Assembly: GCA_009838965.1 (NCBI GenBank)
Contig: VXQP01000012.1
Coordinates: forward strand, 1-43,112
From: Chloroflexota bacterium
GTDB lineage: Bacteria > Chloroflexota > Dehalococcoidia > Lucifugimonadales > Australimonadaceae
Direction of reading: 5' to 3'
DNA length: 43,112 nucleotides
Numbering within the stretch: the stretch's first letter is position 1; every line of letters begins with the position of its first letter. The notes below the pieces were generated by a model. That model saw nothing but the letters and a program-made list of their open reading frames with translations. It was not told the DNA's origin and did no database searches. The translations under genes and the position numbers were made by a program. Of the stretch, positions 1 through 43,112 are shown in pieces.

Positions 1-2
1 TC

Positions 3-485
3 GTGGCCTGCGGCAGCCAGGACAACACGGTGCACTTCTGGCGTCGCTCCACGGAGGAGGACTCCATGATGTCAGGGTATCCGACCAAGCCGTCGGCCCT
101 GGCTTTCGATGACACCGGCACCCTTCTGGCCACCGGCGGCGGGGAAGCGATAACGGTCTGGAGCTTCCACGGGAGGGGTCCCGAAGGCACGGAGCCCGGC
201 GTTCTGGAATTTCATAGACAACCCGTCACGGCCCTTACCTTCGCTCCCGGCGCGATGCGCCTGGCATCAGGGGGCCGCGATGGGGCCGTGGTGGTGTGGT
301 CCCTTCGGAGAGACGGAGAAGGCGGTCCGATAGGGGGCGCGGCTGTGGCGAGCGCCGTGGCCGAACTGTACTGGCGGCCTGACGGGCGCGGGCTTGCCGC
401 GCTCGACGCGCTGGGTGGAGTGACGGTCTGGCGGAGAGCATCAAAGGGCCGAACAGCCCGCGGCCACCCAGGTCCGGTCAGGTAG
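3..485 (+). CDS. WD40 repeat protein, C-terminal fragment
   Basis: This is the last part of a beta-propeller protein; the real start almost certainly lies upstream of the window. The 160 visible residues contain several WD40-type blades. Examples are SALAFDDTGTLLATGGG ending in ITVWSF, TALTFAPGAMRLASGGRDG ending in VVVWSL, and a degenerate final blade ending in VTVWRR. WD40 propellers are protein-interaction scaffolds with no catalytic activity of their own, so no function can be assigned from this piece. The gene ends 10 bases before the end of the convergent FeoB-like gene. Whether it belongs functionally with the metal-related pair on the opposite strand cannot be judged from this window. 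Confidence 0.85.
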   Translation: MACGSQDNTVHFWRRSTEEDSMMSGYPTKPSALAFDDTGTLLATGGGEAITVWSFHGRGPEGTEPGVLEFHRQPVTALTFAPGAMRLASGGRDGAVVVWSLRRDGEGGPIGGAAVASAVAELYWRPDGRGLAALDALGGVTVWRRASKGRTARGHPGPVR

Positions 486-495
486 GCCCACACCG

Positions 496-1641
496 TCACC
501 CACCGAACGCGGCTGAGGCCCAGCCGACGGCGGCGGCGACCGTGACGGCGAAGGCGGACTGCTGCACGACAAGCCTGCCCGCGAACCGTAGTCCGAGTTC
601 GCGTCCGATCGTGATCGCGGTGACCAGGCATGGCAGCACTGTTCCGGCGAGGAATGTTGCAACCAGCAACTGGGCCGCGCTCAACGAGGCGACGGTGCCG
701 GCCTCAGCCAGGAGCAGTATGCCGTCCTTACGGACAGCTGCGAGCACGGTCGGCATCGCCGCGTCCGCCGGCAGTGCGAACACCGCCATCGCCGGCGCCA
801 GCAAGCCCTCCGCCGCATCGAGCACGCCCGACCAGTCGAGGAGCGAGGCAACCATGGCGATCGCGAAGAAGATCGGGAGCGCCGTGCGGAGAAATGCCCC
901 AACCGTTCCTCGCGCCTCCGCCCCGACTGCCGCGAAGGATGGCCGGGTGAGGAAGGCGCGCGGTTCGATGAGCAGCGTGTTGAGCGTCGACCGCGCGTCA
1001 GGCTGACTGATGAGGCGCGTGTAGACGAGCGTCGCCGCGACGAGCAGCGCCAGGTACGGCACAACGAGACTGCTCTGGTCAGCGGCGGCAAAAACCGCAA
1101 GCGTCGCGCCGAGTTGGTACGAGCAGGCGGACCCGAAGGAGATTGCGCCGACGGTCGTCGGCCGGGTGCAGGCAGAGCAGGAGCGTGTCGCGACGATCGC
1201 CGGGACGTTGCAGCCGAATCCCATCAGCACTCGTGTCACGTCGCGCCCGTGCAGGCCGACCGGCCGCAACAGGGGGTGGAGCGCCGTCCCGGTGCGGTCG
1301 GCGAGGCCGCTCGCCTTGTATGCGCTGATCAGCACCGAGTAGACCAGCACTGTCGGGACCGCCCATACGAACAGCAACGGTCCCATCGTGAGCAGCCCGT
1401 AGTCACCGGCGAGCACAGCCCCGAGCGGTCCCGGCCAGCCCTCTATCCTCTCGGCCAGGGGTGTCGTGCTCGCCACGGCCAGCGGATCAAGCCAGGCGGC
1501 GGCCTGGTTCGCGCCGAGCACTGCGAGCAGAGCAGGCAGGACCAGGAGGACGACCGCTGTCGTTGGACCTGCTACCGCACGCCCGATGAGCAACGTGGCG
1601 GGAGGCGCCGCGACATCGATGTCCTGCCGGTCAGCACGCAC
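496..1641 (-). CDS. FeoB-like permease (nucleoside recognition/Gate domains), no G-domain
   Basis: This polytopic membrane protein of about 381 residues resembles the C-terminal permease half of the ferrous iron transporter FeoB. The diagnostic stretch is GFGCNVPAIVATR (about residues 141-153), followed by two Gate-like halves rich in membrane helices. The N-terminal GTPase domain of true FeoB is absent. Additional cysteines follow the FeoB motif (SCSAC, then SACS; about C144, C155, C158 and C173), suggesting a thiol-lined path for a soft metal or metalloid. I chose the GTG at 1641 because it overlaps the end of the upstream flavoprotein gene by only 11 bases; the open frame continues to 1701, deeper into that gene. 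The two genes form an operon. The substrate is unknown: Fe(II), Zn(II) or an arsenic-type ion are all possible. Confidence 0.75.
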   Translation of the reverse strand: MRADRQDIDVAAPPATLLIGRAVAGPTTAVVLLVLPALLAVLGANQAAAWLDPLAVASTTPLAERIEGWPGPLGAVLAGDYGLLTMGPLLFVWAVPTVLVYSVLISAYKASGLADRTGTALHPLLRPVGLHGRDVTRVLMGFGCNVPAIVATRSCSACTRPTTVGAISFGSACSYQLGATLAVFAAADQSSLVVPYLALLVAATLVYTRLISQPDARSTLNTLLIEPRAFLTRPSFAAVGAEARGTVGAFLRTALPIFFAIAMVASLLDWSGVLDAAEGLLAPAMAVFALPADAAMPTVLAAVRKDGILLLAEAGTVASLSAAQLLVATFLAGTVLPCLVTAITIGRELGLRFAGRLVVQQSAFAVTVAAAVGWASAAFGG

Positions 1642-2797
1642 AGGACTCCGCGCAGCAAGAGAGGTCGTCCAGGTACATCCCCACCGCTCGGTGGGCCGCA
1701 ACGGCTTCCGTGGTGTCCTTTCCGAGGCGCTGTGCTATCGCATCGGCGACGATGGCGAAGCGCTGGCGGAACTTGTAAATGAAGCAGAAGTTCACGCCCC
1801 GGTGTGCGAGTATGGGGCCGGAGATGAACAGGCCAGGCACAAGCGTGGACTCGTCGGCCTCTTCCGTGACGACGGGGGCGCCGTCTTCATCGTACTCGAT
1901 CAGGCCATCGAGGTGGCCCAGGGACCCCTTGAAGCCGGTGGCCAGGATCGGGCGTGTCTCGCTCACCCACTCGCAGCCGTCCGAAGCCTGGACGACCCAT
2001 CTGTCACCGTCCACACGCACCGACGTGATGTCGACACCGCCGACGAGGTTCACGGAGCCCGTGGACCCGGCCCATGCCAGACGTTCGCGGGAAAACGGGG
2101 TGAGGGAGATGCTGGGGTCCGGGTGTTCACTGTCCCATGTCGCATATCGCCCCAGCACGGTCACGTTCTTCCCCAACTGCACCAGGGAGACGGCCGCATC
2201 TGCGGCGCTCTCGTAGCCGCCGATCACCGTGAAACGGTCACCCTCGAGCTCCCGCCACGTGCGGACCTCGGATGAGTGGCAGCAGGACTCTGCGCCCGCG
2301 AACGAATTGCGGTTCGGGTACTGGAATTCCCCGGCTGCCCAGATGACATGCCGCGCCCGCACCGGCCGGTCAGACGTCGTGAGCGTGAATGTCCCGTTAT
2401 CCTCGACTGTAACGGCGCAGACATCGATACCGGGCTTCACCTTGAGCTTGAAGTGCTGGGCAACGTTGTCGAGGTACATCGCGTAGGCGGTCCCGCCGGG
2501 GTGTTCGCGGTCGAGCGTGTAGGCGGGCGATGTGTGGGGGACGATCGCATTGAGGTCGAGCAACCCAAACGCGTTCGAGGTGAACGACGGCGTGATGAAG
2601 CGCATCTCTTGCGGCCACCGGCGGAACGAGGCGCCGACCTCATGGCGATCGAGGATGATGACGTCGTCGACGCCAAACTCCTTGAGGGCAACCGCGCATC
2701 CGAGTCCGGCCGGTCCCGCGCCCACGATCGCGACCTGGTGGCGGCGTGACCGTTTCGGGGCCTGGTTCCGCCGCGGTAGTGTGCCCTTGTTGCTCAT
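1631..2797 (-). CDS. FAD/NAD(P)-dependent flavoprotein with cysteine-rich C-terminal tail
   Basis: This 388-residue protein resembles flavin monooxygenases and FAD-dependent pyridine nucleotide oxidoreductases. An N-terminal FAD Rossmann motif VAIVGAGPAGLG lies at about residues 22-33. A second, NAD(P)-type nucleotide fold (VIGGYESAADAA) lies near residue 195, and a terminal ATGF segment is present. The protein carries an internal CC pair (about residues 172-173) and ends with CCAESCAC, a tail that would suit binding or delivery of a thiophilic metal. The ATG at 2797 is preceded by GGAGG (2807-2811 on the plus strand) at good spacing. A longer start near 2839 would lie inside the promoter -10. 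It is the first gene of an operon with the FeoB-like permease. ArsO-type flavoproteins of arsenic operons are one comparison, but the exact reaction is unknown. Confidence 0.75.
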   Translation of the reverse strand: MSNKGTLPRRNQAPKRSRRHQVAIVGAGPAGLGCAVALKEFGVDDVIILDRHEVGASFRRWPQEMRFITPSFTSNAFGLLDLNAIVPHTSPAYTLDREHPGGTAYAMYLDNVAQHFKLKVKPGIDVCAVTVEDNGTFTLTTSDRPVRARHVIWAAGEFQYPNRNSFAGAESCCHSSEVRTWRELEGDRFTVIGGYESAADAAVSLVQLGKNVTVLGRYATWDSEHPDPSISLTPFSRERLAWAGSTGSVNLVGGVDITSVRVDGDRWVVQASDGCEWVSETRPILATGFKGSLGHLDGLIEYDEDGAPVVTEEADESTLVPGLFISGPILAHRGVNFCFIYKFRQRFAIVADAIAQRLGKDTTEAVAAHRAVGMYLDDLSCCAESCAC

Positions 2798-2834
2798 GCG
2801 ACCCTGCCTCCCGAACGCCTGTTTACGAGTGCCG

Positions 2835-2863
2835 AGCATAGCAGTATTGATACTTCATGTCAA
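2835..2863 (-). promoter_or_regulatory. sigma70-type promoter of the flavoprotein/FeoB-like operon
   Basis: On the minus strand, TTGACA (2863-2858, a perfect -35) is separated by exactly 17 bases from TATGCT (2840-2835, 5 of 6 matches to the -10 consensus). The predicted transcription start is near 2828, which leaves a leader of about 30 bases before the ATG at 2797. Confidence 0.7.
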
Positions 2864-2866
2864 TAC
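2844..2866. promoter_or_regulatory. putative repressor operator within the promoter (inverted repeat)
   Basis: GTATTGA and TCAATAC form perfect 7-bp arms separated by 9 bases, lying across the -35 box and spacer of the promoter above. A repressor bound here would block RNA polymerase. The shape and TTGA/TCAA half-sites resemble operators of ArsR/SmtB metal sensors. That family assignment is inference, because no regulator gene is in the window next to it. Confidence 0.55.
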
Positions 2867-2971
2867 TTCTGCCCTGGAACCGGCCCTTTGACCCTCCGTC
2901 GGCAGGACCCGAAATCGGGGCTGGCGCATCGGCGCGAGAAAGTCCGCAGTACTGTATGCCGTGGCCGGAAG

Positions 2972-3048
2972 TGGTGGGCCGGGCAGGACTTGAACCCGCG
3001 ACCAGACGATTATGAGTCGTCCGCTCTGACCAACTGAGCTACCGGCCC
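2972..3048 (-). tRNA. tRNA-Ile2 (CAU anticodon, lysidine type)
   Basis: A full cloverleaf can be folded on the minus strand: acceptor GGGCCGG pairing with CCGGCCC, D-stem GCTC/GAGC, anticodon arm GACGA-CTCATAA-TCGTC and a GGTTCAAGTCC T-arm. Discriminator A73 and an encoded CCA end are present (ACCA, 2975-2972). The CAU anticodon could be Met or Ile2. The acceptor pairs C4-G69 and C5-G68 are those recognised by TilS in E. coli, and the body resembles Ile2, so isoleucine (AUA decoding after lysidine modification) is preferred over elongator Met. Confidence 0.93.
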
Positions 3049-3122
3049 CAGGGCACTAGTATATGCGCTGCGCGGCGACCCATTCGACAAGCCCAGGCAG
3101 GCTCTCTCCCAGGAGAAGTCGG

Positions 3123-3160
3123 AGGCGAGGTTGCGCGCCAAAGCGCGGGAATGACGGAGG
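3123..3160. repeat. dispersed short hairpin repeat, copy 1
   Basis: The segment has the form GGCGAGGTT + hairpin (CGCGC-CAAA-GCGCG) + GGGAATGACGG. A near-identical copy lies at 4309-4344, and a variant with the same flanks but a different hairpin lies at 13199-13232. It sits between the tRNA and the Clp N-domain gene and encodes nothing recognisable. Confidence 0.7.
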
Positions 3161-3161
3161 C

Positions 3162-4115
3162 CTAGTCGGCTTCCGGGGCCATCCCGCGCATGACGGAAGC
3201 CACGCGGTCGGAGGTAACGCCGGAGCTGTCCAGCAGTTGTCCCGCAACGTCCTCCGGGTTCTCCACCAGGGCGAGCAGCAGGTGGCCGGTGCCGACGGTG
3301 CGAAGACCGCCGTTACGGGATATGCGCACCGCCCGTTCGATGACGCGCTGGCAGCGCTGGGTCATGCTCGCGGTCCCGCCGAAGAGCGGCCCGCGCCTGC
3401 TGATGATGTTCTCGATCTCGCGCCTGATGGAAGCGGGGTCGGCCCCGAGTTCCAACACTATGCGCGATGCCTGTGAGCGCGAGTCGCTCAACACGCCGAG
3501 GAGCAGATGCTCGGTGCCCATGTTCGACTGCTCGAAACGCTTCGCCTCCTCCTGCATGAAGGAGAGCGCGCGCCACGCGAGGCCCGTGAACCTGCCCGGA
3601 GCAGCGTCCCGTGCAGCGCCACCGCCACTCGAGCGTTGCGTCAGCGCTGCGGCAGCGCCCTCGTCAGGCGGAGCCTTGAGCAGCACCCGCAGGCCCAGCG
3701 TTCCGAACAGCAGAGCGCCCAGCGACGTCGCGATGACCATCCGTCCGGGGATGCCGACCAGGAAGGAAGGCAGGCCAAGGAAGGTGCCGGAGTTGAAGCG
3801 CTCCAGCGGGATGAAGAGCATGAGCACCAGCGGCGTTACGACGAAAACGTATATGAGCCACGAGTACCGCGCGCCGAACTGCGCGCTGCCTCGAACGCCC
3901 ACGATCATCGCACCGCCCACGACGATCCCGATGACTCCAACGAGTATCGTCCGCAGGTACGCGGCCAGACCGCTGAGCGCACTCGGGAGCGGGCCGTGCC
4001 CCAGCGTACGGTCCGTACCTTCTGCGAACCACATCGCCAGGAGCAGCAATGCCCAGAGAACTATCGAGGCCAGGATCACGGAGGTTGCCTGTCGGGCAGG
4101 AGACTTCTCGGTCAT
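3162..4115 (-). CDS. membrane-anchored Clp N-domain protein
   Basis: This protein of about 317 residues has four predicted membrane helices in its first 150 residues. A Gly/Ala-rich linker follows, and then a double Clp-repeat N-terminal domain (from about GLAWRALSFMQEEAKRFEQS to the end). The domain contains the typical MGTEHLLLGVL and VGTGHLLLALV repeats. In ClpA/ClpC this domain recognises substrates or adaptors, but no AAA+ ATPase module follows here. The protein may therefore bind clients or adaptors at the membrane for a separate Clp machine; that role is inferred. I favour the ATG at 4115 over a GTG two codons upstream (4121); neither has a clear ribosome-binding site. It is divergent from fumC. 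Confidence 0.8.
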   Translation of the reverse strand: MTEKSPARQATSVILASIVLWALLLLAMWFAEGTDRTLGHGPLPSALSGLAAYLRTILVGVIGIVVGGAMIVGVRGSAQFGARYSWLIYVFVVTPLVLMLFIPLERFNSGTFLGLPSFLVGIPGRMVIATSLGALLFGTLGLRVLLKAPPDEGAAAALTQRSSGGGAARDAAPGRFTGLAWRALSFMQEEAKRFEQSNMGTEHLLLGVLSDSRSQASRIVLELGADPASIRREIENIISRRGPLFGGTASMTQRCQRVIERAVRISRNGGLRTVGTGHLLLALVENPEDVAGQLLDSSGVTSDRVASVMRGMAPEAD

Positions 4116-4308
4116 GTTCACACTGAAGCGGCCGTTGCCGCGAGGTATTCTCAGAGACTCTACTTTACTCTCCCCGTACGACAGCGAGAAGGCGTCAGCC
4201 TTCCCTGTTTGAGGCTATTGCGGGCGACCCCCTCCCCTGCCTGAAACGGCGTTTCCATCTGGCAGCGAGGCGGCGGCGGCGATAAGATGATGCACCGTCA
4301 GAACCAGA

Positions 4309-4344
4309 AGGCGAGGTTGCGCGCTAAAGCGCGAGAACGACGGG
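4309..4344. repeat. dispersed short hairpin repeat, copy 2
   Basis: This is the second copy of the element at 3123-3160: GGCGAGGTT, then a CGCGC-TAAA-GCGCG hairpin, then AGAACGACGG. It lies in the 278-bp divergent space between the Clp N-domain gene and fumC. The rest of that space holds no gene that I can see. Confidence 0.7.
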
Positions 4345-4393
4345 GTTACACCCCGGCGAAAACGCCCGCCAAACGAAGGAGCCTGTCGTCGAT

Positions 4394-5806
4394 ATGACCG
4401 AAACGAAAGCGTCCCGGATCGAGAAAGACACCATGGGGGAGATGGAGGTGCCGGCGGATGCTTACTGGGGCGCGTCCACCCAGCGCGCCGTGCTCAACTT
4501 CCCCATCAGCACCCTGCGCTACCCTCCCGCGTTCATCCACATGCTCGGCCGCATCAAGCGCGCCGCGGCGCGTACGAACACCGCCCTCGGCCTGCTCGAC
4601 CAGGCCGTCGCCGACAGCATCGAGGCGGCTGCGACCGAGGTGGTCGACGGCAACTGGGACGAGCATTTCGTCGTTGACCTCTTCCAGACCGGCTCCGGCA
4701 CGTCGACCAACACGAACGCGAACGAGGTCATCGCGCGCCGCGCCCGCGAGCTGACGCCCGGCGTGAACGTTCACCCCAACGACCACGTCAACATGGCACA
4801 GTCGTCCAACGACGTCATCCCTACGGCGAGCCACCTCACCGCCGCCGAGGCGCTCAACGGCGAGCTCATCCCCGCGCTCGAACAGGCGGGGGCGGCGCTC
4901 GCGGCGAAGTCCGGTGAGTTCTGGGAGATCATCAAGACCGGCAGAACGCACCTGCAGGACGCCACGCCTATCCGCCTCGGACAGGAGTTTGCGGGTTACG
5001 CCAGCCAGCTGGAGCTGAGCATCGCGCGCCTGCGCCCGCATGTCGAGGCACTGTGCGAGGTCGCGCTGGGCGGCACCGCCGTCGGCACCGGCATCAACGC
5101 ACACGAGGAGTTCGCCGCTCGCACCTGCGCGTCGCTGGGCGAGGAGCTGGGCCTGCCGGTCCGCGAGACCGCGCACCACTTCCAGGCGCAGGGCACGCAG
5201 GACACGATGCTCGCGGCCAGCGGCGCGGTGCGGAGCGCCGCGGTGTCGCTGCAGAAGATAGCGAACGACCTCCGCTGGCTGTCGTCGGGGCCCCGCGCCG
5301 GACTGGCAGAGCTGGAACTTCCCACAGTGCAACCCGGCTCCTCGATCATGCCGGGCAAGGTGAACCCGGTCATCCCGGAGTCCGTGGTGCAGGTCGTCTG
5401 CCAGGTCATCGGCAACGACGCTGCGGTCGCGGCTGCGGCGCAGGGCGGCTACCTCGAGCTCAACACCTACTGGCCGGTCGCGGCGTACAACCTGCACCAG
5501 TCCATCACGCTCCTCGCGTCCGCGACGGCGAACTTCGAGGAGCAGTGCCTGCGCGGCATCAAGGCCACGAGCAAGGGACCGGACATGGTGGAACAGGGGC
5601 TGATGATGGCCACCGGCCTGACGCCCGCCATCGGCTACGACAAGGCAACGGCCATCGCAAAGACCGCGGCCGCACAAGGGACCACGATACGGGAGCTGGC
5701 GAAGACGGAGGCCGGACTCACCGACGAGCAACTCGAAGAGCTGCTGGACCCCGCGCGCATGACGGCCCCCGGCATCGTGGAGGGCGCGTCGGGCGGAGGC
5801 GGCTAA
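4394..5806 (+). CDS. fumC: class II fumarate hydratase
   Basis: FumC reversibly hydrates fumarate to L-malate in the TCA cycle, in the cytosol, as a homotetramer without an Fe-S cluster. The 470-residue length is normal. The fumarase/aspartase signature GSSIMPGKVNP is at about residue 315, and the substrate-site segments TGSGTSTNTNANEV, HPNDHVNMAQSSND and GRTHLQDA are all present. HPNDHVN and IGNDAAV favour fumarase over aspartate ammonia-lyase, and the overall pattern is close to mycobacterial-type FumC. The ATG at 4394 follows an AGGAG about 12 bases upstream. The next gene begins 10 bases after the stop, so the two are probably cotranscribed. Confidence 0.93.
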   Translation: MTETKASRIEKDTMGEMEVPADAYWGASTQRAVLNFPISTLRYPPAFIHMLGRIKRAAARTNTALGLLDQAVADSIEAAATEVVDGNWDEHFVVDLFQTGSGTSTNTNANEVIARRARELTPGVNVHPNDHVNMAQSSNDVIPTASHLTAAEALNGELIPALEQAGAALAAKSGEFWEIIKTGRTHLQDATPIRLGQEFAGYASQLELSIARLRPHVEALCEVALGGTAVGTGINAHEEFAARTCASLGEELGLPVRETAHHFQAQGTQDTMLAASGAVRSAAVSLQKIANDLRWLSSGPRAGLAELELPTVQPGSSIMPGKVNPVIPESVVQVVCQVIGNDAAVAAAAQGGYLELNTYWPVAAYNLHQSITLLASATANFEEQCLRGIKATSKGPDMVEQGLMMATGLTPAIGYDKATAIAKTAAAQGTTIRELAKTEAGLTDEQLEELLDPARMTAPGIVEGASGGGG

Positions 5807-5816
5807 GGAGATCGAC

Positions 5817-6326
5817 GTGGACTTCGGCATCCAGATACGGGAGATCAAACCGCAGAAGATAGCGGCGGTGCGGGCGAAGACGACCATCAACAAGGTGACA
5901 CCCAAGGTCGTCCAGCTGCTCCAGGAGACGGCGGACTACCTGGAGTCGGTCGGCGTGCAGCCCACCGGCCCCGGCTTCGGGGTGTACTACGAGGTCGGCG
6001 CGTTCCTCGTGGACGTCGAGGTGGGCTACCCGGTAGGCGTGGAGGTGGAAGGCAACGGGCGTGTGCAGCCGAATGCGCTCCCCGGCGGGAAGTTCGCCAT
6101 CGCCCAGTACAAGGGCCCGCACGAGCAGATCGCGGAGGCGCACCGCGCCGTCCACACGTGGATGCACGTCAACGACGTGAAGTCCACCGGCGATCCTGCC
6201 CGCGAGATCTACCTGACCGACCTCCGCGAGGTCGGCGAGGGTGAGGAGTGCGAGGCGGAGTCCGTCTGGCCCATCATCCATGAGACCCGCGCCGAGCGGC
6301 GCAGACAGCAGCGGGCGAAGGCCTGA
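5817..6326 (+). CDS. GyrI-like effector-binding domain protein
   Basis: This 169-residue stand-alone protein has the SHS2/GyrI-like small-molecule binding fold also found at the C-terminus of AraC- and MerR-type regulators. Recognisable segments are an N-terminal VQIREIKPQKIAAVR-like strand, the central FGVYYEV segment and GKFAIAQYKGPHEQIAEAHRAVHTWM. There is no DNA-binding domain, so it is more likely a ligand-binding or hydrolase-like single-domain member than a transcription factor. The start is GTG at 5817, preceded by AAGGAG at 5 bases. It is encoded directly behind fumC. The ligand is unknown. Confidence 0.75.
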   Translation: MDFGIQIREIKPQKIAAVRAKTTINKVTPKVVQLLQETADYLESVGVQPTGPGFGVYYEVGAFLVDVEVGYPVGVEVEGNGRVQPNALPGGKFAIAQYKGPHEQIAEAHRAVHTWMHVNDVKSTGDPAREIYLTDLREVGEGEECEAESVWPIIHETRAERRRQQRAKA

Positions 6327-6359
6327 CCTAACGCAAAGGCAGGACGGTGCAGTTCGATC

Positions 6360-6416
6360 CACCCTCACCCGTCGCCTGACATGCGGCGACCTCTCCCTTG
6401 AAGGGAGAGGGGATAA
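6360..6416. repeat. dispersed intergenic repeat with GGGAGAGG hairpin, copy 1
   Basis: The element runs CCCTCACCCGTCGCC, a short GCATG-containing middle, GGCGACCTCTCCC, and then the complementary GGGAGAGG. The stem CTCTCCC/GGGAGAG has a small loop (TTGAA). A related copy is at 13144-13200. It lies just upstream of the M20 peptidase start and its purine-rich right arm abuts that gene's ribosome-binding site. Confidence 0.65.
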
Positions 6417-6425
6417 GGAACAGGG

Positions 6426-7778
6426 ATGCAGCAAGCGATCACCGACCACGTAGACAGCCACCTGGACGAAACCATCGAGGGGTTGAAGCGGCTCACCCGT
6501 CAACCGAGCATCAGCGCGCAGCGGCTCGGCGTCCTGGAGTGCGGAGAGATGGTGGTCGAGATGCTGCGCGACGCCGGATTCGACGCCGGCCTCGTCCCCA
6601 CCGCAGACCCCGGCTACCCGGGCATCATCGCGGAGCTGAAGGGCAAATCCGACAGGTCGCTGCTGTTCTACAACCACTACGACGTGCAACCCCCCGACCC
6701 GCTCGACGAGTGGGAGACGCCTCCCTTCGAGCCGACCGAGCGCGACGGCTACCTGTACGGGCGCGGCATCTCCGACGACAAGGGACCGATCGCCGCCCGG
6801 CTCGCCGCCATCAAGGCAGTGCGCGACACGATGGGCGAGCTGCCCATCACGATCCGCTGGTGCCTCGAAGGCGCGGAGGAGATCGGCAGCCCCGGCTTCC
6901 ACGAGTTCGTGGAGCTGAACGCAGAGCGCATCAAGTCGGACGTCTGCATCTGGGAAGGCGGCGGCGTGAACTGGGACGGGCGTCCCATGGTCATGCTGGG
7001 GGTGAAGGGCCTGCTCTACGTGGAACTGGAGTGCCGCTCCGCCAAGACGGACTCCCACTCCTCCTACGCCCCCGTCGTGCCGAACCCCGCCTGGCGGCTC
7101 ATCTGGGCGCTCAACACGCTGAAGGACGAGAGCGAGCGCATCGCCATCCCCGGTTTCTACGACCGCATACGGCCGGCGCTCGAGAACGAGACGAAGGCCA
7201 TCGCCGCCCTACCGGACACGTCGCGCGAGTTCCTGCACGACCTCGGCGTCGAGATGGCGGTCGGGGAAGCGTCCGGCTACGAGTTCCGCCGCCGCCTCAT
7301 CATGGAGCCCACAGCGAACATCGCGGGGTTCGGCGCGGGCTACACCGGACAGGGCGCCAAGACCATCCTGCCCGCCGTCGCGCGGGCCAAGCTCGACTTC
7401 CGGCTCGTCCCGAACCAGGACCCGCAGGAGATACTGCAGAACCTGCGTGAGCACCTGGACCGCAACGGGTTCAGCGACGTCACGATATCGAGCCTCACCT
7501 CGGAGCACCCGGCGCGCACGTCGATAGAGGACCCGTTCGTGCGACAGGTGGCCGACTCGGCCCGGCGCGTCTACGAGAGCGAGCCGTACATCGTGCCCAG
7601 CATGACCGGCACGGGGCCGCAGCATCCCGTCCAGCACATCCTCGGTGTCCCGGTGGCGTCGTGCGGCATCGACTACCCGGGCAACCGCATCCACGCACCC
7701 AACGAGAACATCCGGCTCGACTACTTCCGCCTGGGCGTGCTCCACACCGCGGAGCTCATCACGGAACTCGGCGCGTAA
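6426..7778 (+). CDS. M20-family metallopeptidase (dipeptidase-like)
   Basis: This 450-residue cytosolic zinc hydrolase is of the M20/ArgE-DapE type. Metal and catalytic segments are visible: NHYDVQPP (His ligand, near residue 83), GRGISDDKGP (bridging Asp, near residue 117), EGAEEIGSP (catalytic Glu/ligand pair, near residue 148) and a C-terminal NRIHAPNE (His ligand). The lid/dimerisation domain lies between. The family hydrolyses dipeptides, N-acyl amino acids or related amides; the substrate here is not predictable. The start ATG is preceded by AAGGA. It is followed 11 bases later by the polyprenyl synthase gene, but a functional link is not apparent. Confidence 0.88.
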   Translation: MQQAITDHVDSHLDETIEGLKRLTRQPSISAQRLGVLECGEMVVEMLRDAGFDAGLVPTADPGYPGIIAELKGKSDRSLLFYNHYDVQPPDPLDEWETPPFEPTERDGYLYGRGISDDKGPIAARLAAIKAVRDTMGELPITIRWCLEGAEEIGSPGFHEFVELNAERIKSDVCIWEGGGVNWDGRPMVMLGVKGLLYVELECRSAKTDSHSSYAPVVPNPAWRLIWALNTLKDESERIAIPGFYDRIRPALENETKAIAALPDTSREFLHDLGVEMAVGEASGYEFRRRLIMEPTANIAGFGAGYTGQGAKTILPAVARAKLDFRLVPNQDPQEILQNLREHLDRNGFSDVTISSLTSEHPARTSIEDPFVRQVADSARRVYESEPYIVPSMTGTGPQHPVQHILGVPVASCGIDYPGNRIHAPNENIRLDYFRLGVLHTAELITELGA

Positions 7779-7789
7779 CGCTCTAGCTC

Positions 7790-8827
7790 ATGGAGGCGAA
7801 CGCCGAGCAGCAGATAGCCGAGCTGGCCAGGCGCTTCCTGCCGGACGTGGAGCGCAGCCTCCGTGAGGCGGTGGAAGCGGGCGGCGAGCTCGCCCCGATG
7901 CTGCGCTACCACATGGGCTGGGAGAACCTCGAAGGCGCGCCCACGCGGGGAGGCGGCAAGGCGCTGCGCCCCATCCTCTGCCTCGCGGCGTGTGAGATGT
8001 CGGGGGGCGACTGGCGCGACGCGCTTCCCGCCGCCGCGGCGCTGGAACTCATCCACAACTTCTCGCTCGTCCACGACGACATCCAGGACGGCGACGAGAC
8101 CCGCCGTGGGACGCCCACCCTGTGGCACCTCTGGGGAGTCCCGACGGCGCTCACCGCCGGCAATGCCATGCGCGTCATCGCAGACCACACCGCAGGGGCG
8201 CTCACCGCGGGAGGCACAACGCCGGATGTCGCGCAGGGCACCATCGCCGAGCTGACGAAGCGGTACCTGGAGATGATCGAGGGGCAGTACCTCGACCTCT
8301 CCTTCGAGGCCGCCGAGCGCGTCTCCGTCGCCGACTACCTGGACATGATCGGGCGCAAGACCGGCGCGCTGCTGGAGAGCGCGATGCACATGGGCGCGCT
8401 CGTCGCAACCGGCGACCATGCCACGGCGCAGGGGTTCGGGGAGTGCGGGATGCGGCTCGGGCTCGCCTTCCAGGTGCGGGACGACTGGCTCGGCGTCTGG
8501 GGCGATCCGGCCTTCACCGGCAAGGCGGTAGGCGCGGACATCCGCAGGAAGAAGAAGTCGCTCCCTGCGGTCTACCTGTTCGACAACGTTTCGGACGAGG
8601 AGCGTCCGTGGCTGGAGGAAACGTACCGGGCCGAGGAGATCGAGGGCGAGCGGCTGGACGGCGTGATGGCGATGCTCGACCGCCTCGGCGGCGACGCATA
8701 CGTGCAGCGCATCGCGGAGGAGCAGGCCCGCCAGGCGACCGCCGCTGTGGACGGGCTCAACATCCCGGAGGAGTCGAAGCAGCTGCTCGGTGCGGTTGCG
8801 GAGTTCTTCGCGACACGAGACATGTAG
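7790..8827 (+). CDS. polyprenyl diphosphate synthase (FPP/GGPP type)
   Basis: This is a trans-isoprenyl diphosphate synthase of 345 residues that condenses allylic diphosphates with isopentenyl diphosphate. The first aspartate-rich motif is LVHDDIQDGDETRRG (near residue 96). The second is FQVRDDWLGVWGDPAFTGK (near residue 230), with the DDxxG form common in actinobacterial/Chloroflexi IdsA-like enzymes, followed by DIRRKKKSLP. The product length cannot be read with confidence. As the first gene of the block leading to hpnCDE, farnesyl diphosphate supply for squalene synthesis is a natural role. No ribosome-binding site is obvious before the ATG at 7790. Confidence 0.9.
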   Translation: MEANAEQQIAELARRFLPDVERSLREAVEAGGELAPMLRYHMGWENLEGAPTRGGGKALRPILCLAACEMSGGDWRDALPAAAALELIHNFSLVHDDIQDGDETRRGTPTLWHLWGVPTALTAGNAMRVIADHTAGALTAGGTTPDVAQGTIAELTKRYLEMIEGQYLDLSFEAAERVSVADYLDMIGRKTGALLESAMHMGALVATGDHATAQGFGECGMRLGLAFQVRDDWLGVWGDPAFTGKAVGADIRRKKKSLPAVYLFDNVSDEERPWLEETYRAEEIEGERLDGVMAMLDRLGGDAYVQRIAEEQARQATAAVDGLNIPEESKQLLGAVAEFFATRDM

Positions 8828-8843
8828 TTAGAGAGGAGAACGC

Positions 8844-9254
8844 ATGAGCATCGACCTAGGAGAACTGAACTGGCTGGCCGTCGTCGTGGCGGCGGTTGCC
8901 GCCTATGTACTCGGCGCCGTCTACTACATGGCGCTTGCGAAGCCGTGGATGGCCGCGGCGAAGCTCACACGCGAGCAGATAGAAGGGAGCGACAACAAGA
9001 CGGCTTACGGGCTGGCGGCCCTTGCCTCCGTCATCGGAGCGGTAGTGCTCGCCATCCTCGTGCAGGCCACCGGCGCGGCGGATGCGGCTGAGGGTCTGCT
9101 GGTGGGTCTCATCGTGGGCATCATCGTTACGGGAGTAGGGCAGATCCCCAACTACGCCTTCCAGTACCGGGGCGCAAAGCTCTTCGTGATCGACGCGGGC
9201 TACCCGCTCCTCCAGATGCTGCTCGGAGGCGCGATACTCGGGGGCTGGCAGTAA
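8844..9254 (+). CDS. DUF1761 membrane protein
   Basis: This 136-residue integral membrane protein has about four helices. It matches the DUF1761 pattern: an N-terminal helix followed by YYMALAKPWMAAAKLT, a central pair of hydrophobic segments and a C-terminal LLGGAILGGW. The function of the family is unknown. The ATG is preceded by a strong AGGAG, and the gene follows the polyprenyl synthase by 16 bases, so it is probably cotranscribed with it. Confidence 0.75.
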   Translation: MSIDLGELNWLAVVVAAVAAYVLGAVYYMALAKPWMAAAKLTREQIEGSDNKTAYGLAALASVIGAVVLAILVQATGAADAAEGLLVGLIVGIIVTGVGQIPNYAFQYRGAKLFVIDAGYPLLQMLLGGAILGGWQ

Positions 9255-9319
9255 CGCCTCCCGTATTGCCGAATCCGCCCGCCCGTTCTCTCAACATCCC
9301 TCACGGGGCCGCTAAGGCA

Positions 9320-9349
9320 TTGACTTGGAAATGCCCTTGATGCTACGTT
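9320..9349 (+). promoter_or_regulatory. possible promoter of the yjbQ-hpnCDE segment
   Basis: TTGACT (9320-9325) is followed 18 bases later by an extended -10 (TG at 9341-9342, then TACGTT at 9344-9349). It is in the only sizeable gap (9255-9413) of the isoprenoid block, about 65 bases before the next start codon. The -10 is a weak match, so this is tentative. Confidence 0.35.
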
Positions 9350-9413
9350 GCTAGAGTCGTATCAACTCCGGCCGTCTCAGTCGCAGATTGGCCGTACTCC
9401 AGAGGATGAGGGC

Positions 9414-9860
9414 ATGACGAGCACGACCGTAACCCGCCTGCGCATGGAGACGAACGCCGCTCCCGAGTTCTACGACATCACCGAGAACGTACGCTGGGCG
9501 CTTGCCGACTCCCGCGTGCGCGACGGGTTGCTGTGCGTCTACTGCGCCCACACCACCGCCGCCGTCGTCATCAACGAGCACGAGCCGCTGCTCATCGAGG
9601 ACATGAAGCGATTCCTGCGCAACATCGCGCCGGAAGACGCCTACTACGCCCACAACGACTTCGCCGTGCGCACCGTCAACATGACCCCGGACGAGGTGGC
9701 CAACGGCCACTCGCACTGCGCCCACCTGCTCCTGCCATCCAGCGAGACCATCCCCGTCATCGACGGTGAGCTTGCGCTGGGCACCTGGCAGAGCGTGTTC
9801 CTGGTCGAGCTCGACCATCCCCGGACGCGAGAGGTAATCATCAGCGTCTACGGCAGCTGA
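9414..9860 (+). CDS. YjbQ family protein (UPF0047)
   Basis: This 148-residue protein matches the YjbQ/UPF0047 family, some members of which show weak thiamine-phosphate synthase activity. Family landmarks are CAHTTAAVVINEHEP, the His-rich NGHSHCAHLLLPSS and the signature GTWQSVFLVELDHPRTREV. The open frame extends upstream to 9348, but the ATG at 9414 is preferred: the family begins near this point and GAGGATGAGGGC lies just before it. The gene ends 8 bases before hpnC. Its relation to the isoprenoid genes is unclear. Confidence 0.82.
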   Translation: MTSTTVTRLRMETNAAPEFYDITENVRWALADSRVRDGLLCVYCAHTTAAVVINEHEPLLIEDMKRFLRNIAPEDAYYAHNDFAVRTVNMTPDEVANGHSHCAHLLLPSSETIPVIDGELALGTWQSVFLVELDHPRTREVIISVYGS

Positions 9861-9868
9861 GGCCTCGC

Positions 9869-10753
9869 ATGGCGCTGTCCCATGCCTCAGCCAAGCCCCC
9901 TTCCCTCGTAGAGTCCTACGCCTACTGCGCCGACCTCGCGCGCTCGCACTACGAGAACTTCACCGTCATCTCGCGGTTCACACCCCGACAGCACCGGCCT
10001 GCGCTCGAAGCCGTCTATGCCTTCTGCCGCCACACCGACGACCTCGGCGACGAGGCTGAGGGTGACCGGCTCGCGCTGCTCGACGAGTGGGAAGCCGAGC
10101 TCGATCGCGCCTACAACGGCGAGCCCACCCATCCCATCATGGTGGCGCTGCAGGACACCATCCGGCGCGCGCAGATACCGGAGGAGCCGTTCCGCAAACT
10201 GATCGAGGCGAACCGCATGGACCAAGGATCGGGGCGCTTCGAGACGTACGCCGACGTCCTCCACTACTGCGACCACTCCGCCAACCCGGTCGGACGCATG
10301 GTGCTCCACGTCCTGGGCGAGGCGAGCGATGAGAACGTGCGGCTCTCCGACGCGACGTGCACCGCGCTCCAACTCGCCAACTTCTGGCAGGACGTGGCGC
10401 GCGACTATGCGATGGGCCGCATCTACATCCCGCTCGAGGACATCCGGGCGTTCGGTTGCGCGGAGGAGCAGATCGCGAACGGCGTCGCGGACAGGGCATT
10501 CCGCGACCTGATGCGGTCCGAGGTAGACCGTGCACAGGCGCTGTTCGAGGAAGGGCTGCCGCTGGCAACGAGACTCAGCGGACGGGCCCGGCTGGCCATC
10601 GCGCTTTTCAGTAAAGGCGGCATGCGCGTGCTGGACGCCATCCGCAAGCAGGACTACGACGTACTGAGCAGGCGGCCGGTCGTCACGCGCTCCCGCAAAC
10701 TGTGGCTCATCCTTGCCACGGCCGCCCGCCTGACGCTGCTGCGCCGCCCATGA
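9869..10753 (+). CDS. hpnC: squalene synthesis protein HpnC
   Basis: This 294-residue trans-isoprenyl (squalene/phytoene synthase) family protein carries both Asp motifs: HTDDLGDEAE near residue 54 and NFWQDVARDYAMGR near residue 170. In the three-enzyme bacterial route, HpnD makes presqualene diphosphate from two farnesyl diphosphates, HpnC converts it to hydroxysqualene and HpnE reduces that to squalene. Its placement as the first gene of an hpnC-hpnD-hpnE run makes the assignment firm. GAGG precedes the ATG. The stop overlaps the start of hpnD (ATGA). Confidence 0.9.
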   Translation: MALSHASAKPPSLVESYAYCADLARSHYENFTVISRFTPRQHRPALEAVYAFCRHTDDLGDEAEGDRLALLDEWEAELDRAYNGEPTHPIMVALQDTIRRAQIPEEPFRKLIEANRMDQGSGRFETYADVLHYCDHSANPVGRMVLHVLGEASDENVRLSDATCTALQLANFWQDVARDYAMGRIYIPLEDIRAFGCAEEQIANGVADRAFRDLMRSEVDRAQALFEEGLPLATRLSGRARLAIALFSKGGMRVLDAIRKQDYDVLSRRPVVTRSRKLWLILATAARLTLLRRP

Positions 10754-11640
10754 CGACCTCGACGGACAACGCCGCGCTCGACGCCGCGTACGAGGAGTGC
10801 CAGGCCGTCACGAAGCGCGAGGCGCGCAACTTCTACTACGCCTTCCTCACCCTGCCCCATCCGCGCAGGCGCGCCATCTACGCCGCCTATGCCTTCAGCC
10901 GTCTCGCCGACGACATCGCGGACGGCGACGGCGCCCCACCGCAGAAGCGGAGCGAACTCGCAGCACTGCGCGAACGGCTGCGCAACGCGTACGCCGGACG
11001 CCCTGAGGGCGCCATCCTCACCGCGCTCGTGGACGCCGCCGCCACGTACGACATCCCGGAGTCGCTCTTCCAGGACATCATCACGGGCGTGGAGATGGAC
11101 CTGGAGCCGAGGCGGTTCGCCGACTTCGACGAACTGCGGCACTACTGCTACCACGTCGCCTCGGTCGTGGGGCTCGTCTCCATCCGCATCTTCGGCTACC
11201 GGGACGTCCCGCTCGCGCAGGAGACGGCGGTGGACTTCGGCCTGGCGATGCAGCTGACGAACATCCTCCGGGACCTGCGGGAGGACATCGAGCGCGACCG
11301 CGTCTACCTGCCGCTCAACGAGATGGCACGCTTCGGCTACACGGAGGACGACCTGCGCGACAGCGTCGTCCACGAGCGGTTCCGAGCGATGATGCGCTTC
11401 CAGGCCAACCGCGCCCAACGCTACTTCGACTCGGCGTCGCGGCTGATGCCGCTCCTGGAGCCGGAGTCGCGCGGCTGTGCGGAAGGACTGCACCACCTCT
11501 ACAATCGCCTGCTGAACAGGATGGCCTCGCGCGGCTGGGACGTCTTCTCGAAGCGCGTGAGCCTCTCGTCCTGGGAGAAACTCAACCTGACATGCAGACT
11601 CTGGACAACGGCCCGGCTCCGCAGCGTCCTGAAGCGCTGA
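10750..11640 (+). CDS. hpnD: presqualene diphosphate synthase HpnD
   Basis: This 296-residue squalene/phytoene synthase homologue has FSRLADDIADGD near residue 51 and LTNILRDLREDIERDRVYLP near residue 170, the two diphosphate-binding motifs. The start ATG at 10750 overlaps the hpnC stop by 4 bases; upstream in-frame codons are not needed. HpnD condenses two farnesyl diphosphates to presqualene diphosphate. HpnC and HpnD are paralogues that lie side by side here, as in hopanoid clusters of other bacteria. Confidence 0.9.
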   Translation: MTTSTDNAALDAAYEECQAVTKREARNFYYAFLTLPHPRRRAIYAAYAFSRLADDIADGDGAPPQKRSELAALRERLRNAYAGRPEGAILTALVDAAATYDIPESLFQDIITGVEMDLEPRRFADFDELRHYCYHVASVVGLVSIRIFGYRDVPLAQETAVDFGLAMQLTNILRDLREDIERDRVYLPLNEMARFGYTEDDLRDSVVHERFRAMMRFQANRAQRYFDSASRLMPLLEPESRGCAEGLHHLYNRLLNRMASRGWDVFSKRVSLSSWEKLNLTCRLWTTARLRSVLKR

Positions 11641-13001
11641 CCTCCGTCGCCGTGCTCGGGGGCGGGCTGGCGGGCATGGCCGCAGCATGGCGGCTCGTCA
11701 ACGCGGGTTACCGCGTAACGCTCGTGGAGCGCAGGCCGTACCTCGGCGGCAGGGCGTACTCGTTCGTCGACCGGGAGACCGGTCAGGAGATCGACAACGG
11801 CCAGCACGTCTTCCTCGGCTGCTGCGACGCCTACAGGCGCTTCCTCGACGAGATCGGCTCGCTCGAACTGACGAGCCGCCAGAAGCGGCTGCACGTCGAG
11901 GTCCGCGCTCCGGACGGAGCGCGCGGCATCCTCTCCGGTCTTCCCCTGCCCGCGCCGTTCCACCTGCTGCCGTCGCTGCTGCGCTACCCGCATGTCAGCA
12001 TCGGCGAGCGGCTCCGAGCGATACCCGCGCTGCTGCTCATGTGGCTGGAACGCAAGCGCGACCGTCCCGCACTCAGGCGACAGTCGTTCCACCACTGGCT
12101 GCGGTCGCACTGGCAGTCGGAGCGAGCCATCGACGCGTTCTGGAACCTGCTCATCATCCCGGCCCTGAACGACTCGGCGGAGGACGTCTCGGCGAGCGCC
12201 GGATTCATGCTCTTCCAGGAGGCGCTGCTGCGGGACAGGAACGGCGGGAACATCGGGTTCGCCAGGGCGGGCCTCTCCGCGATCATGGGCGACGCCGTGC
12301 GGGAGCGGCTCACGGACGCGGGCGCCGACGTGCTGCTCGACAGGACAGCGGACGCGATCGTCGTGGAGGACGGACGCGTTACCGGCGTTCGTCTTACAGG
12401 GGATGAGACGCTGCCCGTGGACGCGTGCGTGAGCGCGCTGCCGCCGGACGTCCTGCTGCGGCTGCTGCCGGAGGAGGTGCGCGAGCACGCCGCGTTCGCA
12501 CCCGCCGCGACGCACACGTGGTCGCCCATCGTCAACCTGCACGTCTGGTACGACCGGCAGATCGCCGAATTCGAGTTCCTCGCCTTCGTGGACAGCCCCG
12601 TCCAGTGGGTGTTCAACCGCACCGCGATAGCCGGATTGGAGGGCCCAGGGCAGTACATCACCGTCTCGCTGTCCGGGGCGTGGGAGTTCTGGCCGATGAG
12701 CAAGGAGGCGCTCCGCGAGAAGTTCATCCCGGAGCTGGCGCGGCTCTTCCCCGCAGCGAAGGACGCGGAGATCACGCGGTTCGTCATCGTGAAGGAGCAG
12801 CGGGCGACGTTCCGCTCGCTCCCCGATGCGGCGGACAACCGCCTGCCGTCCGCCACTCCCCTGCCCAACCTCTTCCTCGCGGGCGACTGGACGGACACCG
12901 GCTGGCCTGCAACGATGGAGAGCGCCGTGCGCAGCGGCAACATCGCCGCGGAGGCCGTGGGGAGGAATGCTGACGTACGCGATAGCAGCATGTCATGCTG
13001 A
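11592..13001 (+). CDS. hpnE: hydroxysqualene dehydroxylase HpnE
   Basis: This 469-residue FAD-dependent amine-oxidase/desaturase-like protein has the dinucleotide motif VAVLGGGLAGMAAAW near residue 19, followed by the desaturase-type GGRAYSFVD. The C-terminal FAD segment is LFLAGDWTDTGWPATMESAVRSG. HpnE completes squalene synthesis from hydroxysqualene. The gene starts inside the last 49 bases of hpnD, which couples translation. Its last codons (SMSC and the TGA) lie inside the dispersed repeat that begins at 12991, so the extreme C-terminus was shaped by repeat insertion or acquisition. No squalene-hopene cyclase is present in the window. Confidence 0.9.
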   Translation: MQTLDNGPAPQRPEALTSVAVLGGGLAGMAAAWRLVNAGYRVTLVERRPYLGGRAYSFVDRETGQEIDNGQHVFLGCCDAYRRFLDEIGSLELTSRQKRLHVEVRAPDGARGILSGLPLPAPFHLLPSLLRYPHVSIGERLRAIPALLLMWLERKRDRPALRRQSFHHWLRSHWQSERAIDAFWNLLIIPALNDSAEDVSASAGFMLFQEALLRDRNGGNIGFARAGLSAIMGDAVRERLTDAGADVLLDRTADAIVVEDGRVTGVRLTGDETLPVDACVSALPPDVLLRLLPEEVREHAAFAPAATHTWSPIVNLHVWYDRQIAEFEFLAFVDSPVQWVFNRTAIAGLEGPGQYITVSLSGAWEFWPMSKEALREKFIPELARLFPAAKDAEITRFVIVKEQRATFRSLPDAADNRLPSATPLPNLFLAGDWTDTGWPATMESAVRSGNIAAEAVGRNADVRDSSMSC

Positions 13002-13121
13002 GCAAAGTCGAAGGCGCAGCCTGAGACGCAGCCGAAGCATCTCTCAGGGGAACGTTGGCCAACAGCCGAGCTCCGCCCCGAGAGATTCCTCGGCTCCGCT
13101 GCGCTTCGCTCGGAATGACAA
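12991..13121. repeat. long dispersed repeat element, copy A (inverted relative to copy B)
   Basis: This element of about 131 bp is bounded by TGTCATGCTGAGC on the left and GCTCGGAATGACA on the right, so its ends are imperfect inverted repeats. Its right half is the reverse complement of the left half of copy B at 16926-17032 (core GAGCCGAGGAATCTCTCGG), with a short extra GC-rich insertion. It overlaps the last codons of hpnE. No reading frame or transposase is seen; it resembles a non-autonomous palindromic (MITE/REP-like) element. Confidence 0.75.
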
Positions 13122-13143
13122 GCCTCCCTGCCCCACACCGGAG

Positions 13144-13200
13144 GGCCCTCACCCGCCGCGTTGCCGCGCGTCGACCTCTCCCCGGGGGAGAGGTGGGGAG
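13144..13200. repeat. dispersed intergenic repeat with GGGAGAGG hairpin, copy 2
   Basis: This copy is related to 6360-6416: CCCTCACCC, a GC-rich middle, then CGACCTCTCCCC facing GGGGGAGAGG. Here it is directly fused to the hairpin repeat that follows at 13199-13232, so two repeat families are stacked between hpnE and the dehydrogenase gene. Confidence 0.65.
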
Positions 13201-13232
13201 CGAGGTTCCTGCCTCCGCAGGAACGACGAGGT
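13199..13232. repeat. dispersed short hairpin repeat, variant copy 3
   Basis: The flanks GCGAGGTT and AACGACGAGG match copies at 3123 and 4309, but the internal stem is different (GTTCCTGC-CTCC-GCAGGAAC, perfect 8-bp arms at 13205-13212 and 13217-13224). It ends 10 bases before the next start codon and its GAGGT may act as a ribosome-binding site. The stretch 13002-13241 between the two genes consists almost entirely of repeats. Confidence 0.7.
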
Positions 13233-13241
13233 CAACGCCCG

Positions 13242-14228
13242 ATGAACTCGCTCGTTCTTGCGCCGTTCTCCGACGAGGGGATCATCCGCCTCGTAGCGCT
13301 CGGACGCGTGGTGCACGAGCCGTGGACGGAGACGCGCACGCTCTGGGACCCGGAGGAGCTGGGCGCACGGCTGACAAACGAAGGGTTCGACGCGCTCGTG
13401 GTCGAGGCCGACTTCCTCTTCGAGGAGCTGTTCGACACCGCGCGCGGACTGCGCATCGCCGCCATCTGCCGCGGCGACCTCCACCACGCCGACCTCGACG
13501 CCGCGACCGAGCGCGGCATCGCCGTGGTGCGCACGCCCGCGCGGAACGCGCAGGCCGTCGCCGAGTTCGCGGTCGCGCAGATGCTTGCGCTCGCGCGTCA
13601 CACGAGCATCGGAGAGCGCTACGTGCGCGAGGGACAGTGGGAAGACCCCACCGAGCCTTACGTCCGCTTCCGGGGCCGCGAACTCGCCGGAGCGACACTG
13701 GGGATCGTCGGCTTCGGCGCGATAGGGCGCGCGGTGGCGCGCATCGCCGCCGGGTTCGGGATGCGCGTCCTCGCGTACGACCCCTACGTCAGCGATGCGG
13801 AAGGCGTGGAGATGACGAGCCTCGAAGCGCTGCTGGCCGCGTCGGACTTCGTGTCGATGCACGTGTCGGACACACCCGAAACGATGGGGATGCTCAACGA
13901 GTCTCGCATCGCGGCGATGAAGCCTGGCGCATACCTGGTGAACGTCACCAACTCGTCGGTGGCGGACCGGGCGGCGCTGGCGGCGGCGCTCGCTTCGGGC
14001 GGGCTCGCCGGGGCGGCGCTCGACGTCCACGAGGCGCACCCCATCCCTCCGGATTCACCCTTCCTCGGCCTGCCGAACGTGCTGCTGACGCCCCACATCG
14101 GCGGAGCGACGCAGGAGACGATCGAGCGGCACTCGGCGATGGTGGCCGAGGACTTCGAGCGCTTCGCGCGCGGCGAGCAGCCCTTGCGGCTGGTCAACCC
14201 GGACGTGTGGGGACGGCTGCGGGGCTAG
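13242..14228 (+). CDS. D-isomer-specific 2-hydroxyacid dehydrogenase homologue with altered active site
   Basis: This 328-residue protein has the fold of D-3-phosphoglycerate/2-hydroxyacid dehydrogenases. The NAD-binding LGIVGFGAIGRAVARIA lies near residue 157, and the C-terminal LLTPHIGGATQETIERH keeps the catalytic His. However, the position of the catalytic Arg (normally ARG or SRG) reads NVTNSSVAD. The catalytic Glu of the DVFxxEP motif is replaced by His (DVHEAHP, near residue 266). Two of three catalytic residues are therefore changed, so the protein may use another chemistry or be a binding protein. The ATG at 13242 is chosen because the upstream frame is repeat DNA. It faces the amidohydrolase gene and shares its CTAG stop sequence with it. 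Confidence 0.8.
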   Translation: MNSLVLAPFSDEGIIRLVALGRVVHEPWTETRTLWDPEELGARLTNEGFDALVVEADFLFEELFDTARGLRIAAICRGDLHHADLDAATERGIAVVRTPARNAQAVAEFAVAQMLALARHTSIGERYVREGQWEDPTEPYVRFRGRELAGATLGIVGFGAIGRAVARIAAGFGMRVLAYDPYVSDAEGVEMTSLEALLAASDFVSMHVSDTPETMGMLNESRIAAMKPGAYLVNVTNSSVADRAALAAALASGGLAGAALDVHEAHPIPPDSPFLGLPNVLLTPHIGGATQETIERHSAMVAEDFERFARGEQPLRLVNPDVWGRLRG

Positions 14229-15361
14229 GACTCCAGCGCGTAGAGGCGGGCGCAGTTGTCCCAGAGCACCTTGCGGCGGGACTCGTCCGGGAGGTCGAGT
14301 TCGAAGAACTCGTCCATCGCGTGGGGGAAGGCGCTGTCGGGGTGCGGGTAGTCGGTGGAGATGACCATGATGTCGTTGCCGTACCGCTCCATCACGTCCG
14401 CTGCCAACTCCTCGTCCGCCTCCATGGAGAGGACGCACTGGCGCAGGAAGTACTCGCTCGGCTGGAGCGACAGGTCGGTCTCCACGTACTTCGCGTGCTG
14501 GTCGTCCAGGCGGTAGAGGAGCCAGGGCAGCCAGCCGCAGTTGGCCTCCAGGAACGCGACGCGCAGCGCGGGGTGGCGCTCCAGCACACCGGTCATCGTC
14601 AGTCCGGCCATCGCGCCCATGATCTGGGTCGGGAAGCTGAGGGCGTGCGTCATCGTGCGCGGCGACGGGTGGCGCAGGAACTTGCGGCTGATGTCCTCGC
14701 GTCCGGGGGCGGTCGACGTGCCGTGGAGGCAGACCGCGGCGCCGAGCCGCTCGACCTCGGTCCAGAGCGGCTCGACCTCCTCGTCGTAGAGCAGGCGGCC
14801 GTTGACCGGCTCCGTATGGACGGTGACGCCGACGAAGCCCAGCTCCGTCACGGCGCGGCGTGCCTCCTCAACGGCGAGGTCGAGCGCCTGCAGCGGGAGG
14901 AGCGCGATGCCCTTCAGCCGGTCGGGGTCGGTCGCGCAGTAGTCGCGCATCCAGTTGTTGTACGCGCGGCATAGGGCGGCGGCGTACTCGGGTTCGAGAT
15001 CGTCCAGGCCGACGATCCAAGTGCCGCCGTTCGTGCGGAAGAGGGCGGCGACGTCCACGCCCTCGATGTCCATCGCTTCGAGCGTGGTCGCGGCGTCGAA
15101 CCCGTGCTCGAACGCCTTCACCTGGAACGGCGTCCGCTCCTTCTTCGTTTTCAGCAGCGCGTTGGCCTTCGCGAACTCAGGCCACTCGTTCCACAGCGGG
15201 AACGGCTTGCCGTCAATCACCCAGGTGTCGACGCCGGTGACGTCGCTGCGCTGCATGACGGGCATGCGGGAGCGGAATGGCGCTTCGAGGTAGTCCTCGA
15301 AGAGGCTGGCCGGTTCGATGACGTGGATATCGCTGTCGAGGACCTTGAACCCGTTCTTCAT
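14225..15361 (-). CDS. amidohydrolase family 2 protein (ACMSD-like)
   Basis: This 378-residue metal-dependent TIM-barrel hydrolase or decarboxylase belongs to the amidohydrolase-2 group. The N-terminal DSDIHVIEP gives an Asp-x-His-type metal site. VCLHGTS carries a likely His ligand, MTHALSFP and LERHPALRVAFLEANCGWLPWLLYRLDD are typical of the family, and ISTDYPHPDS holds the conserved Asp near the C-terminus. Members hydrolyse or decarboxylate aromatic and other small acids; no substrate is evident. It is alone on the minus strand between two plus-strand sugar-acid-type genes and overlaps the dehydrogenase gene by 4 bases at the 3-prime ends. Confidence 0.82.
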   Translation of the reverse strand: MKNGFKVLDSDIHVIEPASLFEDYLEAPFRSRMPVMQRSDVTGVDTWVIDGKPFPLWNEWPEFAKANALLKTKKERTPFQVKAFEHGFDAATTLEAMDIEGVDVAALFRTNGGTWIVGLDDLEPEYAAALCRAYNNWMRDYCATDPDRLKGIALLPLQALDLAVEEARRAVTELGFVGVTVHTEPVNGRLLYDEEVEPLWTEVERLGAAVCLHGTSTAPGREDISRKFLRHPSPRTMTHALSFPTQIMGAMAGLTMTGVLERHPALRVAFLEANCGWLPWLLYRLDDQHAKYVETDLSLQPSEYFLRQCVLSMEADEELAADVMERYGNDIMVISTDYPHPDSAFPHAMDEFFELDLPDESRRKVLWDNCARLYALES

Positions 15362-15435
15362 GGCGTCTTTCTACCGGAACAGGCGCGCAGCGGTCAATGC
15401 GGCGCCGTCCGGCGGGTGGTAGCCTTCCGCGCGTT

Positions 15436-16917
15436 ATGGCGCGCGTGATACTCGTGCTCGACCTCGGCAGCAGCCGCCTGCGGTGCGCGCTCGTGCCGCT
15501 CGAAGGCGGCGGTGAGCCCGTCGAGGCCGCGCGCGCCCCCTACCCCGTCACGAACGATCGGGCCGGAGCGCTGGCGCACGCCTACAACCCACGGCTGCTC
15601 CGGGAACGACTGCTGCGCGTGCTGGCGCAAGGAGCGCAGGCTGCGGGGCCGGGCAATGTGGCCGCCATCGCCGTGACGGCGCAGCGGCTCGCGACCTGCT
15701 TCTTCGACGCTAACCTCGGGACGCTGAGCGCGGGGGCGAACAACGATACCCGCTCCGTCTTCCAGAGCGGCGCGATGGACGACGCGCACGGACCGCTCAT
15801 CTACCGGACAACCGGCCATCTGCCCTCCATGCTGTTCGCGCCGGCCAAGTACGCGTGGTGGCGGGAGAGCCGACTACGAACGGCGCGGCGCATCGCGAAG
15901 ACGGCGGGGCTCGACGCCTGGGCCGCGCTGCAACTCACCGGAACGGTCGCGGAGACGAGGCTGGGACTGGCGGAGTCGGGGCTGCTGGACGTGACGTCCG
16001 GGAAGCCGGCGGAGGCGCTGCTGGGACGGCTCGGCGTACCGCTCGGCCTGCTGCCGGACGTGCTGCCCCCGGACGCCCCGGTGGGGCAGCTGACGGCAGA
16101 AGCAGCCGAGGCAACCGGACTGCCGCGCACGACGCCGGTCCACCTCGCGGGGCCGGACTCGCACGCCGCGGCGGTCGGCTGTGGCGCAGCGTCGGAAGAC
16201 ACGGCTGCCTGCGCCGCAGGATGGAGTGCGCCGGTGCACGTGACGACGGCGTCGCCAGCGTTCGATCCGCAAGCGCGGACGTGGACGTCGCTGCACGGCG
16301 TCAGCGGCAGATGGACGGTCGAGGCGACCCCCGGCGACACGGGGCGGATGCTCGACGCCGTACGGCGCCTGCTCACTCCCCGCGCATCGCTCGAGCGGTT
16401 CGACGCGCTGGCGCGATCCGCCTTCGAGAGCGGACGCCCCGTGACCGCGTTCCTCGGCCCACGCGCCATCGACCTCTCGAACCCGGGCATCACGATGGGC
16501 GGCGTGCTCATGCCCGCCCCCATCACCCACGGGGGACTGGACGCAGCGGACATCGCCCGCGCCGCGTTCGAGAATGCCGCGTTCGCCATCCGCGAGAGCC
16601 TCGCGCTTGCGCGCAGTGTCGCAGGGACGGAGCCGCGAGACGTCGCGCTCAGCGGTGGGATGGCGGAGAGCGCCGTCTTCCCTCAGCTGCTGGCCGATGT
16701 GCTGGGCGAGCCGGTGAGCGTACACCGCAACGCGACCGCCACCGGCGCAGCGTCGCTGGCGTCCACGCCTGCGAGTGAACTTGCGGCACGCTGCGCCGAC
16801 CTCGCCGCGAACGGGGCGAGCGTCGAGCCGGGGCCACGCTCGCGGGAGTGCGGGGAATCGTACGAGCGCTGGCTACGCCTCCGGGAGCAGCTCGACGCGC
16901 TGACCGAGGAGCTTTAA
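15436..16917 (+). CDS. FGGY-family carbohydrate kinase
   Basis: This 493-residue kinase phosphorylates a sugar, polyol or sugar acid at the expense of ATP. The N-terminal phosphate-binding strand is ILVLDLGSSRLRCALV. The AGPDSHAAAVGCGA segment (near residue 237) holds the likely catalytic Asp, and the C-terminal DVALSGGMAESAVFPQLLADVLGEPV matches the second FGGY signature. The open frame extends to 15397, but the ATG at 15436 places the first strand correctly. Nearby dehydrogenase and aldolase homologues suggest a small carbohydrate or sugar-acid route. The specificity is unknown. Confidence 0.85.
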   Translation: MARVILVLDLGSSRLRCALVPLEGGGEPVEAARAPYPVTNDRAGALAHAYNPRLLRERLLRVLAQGAQAAGPGNVAAIAVTAQRLATCFFDANLGTLSAGANNDTRSVFQSGAMDDAHGPLIYRTTGHLPSMLFAPAKYAWWRESRLRTARRIAKTAGLDAWAALQLTGTVAETRLGLAESGLLDVTSGKPAEALLGRLGVPLGLLPDVLPPDAPVGQLTAEAAEATGLPRTTPVHLAGPDSHAAAVGCGAASEDTAACAAGWSAPVHVTTASPAFDPQARTWTSLHGVSGRWTVEATPGDTGRMLDAVRRLLTPRASLERFDALARSAFESGRPVTAFLGPRAIDLSNPGITMGGVLMPAPITHGGLDAADIARAAFENAAFAIRESLALARSVAGTEPRDVALSGGMAESAVFPQLLADVLGEPVSVHRNATATGAASLASTPASELAARCADLAANGASVEPGPRSRECGESYERWLRLREQLDALTEEL

Positions 16918-16925
16918 GCGGTTCA

Positions 16926-17032
16926 TTGTCATTCCGAGCGGAGCCGAGGAATCTCTCGGGTGCGCCTCGCAGTCGACCAGCACTCCCCCGAGAGATGTTT
17001 CGACTCCGCTACAGCTCCGCTCAACATGACAA
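16926..17032. repeat. long dispersed repeat element, copy B
   Basis: This element of about 107 bp runs from TTGTCATTCCGAGCGG to CAACATGACAA, with imperfect inverted ends and internal complementary CTCTCGGG / CCCGAGAG segments that could form a long hairpin. It is homologous to copy A (12991-13121) in the opposite orientation. It fills the gap between the kinase and aldolase genes and encodes nothing recognisable. Confidence 0.75.
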
Positions 17033-17073
17033 CACCCCACACCTGAGCTATCCGCTGCTATGCTTAATCCAGG

Positions 17074-17742
17074 ATGACCTCCAACGGCACGACATACGAG
17101 CAGTTGCGTCTCGAGGTGCTCGAGAGCGCGCGTGCGATGCACCGCAGCGGGCTCGTCGTGGGCTCGTCCGGCAACGTGAGCGCGCGCGTCAGAGGCGAGG
17201 AGCTGCTCGCCATCACGACGGCGGGCAAGGACTACGAGACGATGGGGCTCGACGAGGTGGTCGTCACCGACTTCGAAGGCGACGCCGTCGAGGGCGACGG
17301 CCTGCCGTCCACCGAGATGCTTATGCACGTGGCCATCTACCGCGCCCGCCCGGACGTCCGCGCCGTGATGCACACGCACTCGGTCTACGCGAGCGCGCTG
17401 GCTGTCGCCGGAGAGCCGCTTCCGCCCCTGATCGACGAGATGGTCATCGTACTGGGCGACAGCATCCAGGTATCCGACTACGCGTTCCCGGCCACGGAGG
17501 AGCTGGGCGACGCGGTCGTTGCGGCGCTCGGCGAGCGGAATGCAGCCCTCATCCGGAACCACGGGCTCGTCGGCGTCGGAAGCAACCTCGCGGAGGCGCT
17601 GCACGTCTGCCAGCTGGCAGAGCACGTCGCACACATCTACGTGGCGGCGAAGACGCTCGGCACGCCCAGGCCGCTGCCGGACGAAGCTATCGCTACTGAA
17701 ACGACGCTGTTCCGCATGAGCCGAAAGGTGGAGAGCGCATGA
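17074..17742 (+). CDS. class II aldolase/adducin-family protein
   Basis: This 222-residue zinc enzyme is related to L-fuculose-1-phosphate and L-ribulose-5-phosphate aldolase/epimerase. Expected residues are present: GSSGNVSAR (phosphate loop, residues 30-38), PSTEMLMH (catalytic Glu81), the metal ligands H100 and H102 in VMHTHS, and H163 in RNHG. Together with the FGGY kinase about 160 bases upstream, it could cleave a phosphorylated sugar or sugar acid. The start ATG follows CCAGG. Its stop overlaps the next start by 4 bases, so it heads an operon with the unknown protein and the epimerase. Confidence 0.87.
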   Translation: MTSNGTTYEQLRLEVLESARAMHRSGLVVGSSGNVSARVRGEELLAITTAGKDYETMGLDEVVVTDFEGDAVEGDGLPSTEMLMHVAIYRARPDVRAVMHTHSVYASALAVAGEPLPPLIDEMVIVLGDSIQVSDYAFPATEELGDAVVAALGERNAALIRNHGLVGVGSNLAEALHVCQLAEHVAHIYVAAKTLGTPRPLPDEAIATETTLFRMSRKVESA

Positions 17743-18122
17743 AGGTCCCCCCGTTCCTGCTCCGCAGGCTGTACGTGAAGGGCAGCCTCACCGCGACGGC
17801 TGACGGCTTCACGTTCCAGTTGCAGAACAAGCTGGGTTCTGGCTACGCGAAGCGCATGCTGCCGCTGACACTGGACGGCGAGTCGCTGGACCTCGCGGCG
17901 TCCACGTTTGAGATCGACGGCGAGGAGACCTCCTTCGACGCGGTGTCCGAGAGCGTGCCGTTCACACTCGCGATGAACAAGACGACGACCATCTCCTACC
18001 GCGGCGGGGCAGTCGCGCCGGGGCCGCACAAGGTAGGTCTGGGGTTCGAGGTCGCGGGGCTCGGGGAGCTGGGCTTCGACTTCTCCGACGAGGCTGCCGC
18101 GACGGAGCGCGGTGCGGGGTGA
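17739..18122 (+). CDS. conserved hypothetical protein, 127 residues
   Basis: I do not recognise a characterised function. The protein is soluble-looking, beta-rich, and begins MKVPPFLLRRLYVKGSLTA. It has recurrent hydrophobic/polar strands (FTFQLQNKLGSGYAKRMLPL, PFTLAMNKTTTISY, HKVGLGFEVAGLGELGFDF). It overlaps the aldolase gene by 4 bases (ATGA) and the epimerase gene by 4 bases (GTGA), so all three are translationally coupled. The conserved-looking GSGYA and APGPHKVGLGFEV segments suggest a small ligand- or partner-binding domain; that is inference only. Confidence 0.7.
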   Translation: MKVPPFLLRRLYVKGSLTATADGFTFQLQNKLGSGYAKRMLPLTLDGESLDLAASTFEIDGEETSFDAVSESVPFTLAMNKTTTISYRGGAVAPGPHKVGLGFEVAGLGELGFDFSDEAAATERGAG

Positions 18123-19057
18123 GCGCGCCGCGCGCCGTGGCTGTCACCGGCGCGTCAGGCTACATCGGCACGCGCCTCGTGCGGCGCCTGCTCGAAACGC
18201 GGGACATCGAGCGTGTCACAGGCGTGGACGTACTTCCTTCGACGATAGAGCACGAGCGCTACGCCCACGTCCAACAGGACATGACCGGGCCGCTCGACGA
18301 AGCGTTCGCGGGTGCGGAGGCGGTCGTGCACCTGGCGTTCGTGCTGCGGCAGCTCCGCAAGCGCGCGGAGGGCAGGCGGATCAACGTCGGCGGCGCCGGG
18401 AATGTGCTGCGCGCCTGCGCGAACGCGGGCGTGGGGCGCATCGTTCTCATGTCGAGCGCGACCGTCTACGGTCCGCGCCGTGACAACCCGCCCGCGCTGA
18501 CCGAGGACGCGCCGCTGCGCCCGCCGAAGGGTTTCGCCTACGCCGAGGACAAGGCAGCGTGCGAGGCGCTCTTCCGAACGTTCGCCAGCGAGCACCCGGA
18601 GTCGTGCGTCTCCATCCTGCGCGGCTGCGTCGTGATGGGACCGAACGCAGCCAACTTCATCACCGCCGCGCTGGACAAGCCCCTGCTCATCGGCGTCCGG
18701 GGCAACGACCCGCAGATGCAGTTCGTCCACGAGGACGACCTCGCGGAGTTACTCCTGCGGTTCACAACGCAGTGGCATCCGGGCGTGTACAACGTCGCGG
18801 GGGCCGGCAGCGTGCGCTGGGGAGAGGCCGTGTCGCTTGCGGGGAAGCGGCTCATCCGGCTCCCGGGCCCGCTCGCCTCCGCACTGGCGGAGCTGGCGTG
18901 GCGCACCCATCTGCAGAGCGACTCTCCATCGGCAGGGCTGGGCTTCATCCGGTGGCCGTGGACGGTGAATACGGGAAAGCTGGGGAGGGAGACAGGCTAC
19001 GTGTACCGGCATACCTCGCGGGAGGCTTTGGAGGCGTACCTCAATCGGGGCGCGTGA
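18119..19057 (+). CDS. NAD-dependent epimerase/dehydratase (extended SDR)
   Basis: This 312-residue protein has the Rossmann motif VTGASGYIGTRL (residues 9-20). Its SSATVYGP serine segment and YAEDKAACE (Tyr-x3-Lys, near residue 140) are the catalytic pair of extended short-chain dehydrogenases acting on nucleotide sugars or similar. FVHEDDLAELL and VYNVAG are also typical. It starts with a GTG that overlaps the preceding stop. As the last gene of the aldolase operon it may act on the same carbohydrate. The substrate cannot be read from sequence. Confidence 0.85.
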   Translation: MSAPRAVAVTGASGYIGTRLVRRLLETRDIERVTGVDVLPSTIEHERYAHVQQDMTGPLDEAFAGAEAVVHLAFVLRQLRKRAEGRRINVGGAGNVLRACANAGVGRIVLMSSATVYGPRRDNPPALTEDAPLRPPKGFAYAEDKAACEALFRTFASEHPESCVSILRGCVVMGPNAANFITAALDKPLLIGVRGNDPQMQFVHEDDLAELLLRFTTQWHPGVYNVAGAGSVRWGEAVSLAGKRLIRLPGPLASALAELAWRTHLQSDSPSAGLGFIRWPWTVNTGKLGRETGYVYRHTSREALEAYLNRGA

Positions 19058-19068
19058 GCGTGGCGTCC

Positions 19069-19097
19069 TTGACAGGAAGGGGTCGCGGCCATAGCCT
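19069..19097 (+). promoter_or_regulatory. promoter of the suf operon
   Basis: TTGACA (19069-19074) is a perfect -35 and is separated by 17 bases from TAGCCT (19092-19097), a weaker -10. The predicted start of transcription is near 19104, inside the inverted repeat below, about 40 bases before sufB. Confidence 0.55.
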
Positions 19098-19126
19098 ATT
19101 GTTGACCCCAGAGGTCAACAATAGGC
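19094..19126. promoter_or_regulatory. perfect 14-bp inverted repeat, putative suf operator
   Basis: The arms GCCTATTGTTGACC (19094-19107) and GGTCAACAATAGGC (19113-19126) are exactly complementary across a 5-base centre (CCAGA). The repeat covers the -10 region and the predicted transcription start of sufB, the classical position for a repressor site. There is no T-run after it, so a terminator is unlikely. The regulator (SufR-, Rrf2/IscR- or ArsR/MarR-type) is not in the window. Confidence 0.7.
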
Positions 19127-19142
19127 CCTCATAGCAGAGGAA

Positions 19143-20594
19143 ATGACCAACCGCACCGTCCAAGAACTCGCCGAGCAGTCCTATAAGTACGGGTGGACCA
19201 CCGAGGTCGAGGAGGAGTCCGCACCGCCCGGCCTCAGCGAGGAGATCGTGCGGTGGATTTCGGAGCGCAAGGGTGAGCCGGAGTGGCTGCTGGAGTGGCG
19301 GCTGAAGGCGTTCCGGCACTTCATGCGTTTGCTCGGCGACGCGCAACTCCCCACCTGGGCGAACGTGTCTCACCCACCCATCGACTTCCAGAGGATACGC
19401 TACTACGCCGCGCCCAAGCCGAAGCTGGAACTCGAAAGCCTCGACCAGGTCGACGCCGAGATACTGAAAACTTACGAGAAGCTGGGCATCCCGCTCGAAG
19501 AGCAGAAGCGGCTCGCGGGCGTGGCGGTCGACGCCATCTTCGACAGCGTGAGCGTCATGACCACCGCGAAAGAGACGCTGGCGAAGTACGGCGTCATCTT
19601 CTCGTCCGTGTCGGAGGCGGTGAAGGAGCATCCGGAGCTCGTGAAGAAGTACCTCGGCTCCGTCGTGCCGCACTCGGACAACTTCTACGCGACGCTGAAC
19701 TCGGCCGTATTCTCGGACGGCTCGTTCGTCTACATCCCACCGGGCGTCCGCTGCCCGCTGGAACTCTCCACGTACTTCCGCATCAACGCGGAGGGGTCGG
19801 GGCAGTTCGAGCGCACGCTGATCATCGCGGACAAGGGCTCGTACGTGAGCTACCTGGAGGGCTGCTCCGCGCCGATGCGGGACGAGAACCAGCTGCACGC
19901 CGCGGTCGTGGAGCTCGTCGCGCTGGACGACGCCGAGATCAAGTATTCGACCATCCAGAACTGGTACCCCGGCGACGACAACGGCAAGGGCGGCATCTAC
20001 AACTTCGTCACGAAGCGCGGGAAGTGCGCGGGCGACCGCTCGCGCATCTCCTGGACGCAGGTGGAGACCGGCTCCGCCATCACGTGGAAGTACCCGAGCG
20101 TGCTGCTGCAGGGCGACCACTCCACCGGCGAGTTCTACTCGGTGGCGCTCGCCAAGGGACGCCAGCAGGCGGACACCGGCACGAAGATGACCCACATCGG
20201 GAAGAACACGTCCAGCCGCATCATCTCCAAGGGCATCTCCGCAGGCCACGGCAACAACACGTACCGGGGCCTCGTGAAGGTGATGCCGAAGGCGGAGGGC
20301 GCGGTCAACTTCACGCAGTGCGACTCGCTGCTCATCGGCGACCAGTGCGGCGCGCACACGGTGCCCTACATCGAGGTGCAGAACCGCTCCGCGAGCGTGG
20401 AGCACGAGGCGTCCACGACGAAGGTGAGCGAGGACCAGCTCTTCTACTGCCAGCAGCGCGGGCTCGCGCGCGAGGACGCGCAGTCCGTCATCGTGAACGG
20501 CTTCGTTCGGGACGTGGTGAAGCGGCTGCCGCTGGAGTTCGCAGTCGAGGCGGACCGGCTGCTCGAAGTCAACCTGGAGGGGACGGTCGGCTGA
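19143..20594 (+). CDS. sufB: Fe-S cluster assembly scaffold SufB
   Basis: This 483-residue protein is the scaffold subunit of SufBC2D, on which Fe-S clusters are built. Typical segments are [48 protein letters not shown], the parallel beta-helix core and [19 protein letters not shown]. The last contains the conserved Cys (near residue 436) equivalent to the E. coli SufB active-site Cys. The length matches the family. The ATG is preceded by GCAGAGGAA. First gene of sufBCDSU; its stop overlaps the sufC start by one base. Confidence 0.96.
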
Positions 20595-21346
20595 TGCTCG
20601 AAGTACGCGGCCTGCACGCCGAGGTGAACGGCGTCGAGATACTGAAGGGCGTCGACCTGAGCGTCGGCGTCGACGAGACGCACGCCATCATGGGCCCGAA
20701 CGGCTCCGGCAAGAGCACGCTCGCCTACGTGCTCGCGGGGCGTCCGGGCTACGAGGTGACCGCCGGCAGCGTGACGTTCGACGGCGAAGACCTGCTCGCG
20801 CTTCCGGCGGAAGAGCGCGCCCGCAGGGGGCTGTTCCTCTCGTTCCAGCACCCCGTGGAGATACCCGGCGTGCGGATGGACCATTTCCTGCGCGCGGGCT
20901 ACAACGAGTTGCGCAAGAGCGCAGGCGAGGAGCAGTTGGACCCGCTGAAGTTCGACCGGCTCATCCGCAGCAAGGCGAAGGCCGTCGAGATGGAACCGAC
21001 GATGACCAAACGCGCCGTCAACGAGGGCTTCTCCGGCGGCGAGAAGAAGCGGAACGAGGTGCTGCAGATGGCGGTGCTGGAGCCGCGCCTGCGCATCCTG
21101 GACGAGATCGACTCAGGCCTGGACGTGGACGCGCTCCGCGAGGTCGCGCGGGGCATCACGGACCTCAGCGTCCCCGGCACGTCTACCATCCTCGTCACCC
21201 ACTACGACCGCATCCTCTCCTACCTCGAACCGGACCACGTCCACGTGCTCATCGACGGCCGCATCGCGCGCTCCGGCGGCAGAGCGCTCGCGAAGGAGAT
21301 CGAGGAGCGCGGCTACGACTGGCTCGAGGCCGGAGCAGGCGTCTGA
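20594..21346 (+). CDS. sufC: Fe-S cluster assembly ATPase SufC
   Basis: This 250-residue ABC-type ATPase drives conformational change in SufBC2D. The Walker A MGPNGSGKST is at residues 33-42, the Q-loop is in LSFQHPVEIPGV, the signature is GFSGGEKKRNEVLQM and Walker B is LRILDEIDSGLD. All are diagnostic for SufC rather than a transporter ATPase. The ATG at 20594 uses the last base of the sufB stop. The gene ends 7 bases before sufD. Confidence 0.96.
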   Translation: MLEVRGLHAEVNGVEILKGVDLSVGVDETHAIMGPNGSGKSTLAYVLAGRPGYEVTAGSVTFDGEDLLALPAEERARRGLFLSFQHPVEIPGVRMDHFLRAGYNELRKSAGEEQLDPLKFDRLIRSKAKAVEMEPTMTKRAVNEGFSGGEKKRNEVLQMAVLEPRLRILDEIDSGLDVDALREVARGITDLSVPGTSTILVTHYDRILSYLEPDHVHVLIDGRIARSGGRALAKEIEERGYDWLEAGAGV

Positions 21347-21353
21347 CGCTCCG

Positions 21354-22718
21354 ATGACCCAGCACGCGACTGTCACCGGATCCTGGTCCGAGCAGTTCCG
21401 CCGCTTCGAGCACAACGGCGCGGAGATCAGCCCGGCGTGGCTGCGCGACGTCCGCAGGAGCGCGTTCGGCGACTTCGAACGCCTCGGTTTCCCGACCGCC
21501 CGCAGGGGCAACGAGCCGTGGAAGTACACGAACATCCGCCCGATAGCCGACACGAGCTTCACACTCGCGGAGCACGCGCCGGACGCAAGCGCAGGTATCG
21601 ACTACCACGCGTACGAGCTCCCCTGCCCGCGCGTCCATCAACTCGTGTTCGTGGACGGCCACTACGAGCCGGGGCTTTCCACAGAGCCGGTCACCGAGGC
21701 CGGCCTGCACAGCGACGTGCTGGGACGCCACGGCGACGGCCCCGTCGTGGGACGGCTCGCCGACGCCATTGAGTACCGCGTGCCGCTCGTGCGCGAGCAC
21801 CTGGGACGGCTCGCTCCAGCGCCGGAGAACGCGTTCACCGCGCTCAACACGGCGTTCCTGCATGACGGCGCGTTCGTCCAGATACCGGACGGCACGTTCG
21901 TGCCGGAGCCGATCTACCTGCTCTTTATCTCCACCGGCGCGCAGGCCGTGGTCACGCACCCCCGCGTGCTCATCGCCGCGGGCGCGGACAGCAGCGCAAC
22001 CGTCCTCCAGAGCTTCCACAGCCTGGACGGCGGCACGTACCTCACGAATGCGCTCACGGAGGTCGTCACCGCCCCCGGCGCAAACCTCCGTCTCTGCACG
22101 CTCCAGTGCGAGAGCAGCGACGCCTTCCACATCGCCACGACGCGCATGGACCAGGCGCGCGACAGCCGCGTCGCATCCGTCGCGGTCGACCTCGGTGGGC
22201 GGCTCGTGCGCCGCGAGGTCGCGACGCTGCTCGGTGCTTCAGGCGCGAGCGTCAACCTCTGCGGGCTGTACTACGGCGCGGGCGAGCGTCACGTGGACAA
22301 CCAGACGTTCGTCGACCACGCCGCGCCCGGTGCGTCGTCCAACGAGGTCTACAAGGGCATCCTCGACGACGCGTCACACGGCGTGTTCGCCGGGGGAGTG
22401 CTCGTCAGGCCGGACTCGCAGCAGACCGTGGCGCACCAGGTGAACAAGAACCTGCTGCTCTCCTCCGACGCAGAGGTGGACACGCAGCCGAAGCTGGAGA
22501 TATACGCTGACGACGTCACCTGTACGCACGGCGCGGCGGTGGGGCAACTCGACGCGGACGCTCTCTTCTACCTGAAGAGCCGGGGCATCGGCGAGGACGT
22601 GGCGCGCAACCTGCTCGTGCACGGCTTCGTGAGCGAGGTGCTGAACGCGATAGAGGACGGGGCGGTGCGGCAGCACGTCGAGCAGGCCGTCGCTGAGTGC
22701 CTGAGCGGGAGCCGGTGA
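21354..22718 (+). CDS. sufD: Fe-S cluster assembly protein SufD
   Basis: This 454-residue SufB paralogue is the third component of SufBC2D. It has the RRGNEPWKYTNIRPI N-terminal motif, the beta-helix core with SSNEVYKGILDDASHGVFAG, and the conserved CTHGAAVGQLDADALFYLKSRG. The last contains the His (near residue 392) equivalent to the E. coli SufD cluster-site residue. The stop overlaps the sufS start (TGATG). Confidence 0.94.
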   Translation: MTQHATVTGSWSEQFRRFEHNGAEISPAWLRDVRRSAFGDFERLGFPTARRGNEPWKYTNIRPIADTSFTLAEHAPDASAGIDYHAYELPCPRVHQLVFVDGHYEPGLSTEPVTEAGLHSDVLGRHGDGPVVGRLADAIEYRVPLVREHLGRLAPAPENAFTALNTAFLHDGAFVQIPDGTFVPEPIYLLFISTGAQAVVTHPRVLIAAGADSSATVLQSFHSLDGGTYLTNALTEVVTAPGANLRLCTLQCESSDAFHIATTRMDQARDSRVASVAVDLGGRLVRREVATLLGASGASVNLCGLYYGAGERHVDNQTFVDHAAPGASSNEVYKGILDDASHGVFAGGVLVRPDSQQTVAHQVNKNLLLSSDAEVDTQPKLEIYADDVTCTHGAAVGQLDADALFYLKSRGIGEDVARNLLVHGFVSEVLNAIEDGAVRQHVEQAVAECLSGSR

Positions 22719-23968
22719 TGTACGACATCGCGCAGGTCCGGAAGGACTTTCCCATCCTCAACCGCATGGTCAACAACGTGCCGCTGGTCTACCTGGACAA
22801 CGCGGCCACGTCGCAGAAGCCCGCTTCCGTCATCGCGGCGCTCGTCGATTACTACGAGCAGTACAACGCGAACGTCCACCGCGGCGCGCACACGCTCGCG
22901 ATGGAAGCGACCATGGCCTACGAGGAGGCGCGCGAGAAGGTCGCCGCGTTCATCAACGCGCCGTCGCCGGAGAACATCGTCTTCGTGCGGAACACGACCG
23001 AGGCGATCAACCTCGTGGCGCACACCTGGGCCGCGGAGCGCGTCGGCGCTGGCGACCGCATCGTCACGACGGAGATGGAGCACCACTCCAACCTCGTGCC
23101 GTGGCAACACGTCGCGCGCACGAACGACGCGGAGCTGCGCCTGATGGCCGTCGGCCCCGATTACACGCTCGACCTGTCCGACCTCGACGAACTGCTGAGC
23201 CCCAGCACGAGGCTGGTTGCGCTCACGCACATGTCCAACGTGCTCGGCACCATCACTCCGGTGAAGGAGATAACGGAGGCGGCGCACCGGGTCGGCGCGC
23301 GCGTGCTCGTCGACGCGGCGCAGAGCGTCCCGCATATGCCCGTGGACGTGCAGGAGATGGGCTGCGACTTCATGGCGTTCTCCGGCCACAAGATGGCCGG
23401 CCCCACCGGCATCGGCGGGTTGTATATCTCGCCTGACGTCATCGACGAGGTCGAGCCGTTCCTGCGCGGCGGCGAGATGGTGCTGGAGGTGACGTACGAG
23501 AGCGCGACGTGGAACCGCCCGCCGATGAAGTTCGAGGCCGGCACGCCGAACATCGCGGACGCCATCGCCCTCGGCGCGGCGGTCGACTACCTGAGCGGCC
23601 TCGGCATGGAGCAGGTCCGGGAGCACGAGATAGCGCTCACCGGCTACGCGCTCGAACGCTTCCACGAACTGGAGGACGTGGAGACGTACGGCCCGACCGA
23701 CCTATCGGTGCGCGGGGGTGTCGTCTCGTTCTACATGAGCGGCATCCACCCGCACGACATCAGCCAGGTGCTGGACAGCTTCGGCGTCGCGATACGCGCA
23801 GGGCACCACTGCGCGATGCCGCTCGTCCGCAGCAAGCTGCACGTTCCAGCGACCGCGCGGGCGAGCTTCTACCTCTACAATACGGAGCAGGAGGTGGACG
23901 TGCTCATCTCCGCGCTCAGGCAGACGATGGAGTACTTCGGCGATGCAGATGCCCGACAGGCTCGATGA
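22718..23968 (+). CDS. sufS: cysteine desulfurase SufS
   Basis: This 416-residue PLP enzyme releases sulfur from L-cysteine as a persulfide for cluster assembly. YLDNAATSQKP is the N-terminal class V aminotransferase motif and HRGAHTLA is a family landmark. FSGHKMAGPTGIGG holds the PLP Lys (near residue 225) and RAGHHCAMPL the persulfide Cys (near residue 364). The ATG at 22718 coincides with the sufD stop and gives the family-typical N-terminus; a start at 22697 would lengthen it without support. It overlaps sufU by 26 bases. Confidence 0.95.
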   Translation: MYDIAQVRKDFPILNRMVNNVPLVYLDNAATSQKPASVIAALVDYYEQYNANVHRGAHTLAMEATMAYEEAREKVAAFINAPSPENIVFVRNTTEAINLVAHTWAAERVGAGDRIVTTEMEHHSNLVPWQHVARTNDAELRLMAVGPDYTLDLSDLDELLSPSTRLVALTHMSNVLGTITPVKEITEAAHRVGARVLVDAAQSVPHMPVDVQEMGCDFMAFSGHKMAGPTGIGGLYISPDVIDEVEPFLRGGEMVLEVTYESATWNRPPMKFEAGTPNIADAIALGAAVDYLSGLGMEQVREHEIALTGYALERFHELEDVETYGPTDLSVRGGVVSFYMSGIHPHDISQVLDSFGVAIRAGHHCAMPLVRSKLHVPATARASFYLYNTEQEVDVLISALRQTMEYFGDADARQAR

Positions 23969-24404
23969 CCTCTACAAGGACATCATCCTTGACCACTACC
24001 GCCGCCCGCGGAACGAGGGCCTGATCCCCGACCCGGACCTGCAGTCGACGGGGTTCAACCCGTTCTGTGGCGACCAGGTGGTGCTGACCATCAGCCTCGA
24101 CGGCGACGGGCGCATCAGCAAGACCGGGTTCGAGGGAGAGGGCTGCTCGATCAGCCAGGCGTCGGCCTCGATGCTCACGACGCACCTCTGCGGTCAGACG
24201 ATCGAGGAAGCGGAGGCGCTCGTGCAGACGTTCAAGGGCGTCATGCAGGGCGACGAACTCACCGAAGAGGAAGAGGACGCGCTCGGCGACATCGTGGCGC
24301 TGCAGGGCGTGCGCGAGTTCCCCATCCGCATCAAGTGCGCGCTGCTCGGCTGGACGACGCTCCAGGATGCCATCGCGGACTACCGCAAGGCGCAGGACGC
24401 ATAG
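23943..24404 (+). CDS. sufU: SufU-type sulfur transfer protein
   Basis: This 153-residue IscU-like protein receives sulfur from SufS in Gram-positive-type SUF systems. The three conserved cysteines are present (C42 in NPFCGD, C68 in GEGCSIS, C132 in IRIKCALLGW), along with Asp44. The segment between C68 and C132 includes the extra stretch that separates SufU from IscU. It starts inside the 3-prime end of sufS. ATG 23949 is an alternative start two codons later. It closes the sufBCDSU operon. Confidence 0.92.
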   Translation: MQMPDRLDDLYKDIILDHYRRPRNEGLIPDPDLQSTGFNPFCGDQVVLTISLDGDGRISKTGFEGEGCSISQASASMLTTHLCGQTIEEAEALVQTFKGVMQGDELTEEEEDALGDIVALQGVREFPIRIKCALLGWTTLQDAIADYRKAQDA

Positions 24405-24455
24405 TGTGACACCGCCCTGTTGCGCGTTGCTCGCCAAGGCCGCTAGAACTTCAGC

Positions 24456-24920
24456 ATGGAGATAGCGGCGATGGCAATGAGCGGAATCAGCCTTCTGATT
24501 GCGCTCTGGGGGTTGTATGCTTCTTGCCGGGCACAGAGTGCAGCAGAGCAGGCCAAGAGCCTGTTGGGGCAGAACGCAGCGATAGCCGACCTGACACAAG
24601 CGACTGAGCAAATCCAACTACTGAAGGAGCTACACTCAACACAGCAGTGGCAACGGGCACTAGATAGGTATACACCCCTGCGCCAGCTAGTCCTTGCAGC
24701 TCGCAAACGCCATCCTAGGCTGACTGAGGAAGAACAGATGCAACTGCAAAAGGCCGTGACTCTCATCCGCAGTATGGAAGACGAAGTTGTGGAAGCTTTG
24801 TACGAAAGCAGGGACCCCGATGCTCCCCGCCTATTCAGGACACTCAACGGGATCCAGGAACGCTTGGAAGAAGCTAGGGACTCCTTAGCGAACGAGTACC
24901 AGGTAGGAGGGACAGCATGA
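24456..24920 (+). CDS. small membrane-anchored coiled-coil protein, unknown function
   Basis: I do not recognise this 154-residue protein. It has one N-terminal membrane helix (about residues 5-24) followed by a cytosolic helical region rich in Gln/Glu/Lys (QSAAEQAKSLLGQ, LTEEEQMQLQKAVTLIRSMEDE), probably coiled coil. Base composition is visibly less GC-rich and codon use less biased than in the flanking suf and mutS2 genes, suggesting recent acquisition. The stop overlaps the next gene start by 4 bases, so the two genes form a cassette. Confidence 0.6.
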   Translation: MEIAAMAMSGISLLIALWGLYASCRAQSAAEQAKSLLGQNAAIADLTQATEQIQLLKELHSTQQWQRALDRYTPLRQLVLAARKRHPRLTEEEQMQLQKAVTLIRSMEDEVVEALYESRDPDAPRLFRTLNGIQERLEEARDSLANEYQVGGTA

Positions 24921-25258
24921 CGACCCCAGGCAAAGGACTTGATAATCTAATCAACTCGCTGCTCGTGAAGACTCGCGAAGGGCGTTTGCCTTGGTTCACC
25001 ACGGCCTCACCGCTCTCCTACAGTGTTGCGTTCTCTTCCTCCTCGGTGACGATACGTAGGGCTGGGCCAACAGTATTTCCCGACTACGTCCTAAGCATCC
25101 AGAACGATAGTGGAGAGGAAATCGAGACTTGCACAGCATTTACGCGGACTGACCCCCGTTACTCTGCCCTGGAAGAGCTGTTCAAATACGCACGCCGCAA
25201 GGCGACGGCTGTGGACGAGACTATCGCCCAGATACAGGAGGAACTGGCGGAGGTGTGA
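24917..25258 (+). CDS. small unknown protein, partner of the preceding gene
   Basis: This 113-residue soluble protein has no recognised function. It begins with LDNLINSLLVKTREGRLPW, continues with a short beta-rich domain (SYSVAFSSSSVTIRR, YVLSIQNDSGEEIET), and ends in a helical tail (LEELFKYARRKATAVDETIAQIQEELAEV). This layout is familiar from scattered uncharacterised proteins of mobile cassettes. It is translationally coupled to the gene before it and has similar, less GC-rich composition. Confidence 0.6.
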   Translation: MTTPGKGLDNLINSLLVKTREGRLPWFTTASPLSYSVAFSSSSVTIRRAGPTVFPDYVLSIQNDSGEEIETCTAFTRTDPRYSALEELFKYARRKATAVDETIAQIQEELAEV

Positions 25259-25261
25259 CCC

Positions 25262-25585
25262 CTACCCCTCGTCCTCCACGACGACCGCGGTGCCGTAGGA
25301 GAGCAGTTCGGACGCGCCCTGCATCACCATCGACGTGACGAACCGCATGCCGACGACCGCGTTGGCACCCATGCTCTCCGCCTGCTCCACCATGCGCATG
25401 ATGGCCTGCTCGCGCGACTCCGACATGAGGCGCGTGTACTCGGTCACCTCGCCGCCCACGATGTTGCGCAGGCCGGCGACGATGTCGCGTCCGATGTTGC
25501 GCGCCCGTATCGTGTTGCCCTGCACGAGGCCTTTCACTTCGGTGATGCGCTTCCCCGGGACTGAGTCGGACGTGGCAAGGATCAT
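25262..25585 (-). CDS. YbjQ family protein (UPF0145, heavy-metal-binding-like)
   Basis: This 107-residue protein belongs to the YbjQ/UPF0145 family. Landmarks are MILATSDSVPGKRITEVKGLVQGNTIRARN, the central GGEVTEYTRLMSESREQAIMRM, and AESMGANAVVGMRF followed by a strand with SYGTAVVVE. The family forms pentameric-looking small domains of unknown role and is sometimes described as putative heavy-metal binding. It overlaps the upstream small membrane protein gene by 4 bases, so they are cotranscribed. Confidence 0.85.
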   Translation of the reverse strand: MILATSDSVPGKRITEVKGLVQGNTIRARNIGRDIVAGLRNIVGGEVTEYTRLMSESREQAIMRMVEQAESMGANAVVGMRFVTSMVMQGASELLSYGTAVVVEDEG

Positions 25586-25815
25586 CGGTCAACCTCCTCG
25601 AATCGTTCCGTCTTGCTCTCGCGTATCCGGTCGCGGACGACCGAGGCCATCAACACCACGAACCCGACGATGACAGCGGCGATGGAGAGCCTGATCAGGA
25701 ACGGGACCTCGTCGGCAGCGAACAGCTCCGCCAGCGCATAGTAGACCCCGACGCCAAGCAACCCAACCAGCCCGAGCAGCAGCAGCCCCAACCCGATGTT
25801 CTGCATATCGCTCAC
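25582..25815 (-). CDS. small membrane protein, two helices
   Basis: This protein of 77 residues (74 if the ATG at 25806 is used instead of the GTG at 25815) has two hydrophobic helices: GLGLLLLGLVGLLGVGVYYALA and FLIRLSIAAVIVGFVVLMASV. A charged tail follows. The G-rich sequence before the ATG favours the shorter start. Function unknown; it is coupled to the ybjQ-like gene. A TATACT box on the minus strand (25848-25843) could be its -10, without a convincing -35. Confidence 0.55.
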   Translation of the reverse strand: MSDMQNIGLGLLLLGLVGLLGVGVYYALAELFAADEVPFLIRLSIAAVIVGFVVLMASVVRDRIRESKTERFEEVDR

Positions 25816-25883
25816 CCCCGCACGGCGGTGTCATCACGCTTCAGTATAACGGTGAGCCTGTGCAACCGTGAGGCTGCGTGGGT

Positions 25884-28280
25884 CTACCGAAGCTCCACTT
25901 CGGTCGCGCCGTCCCCGCCCCGCTCGCGGGGAGCGAATGCGTACGACGCCACCGTGCTGCTGTCCGCGAGCCGCCGCCAGACCGCATTCCGGAGCGCGCC
26001 CGTCCCCTTCCCGTGCACGATACGAACGTGCGTAAGACCATAGGCAAGGGCGCTGTCGATGTAGGCGTCGAGCCGCTCGATCGCCTCGTTCGCGCGCTCG
26101 CCCCGCACGTCCAGTTCGATGCCGGGCGCAGGCGTGGAGAGCGGCATCGAGACGCTGGGACGGGCAGGACGCTCCTCCTCGATCGGCTCTCCCGTACGGC
26201 GCAGGCGCGACACGTCCATCTGTAGCCGCGCCGAGCCCACGAGCACCTCCACGCGTCCCGAGTTGTCGGGCTCGGTCAGCACCGAGCCCTTGATGCCAAG
26301 CGCGCCCACCTCCACCGTTTCGCCAACCGCGAGCTTCGTCTTACGCTCCGTCGGAGTTGACGCGGCGCGTTTCCCCCAGACCCGCGAACGCAGCGCGCGC
26401 TGCACGTCCGCAACGTCGGCGGACGCCGCTTCCATCACGCGCGGAGGCGGCGGCTCGCCGCGGAAGGTCTGCCACTCCGCCGCGGACTCGGCCTGCCGCA
26501 GTTTCGCACGGACACGGTTCGCTTCCTGGCGCAACTCGGCCCGCACCTCCTCCACGACCGACGCCTGCGCCGACTCCAGCGCCTCGACCTGCCGGGCAAG
26601 CTCAGCGGAGAGCTGTGCCGAGCGGGCCCGCTCCGCCTCCGCCTCGTCGAGCTTCTCCCGCGTCAGCGCGCGTTCCCAGCGTATCGCCGTCAGCAACCCT
26701 TCGGTCTCGCGGTGCACGGGGCCGAGCCGCTGCTGCGCAGCCTCGATGATGCGCGCGTCCAGCCCCGTCCGCGCCGCGATGTCCATCGCGTAGCTCCTGC
26801 CCGGCAGGCCCATCGTCAGCTTATACGTGGGACGGAGCGTCTGCGGGTCGAGCTCCACGCTGGCATTCTCCATCGCCTCGTGCTCCTCTGCGAGCGCCGC
26901 CAGCGGCCGGTGGTGGGTCGTGACGACGCACGGCACGCCCTGCTCCGCGAGATGCGCCGCGACCGCGCAGCCGAGCGCCGCGCCCTCCTCCGGGTCCGTC
27001 GACGTGCCGAGTTCGTCGAAGAGCACGAGCGAGCGCGGCGTCGCGTGCGCCAGTATCCCGGCGATGGCCGTGACGTGCGAGCTGAACGTGGAAACCGCGT
27101 GTTCGATGCTCTGCTGGTCGCCGATGTCGGCGTATACGCCGTCGAAGAGCGGCAGCGACGTCTGTGGCGAGCATGGGAGCATGAGCCCGCTCTGGCGCAT
27201 GAGCGCCATGAGGCCGAGCGTCTTGAGCGCGACGGTCTTGCCACCCGTGTTGGGGCCGGTCACGACGAGCACCGACACCGGCGGTTCAAGCGCGAGTGAG
27301 ACAGGCACCGCCGTCCCAAGCAACGGGTGGCGAGCCTCGACGAGCCGCACGACGTCGCCCTCCCCCACTGCCACGCCCCGATACGTCCGGGCGTAGCGCG
27401 CCTTCGCGAGCGCTGCGTCCAGACGCGCAATCATCTCCAGCGCGTGCATCGTCTCCGCCGCGCGGCGCCCCACGCTCACGGTGAGGCGTTGCAGGATGCG
27501 GCGAACCTCCTCCTGTTCCGCGTCGCCGGCCTCGCGCCACCGGTTCGTGCGGTGTACGTTCGAGAACGGCTCGATGAAGAGCGTCGCGCCGGAGTCGGAG
27601 GAGCCGTGGACGATGCCGGGCATCCTGCCCTTGAAGTCGGCCTTGACCGGCAGCACGAGCCTGCCGCCGCGCACCGTGTAGAGCCGGTCCTGCAGCACCT
27701 CTGTGCCCAGGTCGGAGTCGACGTACGCCTGCAAACCGGCCGAGGCCTGGTGGTAGGCGTCACGGCTCTCGGAGCGGAGCTGACGGAGCAATGGACTGGC
27801 GTCGTCCTTTACCTCGCCCGAGGGCGTCAGCTTCGCGCGCAGCTCGCGCTCGAGCGGACGCAGGTCCGCGATGTTGCGCGTGAGGCTCCGCAGGAGCGGC
27901 GTCCGCGACCGGGCCGCGCCGCCGAGCGCCTTCGCAGAGCGTGCAGCGTCGAGCCCGTCAGCGACGGCGATCAGTTCGCTGCCCAGGAGCATGCCGCCCA
28001 CCGCGGCGCGTTGAACCAGCGGGCGGGGGTCGTGGGAGAGCTCGAGCGACGGCGACTCATCGAGCAGCAGCGCGGCCTCGGCGGTCTCCTGCTGCAGTTC
28101 GGCGACAGCCGCGGCGTCGTAGACGGGCGCCAGCGCCAGCGCGCGTTCGCGGGACATCGGCGTGCAGGTATGGCTCGCCAGCGTCTCGCGGATGCGGGGG
28201 AACTCAAGCAGCTCCAGCGTCCGCTCGCGCAGTTCAGGCCCTGTCGCGGAAGCGGGCCGCACGTCCGGCAGGTTCGTCAT
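25884..28280 (-). CDS. mutS2: MutS2 family ATPase/endonuclease
   Basis: This 798-residue MutS2 protein has no N-terminal mismatch-recognition domain. The lever/clamp region leads into the ATPase with Walker A VVTGPNTGGKTVALKT (about residue 338) and Walker B SLVLFDELGTSTDPEEG (about residue 420). A long coiled coil follows, and then the C-terminal Smr domain (LDVRGERANEAIERLDAY, VRIVHGKGTGALR). MutS2 proteins act in suppression of recombination and in splitting collided ribosomes in different bacteria. The length is normal. It is divergent from coaE across 121 bases. Confidence 0.94.
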   Translation of the reverse strand: MTNLPDVRPASATGPELRERTLELLEFPRIRETLASHTCTPMSRERALALAPVYDAAAVAELQQETAEAALLLDESPSLELSHDPRPLVQRAAVGGMLLGSELIAVADGLDAARSAKALGGAARSRTPLLRSLTRNIADLRPLERELRAKLTPSGEVKDDASPLLRQLRSESRDAYHQASAGLQAYVDSDLGTEVLQDRLYTVRGGRLVLPVKADFKGRMPGIVHGSSDSGATLFIEPFSNVHRTNRWREAGDAEQEEVRRILQRLTVSVGRRAAETMHALEMIARLDAALAKARYARTYRGVAVGEGDVVRLVEARHPLLGTAVPVSLALEPPVSVLVVTGPNTGGKTVALKTLGLMALMRQSGLMLPCSPQTSLPLFDGVYADIGDQQSIEHAVSTFSSHVTAIAGILAHATPRSLVLFDELGTSTDPEEGAALGCAVAAHLAEQGVPCVVTTHHRPLAALAEEHEAMENASVELDPQTLRPTYKLTMGLPGRSYAMDIAARTGLDARIIEAAQQRLGPVHRETEGLLTAIRWERALTREKLDEAEAERARSAQLSAELARQVEALESAQASVVEEVRAELRQEANRVRAKLRQAESAAEWQTFRGEPPPPRVMEAASADVADVQRALRSRVWGKRAASTPTERKTKLAVGETVEVGALGIKGSVLTEPDNSGRVEVLVGSARLQMDVSRLRRTGEPIEEERPARPSVSMPLSTPAPGIELDVRGERANEAIERLDAYIDSALAYGLTHVRIVHGKGTGALRNAVWRRLADSSTVASYAFAPRERGGDGATEVELR

Positions 28281-28401
28281 CTTCCCCGGATTCTACAAGG
28301 GGCGGCGGTTAACGTGTACGCACGCTTCTGCGCATGCTAAACTCAACCATTGCGCTACCGCCCGGGAGGGTGCGGCGCGGAAACGGAGGCTCCGGGGCAA
28401 C

Positions 28402-29001
28402 GTGCGGGTCATCGGGCTGACGGGCGGGATCGGCGCCGGCAAGAGCGAGGCTGCGAACATCCTCGCGGAACTCGGCGCAGTGGTCATCGACGCCGACGCA
28501 GAGGGACACCGCGCCTATGCGAAAGGGACCATCGGCTGGAGGCGTCTCGTCGAGATATTCAGCAGCGGCATACTGAACGACGACCAGGAGATAGACCGCG
28601 CCCGGCTCGGGGAGCTCGTTTTCGCCAACCCGCAGGCGCTCGCCTGGCTGAACGCCGCGATCCACCCGCTCATTCGTCAGCAGGTGGCGCGGGCGATAGA
28701 GCAGCACCGGCAGAACGGCGAGCACGCCGTCGTCATCGACGCGGCGCTCCTCTACCAGGCGAAGTGGGACGACCTCGCGGACGAGGTGTGGGTCGTCTCC
28801 GCCCCGCCCGCCACAGTGCTGGAACGCCTGCAGAAGCGCGGACTGACCCCGGAAGACGTGCGGCGGCGCGCCGAGGCGCAGAACGGGGCCGAGGCCGCGC
28901 TCGGCAAGGCAGACGCTATCATCGAGAACTCGGGCTCACAGGAAGACCTGCGGGCGTGCGTTCAGGGACTGTGGGAAGAGAGAATCCTGTCCGTAAGGTA
29001 G
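28402..29001 (+). CDS. coaE: dephospho-CoA kinase
   Basis: This enzyme of about 199 residues phosphorylates dephospho-CoA to CoA, the last step of CoA synthesis. The P-loop [14 protein letters not shown] is at residues 5-18. [28 protein letters not shown] and the adenine/lid segments [15 protein letters not shown] are typical of CoaE. I take GTG at 28402 as the start because the family begins immediately before the P-loop strand and GGAGG lies 12 bases upstream. The longer frame runs into the divergent mutS2 promoter region. It ends 8 bases before the MoxR-type gene. Confidence 0.92.
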
Positions 29002-29009
29002 TGCGACAC

Positions 29010-29876
29010 ATGGCGAACCAGACCCAGCTCTATCAGCAGCACAACATCGAAGAGTACTTCATCGATAAGGAGCCCTTCTACCTCGAGGTCGCCGACGAGA
29101 TCGACATCTTCGAGGCGGCCTACGCCCAGCGCGTGCCCATACTTCTCAAGGGGCCGACCGGCTCCGGCAAGACGCGGTTCGTCGAGTACATGTCCTGGCG
29201 CCTGAACAACGCGCGAAAGCGCGACGGACGCCCGGAGCAGATGTCGCCGCTCGTCACCGTCGCCTGCCACGAGGACCTCACCGCGAGCGACCTCGTCGGG
29301 CGCTATCTGCTCGAACCGGAAGGCACACGCTGGATAGACGGCCCGCTCACCCGCGCCGTCAAGCACGGCGGGATCTGCTACCTCGACGAGGTCGTCGAGG
29401 CGCGGAAGGACACCACCGTGCTCATCCACCCGCTCTCCGACCACCGCCGCCTGCTGCACATCGAGAAGATCGGCGAGGTGCTGGAGTCGCACCCCAACTT
29501 CCTGCTCGTCATCTCCTACAACCCCGGCTACCAGAGCGCGCTCAAGGACCTGAAGCACTCGACGCGCCAGCGCTTCATCGCCATCGAGTTCGACTTCCCG
29601 CCGCGCGACCTCGAAGGGCCGATCATCGAGCATGAGAGCGGCGTCGACCGCACCACGGCCCAGCAGCTCGCGCTGCTCGGCGAGAAGATACGCAACCTCA
29701 TCGGCCAGGGCCTGCAGGAAGGCGTCAGCACGCGCCTGCTCATCTATGCCGGCAAGCTCATCGAGCATGGCATCGCGCCCCGCAGAGCATGCGAGGTCGC
29801 CATCGTGTGGGGCCTCACCGACGACCACGAGACGCAAGCGAGCGTGATGGAGATCGTGACCTCCATCTTCCCGTAA
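29010..29876 (+). CDS. MoxR/CbbQ-NorQ-type AAA+ ATPase
   Basis: This 288-residue AAA+ ATPase belongs to the CbbQ/NirQ/NorQ branch of MoxR proteins. Walker A is [15 protein letters not shown] (near residue 47) and Walker B is [15 protein letters not shown] (near residue 123). The sensor region is [25 protein letters not shown], and a CbbQ-type C-terminal lid follows. These ATPases work with a VWA-domain partner (CbbO or NorD) to remodel or activate metalloenzymes such as Rubisco or NO reductase. The partner is encoded one gene downstream, but no such client enzyme is in the window. The stop overlaps the NUDIX start (TAATG). Confidence 0.92.
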
Positions 29877-30523
29877 TGGCGGCTACCTTGCAGACAACGC
29901 CGGTACCGGCTGAAGCAGCCTCCCGCATCGAGGCGCTGCGCGCGGCGCTCGCCTCACGCAAGACGCCCGCGCCGTCCGACGCGGACGGGGCGCGGCCTGC
30001 CGCCGTCCTCATCCCGCTGCACTTCCACGACGGCGAGTGGCACGTCATCCTCAACGTGCGGTCGCAGTTCGTAGGCATGCACCAGGGCGAGATCGCCTTC
30101 CCCGGCGGCAAGTACGAACCGAGCGACCCGGACATGCTCGCTTGTGCCCTCCGCGAGGCGCACGAGGAGATGGGCATCGCCCCCGAGGACGTGGACGTCA
30201 TCGGATCGCTGGAACCTGTCCTTACTCGAACGGACTACCTCGTCTGGTCCACGGTGGGGGTCATCCCGCATCCGTACCGGTTCGAGGTCGACGAGAACGA
30301 GGTCGCCGAGATCATCGAGATACCGCTCGACCATCTGCTGACCGACGCCGCGGAACGCCACGAGGCGAGGCTCCAGCCGGACGGCAGCCTGCTGCAGCGC
30401 AAGGCGTACGTCCACGGCCCCAACCTCGTGTTCGGCGCGACAGCGTGGATACTCGCGCAACTGCTCGACCTGCTGCGGGCCCTGCGCCCCGAAGATGCGG
30501 GGCAGGAGAAGGAGACGGCGTGA
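29876..30523 (+). CDS. NUDIX hydrolase, CoA diphosphatase-like
   Basis: This 215-residue NUDIX enzyme has a motif of the CoA pyrophosphohydrolase (NudL/NUDT7-like, UPF0035) type. ILNVRSQFVGMHQGEIAFPGG runs directly into GKYEPSDPDMLACALREAHEEMGI (about residues 75-100). That box has the extra residue relative to the general NUDIX box that is seen in CoA diphosphatases. Such enzymes cleave CoA or acyl-CoA to phosphopantetheine derivatives and 3',5'-ADP. It lies between the AAA+ ATPase and VWA genes, overlapping both by a few bases, and downstream of coaE, so the operon contains both a CoA-making and a possible CoA-degrading enzyme. Confidence 0.85.
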   Translation: MAATLQTTPVPAEAASRIEALRAALASRKTPAPSDADGARPAAVLIPLHFHDGEWHVILNVRSQFVGMHQGEIAFPGGKYEPSDPDMLACALREAHEEMGIAPEDVDVIGSLEPVLTRTDYLVWSTVGVIPHPYRFEVDENEVAEIIEIPLDHLLTDAAERHEARLQPDGSLLQRKAYVHGPNLVFGATAWILAQLLDLLRALRPEDAGQEKETA

Positions 30524-33500
30524 CGAACGAGCACGACAGCGTCATCGAGGAGCTGAAGAAGCACCCGTCCGCTCTCATCTCCGCCTACGAAGCGGTCGCC
30601 GACGAGGTGACCGACGCACTCGGCCCTGCTCCTGCCCTGCGCTGGGCGCAGCAGGGCGTCCGCATCGCATCGCAGGGCCCCCGCGCATGGGAAGCAGCCA
30701 CGGAGTACTTCAAGGCGTCGCCGCAGGTGGTGCAGACCATCGGTTTCACCCAGTTCGAGCGGTGGGCTGAGAGCGGCATCGAACTCACCGCTGAGGCGCC
30801 CGTCATCGCGGCGTCATTCTTTCGTGCCAGCCCGCGCGTCCTCCCCACCCTCGCACCGCGTCACATCGCCGGATGGGCCGGGCTCGGGCGCGGGCTCTCC
30901 AAGGGCACGTGGAAATCGTCCAGCCTCGCGGCGCGCTTCTTCGACGTCAGCGACGAACTCGTGCAGCAGGTCAACTTCCACGAGTTGCAGCTGTTCGTCT
31001 CGCTCGTGCAGACGCTCGCCAGCCGCTCCTACGACCTCGCCGCCGAGGCGCTCGTGCTCGGCCAGCGCGTCCTGCCCGCAGTCAGCGAGCGCGAGGAGCT
31101 GATCTCGCTCGCCAAGGTGCTCGCCGAAACGAGCTGGCGCGAGGTGCGGGGCTCGTTCGAGGCCGCGACCCGTGTCGGCAACAGCGTCGACCGCCGCCTG
31201 CGCCCGCGCTACTTCGCCCTCAGCGAGCGGCTCGCGCGGCAGGGGCTCGGCAACGTCTCCGCCTTCATGGTGGAGAGCGCGCAGTCGCTCGGCCTGCTCC
31301 CGCAGGAGCTGCAGACGATGGTGCTGGAGCGCGCCGAAGACCTCGCCGACACCTCCGCCGAGGCCGTCTCCGCCTTCCTGCGCACCGCGCCCAACGTGCT
31401 CGACCGCATCAGCCCCGCGCAGCTGGACACCTGGTTCGGGCGCGGCCTCGAGTTCCTGAAGGAGAACCCGGACGCGGGCATCGCCTACTTCCGGCTCGAG
31501 TCCGCCCGCGCCGAGACGCTGCTCGACCAGCTCTCGTCCAGCATCGAGTTGGAGAAGGTGCACGGACTCCTCCGCATGTACTCCAACGCGCTCGCAGGCA
31601 CCGAGGTCGAACTGCAGGAATCGACCGACATCACGCACCGCAACATCGGCTGGGTGTCGGTCGAGTTCGCCACGACCGACGGCAAGAGCGTCTTCCTGCC
31701 GCCAACGGTCGATCTGCGCGACACCAAGAGCGAGAACTTCGCATGGCTCAAGGTCGTGACCACGCACCAGGTGGGACACCTGGAGTTCCAGAGCTTCGAC
31801 TTCGACTTCCATGCGCCCTCGGCAGGGTTCAACGACTACCGCGAGGGCATCGCGGAGGGTCTCGGCGCGACTCCGGGCACGACCGAGGTCGCCTCGTTCT
31901 TCGACCTCTTCCCGGTCCGCGCGATGGCCGCCGACCTCTTCTCCACCACCGAGAGCGCCCGCATAGACCAGCGCATCGTGGAGCAGTACCGCGGACTCGC
32001 GCCGAGTTACGAGCGCGTGCAGAACGACGCCCTCGCGTCGCGCGGCCCCATCGAGATGATGCCGGCCCAGCAGGCGCTCATGGAGATGCTCATCCGGCAG
32101 AGCCTCGGGCAGAGCAGCGCCCGCATCCCCTCCGCCTACGCCGCACAGGCGCGGCAGCTCGCCGGCCTGCTCCGCAGCGTGCGCAACCGCGACGCCACGG
32201 TCGAGGACTCCGCCGAGGCCGCGCTTCGCATGTACTACACGCTCTCCCAGGTGCCCAACGCATTCGTGCCGCTGGACGACTGGGAAGACGCCGACCTCTC
32301 CGACGCCGCTTTCGACGAACCGACGCTCGAAGAGATCGTCGAGCGCCTGCGCGCCGAGGCCGAGGAACAGCAGGAGGAGGCGTCGGGCGACGAGTACGAG
32401 TCGCCGGATGACGTCGACTACCGCGGCGACTTCAAGCCGGAGATGGTGCAACTGCTCGCCCAGATGCGCGGGCAGGCCGAGCCCGGCGAGGAAGACGGCT
32501 CCGAGAGCGCGCAGGGCATATCGCAGGCCGAACTCGAGCAGGCGCTGCGCGAGTCCACGGAGATCGACTTCGCCGACGACGCCGAGGTGACCACCGTCGC
32601 CGCGAACATGATGAAGGAGATGGGCGCGGACGCGCCGCAGAACCCCGCGGGCTCCGGCTACAACCAGATACCGCACGTCGACGAGGAAGGCGGGCCGCTG
32701 GAAGCGCTCGAGCCGCGCTCCTACGCCTACGACGAGTGGGACTTCCGCGCCAACGACTACCGCCCACGCTGGTGCATCGTACAGGAGCGCCTCGCCGTGT
32801 CCGGCGAGACCGCCTTCTACAACGAGACGATGCACTCCTACGCCGGACTCATCGAGCAGATCAGGCGGCAGTTCGAGTCCGTCCGCCCGGAGATGTACCG
32901 CAAGGTGAAGCGGCTGCCGGAAGGCGAGGACGTAGACCTCGACGCCGGCATCGAAGCGCTCATCGACCTGCGGAACAACATGACGCCGGACGAGCGCATC
33001 TACTGGCGCCGCAACAAGGACGAGCGCGACGTCGCCGTCGTATTCCTGCTGGACATGAGCGCCTCAACCGCCGAAGCGGTTGAGGAGAGCTCACGCGAGT
33101 CCGACTGGAACGCCCCGGGCGACCCGGTCGCCTACACCGCATGGCTCCGCGCCCGCAGAGGCGAGACCGCCCGTCGCCCCTACAAGCGCATCATCGACGT
33201 CGAGAAAGAGTCGATGGTGCTGCTGATGAATGCGCTGGAGACCATCGGCGACCGCTACGGCGTCTACGGCTTTTCCGGCTTCGGGCGCGAGAACGTCGAG
33301 TTCTACGTCATCAAGGAGGTCGAGGAGCTCTTCTCCGACCGCGTGAAGCGCCGCATGGACAAGGTCGCCCCGCTCCACGCCACGCGCATGGGCCCGGCCA
33401 TCCGCCACGCCACCACCAAGCTGGCCAACGTGGACGCCAAGACCAAGTTCATGTTCGTCATCAGCGACGGCCGCCCGCAGGACCGCGGCTACTCACGCGA

Positions 33501-33711
33501 GGGCGTCGAGAAGGAGTACGCCGTGCAGGACACGCGCATGGCCCTGATGGAGGCGCGCAACATCGACATCACGCCGTTCTGTCTCACCGTCGACCGTAAC
33601 GGCCACGACTACCTGCGCACCATGACCGGCGACCTCAACTACGAGGTGCTCCCGGACATCATGGAACTCCCCCGCCGCCTGCCGCAGCTCTACAAGAAGA
33701 TCACGCTGTAG
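30520..33711 (+). CDS. large VWA-domain protein (CbbO/NorD-like)
   Basis: This 1063-residue partner protein for the MoxR-type ATPase begins with about 350 residues of repeated helical segments. A central CbbO/NorD-like region follows, including TTHQVGHLEFQSFDFDF near residue 414 where zincin-like proteins would have HExxH. Next is a long acidic linker (about residues 600-680). The C-terminal von Willebrand A domain has a complete-looking MIDAS: DMSAS near residue 844, a Thr in HATRMGPA and SDGRPQD. The VWA domain is expected to bind a client through Mg(II). The GTG start overlaps the NUDIX stop (GTGA). It is longer than typical CbbO; the helical N-terminus is the main addition. Confidence 0.87.
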   Translation: MTNEHDSVIEELKKHPSALISAYEAVADEVTDALGPAPALRWAQQGVRIASQGPRAWEAATEYFKASPQVVQTIGFTQFERWAESGIELTAEAPVIAASFFRASPRVLPTLAPRHIAGWAGLGRGLSKGTWKSSSLAARFFDVSDELVQQVNFHELQLFVSLVQTLASRSYDLAAEALVLGQRVLPAVSEREELISLAKVLAETSWREVRGSFEAATRVGNSVDRRLRPRYFALSERLARQGLGNVSAFMVESAQSLGLLPQELQTMVLERAEDLADTSAEAVSAFLRTAPNVLDRISPAQLDTWFGRGLEFLKENPDAGIAYFRLESARAETLLDQLSSSIELEKVHGLLRMYSNALAGTEVELQESTDITHRNIGWVSVEFATTDGKSVFLPPTVDLRDTKSENFAWLKVVTTHQVGHLEFQSFDFDFHAPSAGFNDYREGIAEGLGATPGTTEVASFFDLFPVRAMAADLFSTTESARIDQRIVEQYRGLAPSYERVQNDALASRGPIEMMPAQQALMEMLIRQSLGQSSARIPSAYAAQARQLAGLLRSVRNRDATVEDSAEAALRMYYTLSQVPNAFVPLDDWEDADLSDAAFDEPTLEEIVERLRAEAEEQQEEASGDEYESPDDVDYRGDFKPEMVQLLAQMRGQAEPGEEDGSESAQGISQAELEQALRESTEIDFADDAEVTTVAANMMKEMGADAPQNPAGSGYNQIPHVDEEGGPLEALEPRSYAYDEWDFRANDYRPRWCIVQERLAVSGETAFYNETMHSYAGLIEQIRRQFESVRPEMYRKVKRLPEGEDVDLDAGIEALIDLRNNMTPDERIYWRRNKDERDVAVVFLLDMSASTAEAVEESSRESDWNAPGDPVAYTAWLRARRGETARRPYKRIIDVEKESMVLLMNALETIGDRYGVYGFSGFGRENVEFYVIKEVEELFSDRVKRRMDKVAPLHATRMGPAIRHATTKLANVDAKTKFMFVISDGRPQDRGYSREGVEKEYAVQDTRMALMEARNIDITPFCLTVDRNGHDYLRTMTGDLNYEVLPDIMELPRRLPQLYKKITL

Positions 33712-33750
33712 GGCAAGGTGTTCCGGGGGCGATGGCCGTCCGTGGTAGGT

Positions 33751-34137
33751 CTACGCTGGCGCTGTGCCGGACGGAATCTCTTCAACGATGATGCGCCCGC
33801 CTTCAACAGCGTCAATCGTCATCCGCTGATCCCAGAGCAATGACATGCCCAGCAGGTATTCACTTTCAGACTGGAAAACGATGGCCTCTGTCTGCTGGTC
33901 TCGCCATAACACTCTGGCCGCATAGCACTCTGTTTCCACATGGCTTCCATCAGCGAGAACCATCGTGCGAGGTCCTCTATAGACGAAACCAAACTGCCGA
34001 ATAATCCCACGTGGCAGTGTCAGATCCCCGTCGAATCCTGTGTCCAGAATCACTCGTAGCGTATGCGGAGCGTCTCTCTGGTCGAGTACCGTTACCGGTA
34101 TGAGGGGCTTCCGCCTGTCTATCCTGCCAAGGATCAT
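33751..34137 (-). CDS. retropepsin-like aspartic protease (clan AA)
   Basis: This 128-residue single-domain protein has a pepsin/retropepsin-type active site, VILDTGFDGDLTLP (Asp-Thr-Gly near residue 32). It also has a flap-like segment and a C-terminal hydrophobic YLLGMSLLWDQRMTID that matches the second conserved region of bacterial clan AA proteases. It would act as a dimer. It is coupled to the small gene before it by a 4-base overlap. Composition is less GC-rich than the flanks, suggesting a transferred cassette. The target is unknown. Confidence 0.78.
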   Translation of the reverse strand: MILGRIDRRKPLIPVTVLDQRDAPHTLRVILDTGFDGDLTLPRGIIRQFGFVYRGPRTMVLADGSHVETECYAARVLWRDQQTEAIVFQSESEYLLGMSLLWDQRMTIDAVEGGRIIVEEIPSGTAPA

Positions 34138-34403
34138 TCCTGCTCAACCTGGTATCCGCCGCCCATGCGGTACGCAGTTGGATAGCCTACACGCTCAGCC
34201 CAAGTGACCGCGTTCGGATACCGGGCTACCAACCTTGCCGTTGCGTCAGCGTCCCGGTCGGCAATCTCGTAGTCGCCAGAGTTGACATCGATCACAACGA
34301 ACCTACCCTCCTCCTCCGGTTCAACGAGATGCCGTATCTTCTGTTGATATATCTTCCTACCCCGCGAAGCGATGCTCCTCCGGAACGGAGTCTTGATATG
34401 CAT
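34134..34403 (-). CDS. small unknown protein coupled to the aspartic protease
   Basis: This 89-residue protein starts with the Arg/Lys-rich segment MHIKTPFRRSIASRGRKIYQ, followed by EEEGRFVVIDVNSGDYEIAD and ending YRMGGGYQVEQE. The ATG at 34403 has a strong AGGAGG (plus-strand 34409-34414) and so is chosen over a frame that runs far upstream into the acyl-CoA dehydrogenase gene. The pairing of such a small protein with a clan AA protease looks like a two-gene module, possibly a protease and its regulator or toxin-antitoxin-like unit. That function is inference. Confidence 0.72.
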   Translation of the reverse strand: MHIKTPFRRSIASRGRKIYQQKIRHLVEPEEEGRFVVIDVNSGDYEIADRDADATARLVARYPNAVTWAERVGYPTAYRMGGGYQVEQE

Positions 34404-34526
34404 AGAGCGCCTCCTGGGTCGCCGTCGGTACCTACGAGGATGGTAGTCAGCCCTTTCACGGCAGGTCAATGACCCCGTGTCACCCCACCCGCTCCCGCCT
34501 CTGCCATCTGCTAACATCCGCCTGCC

Positions 34527-35762
34527 ATGGACTTCGAGCTCGAATGGACGCCTGAGCAGGACGCCTTCCGCAAGGAGGCGCGCGCCTGGATCGAGGCGAA
34601 CGCCCCGAACATCCCCGACCACCCCGACCCGGCGAACCTCACCCGCGAGGAGTACGAGCTCCAGCGCGAGTTCGGGCGCAGGCTGGGCGCGAAGGGCTGG
34701 CTCTACCCCACGATGCCCGCCGAGTACGGCGGCGGGGGGCTCTCCATGGAACTCGCTATGGCGCTGGAGGAGGAGCTCGACCGCTACAACATGCCGCTGC
34801 CGCCCTACTACGACACCGGCGGCAAGCTTGGCGGAGTCGCCATCCTCGTCTGGGGCACGGAGGAGCAGAAGGCACACTTCCTCCCGATGATCCTGCGCGG
34901 CGAGATACGCACCTGGCAGTTGCTCACCGAGCCCGAGTCCGGCTCCGACCTCGCGAGCGTCCGCACGACAGCCATCCGCGACGGCGACGAGTACGTCGTC
35001 AACGGCACCAAGATATTCGTCGGCAGCAGCCACGGCGCCGAGTACTCGTGGATGATCGTCGTGACCGACCCGGACGCCCCGCGCCATGAGAACCTCGGCT
35101 GGCTGATGATGCCGATGGACCTGCCCGGCATCACCGTCGAACAGATGGACCTCCTCTTCGTCGGCGGCGAGCGCGGGGCCGCGAGCGGCATCAAGAACAC
35201 GGTCTACTTCGACAACGTCCGCGTGCCCGCGTTCAACCTCGTCGGCGGCGAAGGCAACGGCTGGAAGGTTGCGGGGACGCACCTCGAGATCGAGCACGGC
35301 CTGCTCCGGAGCGCCGTCCGAGACGACCCGCTCACCGAGCGCGTCTTCGACTACGCCCGCAACGCGAAGCGCGGCAGCAGGCCGCTCCTAGACGACCAGG
35401 ACGTGCGCGACCGCCTCGTCGACTTCTACATCGACGCTGAGGTGACCCGCCTGCTGCACTTCCGCAACTACGCCTGGCGCGGACAGGGCAGGCAGCTCAC
35501 GTACGAGGGTGCGCAGGCGTACCTCTACCAGAAGCGCGGCCAGCTCTCCAAGGCGCGCGCCGTGCTTGACGTGATGGGCCCGCAGGCGCTCGTCGAAGCA
35601 CCCGACGACTGGGCCGTCGCCGGCGGCCACGTCGAGGTGCACCAGCGCGGCGCCATCGTCGACCAGCACCCCGGCGGCACCGCCGAGATACAGCGCGTCA
35701 TCATCGCGCGGCGGCTGGGCATCGGCCGCGAGGTGCGGGAAGAGCCGGGGAGACTGCGCTAG
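34527..35762 (+). CDS. acyl-CoA dehydrogenase, subunit-type 1
   Basis: This 411-residue FAD enzyme has the ACAD fold: N-terminal helical domain, then WQLLTEPESGSDLASVRTTA and YVVNGTKIFVGSS in the beta domain, and a C-terminal helical domain ending HPGGTAEIQRVIIARRLGI. The Glu of the EGT motif used as catalytic base by many ACADs is Gly here. THLEIEHG (Glu254/Glu256) in the helix used by IVD-like enzymes may supply the base. The gene is followed at 2 bases by a second ACAD, consistent with a heteromeric enzyme. The substrate is unknown. Confidence 0.88.
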   Translation: MDFELEWTPEQDAFRKEARAWIEANAPNIPDHPDPANLTREEYELQREFGRRLGAKGWLYPTMPAEYGGGGLSMELAMALEEELDRYNMPLPPYYDTGGKLGGVAILVWGTEEQKAHFLPMILRGEIRTWQLLTEPESGSDLASVRTTAIRDGDEYVVNGTKIFVGSSHGAEYSWMIVVTDPDAPRHENLGWLMMPMDLPGITVEQMDLLFVGGERGAASGIKNTVYFDNVRVPAFNLVGGEGNGWKVAGTHLEIEHGLLRSAVRDDPLTERVFDYARNAKRGSRPLLDDQDVRDRLVDFYIDAEVTRLLHFRNYAWRGQGRQLTYEGAQAYLYQKRGQLSKARAVLDVMGPQALVEAPDDWAVAGGHVEVHQRGAIVDQHPGGTAEIQRVIIARRLGIGREVREEPGRLR

Positions 35763-35764
35763 CC

Positions 35765-36877
35765 ATGGACCTGCTCCTGAACGAACAGCAGCGCATGCTG
35801 CAGTCCACCATCCAGGACCTGCTGCGCCGGGACTTCACGAAAGAAACGCTCGTGTCCATCGACGCCGGAACCGTGGACGTGGAGCAGGGCTGGCCTGCGC
35901 TCGCGTCGACCGGCCTGCTCGGCAGCCTCGTGCCGGAGGAGCACGGCGGCGTTGGCGGCTCGTTCAGTGATGCAGGCGTCCTGTTCGAGGAGCTCGGCAG
36001 GGGCCCCGTGCCCGGCGCGCACTTCTCCTCCGGCGTATTCGCGTCTCTCGTCCTGCGGGGATGCGGCAGCGACGAACAGCAGGCCGCGCACCTGCCCGCC
36101 ATCGCCTCGGGAGACGAGGTCTCCGCCGTCGCCGTGACCGAGCCCGAGTACGGCTGGGAGCGCGGCGACGTGCAACTCGTGGCAGAGCGAACGTCGAACG
36201 GCTACACACTCAGCGGCGTGAAGCTCCACGTGCCCGATGCCACGCAGGCGACCCACCTGCTCGTAGCAGCCCGCACCAGTGGCGAGAACGTCGGCCTCTT
36301 CATCGTCCCTGTCGACGCGCCGGGCGTTGCGTGCAGAACGCTGCGCGGGCTCTCCACCGGCCTCGGCGAGGTCCGGCTGGACCGCGTCGCCGTCGGCGAG
36401 GACGCGCTGCTTGGCGGGGCGTCGGACAGCTGGGACGCGTTCGAGCGCGCGATGCTCGAGGCGACAGCAGTCCTCTCCGCGTACCAGGTCGGCGGGTTGG
36501 AGAGCGTCTTCCAGATGTGCCTGGAGTACAGCCGCACGCGCCGCCAGTTCCAGCAGCCCATAGGACGCTTCCAGCGCGTGCAGGACCACATCATCGACAT
36601 CGTGAACCACCTCGACGCCGCGCGCTGGACGACCTACGAGGCGCTCTGGAAGCTCGACACGGGGCGCCCAGCGGAGAGCGGCGTGCACATGGCCGCCGCG
36701 CTCGCGAGCGAGGGATACTACCTCGCCTGCAACGCCGCGCACGACGTGCACGCGGGCGTCGGCATCGTCCGCGAGTACGGTCTCACGCTGCACACCCGCA
36801 TGTCCCGCACCCTCTACCATCACCTCGGCAGCCCCCGCTACCACCGCCGCAGGCTCGCCGGGGCGCTCGGCCTCTAG
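35765..36877 (+). CDS. acyl-CoA dehydrogenase, subunit-type 2
   Basis: This shorter ACAD homologue of 370 residues has an LVPEEHGGVGGSFSDAGVLFEELGRG N-terminal motif, a degenerate central domain (VAVTEPEYGWERGDVQL) and the C-terminal DVHAGVGIVREYGLTLHTRM helix. No EGT-type catalytic Glu is visible near the end (TLYHHLGSP). This fits a non-catalytic or helper subunit in a heterotetramer with the preceding gene, as known for several steroid- and lipid-degrading FadE pairs. That pairing is inferred from adjacency (2-base gap). Confidence 0.82.
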   Translation: MDLLLNEQQRMLQSTIQDLLRRDFTKETLVSIDAGTVDVEQGWPALASTGLLGSLVPEEHGGVGGSFSDAGVLFEELGRGPVPGAHFSSGVFASLVLRGCGSDEQQAAHLPAIASGDEVSAVAVTEPEYGWERGDVQLVAERTSNGYTLSGVKLHVPDATQATHLLVAARTSGENVGLFIVPVDAPGVACRTLRGLSTGLGEVRLDRVAVGEDALLGGASDSWDAFERAMLEATAVLSAYQVGGLESVFQMCLEYSRTRRQFQQPIGRFQRVQDHIIDIVNHLDAARWTTYEALWKLDTGRPAESGVHMAAALASEGYYLACNAAHDVHAGVGIVREYGLTLHTRMSRTLYHHLGSPRYHRRRLAGALGL

Positions 36878-36893
36878 CCGGGCCCGCCCTCCT

Positions 36894-38120
36894 ATGCTCT
36901 CCCCGTACCGAGTCATTGACCTCGCCGACGACCGGGGCATCTTCTGCGGGCGCGTTCTCGCGGACCTCGGCGCGGAGGTGATCAAGGTGGAGCCACCCGC
37001 CGGTGACCCCGCTCGCCGCATCGGCCCCTTCCACCACGACGAGCCCGGGGTCGAGAACAGCCTCTTCTGGCAGCTCTATGCCGCGAACAAGAAGAGCGCC
37101 GCGCTCGACATCGAAGCGGACGCCGCTCGCGATGCTCTGCGACGCCTCATCGGCTCCGCCGACTTCCTCGTCGAGTCGTTCCGCCCCGGTTACCTCGACG
37201 ACCTCGGCCTCGGCTATGACGATGTCGGAGCGCTCAACCCAGCGCTCGTCTACGTCTCGATCACGCCGTTCGGACAGGACGGCCCGTACCGAGGCTTCGC
37301 CGCGACCGACCTCACCGGCTCGGCGCTCAGCGGCTTCGCCTACCTCACCGGCGACCCGGACCGCCCGCCGCTGCGCGTGAGCGTGCCGCAGTTCTGGACG
37401 CTGGGCGGGGCGGCGGGCGCGGCGGGCGCGATGACGGCGCACGCGCACCGCCTCCACACCGGACGCGGCCAGCACGTGGACGTCTCCTGCCAGCAGGCGC
37501 TCACGCGAACGCTCTCCCACGCACCGCAGTTCTGGGACATGAACGAGATCATCCTCAAGCGTTCCGGTCCCTTCCGCCCCATCGGCGACGGACGCAACCT
37601 CCGCGTGAACTTCGAGTGCGCCGACGGTTACGTCAACTACATCCAGCCCGGCGGCGCGACCGGCGGGCGCGGCATGGCTGCCCTCTGCGAATGGATGGAC
37701 GAGCACGGCGAGGGACACCCGCTGCTCAACGAGACCGACTTCGGCGCGTACGGCTTCGGCCAGCTGCCCGACGACGTGCTCGACGCGATGAGCGAAACGC
37801 TCGAAGCCTTCTTCCGCAGCCGAACGAAGCGCTACCTCTCCGAGGAAGCGATCAAGCGGCGCGTCCTCCTCTTCCCCGTGAACGACCCCGCCGACGTCTG
37901 CTCCTACCCCCAGCTCGCCGCGCGCGGCTTCTTCCGCGAGACCGAGGGGCCGGACGGCGGTACGATGACCACGCTCGGCCCGTGGGTGAAGTCGAGCGAA
38001 CGCCCGCTGCAGCTCCGCCGTGCGCCGAGGCTCGGCGAGCATACGGAGGAAGTGCTGACGAGCGTCGGCCTCTCTCCGGACGAGATAGCGGACCTGCGCG
38101 CATCGGGGGCGGCGCGATGA
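36894..38120 (+). CDS. class III CoA-transferase (CaiB/BaiF), catalytic-type
   Basis: This 408-residue family III CoA-transferase has the N-terminal VLADLGAEVIKVEPPAGDPAR and LVESFRPGYLDDLGLGYDDV. FAATDLTGSALSG (about residue 140) contains the conserved Asp that forms the acyl anhydride. The C-terminal APRLGEHTEEVL is typical. The family moves CoA between small acids. It is followed, with a 4-base overlap, by a second member that lacks this Asp. The pair sits behind two ACAD genes, indicating activation and oxidation of an acyl-CoA substrate of unknown identity. Confidence 0.87.
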   Translation: MLSPYRVIDLADDRGIFCGRVLADLGAEVIKVEPPAGDPARRIGPFHHDEPGVENSLFWQLYAANKKSAALDIEADAARDALRRLIGSADFLVESFRPGYLDDLGLGYDDVGALNPALVYVSITPFGQDGPYRGFAATDLTGSALSGFAYLTGDPDRPPLRVSVPQFWTLGGAAGAAGAMTAHAHRLHTGRGQHVDVSCQQALTRTLSHAPQFWDMNEIILKRSGPFRPIGDGRNLRVNFECADGYVNYIQPGGATGGRGMAALCEWMDEHGEGHPLLNETDFGAYGFGQLPDDVLDAMSETLEAFFRSRTKRYLSEEAIKRRVLLFPVNDPADVCSYPQLAARGFFRETEGPDGGTMTTLGPWVKSSERPLQLRRAPRLGEHTEEVLTSVGLSPDEIADLRASGAAR

Positions 38121-39340
38121 CCCAGCCATCCGCTCAACCGTTCGAGGGGCTGCGCGTCCTCGACTTCTGCTGGGTCGTCATCGGTCCCATGACGACGCGC
38201 TACTTCAGCGACTTCGGCGCGGAGGTGCTGCGCGTCGAGTCGTCGCTGCGCCCCGACGTGATACGCCACGGCCTGCCGTTCGCCGAGGGCAAGCCGGGAA
38301 CGAACCGGAGCGGCTACTGGGCCAACTACAACAGCGGCAAACTCGGCCTTGGCCTCAACATGGGCGACGAGCGAGCGCGTCACCTCGCCTTCCGCCTCGC
38401 GACCGAGTGGGCGGACGTCGTGACCGAGAACTTCACGCCCGGCACGATGGAGCGGTGGGGTCTCGGCTACGACGCGCTGCGGCAACGCAACCCCGGCCTC
38501 GTCATGTTCAGCGCGTCGATGCTCGGGCGCGGTGGCCCGTACGACTCCCAGCCCGGCTTCGGCCCTGTCCTCACCGCGCTCTCCGGTCACACGAACTTCA
38601 CCGGCTGGCCTGACCGCGTGCCCGTCAGCCCCTACGGCGCATACACCGACTTCCTCATCCCCCACATCGCGTTCGCCGCAGTGTGCGCCGCGCTCGACCA
38701 CAAACGGCGCACCGGCCAGGGGCAGTACCTGGACCTGTCGCAACTGGAGGCCGCGCTCTACTTCGCCGGGCCGCCCGTGCTCGACTACCTCGCGAACGGG
38801 CGTATCCAGACGCGCAACGGCAACCACGACCCGGACATGACCCCGCACGCCGTCTACCGCTGCGACGGCAACGACCGCTGGTGCGCCATCGCCTGCCCCA
38901 CCGACGCCGAGTGGCGCGCGCTCGCCGAGGCAATAGGCCGCCCCGAACTTGCGGACGACCCCGGCCTCGCGACCCTCGAAGGACGCAAGCAGCGCGAGGC
39001 CGAGCTCGACGCTGCTATCGAAGCATGGACGATCACGCGCTCACCGGACGAGGTGATGCAGGCCTGCCAGGCCGCCGATGTCCCCGCGGGGGCGGTGCGC
39101 GACTGCCGTGATCTCTTCGACGACCCACAGGAAGCGCATCGCGGCCACTTCGTGTTCATGGACCACCCGGAGATGGGGCGCTACGCCTCGGACGCCAACT
39201 GTTTCCAGCTCTCGGAGGCCGCGCCGGAGTACCGCCGCGCCCCACTCCTCGGCGAGCACACGGAGTACGTCATGCGCGAACTGCTCGGTATGCCTGAGGA
39301 CGAATACCGCGCGCTGTCAGACGATGGCGTGTTCCAGTAG
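38117..39340 (+). CDS. class III CoA-transferase (CaiB/BaiF), Asp-lacking partner
   Basis: This 407-residue CaiB/BaiF homologue has FEGLRVLDFCWVVIGPMTTRYFSDFGAEV at the N-terminus, VTENFTPGTMERWGLGYDAL in the middle, and the RRTGQGQYLDLSQLEA and APLLGEHTEYVM segments. At the position of the catalytic Asp the motif reads GFGPVLTALSG, with Gly in place of Asp. It may therefore be the non-acylating subunit of a heteromeric transferase with the gene before it. The start ATG overlaps that gene (ATGA). Confidence 0.85.
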   Translation: MTQPSAQPFEGLRVLDFCWVVIGPMTTRYFSDFGAEVLRVESSLRPDVIRHGLPFAEGKPGTNRSGYWANYNSGKLGLGLNMGDERARHLAFRLATEWADVVTENFTPGTMERWGLGYDALRQRNPGLVMFSASMLGRGGPYDSQPGFGPVLTALSGHTNFTGWPDRVPVSPYGAYTDFLIPHIAFAAVCAALDHKRRTGQGQYLDLSQLEAALYFAGPPVLDYLANGRIQTRNGNHDPDMTPHAVYRCDGNDRWCAIACPTDAEWRALAEAIGRPELADDPGLATLEGRKQREAELDAAIEAWTITRSPDEVMQACQAADVPAGAVRDCRDLFDDPQEAHRGHFVFMDHPEMGRYASDANCFQLSEAAPEYRRAPLLGEHTEYVMRELLGMPEDEYRALSDDGVFQ

Positions 39341-39348
39341 GCCGACCG

Positions 39349-40035
39349 CTACCCGCCCCTCACTGTCCGGGCGAAATGACCGGCGGAGAGCACGCCTCCC
39401 ACCGCGCCCGCGGCAAGACCCGCCACCCCCATGAGCACGACCGTGACCAGAGTCGCGTCGGTGTCCAGCAGTCCCGCTTCGCTGACCGGAGGCCTCACCA
39501 GTAACAGCGCGACCGTCCAGAAGGCCACCCCGATTCCGGCCCAGGCCTTCGCTAGAGCCCACGTCCAGTCCTGCGACCACTCTCTCTGTCCCATTCTCAG
39601 CAATACGCCCATAGTGCCGCCCGCCACTACACCAGCCGCGCCACCGGCCAACGGAAACACCGGGACAAGTACGCCCGAAGGGCAGACGTCCTGCCCCCCA
39701 ACCACACACACCGCGCCGAGGGAGAATGTCCATATCGAGGCGGCCATCAGCCCGGCGAAAGCGCCGACAGCAGCGCCGATGGCAAGACCCAGCATCGTCA
39801 TCGCCAGCCACCACGTAGCTCTTGGAACGAACGCCCGCAGCACCAGATACTGCGCCAATAGCACGGGAGCGCCGAAAGAGAACCCCACCGGTATCTGCCA
39901 GCGCGGCGAGAAGAGGAGATTGTGCAAGCCGCTCTCATGCGCCACAGCGCTGCTTACGACCTCGGCCAACCCCGCCCCGACTCCCAGCCCTACAGCCGTG
40001 CCGGACACCCAAAGCAGCCACAATCGCCTCTGCAT
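39349..40035 (-). CDS. hypothetical integral membrane protein
   Basis: This 228-residue protein has about six hydrophobic helices and many Gly/Ala pairs (LGVGAGLAEVV, GLAIGAAVGAFAGLMAASI, GVAGLAAGAVGGVL). I do not recognise a family. It faces the CoA-transferase operon (8-base gap between 3-prime ends) and is divergent from the next gene. A role in transport is possible but unsupported. Confidence 0.65.
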   Translation of the reverse strand: MQRRLWLLWVSGTAVGLGVGAGLAEVVSSAVAHESGLHNLLFSPRWQIPVGFSFGAPVLLAQYLVLRAFVPRATWWLAMTMLGLAIGAAVGAFAGLMAASIWTFSLGAVCVVGGQDVCPSGVLVPVFPLAGGAAGVVAGGTMGVLLRMGQREWSQDWTWALAKAWAGIGVAFWTVALLLVRPPVSEAGLLDTDATLVTVVLMGVAGLAAGAVGGVLSAGHFARTVRGG

Positions 40036-40082
40036 GGCTGTAGCATAGTCCAGTCAGCAGTAACACAGCCCGGAGAGACGGC

Positions 40083-40646
40083 ATGAGCAAGGAGACCTTC
40101 AACGAAGCGGTCGCGTTCTTCCTCGATACGACGTCCCGCGTCCCTGACGACGCCTGGACGAACGAGGCGCTCGGCGTCTGGAACGTCCGCGACCTCGTCG
40201 GGCACACGAGCCGCGCCATCCTGCTCGTGGAGGAGTATGCCACCGAGGGAACGACGCGGAGTGGATTCGGCACGCCGGACGAGATCGCGGAGCGCGGGCG
40301 GCAGGCGGGGCGTGCGCTCGGCGACGACTCGATGGGCGCACTGCGTACGCTGGCCGACCGCGTGCTCGCGCTCGCGGAGGGTCTGCCGGACGACCATCCC
40401 ATGCACACGCCGGGCGGCGTGCGTCCCCTATCCCGCTACCTCCCCAGCCGCGTCGCCGAGTTGACGATTCACACCATCGACCTCGCCAACGCCTTGGGGA
40501 TGGATGCCAAGCCGCCTCGGGAGTGCGTCCGCGCCACGCTCTACGTCCTCGCCGACTACGCGGTGCGGGAGGGCACGGGAGCAGAGGTGGCGTTCGCGCT
40601 GACGGGACGCGCACCGCTGCCTCCGGGGTTCAGCGTCGTGCCATAG
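40083..40646 (+). CDS. maleylpyruvate isomerase/DinB-like protein
   Basis: This 187-residue four-helix protein is of the mycothiol-dependent maleylpyruvate isomerase N-domain/DinB type. WNVRDLVGHTSRAILLVEEY holds the first metal-binding His and RVAELTIHTIDLANALG the C-terminal metal-binding His. The bacterial family includes thiol-dependent isomerases and many members of unknown function. No specific substrate can be assigned. A modest ribosome-binding site (GGAGAGACGGC) precedes the ATG. Confidence 0.75.
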   Translation: MSKETFNEAVAFFLDTTSRVPDDAWTNEALGVWNVRDLVGHTSRAILLVEEYATEGTTRSGFGTPDEIAERGRQAGRALGDDSMGALRTLADRVLALAEGLPDDHPMHTPGGVRPLSRYLPSRVAELTIHTIDLANALGMDAKPPRECVRATLYVLADYAVREGTGAEVAFALTGRAPLPPGFSVVP

Positions 40647-40717
40647 CCTGCAGTCACCGCATCGGAGCCGCGCCGTGATAGGCTTGCGAGTGACACCCGG
40701 CGACGCAGGAGGACCGC

Positions 40718-41539
40718 ATGGCGGATAAGCCGCTGGACGGCAAGGTCGCGCTCATAACCGGCGCAGGAAGCTCGATGGGCATGGGGCGCGAGATGGCGCT
40801 TGCGCTCGCGGAAGCCGGAGCGCGCGTCGCACTCATGGACGTCAACGCCGAACAACTGGAGCGCAACGTGAACGACGCGTGGGAGGTCGGCGGCGACGAC
40901 TGCGCGCTCCCCATCGTCGGCAGCGTCAACAGCTGGGACGACGCCCAGCGCGCCGTAAGCGAGACCATCGCGGGCCTTGGCGGTCTGCACGTCGTCATCA
41001 ACAACGCAGGCGTGCCCAGCCGCCGCCCCGGCGGTTTCTGGGAGTTGCCGCCGGAGGAGTGGGTGCACGCCCTCAGCGTCAACACGAACGGCCCCTTCCT
41101 CATGGCACGCGCCGCCATAGGCCACATGCGGGAGCAGGGCTGGGGCCGCATCGTCGGCGTCACGACCAGCCTCGACACCATGATCCGCAACCTTCCCTAC
41201 GGCCCGTCGAAGTCTGCGCACGAGTCGTTCATCGCCATCATCGCCAAACAGCTGGACGGCTCCGGCGTCACCGCGAACGTCCTCATCCCCGGCGGGGCCA
41301 CGAACACCAACTTCATCTCGGACGCCGACGTACGCGACCGCGACACTCTCATCCAGCCCATCGTGATGCGCGCGCCCATCGTCTGGCTCGCGTCCAACGA
41401 GGCCGACGGCACCACCGGACGACGCATCATCGCCTCGAAGTGGGACGCGAGCCTGCCCATCGAACAGCGCCTGGAGGCCGCTGCGGCGCCCGCCGCCTGG
41501 CCCCAGCTCGGACGCCCCGCCGCCGAACAGGGGCCTTAA
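40718..41539 (+). CDS. short-chain dehydrogenase/reductase
   Basis: This 273-residue SDR has the cofactor motif LITGAGSSMGMGREMA (residues 13-28) and NNAGVPSRR. The serine is in GVTTSLDTM and the catalytic Tyr-x3-Lys in YGPSKSAHESF. LIPGGATNTNF near the C-terminus is typical of classical SDRs. Asp in LMDVN after the second strand favours NAD over NADP. AGGAGG lies well placed before the ATG. The class III aminotransferase gene begins 10 bases after its stop, so a keto-group-forming dehydrogenase followed by transamination is a reasonable pairing. Confidence 0.87.
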   Translation: MADKPLDGKVALITGAGSSMGMGREMALALAEAGARVALMDVNAEQLERNVNDAWEVGGDDCALPIVGSVNSWDDAQRAVSETIAGLGGLHVVINNAGVPSRRPGGFWELPPEEWVHALSVNTNGPFLMARAAIGHMREQGWGRIVGVTTSLDTMIRNLPYGPSKSAHESFIAIIAKQLDGSGVTANVLIPGGATNTNFISDADVRDRDTLIQPIVMRAPIVWLASNEADGTTGRRIIASKWDASLPIEQRLEAAAAPAAWPQLGRPAAEQGP

Positions 41540-41549
41540 GGAGCACGAC

Positions 41550-42920
41550 ATGACCACCAACCCGCACGACGAACTGCAGGAAGCAGCCCTCAACCACCTC
41601 TGGATGCCGACCCAGGACTGGAGCGACCTTGCCGAGAACGGCGTGACGTTCATGGACGAGGGCGACGGCGTCCGCATCAGGTCCGGCGACGGCAGGTGGG
41701 GCTACGACGGCATCGCCGGGCTGATGCTCGTGAACGTCGGCCACGGACGCCAGGAGATCGTGGACGCCGTCGCGGGGCAGCTGGGCAAACTGCACTACGC
41801 CAACACCTTCAAGTACGGCTCGGAGCCGGTAGTGCGCTTCGCCGCCAAGGTCGCCTCGCACACGCCGGGCGACCTCAACCGCACTTACTTCACCAGCGGC
41901 GGCTCGGAGGCGGTTGAGACCGCCCTGAAGATCGCCTACCGCTACCACTACAACCGCGGCGAGCCCGGCAGGCGCAAGTTCATCGGGCGCGAGGGCTCCT
42001 ACCACGGCACGACGCGCGGCGCGCTCAGCGTCTCCACTTCCGCCGTCCTCGACCGCCCCTCCTACGGCGAGATCCTGCCGGACAACTTCCTCGCCGCCCC
42101 GCAGCCCGCGTACTACCGCCGCGAGGATGAATCGCTCTCGCCGTCCGAGTTCAGTATCCGGTGCGCGCAGGCCGTCGAGGACATCATCGTCGAGGAAGGG
42201 CCGGAGACCGTCGCCGCCGTCATCGCGGAGCCCGTCTCCTTCTCCGCCGGTGTTGCCATCCCGGCCGCCGAGTACTGGCCGATGCTCCGCGACATCTGCG
42301 ACCGCCACGGCGTGCTGCTCATCGCGGACGAGGTCATCACCGGCTGGGGCCGCACCGGCAGGTGGTTCGGCGTCGAGCACTGGAACGTCGTCCCTGACAT
42401 GATGACGATGGCGAAGGGCATCACCAGCGGCTACTTCCCCGTCGGCGCGTGCGTCGTGCGCGACGCCGTCTTCGAGGAGTTCCAGGGCGGGCCGGAGACG
42501 ACGTACCGCCACGGCATCACCTACGGCGGGCACCCCGCCGGCGGTGCGGCGGGCCTCGTGAACGTCGACATCATGGAGCGCGAGGACCTCATCGGGAACT
42601 CGGAGCGCATGGGCAAACGCCTCCTCGAACGGCTCGAAGCGCTCCGTGACCGTCCCACCGTCGGCGACGTGCGCGGCCTCGGCCTCATGTGCGCCATCGA
42701 CCTCGTCTCCGACAAGCAGGCGAAGACGCCCCTCGCCGAAACCCCAGGCGCGGTCGAGAGCCTCAACCAGCGCCTGCTGGACGGCGGGCTCTACACCCGC
42801 GCGACGCGCCAGGTCTTCTTCGCGCCCCCGCTCTGCGTCACCGCGGAGGAGATCGACGATATAGCAGACATCTTCGAACGCTCGCTCACCGCCACGGAAC
42901 AGGAGCTCGGCCTGGCGTGA
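41550..42920 (+). CDS. class III PLP-dependent aminotransferase
   Basis: This 456-residue fold-type I aminotransferase has FTSGGSEAVETALKIAYRYHYNRGE (PLP phosphate region) and GREGSYHGTTRGALS. GVLLIADEVITGWGRTGRWFGVEH contains the cofactor-binding Asp, and MMTMAKGITSGYFPVGA the Schiff-base Lys. This is the omega-aminotransferase/acetylornithine-like group, which transfers amino groups from omega-amino acids, amines or related donors; the donor is not evident. It follows the SDR gene and its stop overlaps the start of the lipoprotein gene (GTGA). Confidence 0.88.
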   Translation: MTTNPHDELQEAALNHLWMPTQDWSDLAENGVTFMDEGDGVRIRSGDGRWGYDGIAGLMLVNVGHGRQEIVDAVAGQLGKLHYANTFKYGSEPVVRFAAKVASHTPGDLNRTYFTSGGSEAVETALKIAYRYHYNRGEPGRRKFIGREGSYHGTTRGALSVSTSAVLDRPSYGEILPDNFLAAPQPAYYRREDESLSPSEFSIRCAQAVEDIIVEEGPETVAAVIAEPVSFSAGVAIPAAEYWPMLRDICDRHGVLLIADEVITGWGRTGRWFGVEHWNVVPDMMTMAKGITSGYFPVGACVVRDAVFEEFQGGPETTYRHGITYGGHPAGGAAGLVNVDIMEREDLIGNSERMGKRLLERLEALRDRPTVGDVRGLGLMCAIDLVSDKQAKTPLAETPGAVESLNQRLLDGGLYTRATRQVFFAPPLCVTAEEIDDIADIFERSLTATEQELGLA

Positions 42921-43112
42921 ACCGCTCCACACGAATGCGCCATGCCGCGCTCTCATTGGTGGCAGTACTCGCGCTGCTCATGGGCGCATGCGCAAGCCCT
43001 ATTCCTACTTCTACTCCCACGCACACACCCACTCCTGAGCCAACGCCTACGCCAATTCCTACGGCCACCGCGACTCCAACTCCCGCCCCACCCCCGCCCC
43101 CCACTCCTGAGC
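42917..43112 (+). CDS. lipoprotein with Thr/Pro-rich linker, N-terminal part (truncated by window end)
   Basis: The frame opens with GTG at 42917 (ATG at 42935 is an alternative). It encodes a signal peptide with a basic start (NRSTRMRH), a hydrophobic core (AALSLVAVLALLM) and a lipobox LMGAC, so the Cys would be lipidated after cleavage. Then comes a low-complexity run of Thr-Pro pairs (TPTHTPTPEPTPTP). This design is that of an exported, membrane-tethered protein with a flexible spacer. The functional domain lies beyond the window. Confidence 0.75.
   Translation, partial: MNRSTRMRHAALSLVAVLALLMGACASPIPTSTPTHTPTPEPTPTPIPTATATPTPAPPPPPTPE

Follow-up and report, generated by a model that had tools for sequence, protein, structure and literature searches.

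The suf operon and its promoter

The window analysed here, a stretch of 43,112 nucleotides (43 kb), carries the genes sufB-C-D-S-U in one run on the plus strand, each identified by its Pfam match: sufB (19143-20594; SUFBD_core, E 2.9e-79), sufC (20594-21346; ABC_tran, E 1.4e-19), whose ATG overlaps the sufB stop codon, sufD (21354-22718; SUFBD_core, E 5.8e-80), sufS, which encodes a cysteine desulfurase (22697-23968; Aminotran_5, E 4.1e-148), and sufU (23943-24404; NifU_N, E 1.5e-26). An NAD-dependent epimerase-like gene on the same strand (18119-19057; Epimerase, E 1.1e-29) lies upstream, outside the operator described below. The genome, a SAR202-like bin of the Dehalococcoidia (Chloroflexota), comprises 3.01 Mb in 106 contigs at 96.6% completeness; the SufB of the window shares 97% identity with its counterpart from a SAR202 cluster bacterium bin.

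A predicted palindromic operator of 33 bp occupies positions 19094-19126 and ends 16 bp upstream of the sufB ATG at 19143. It is a perfect inverted repeat, GCCTATTGTTGACC-CCAGA-GGTCAACAATAGGC, with arms of 14 nt each (19094-19107 and 19113-19126) and a centre of 5 nt, and its conserved part, at 19097-19123, reads TATTGTTGACC-N5-GGTCAACAATA. No other perfect repeat with arms of at least 12 nt and a gap of 3-10 nt was present in the window, and Markov-resampled windows contained a mean of 0.2 such repeats; we regard the conservation of the sequence in related genomes as the strongest argument against its having arisen by chance. A plausible suf promoter, TTGACA-N17-TAGCCT, is formed on the plus strand by a predicted -35 hexamer (19069-19074), invariant in three congeneric genomes, and an inferred, conserved -10 hexamer (19092-19097; TAG[C/G]CT in the congeners). 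It was missing from the list of the automatic, consensus-based promoter scan because TAGCCT is a weak match to TATAAT, agreeing at only 3 of 6 positions. With the -10 hexamer at this position after a 17-bp spacer, the palindrome therefore overlaps both the -10 hexamer and the expected start site. Thus, the perfect 14-bp arms with a 5-base centre that the first-pass annotation had placed over the -10 element and start of suf are real, and the promoter itself is a prediction.

Conservation and genomic distribution of the operator

In the three congeneric genomes, the -35 hexamer, spacer, -10 hexamer and palindrome are conserved as one block, and the stretch from the palindrome to sufB is strongly divergent in length and sequence. 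Order-wide, most of the 36 related genomes have a site of the form TATTGTYGACY-N5-RGTCRACAATA before sufB, at distances of 4-132 bp. Each genome was scored with a position matrix from which it had been left out (together with its whole genus in the case of the window's genus), and 29 of the 36 regions upstream of sufB had p <= 0.002 against shuffles, a count that includes an AT-rich, non-palindromic (4/11) and probably fortuitous 'site' in G032 and leaves out a true one in G025 (L186:7041, score 12.5). When up to three mismatches were allowed, the strict operator pattern matched in 18 of 39 genomes, and its reversed control had zero matches in the same 39. Coevolution between the arms within sites was slightly above permutation (8.17 versus 7.84 of 11, with 120 of 5000 permutations as high) and is weak evidence. 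Together, these sequence comparisons support the palindrome as a conserved operator-like element of the suf promoter for a symmetric (dimeric) protein that binds DNA. The first-pass annotation had proposed such phylogenetic footprinting and had named a lack of conservation before orthologous suf operons as the outcome that would speak against its reading; conservation was found instead.

Two features of individual relatives were also observed. G004 and G005 (L005:1401-1500 and L173:5616-5725) carry a repeat-like insert between the operator and sufB, CCGCTCAGCATGACA ... ATTCCCGC-N4-GCGGGAAT, which is missing from the window. In G023 (L184:5605-5631), a different near-perfect palindrome of the same geometry, TATTTATGAGT-N5-ACTCATAAATT, lies upstream of sufB, and the rrf2 gene is located within suf, so that a joint change of operator and regulator is possible there.

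Relaxing the pattern to WWGTYGACY-N5-RGTCRACWW, with one mismatch at most, yielded 38 matches in the 39 genomes, versus 6 for the reversed control. By comparison of their positions with those of the genes for sufB, Rrf2 and DUF59/SufT-like proteins, 12 of these matches were assigned before suf, 7 before rrf2 and 10 before DUF59/SufT, and the 9 elsewhere are close to the control number (6). Pattern searches, rather than a matrix scan, found exactly two relaxed-pattern sites in the genome of the window: the suf palindrome and a second, imperfect site, TTGTCGACTGGTTAAGTGGACTT, 64 bp upstream of the start codon of its rrf2 gene. DUF59/SufT and Mrp/NBP35 proteins are Fe-S maturation families; in G027 and G019, a gene that we take from reading its sequence to encode a DUF59 protein is followed by one that we likewise take to encode an Mrp/NBP35-type ATPase. 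No operator site before the DUF59 gene was found in the genus of the window. The sites upstream of DUF59 in G006, G007, G010, G012, G015 and G034 are a variant of the operator in which AAAGT/ACTTT-like flanks replace ATTGT/ACAAT, and the site at the window genome's own rrf2 promoter combines both half-site types. Outside this order but within the class, the motif stands directly upstream of Rrf2 genes (L236, L238, L239 and L241); a class-wide search at two mismatches returned mostly noise, with real Rrf2-promoter matches among it.

The Rrf2 protein and known Fe-S regulators

The genome encodes exactly one Rrf2-family protein, of 147 amino acids (G000:C1, start codon at 115106). Its gene is not adjacent to suf but adjoins a ThiF/MoeB-type gene, a neighbourhood common to almost every Rrf2 locus that the order has outside suf; an E1-like gene of this type was seen beside rrf2 at L002:1486-2848 and at most other non-suf Rrf2 loci, which hints that the regulator may be tied to sulfur-carrier activation. 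Nine relatives of other families (G016, G017, G019, G020, G021, G023, G025, G030 and G036) have their Rrf2 gene inside the suf cluster, where it adjoins sufU. Gene and site also tend to be absent together: neither was found in G009, G031 and G037, and G001 has an eroded suf site and, beside ThiF, a decayed Rrf2 remnant (L209:1124-1348) that is without the DNA-binding half and has Cys93 replaced. The exceptions are G035, in which an Rrf2 protein is present and the sufB gene (47% identical) has no upstream site, G023, with an Rrf2 protein and the palindrome of different sequence, and G038, an 81% complete bin with the site and only a weak Rrf2 match. This co-occurrence gives modest evidence (Fisher p = 0.02), as the test ignores kinship, few genomes lack Rrf2 and some bins are incomplete. 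Judged from sequence, the regulator of the palindrome is most likely the genome's only Rrf2-family (IscR/RisR/NsrR-like) protein. A scan for the palindrome and candidate regulators, also proposed in the first-pass annotation, thus yielded two sites, a single Rrf2 gene and no SufR-family match.

The protein passes the general family models (PF02082, 119.5 bits against a cut-off of 30; TIGR00738, 118.5 against 73.3). It falls below the cut-offs of the curated models for IscR (TIGR02010, 78.2 versus 207.55 bits; PRK10857, 78.1 versus 275) and NsrR (PRK11014, 43.4 versus 182), and it passes none of those for CymR, RirA and the Xanthomonas-type suf regulator. Its predicted structure has the winged-helix Rrf2 fold (pLDDT 90.6) and resembles the structures of CymR (Z 17.1, rmsd 1.8, 128 aligned), IscR of Thermincola potens (Z 16.1), NsrR (Z 16.1) and RsrR about equally. 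Asp8, Arg12, Cys93, Cys100 and Cys106 are present in 33 of 33 order-level Rrf2 proteins. The [4Fe-4S] ligands of Streptomyces coelicolor NsrR are three cysteines plus an Asp8 that comes from the partner subunit and forms a bridge to Arg12, and IscR uses His107 as a cluster ligand (PMC5411485). No equivalent of this histidine was found among the 33 proteins, where the residue three past the third cysteine is R in 30 and K or M in three. The aspartate, arginine and three cysteines apparently resemble the NsrR ligand set, and because they are invariant as in NsrR and the IscR histidine ligand is absent, a [4Fe-4S] cluster is the better guess.

The operator has counterparts in known systems as well. 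The type-1 sites of Escherichia coli IscR read ATASYYGACTRWWWYAGTCRRSTAT (PMC3899308), and the RisR sites of Myxococcus xanthus have a GAC-N7-GTC core (PMC9973013); the window site has TTGAC-N7-GTCAA, and all three share the core YYGAC-N7-GTCRR. The complete type-1 core, YYGACT-N5-AGTCRR, occurs in G003, G004 and G010, and the window site carries C and G at its two outer T and A positions. Of the 25 type-1 consensus positions, 15-22 agree in most related sites and 17 in the window site, a score that is equalled at five other positions of the window and is not distinctive, so that the type-1 likeness is carried, as far as sequence can tell, by the core and the related sites rather than by this score. 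The remark in the first-pass annotation that the palindrome does not look like an IscR site was nevertheless wrong, since the core matches IscR type 1 and sites in relatives do so at up to 22 of 25 positions.

Each of these regulators is like the window's system in some respects and unlike it in others. M. xanthus RisR (PMC9973013) is also an Rrf2 protein with three cysteines that represses suf (and isc), and the GAC-N7-GTC core, AT-rich flanks and overlap with -10/-35 elements of its operators are found again at the window's suf promoter; however, its cysteines are C92-C102-C108 rather than C93-C100-C106, its operator flanks differ, and it controls two machineries, isc and suf. E. coli IscR shares the family, the YYGACT-N5-AGTCRR core, autoregulation and Fe-S biogenesis targets, but here its His107 is replaced by R109, its Arg8 by Asp8 and its C-x5-C-x5-C spacing by C-x6-C-x5-C, and the curated IscR models are not passed. 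S. coelicolor NsrR has the same fold, Asp8, Arg12 and the three cysteines of a [4Fe-4S] site, whereas the spacing between the first two cysteines is off by one residue, the model score is far below the cut-off and the targets here are Fe-S assembly rather than NO detoxification. The best sequence match among solved structures is T. potens IscR (PDB 4cic, E 2.1e-23), but the solved chain has no cysteines aligned to C93, C100 and C106, and the cluster sites are not comparable.

A model for suf control and its alternatives

We consider it highly probable that the sufBCDSU operator is bound by a homodimeric Rrf2 winged-helix autorepressor that releases suf on loss of its cluster; what the following model infers is binding, repression rather than activation, the presence and type of a cluster, and the signal. 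A homodimer of the G000:C1 product, encoded away from suf, would bind the palindrome at the sufBCDSU promoter. When Fe-S clusters are plentiful, one would be held on the regulator by Cys93, Cys100 and Cys106, perhaps with Asp8 of the partner subunit, and the cluster-loaded protein, lying across the -10 hexamer and start site, would block RNA polymerase. In times of cluster shortage or damage, through iron limitation, oxidants or NO, the apo form would depart and suf would be derepressed. The rrf2 gene itself would be repressed through the second, imperfect site, such that cluster loss would free suf and rrf2 together. The dimeric repressor of Fe-S assembly suggested in the first-pass annotation is thus borne out as far as the conserved, symmetric operator-like site on the suf promoter is concerned, and its repressing action is suggested by the position of that site. 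The suggestion of a new suf regulator or a diverged SufR found no support: SufR is disfavoured, with no family match in the genome, and the site is linked to a single gene of the known Rrf2 family, which has such a site in its own promoter and, in relatives, is syntenic with suf.

Three other explanations were weighed. A SufR-type (DeoR/ArsR-like) or MarR/ArsR repressor could act on the palindrome, as SufR serves the suf operons of Cyanobacteria and Actinobacteria, and in Cyanobacteria represses suf through a palindrome; six order-level relatives also have weakly matching, full-length SufR-like proteins, all under the curated cut-off. The window site does contain GTTG and CAAC, but as GTTG-N11-CAAC, whereas the cyanobacterial site is a perfect palindrome with CAAC-N6-GTTG, a difference in order that the first-pass annotation had noted correctly. 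SufR also belongs to another protein family, the window's genome has no TIGR02702 match at E 0.001, and the site recurs upstream of rrf2 and follows the presence of this one Rrf2 gene. SufR is therefore disfavoured both by the operator sequence and by the absence of its gene from this genome in the TIGR02702 search, and a repressor of these types is very improbable.

An inverted repeat at this position might instead act as RNA, as a 5' leader hairpin, attenuator or terminator: the segment 19098-19122 folds as a 10-bp hairpin, within a 53-nt stretch of -18.1 kcal/mol (z -4.1). However, no T run follows the repeat on the plus strand, the expected start site lies inside the palindrome, and the motif also precedes rrf2 and DUF59 genes. 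Where the arms disagree in relatives, the pair is C-A in 20 cases and G-U in 16, and it is broken otherwise in 46; because C-A is no rarer than G-U, RNA pairing is not what is conserved. We rejected the hairpin on these mismatches and regard it as extremely unlikely. There is a slight chance that the Rrf2 protein binds the site but activates suf, in the manner of apo-IscR, or responds mainly to NO, in the manner of NsrR. Apo-IscR activates suf in E. coli, but through another type of site, whereas the site here overlaps the -10 hexamer and start, a repressing position, and resembles the repressed type-1 sites. Asp8 and Arg12 are shared with NsrR, an NO sensor, yet the NsrR model gives 43 bits against a cut-off of 182.

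Regulation of suf by Rrf2 proteins is already known, and the autorepressor proposed here is probably from that known family, neither a new kind of regulator nor SufR. No earlier suf regulator for Chloroflexota was described in the open literature searched, with subscription journals and regulon databases outside the search. What is new, to judge from that search, is the assignment in SAR202-type Chloroflexota of a well-supported member of a known family, with the apparent NsrR-like ligands on an IscR-type-1-like operator and, in relatives, a SufT/Mrp target. It is possible, and we propose it tentatively, that the SAR202-type Rrf2 repressors of the whole order pair an IscR-type-1-like operator with a [4Fe-4S] sensor of the NsrR type, ligated by Asp8, and run Fe-S assembly (suf, themselves and, in relatives, SufT/Mrp). 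If true, a labile cluster sensitive to NO and iron would govern Fe-S homeostasis in these bacteria, in place of the [2Fe-2S] cluster of IscR. For an uncultured lineage, a candidate regulator, its operator, its probable autoregulation, a third target (SufT/Mrp, in relatives) and the residues to mutate can now be named. Rrf2 proteins are viewed as having been recruited to Fe-S biogenesis several times (PMC9973013), and the SAR202-type case fits such repeated recruitment while the GAC-N7-GTC core recurs.
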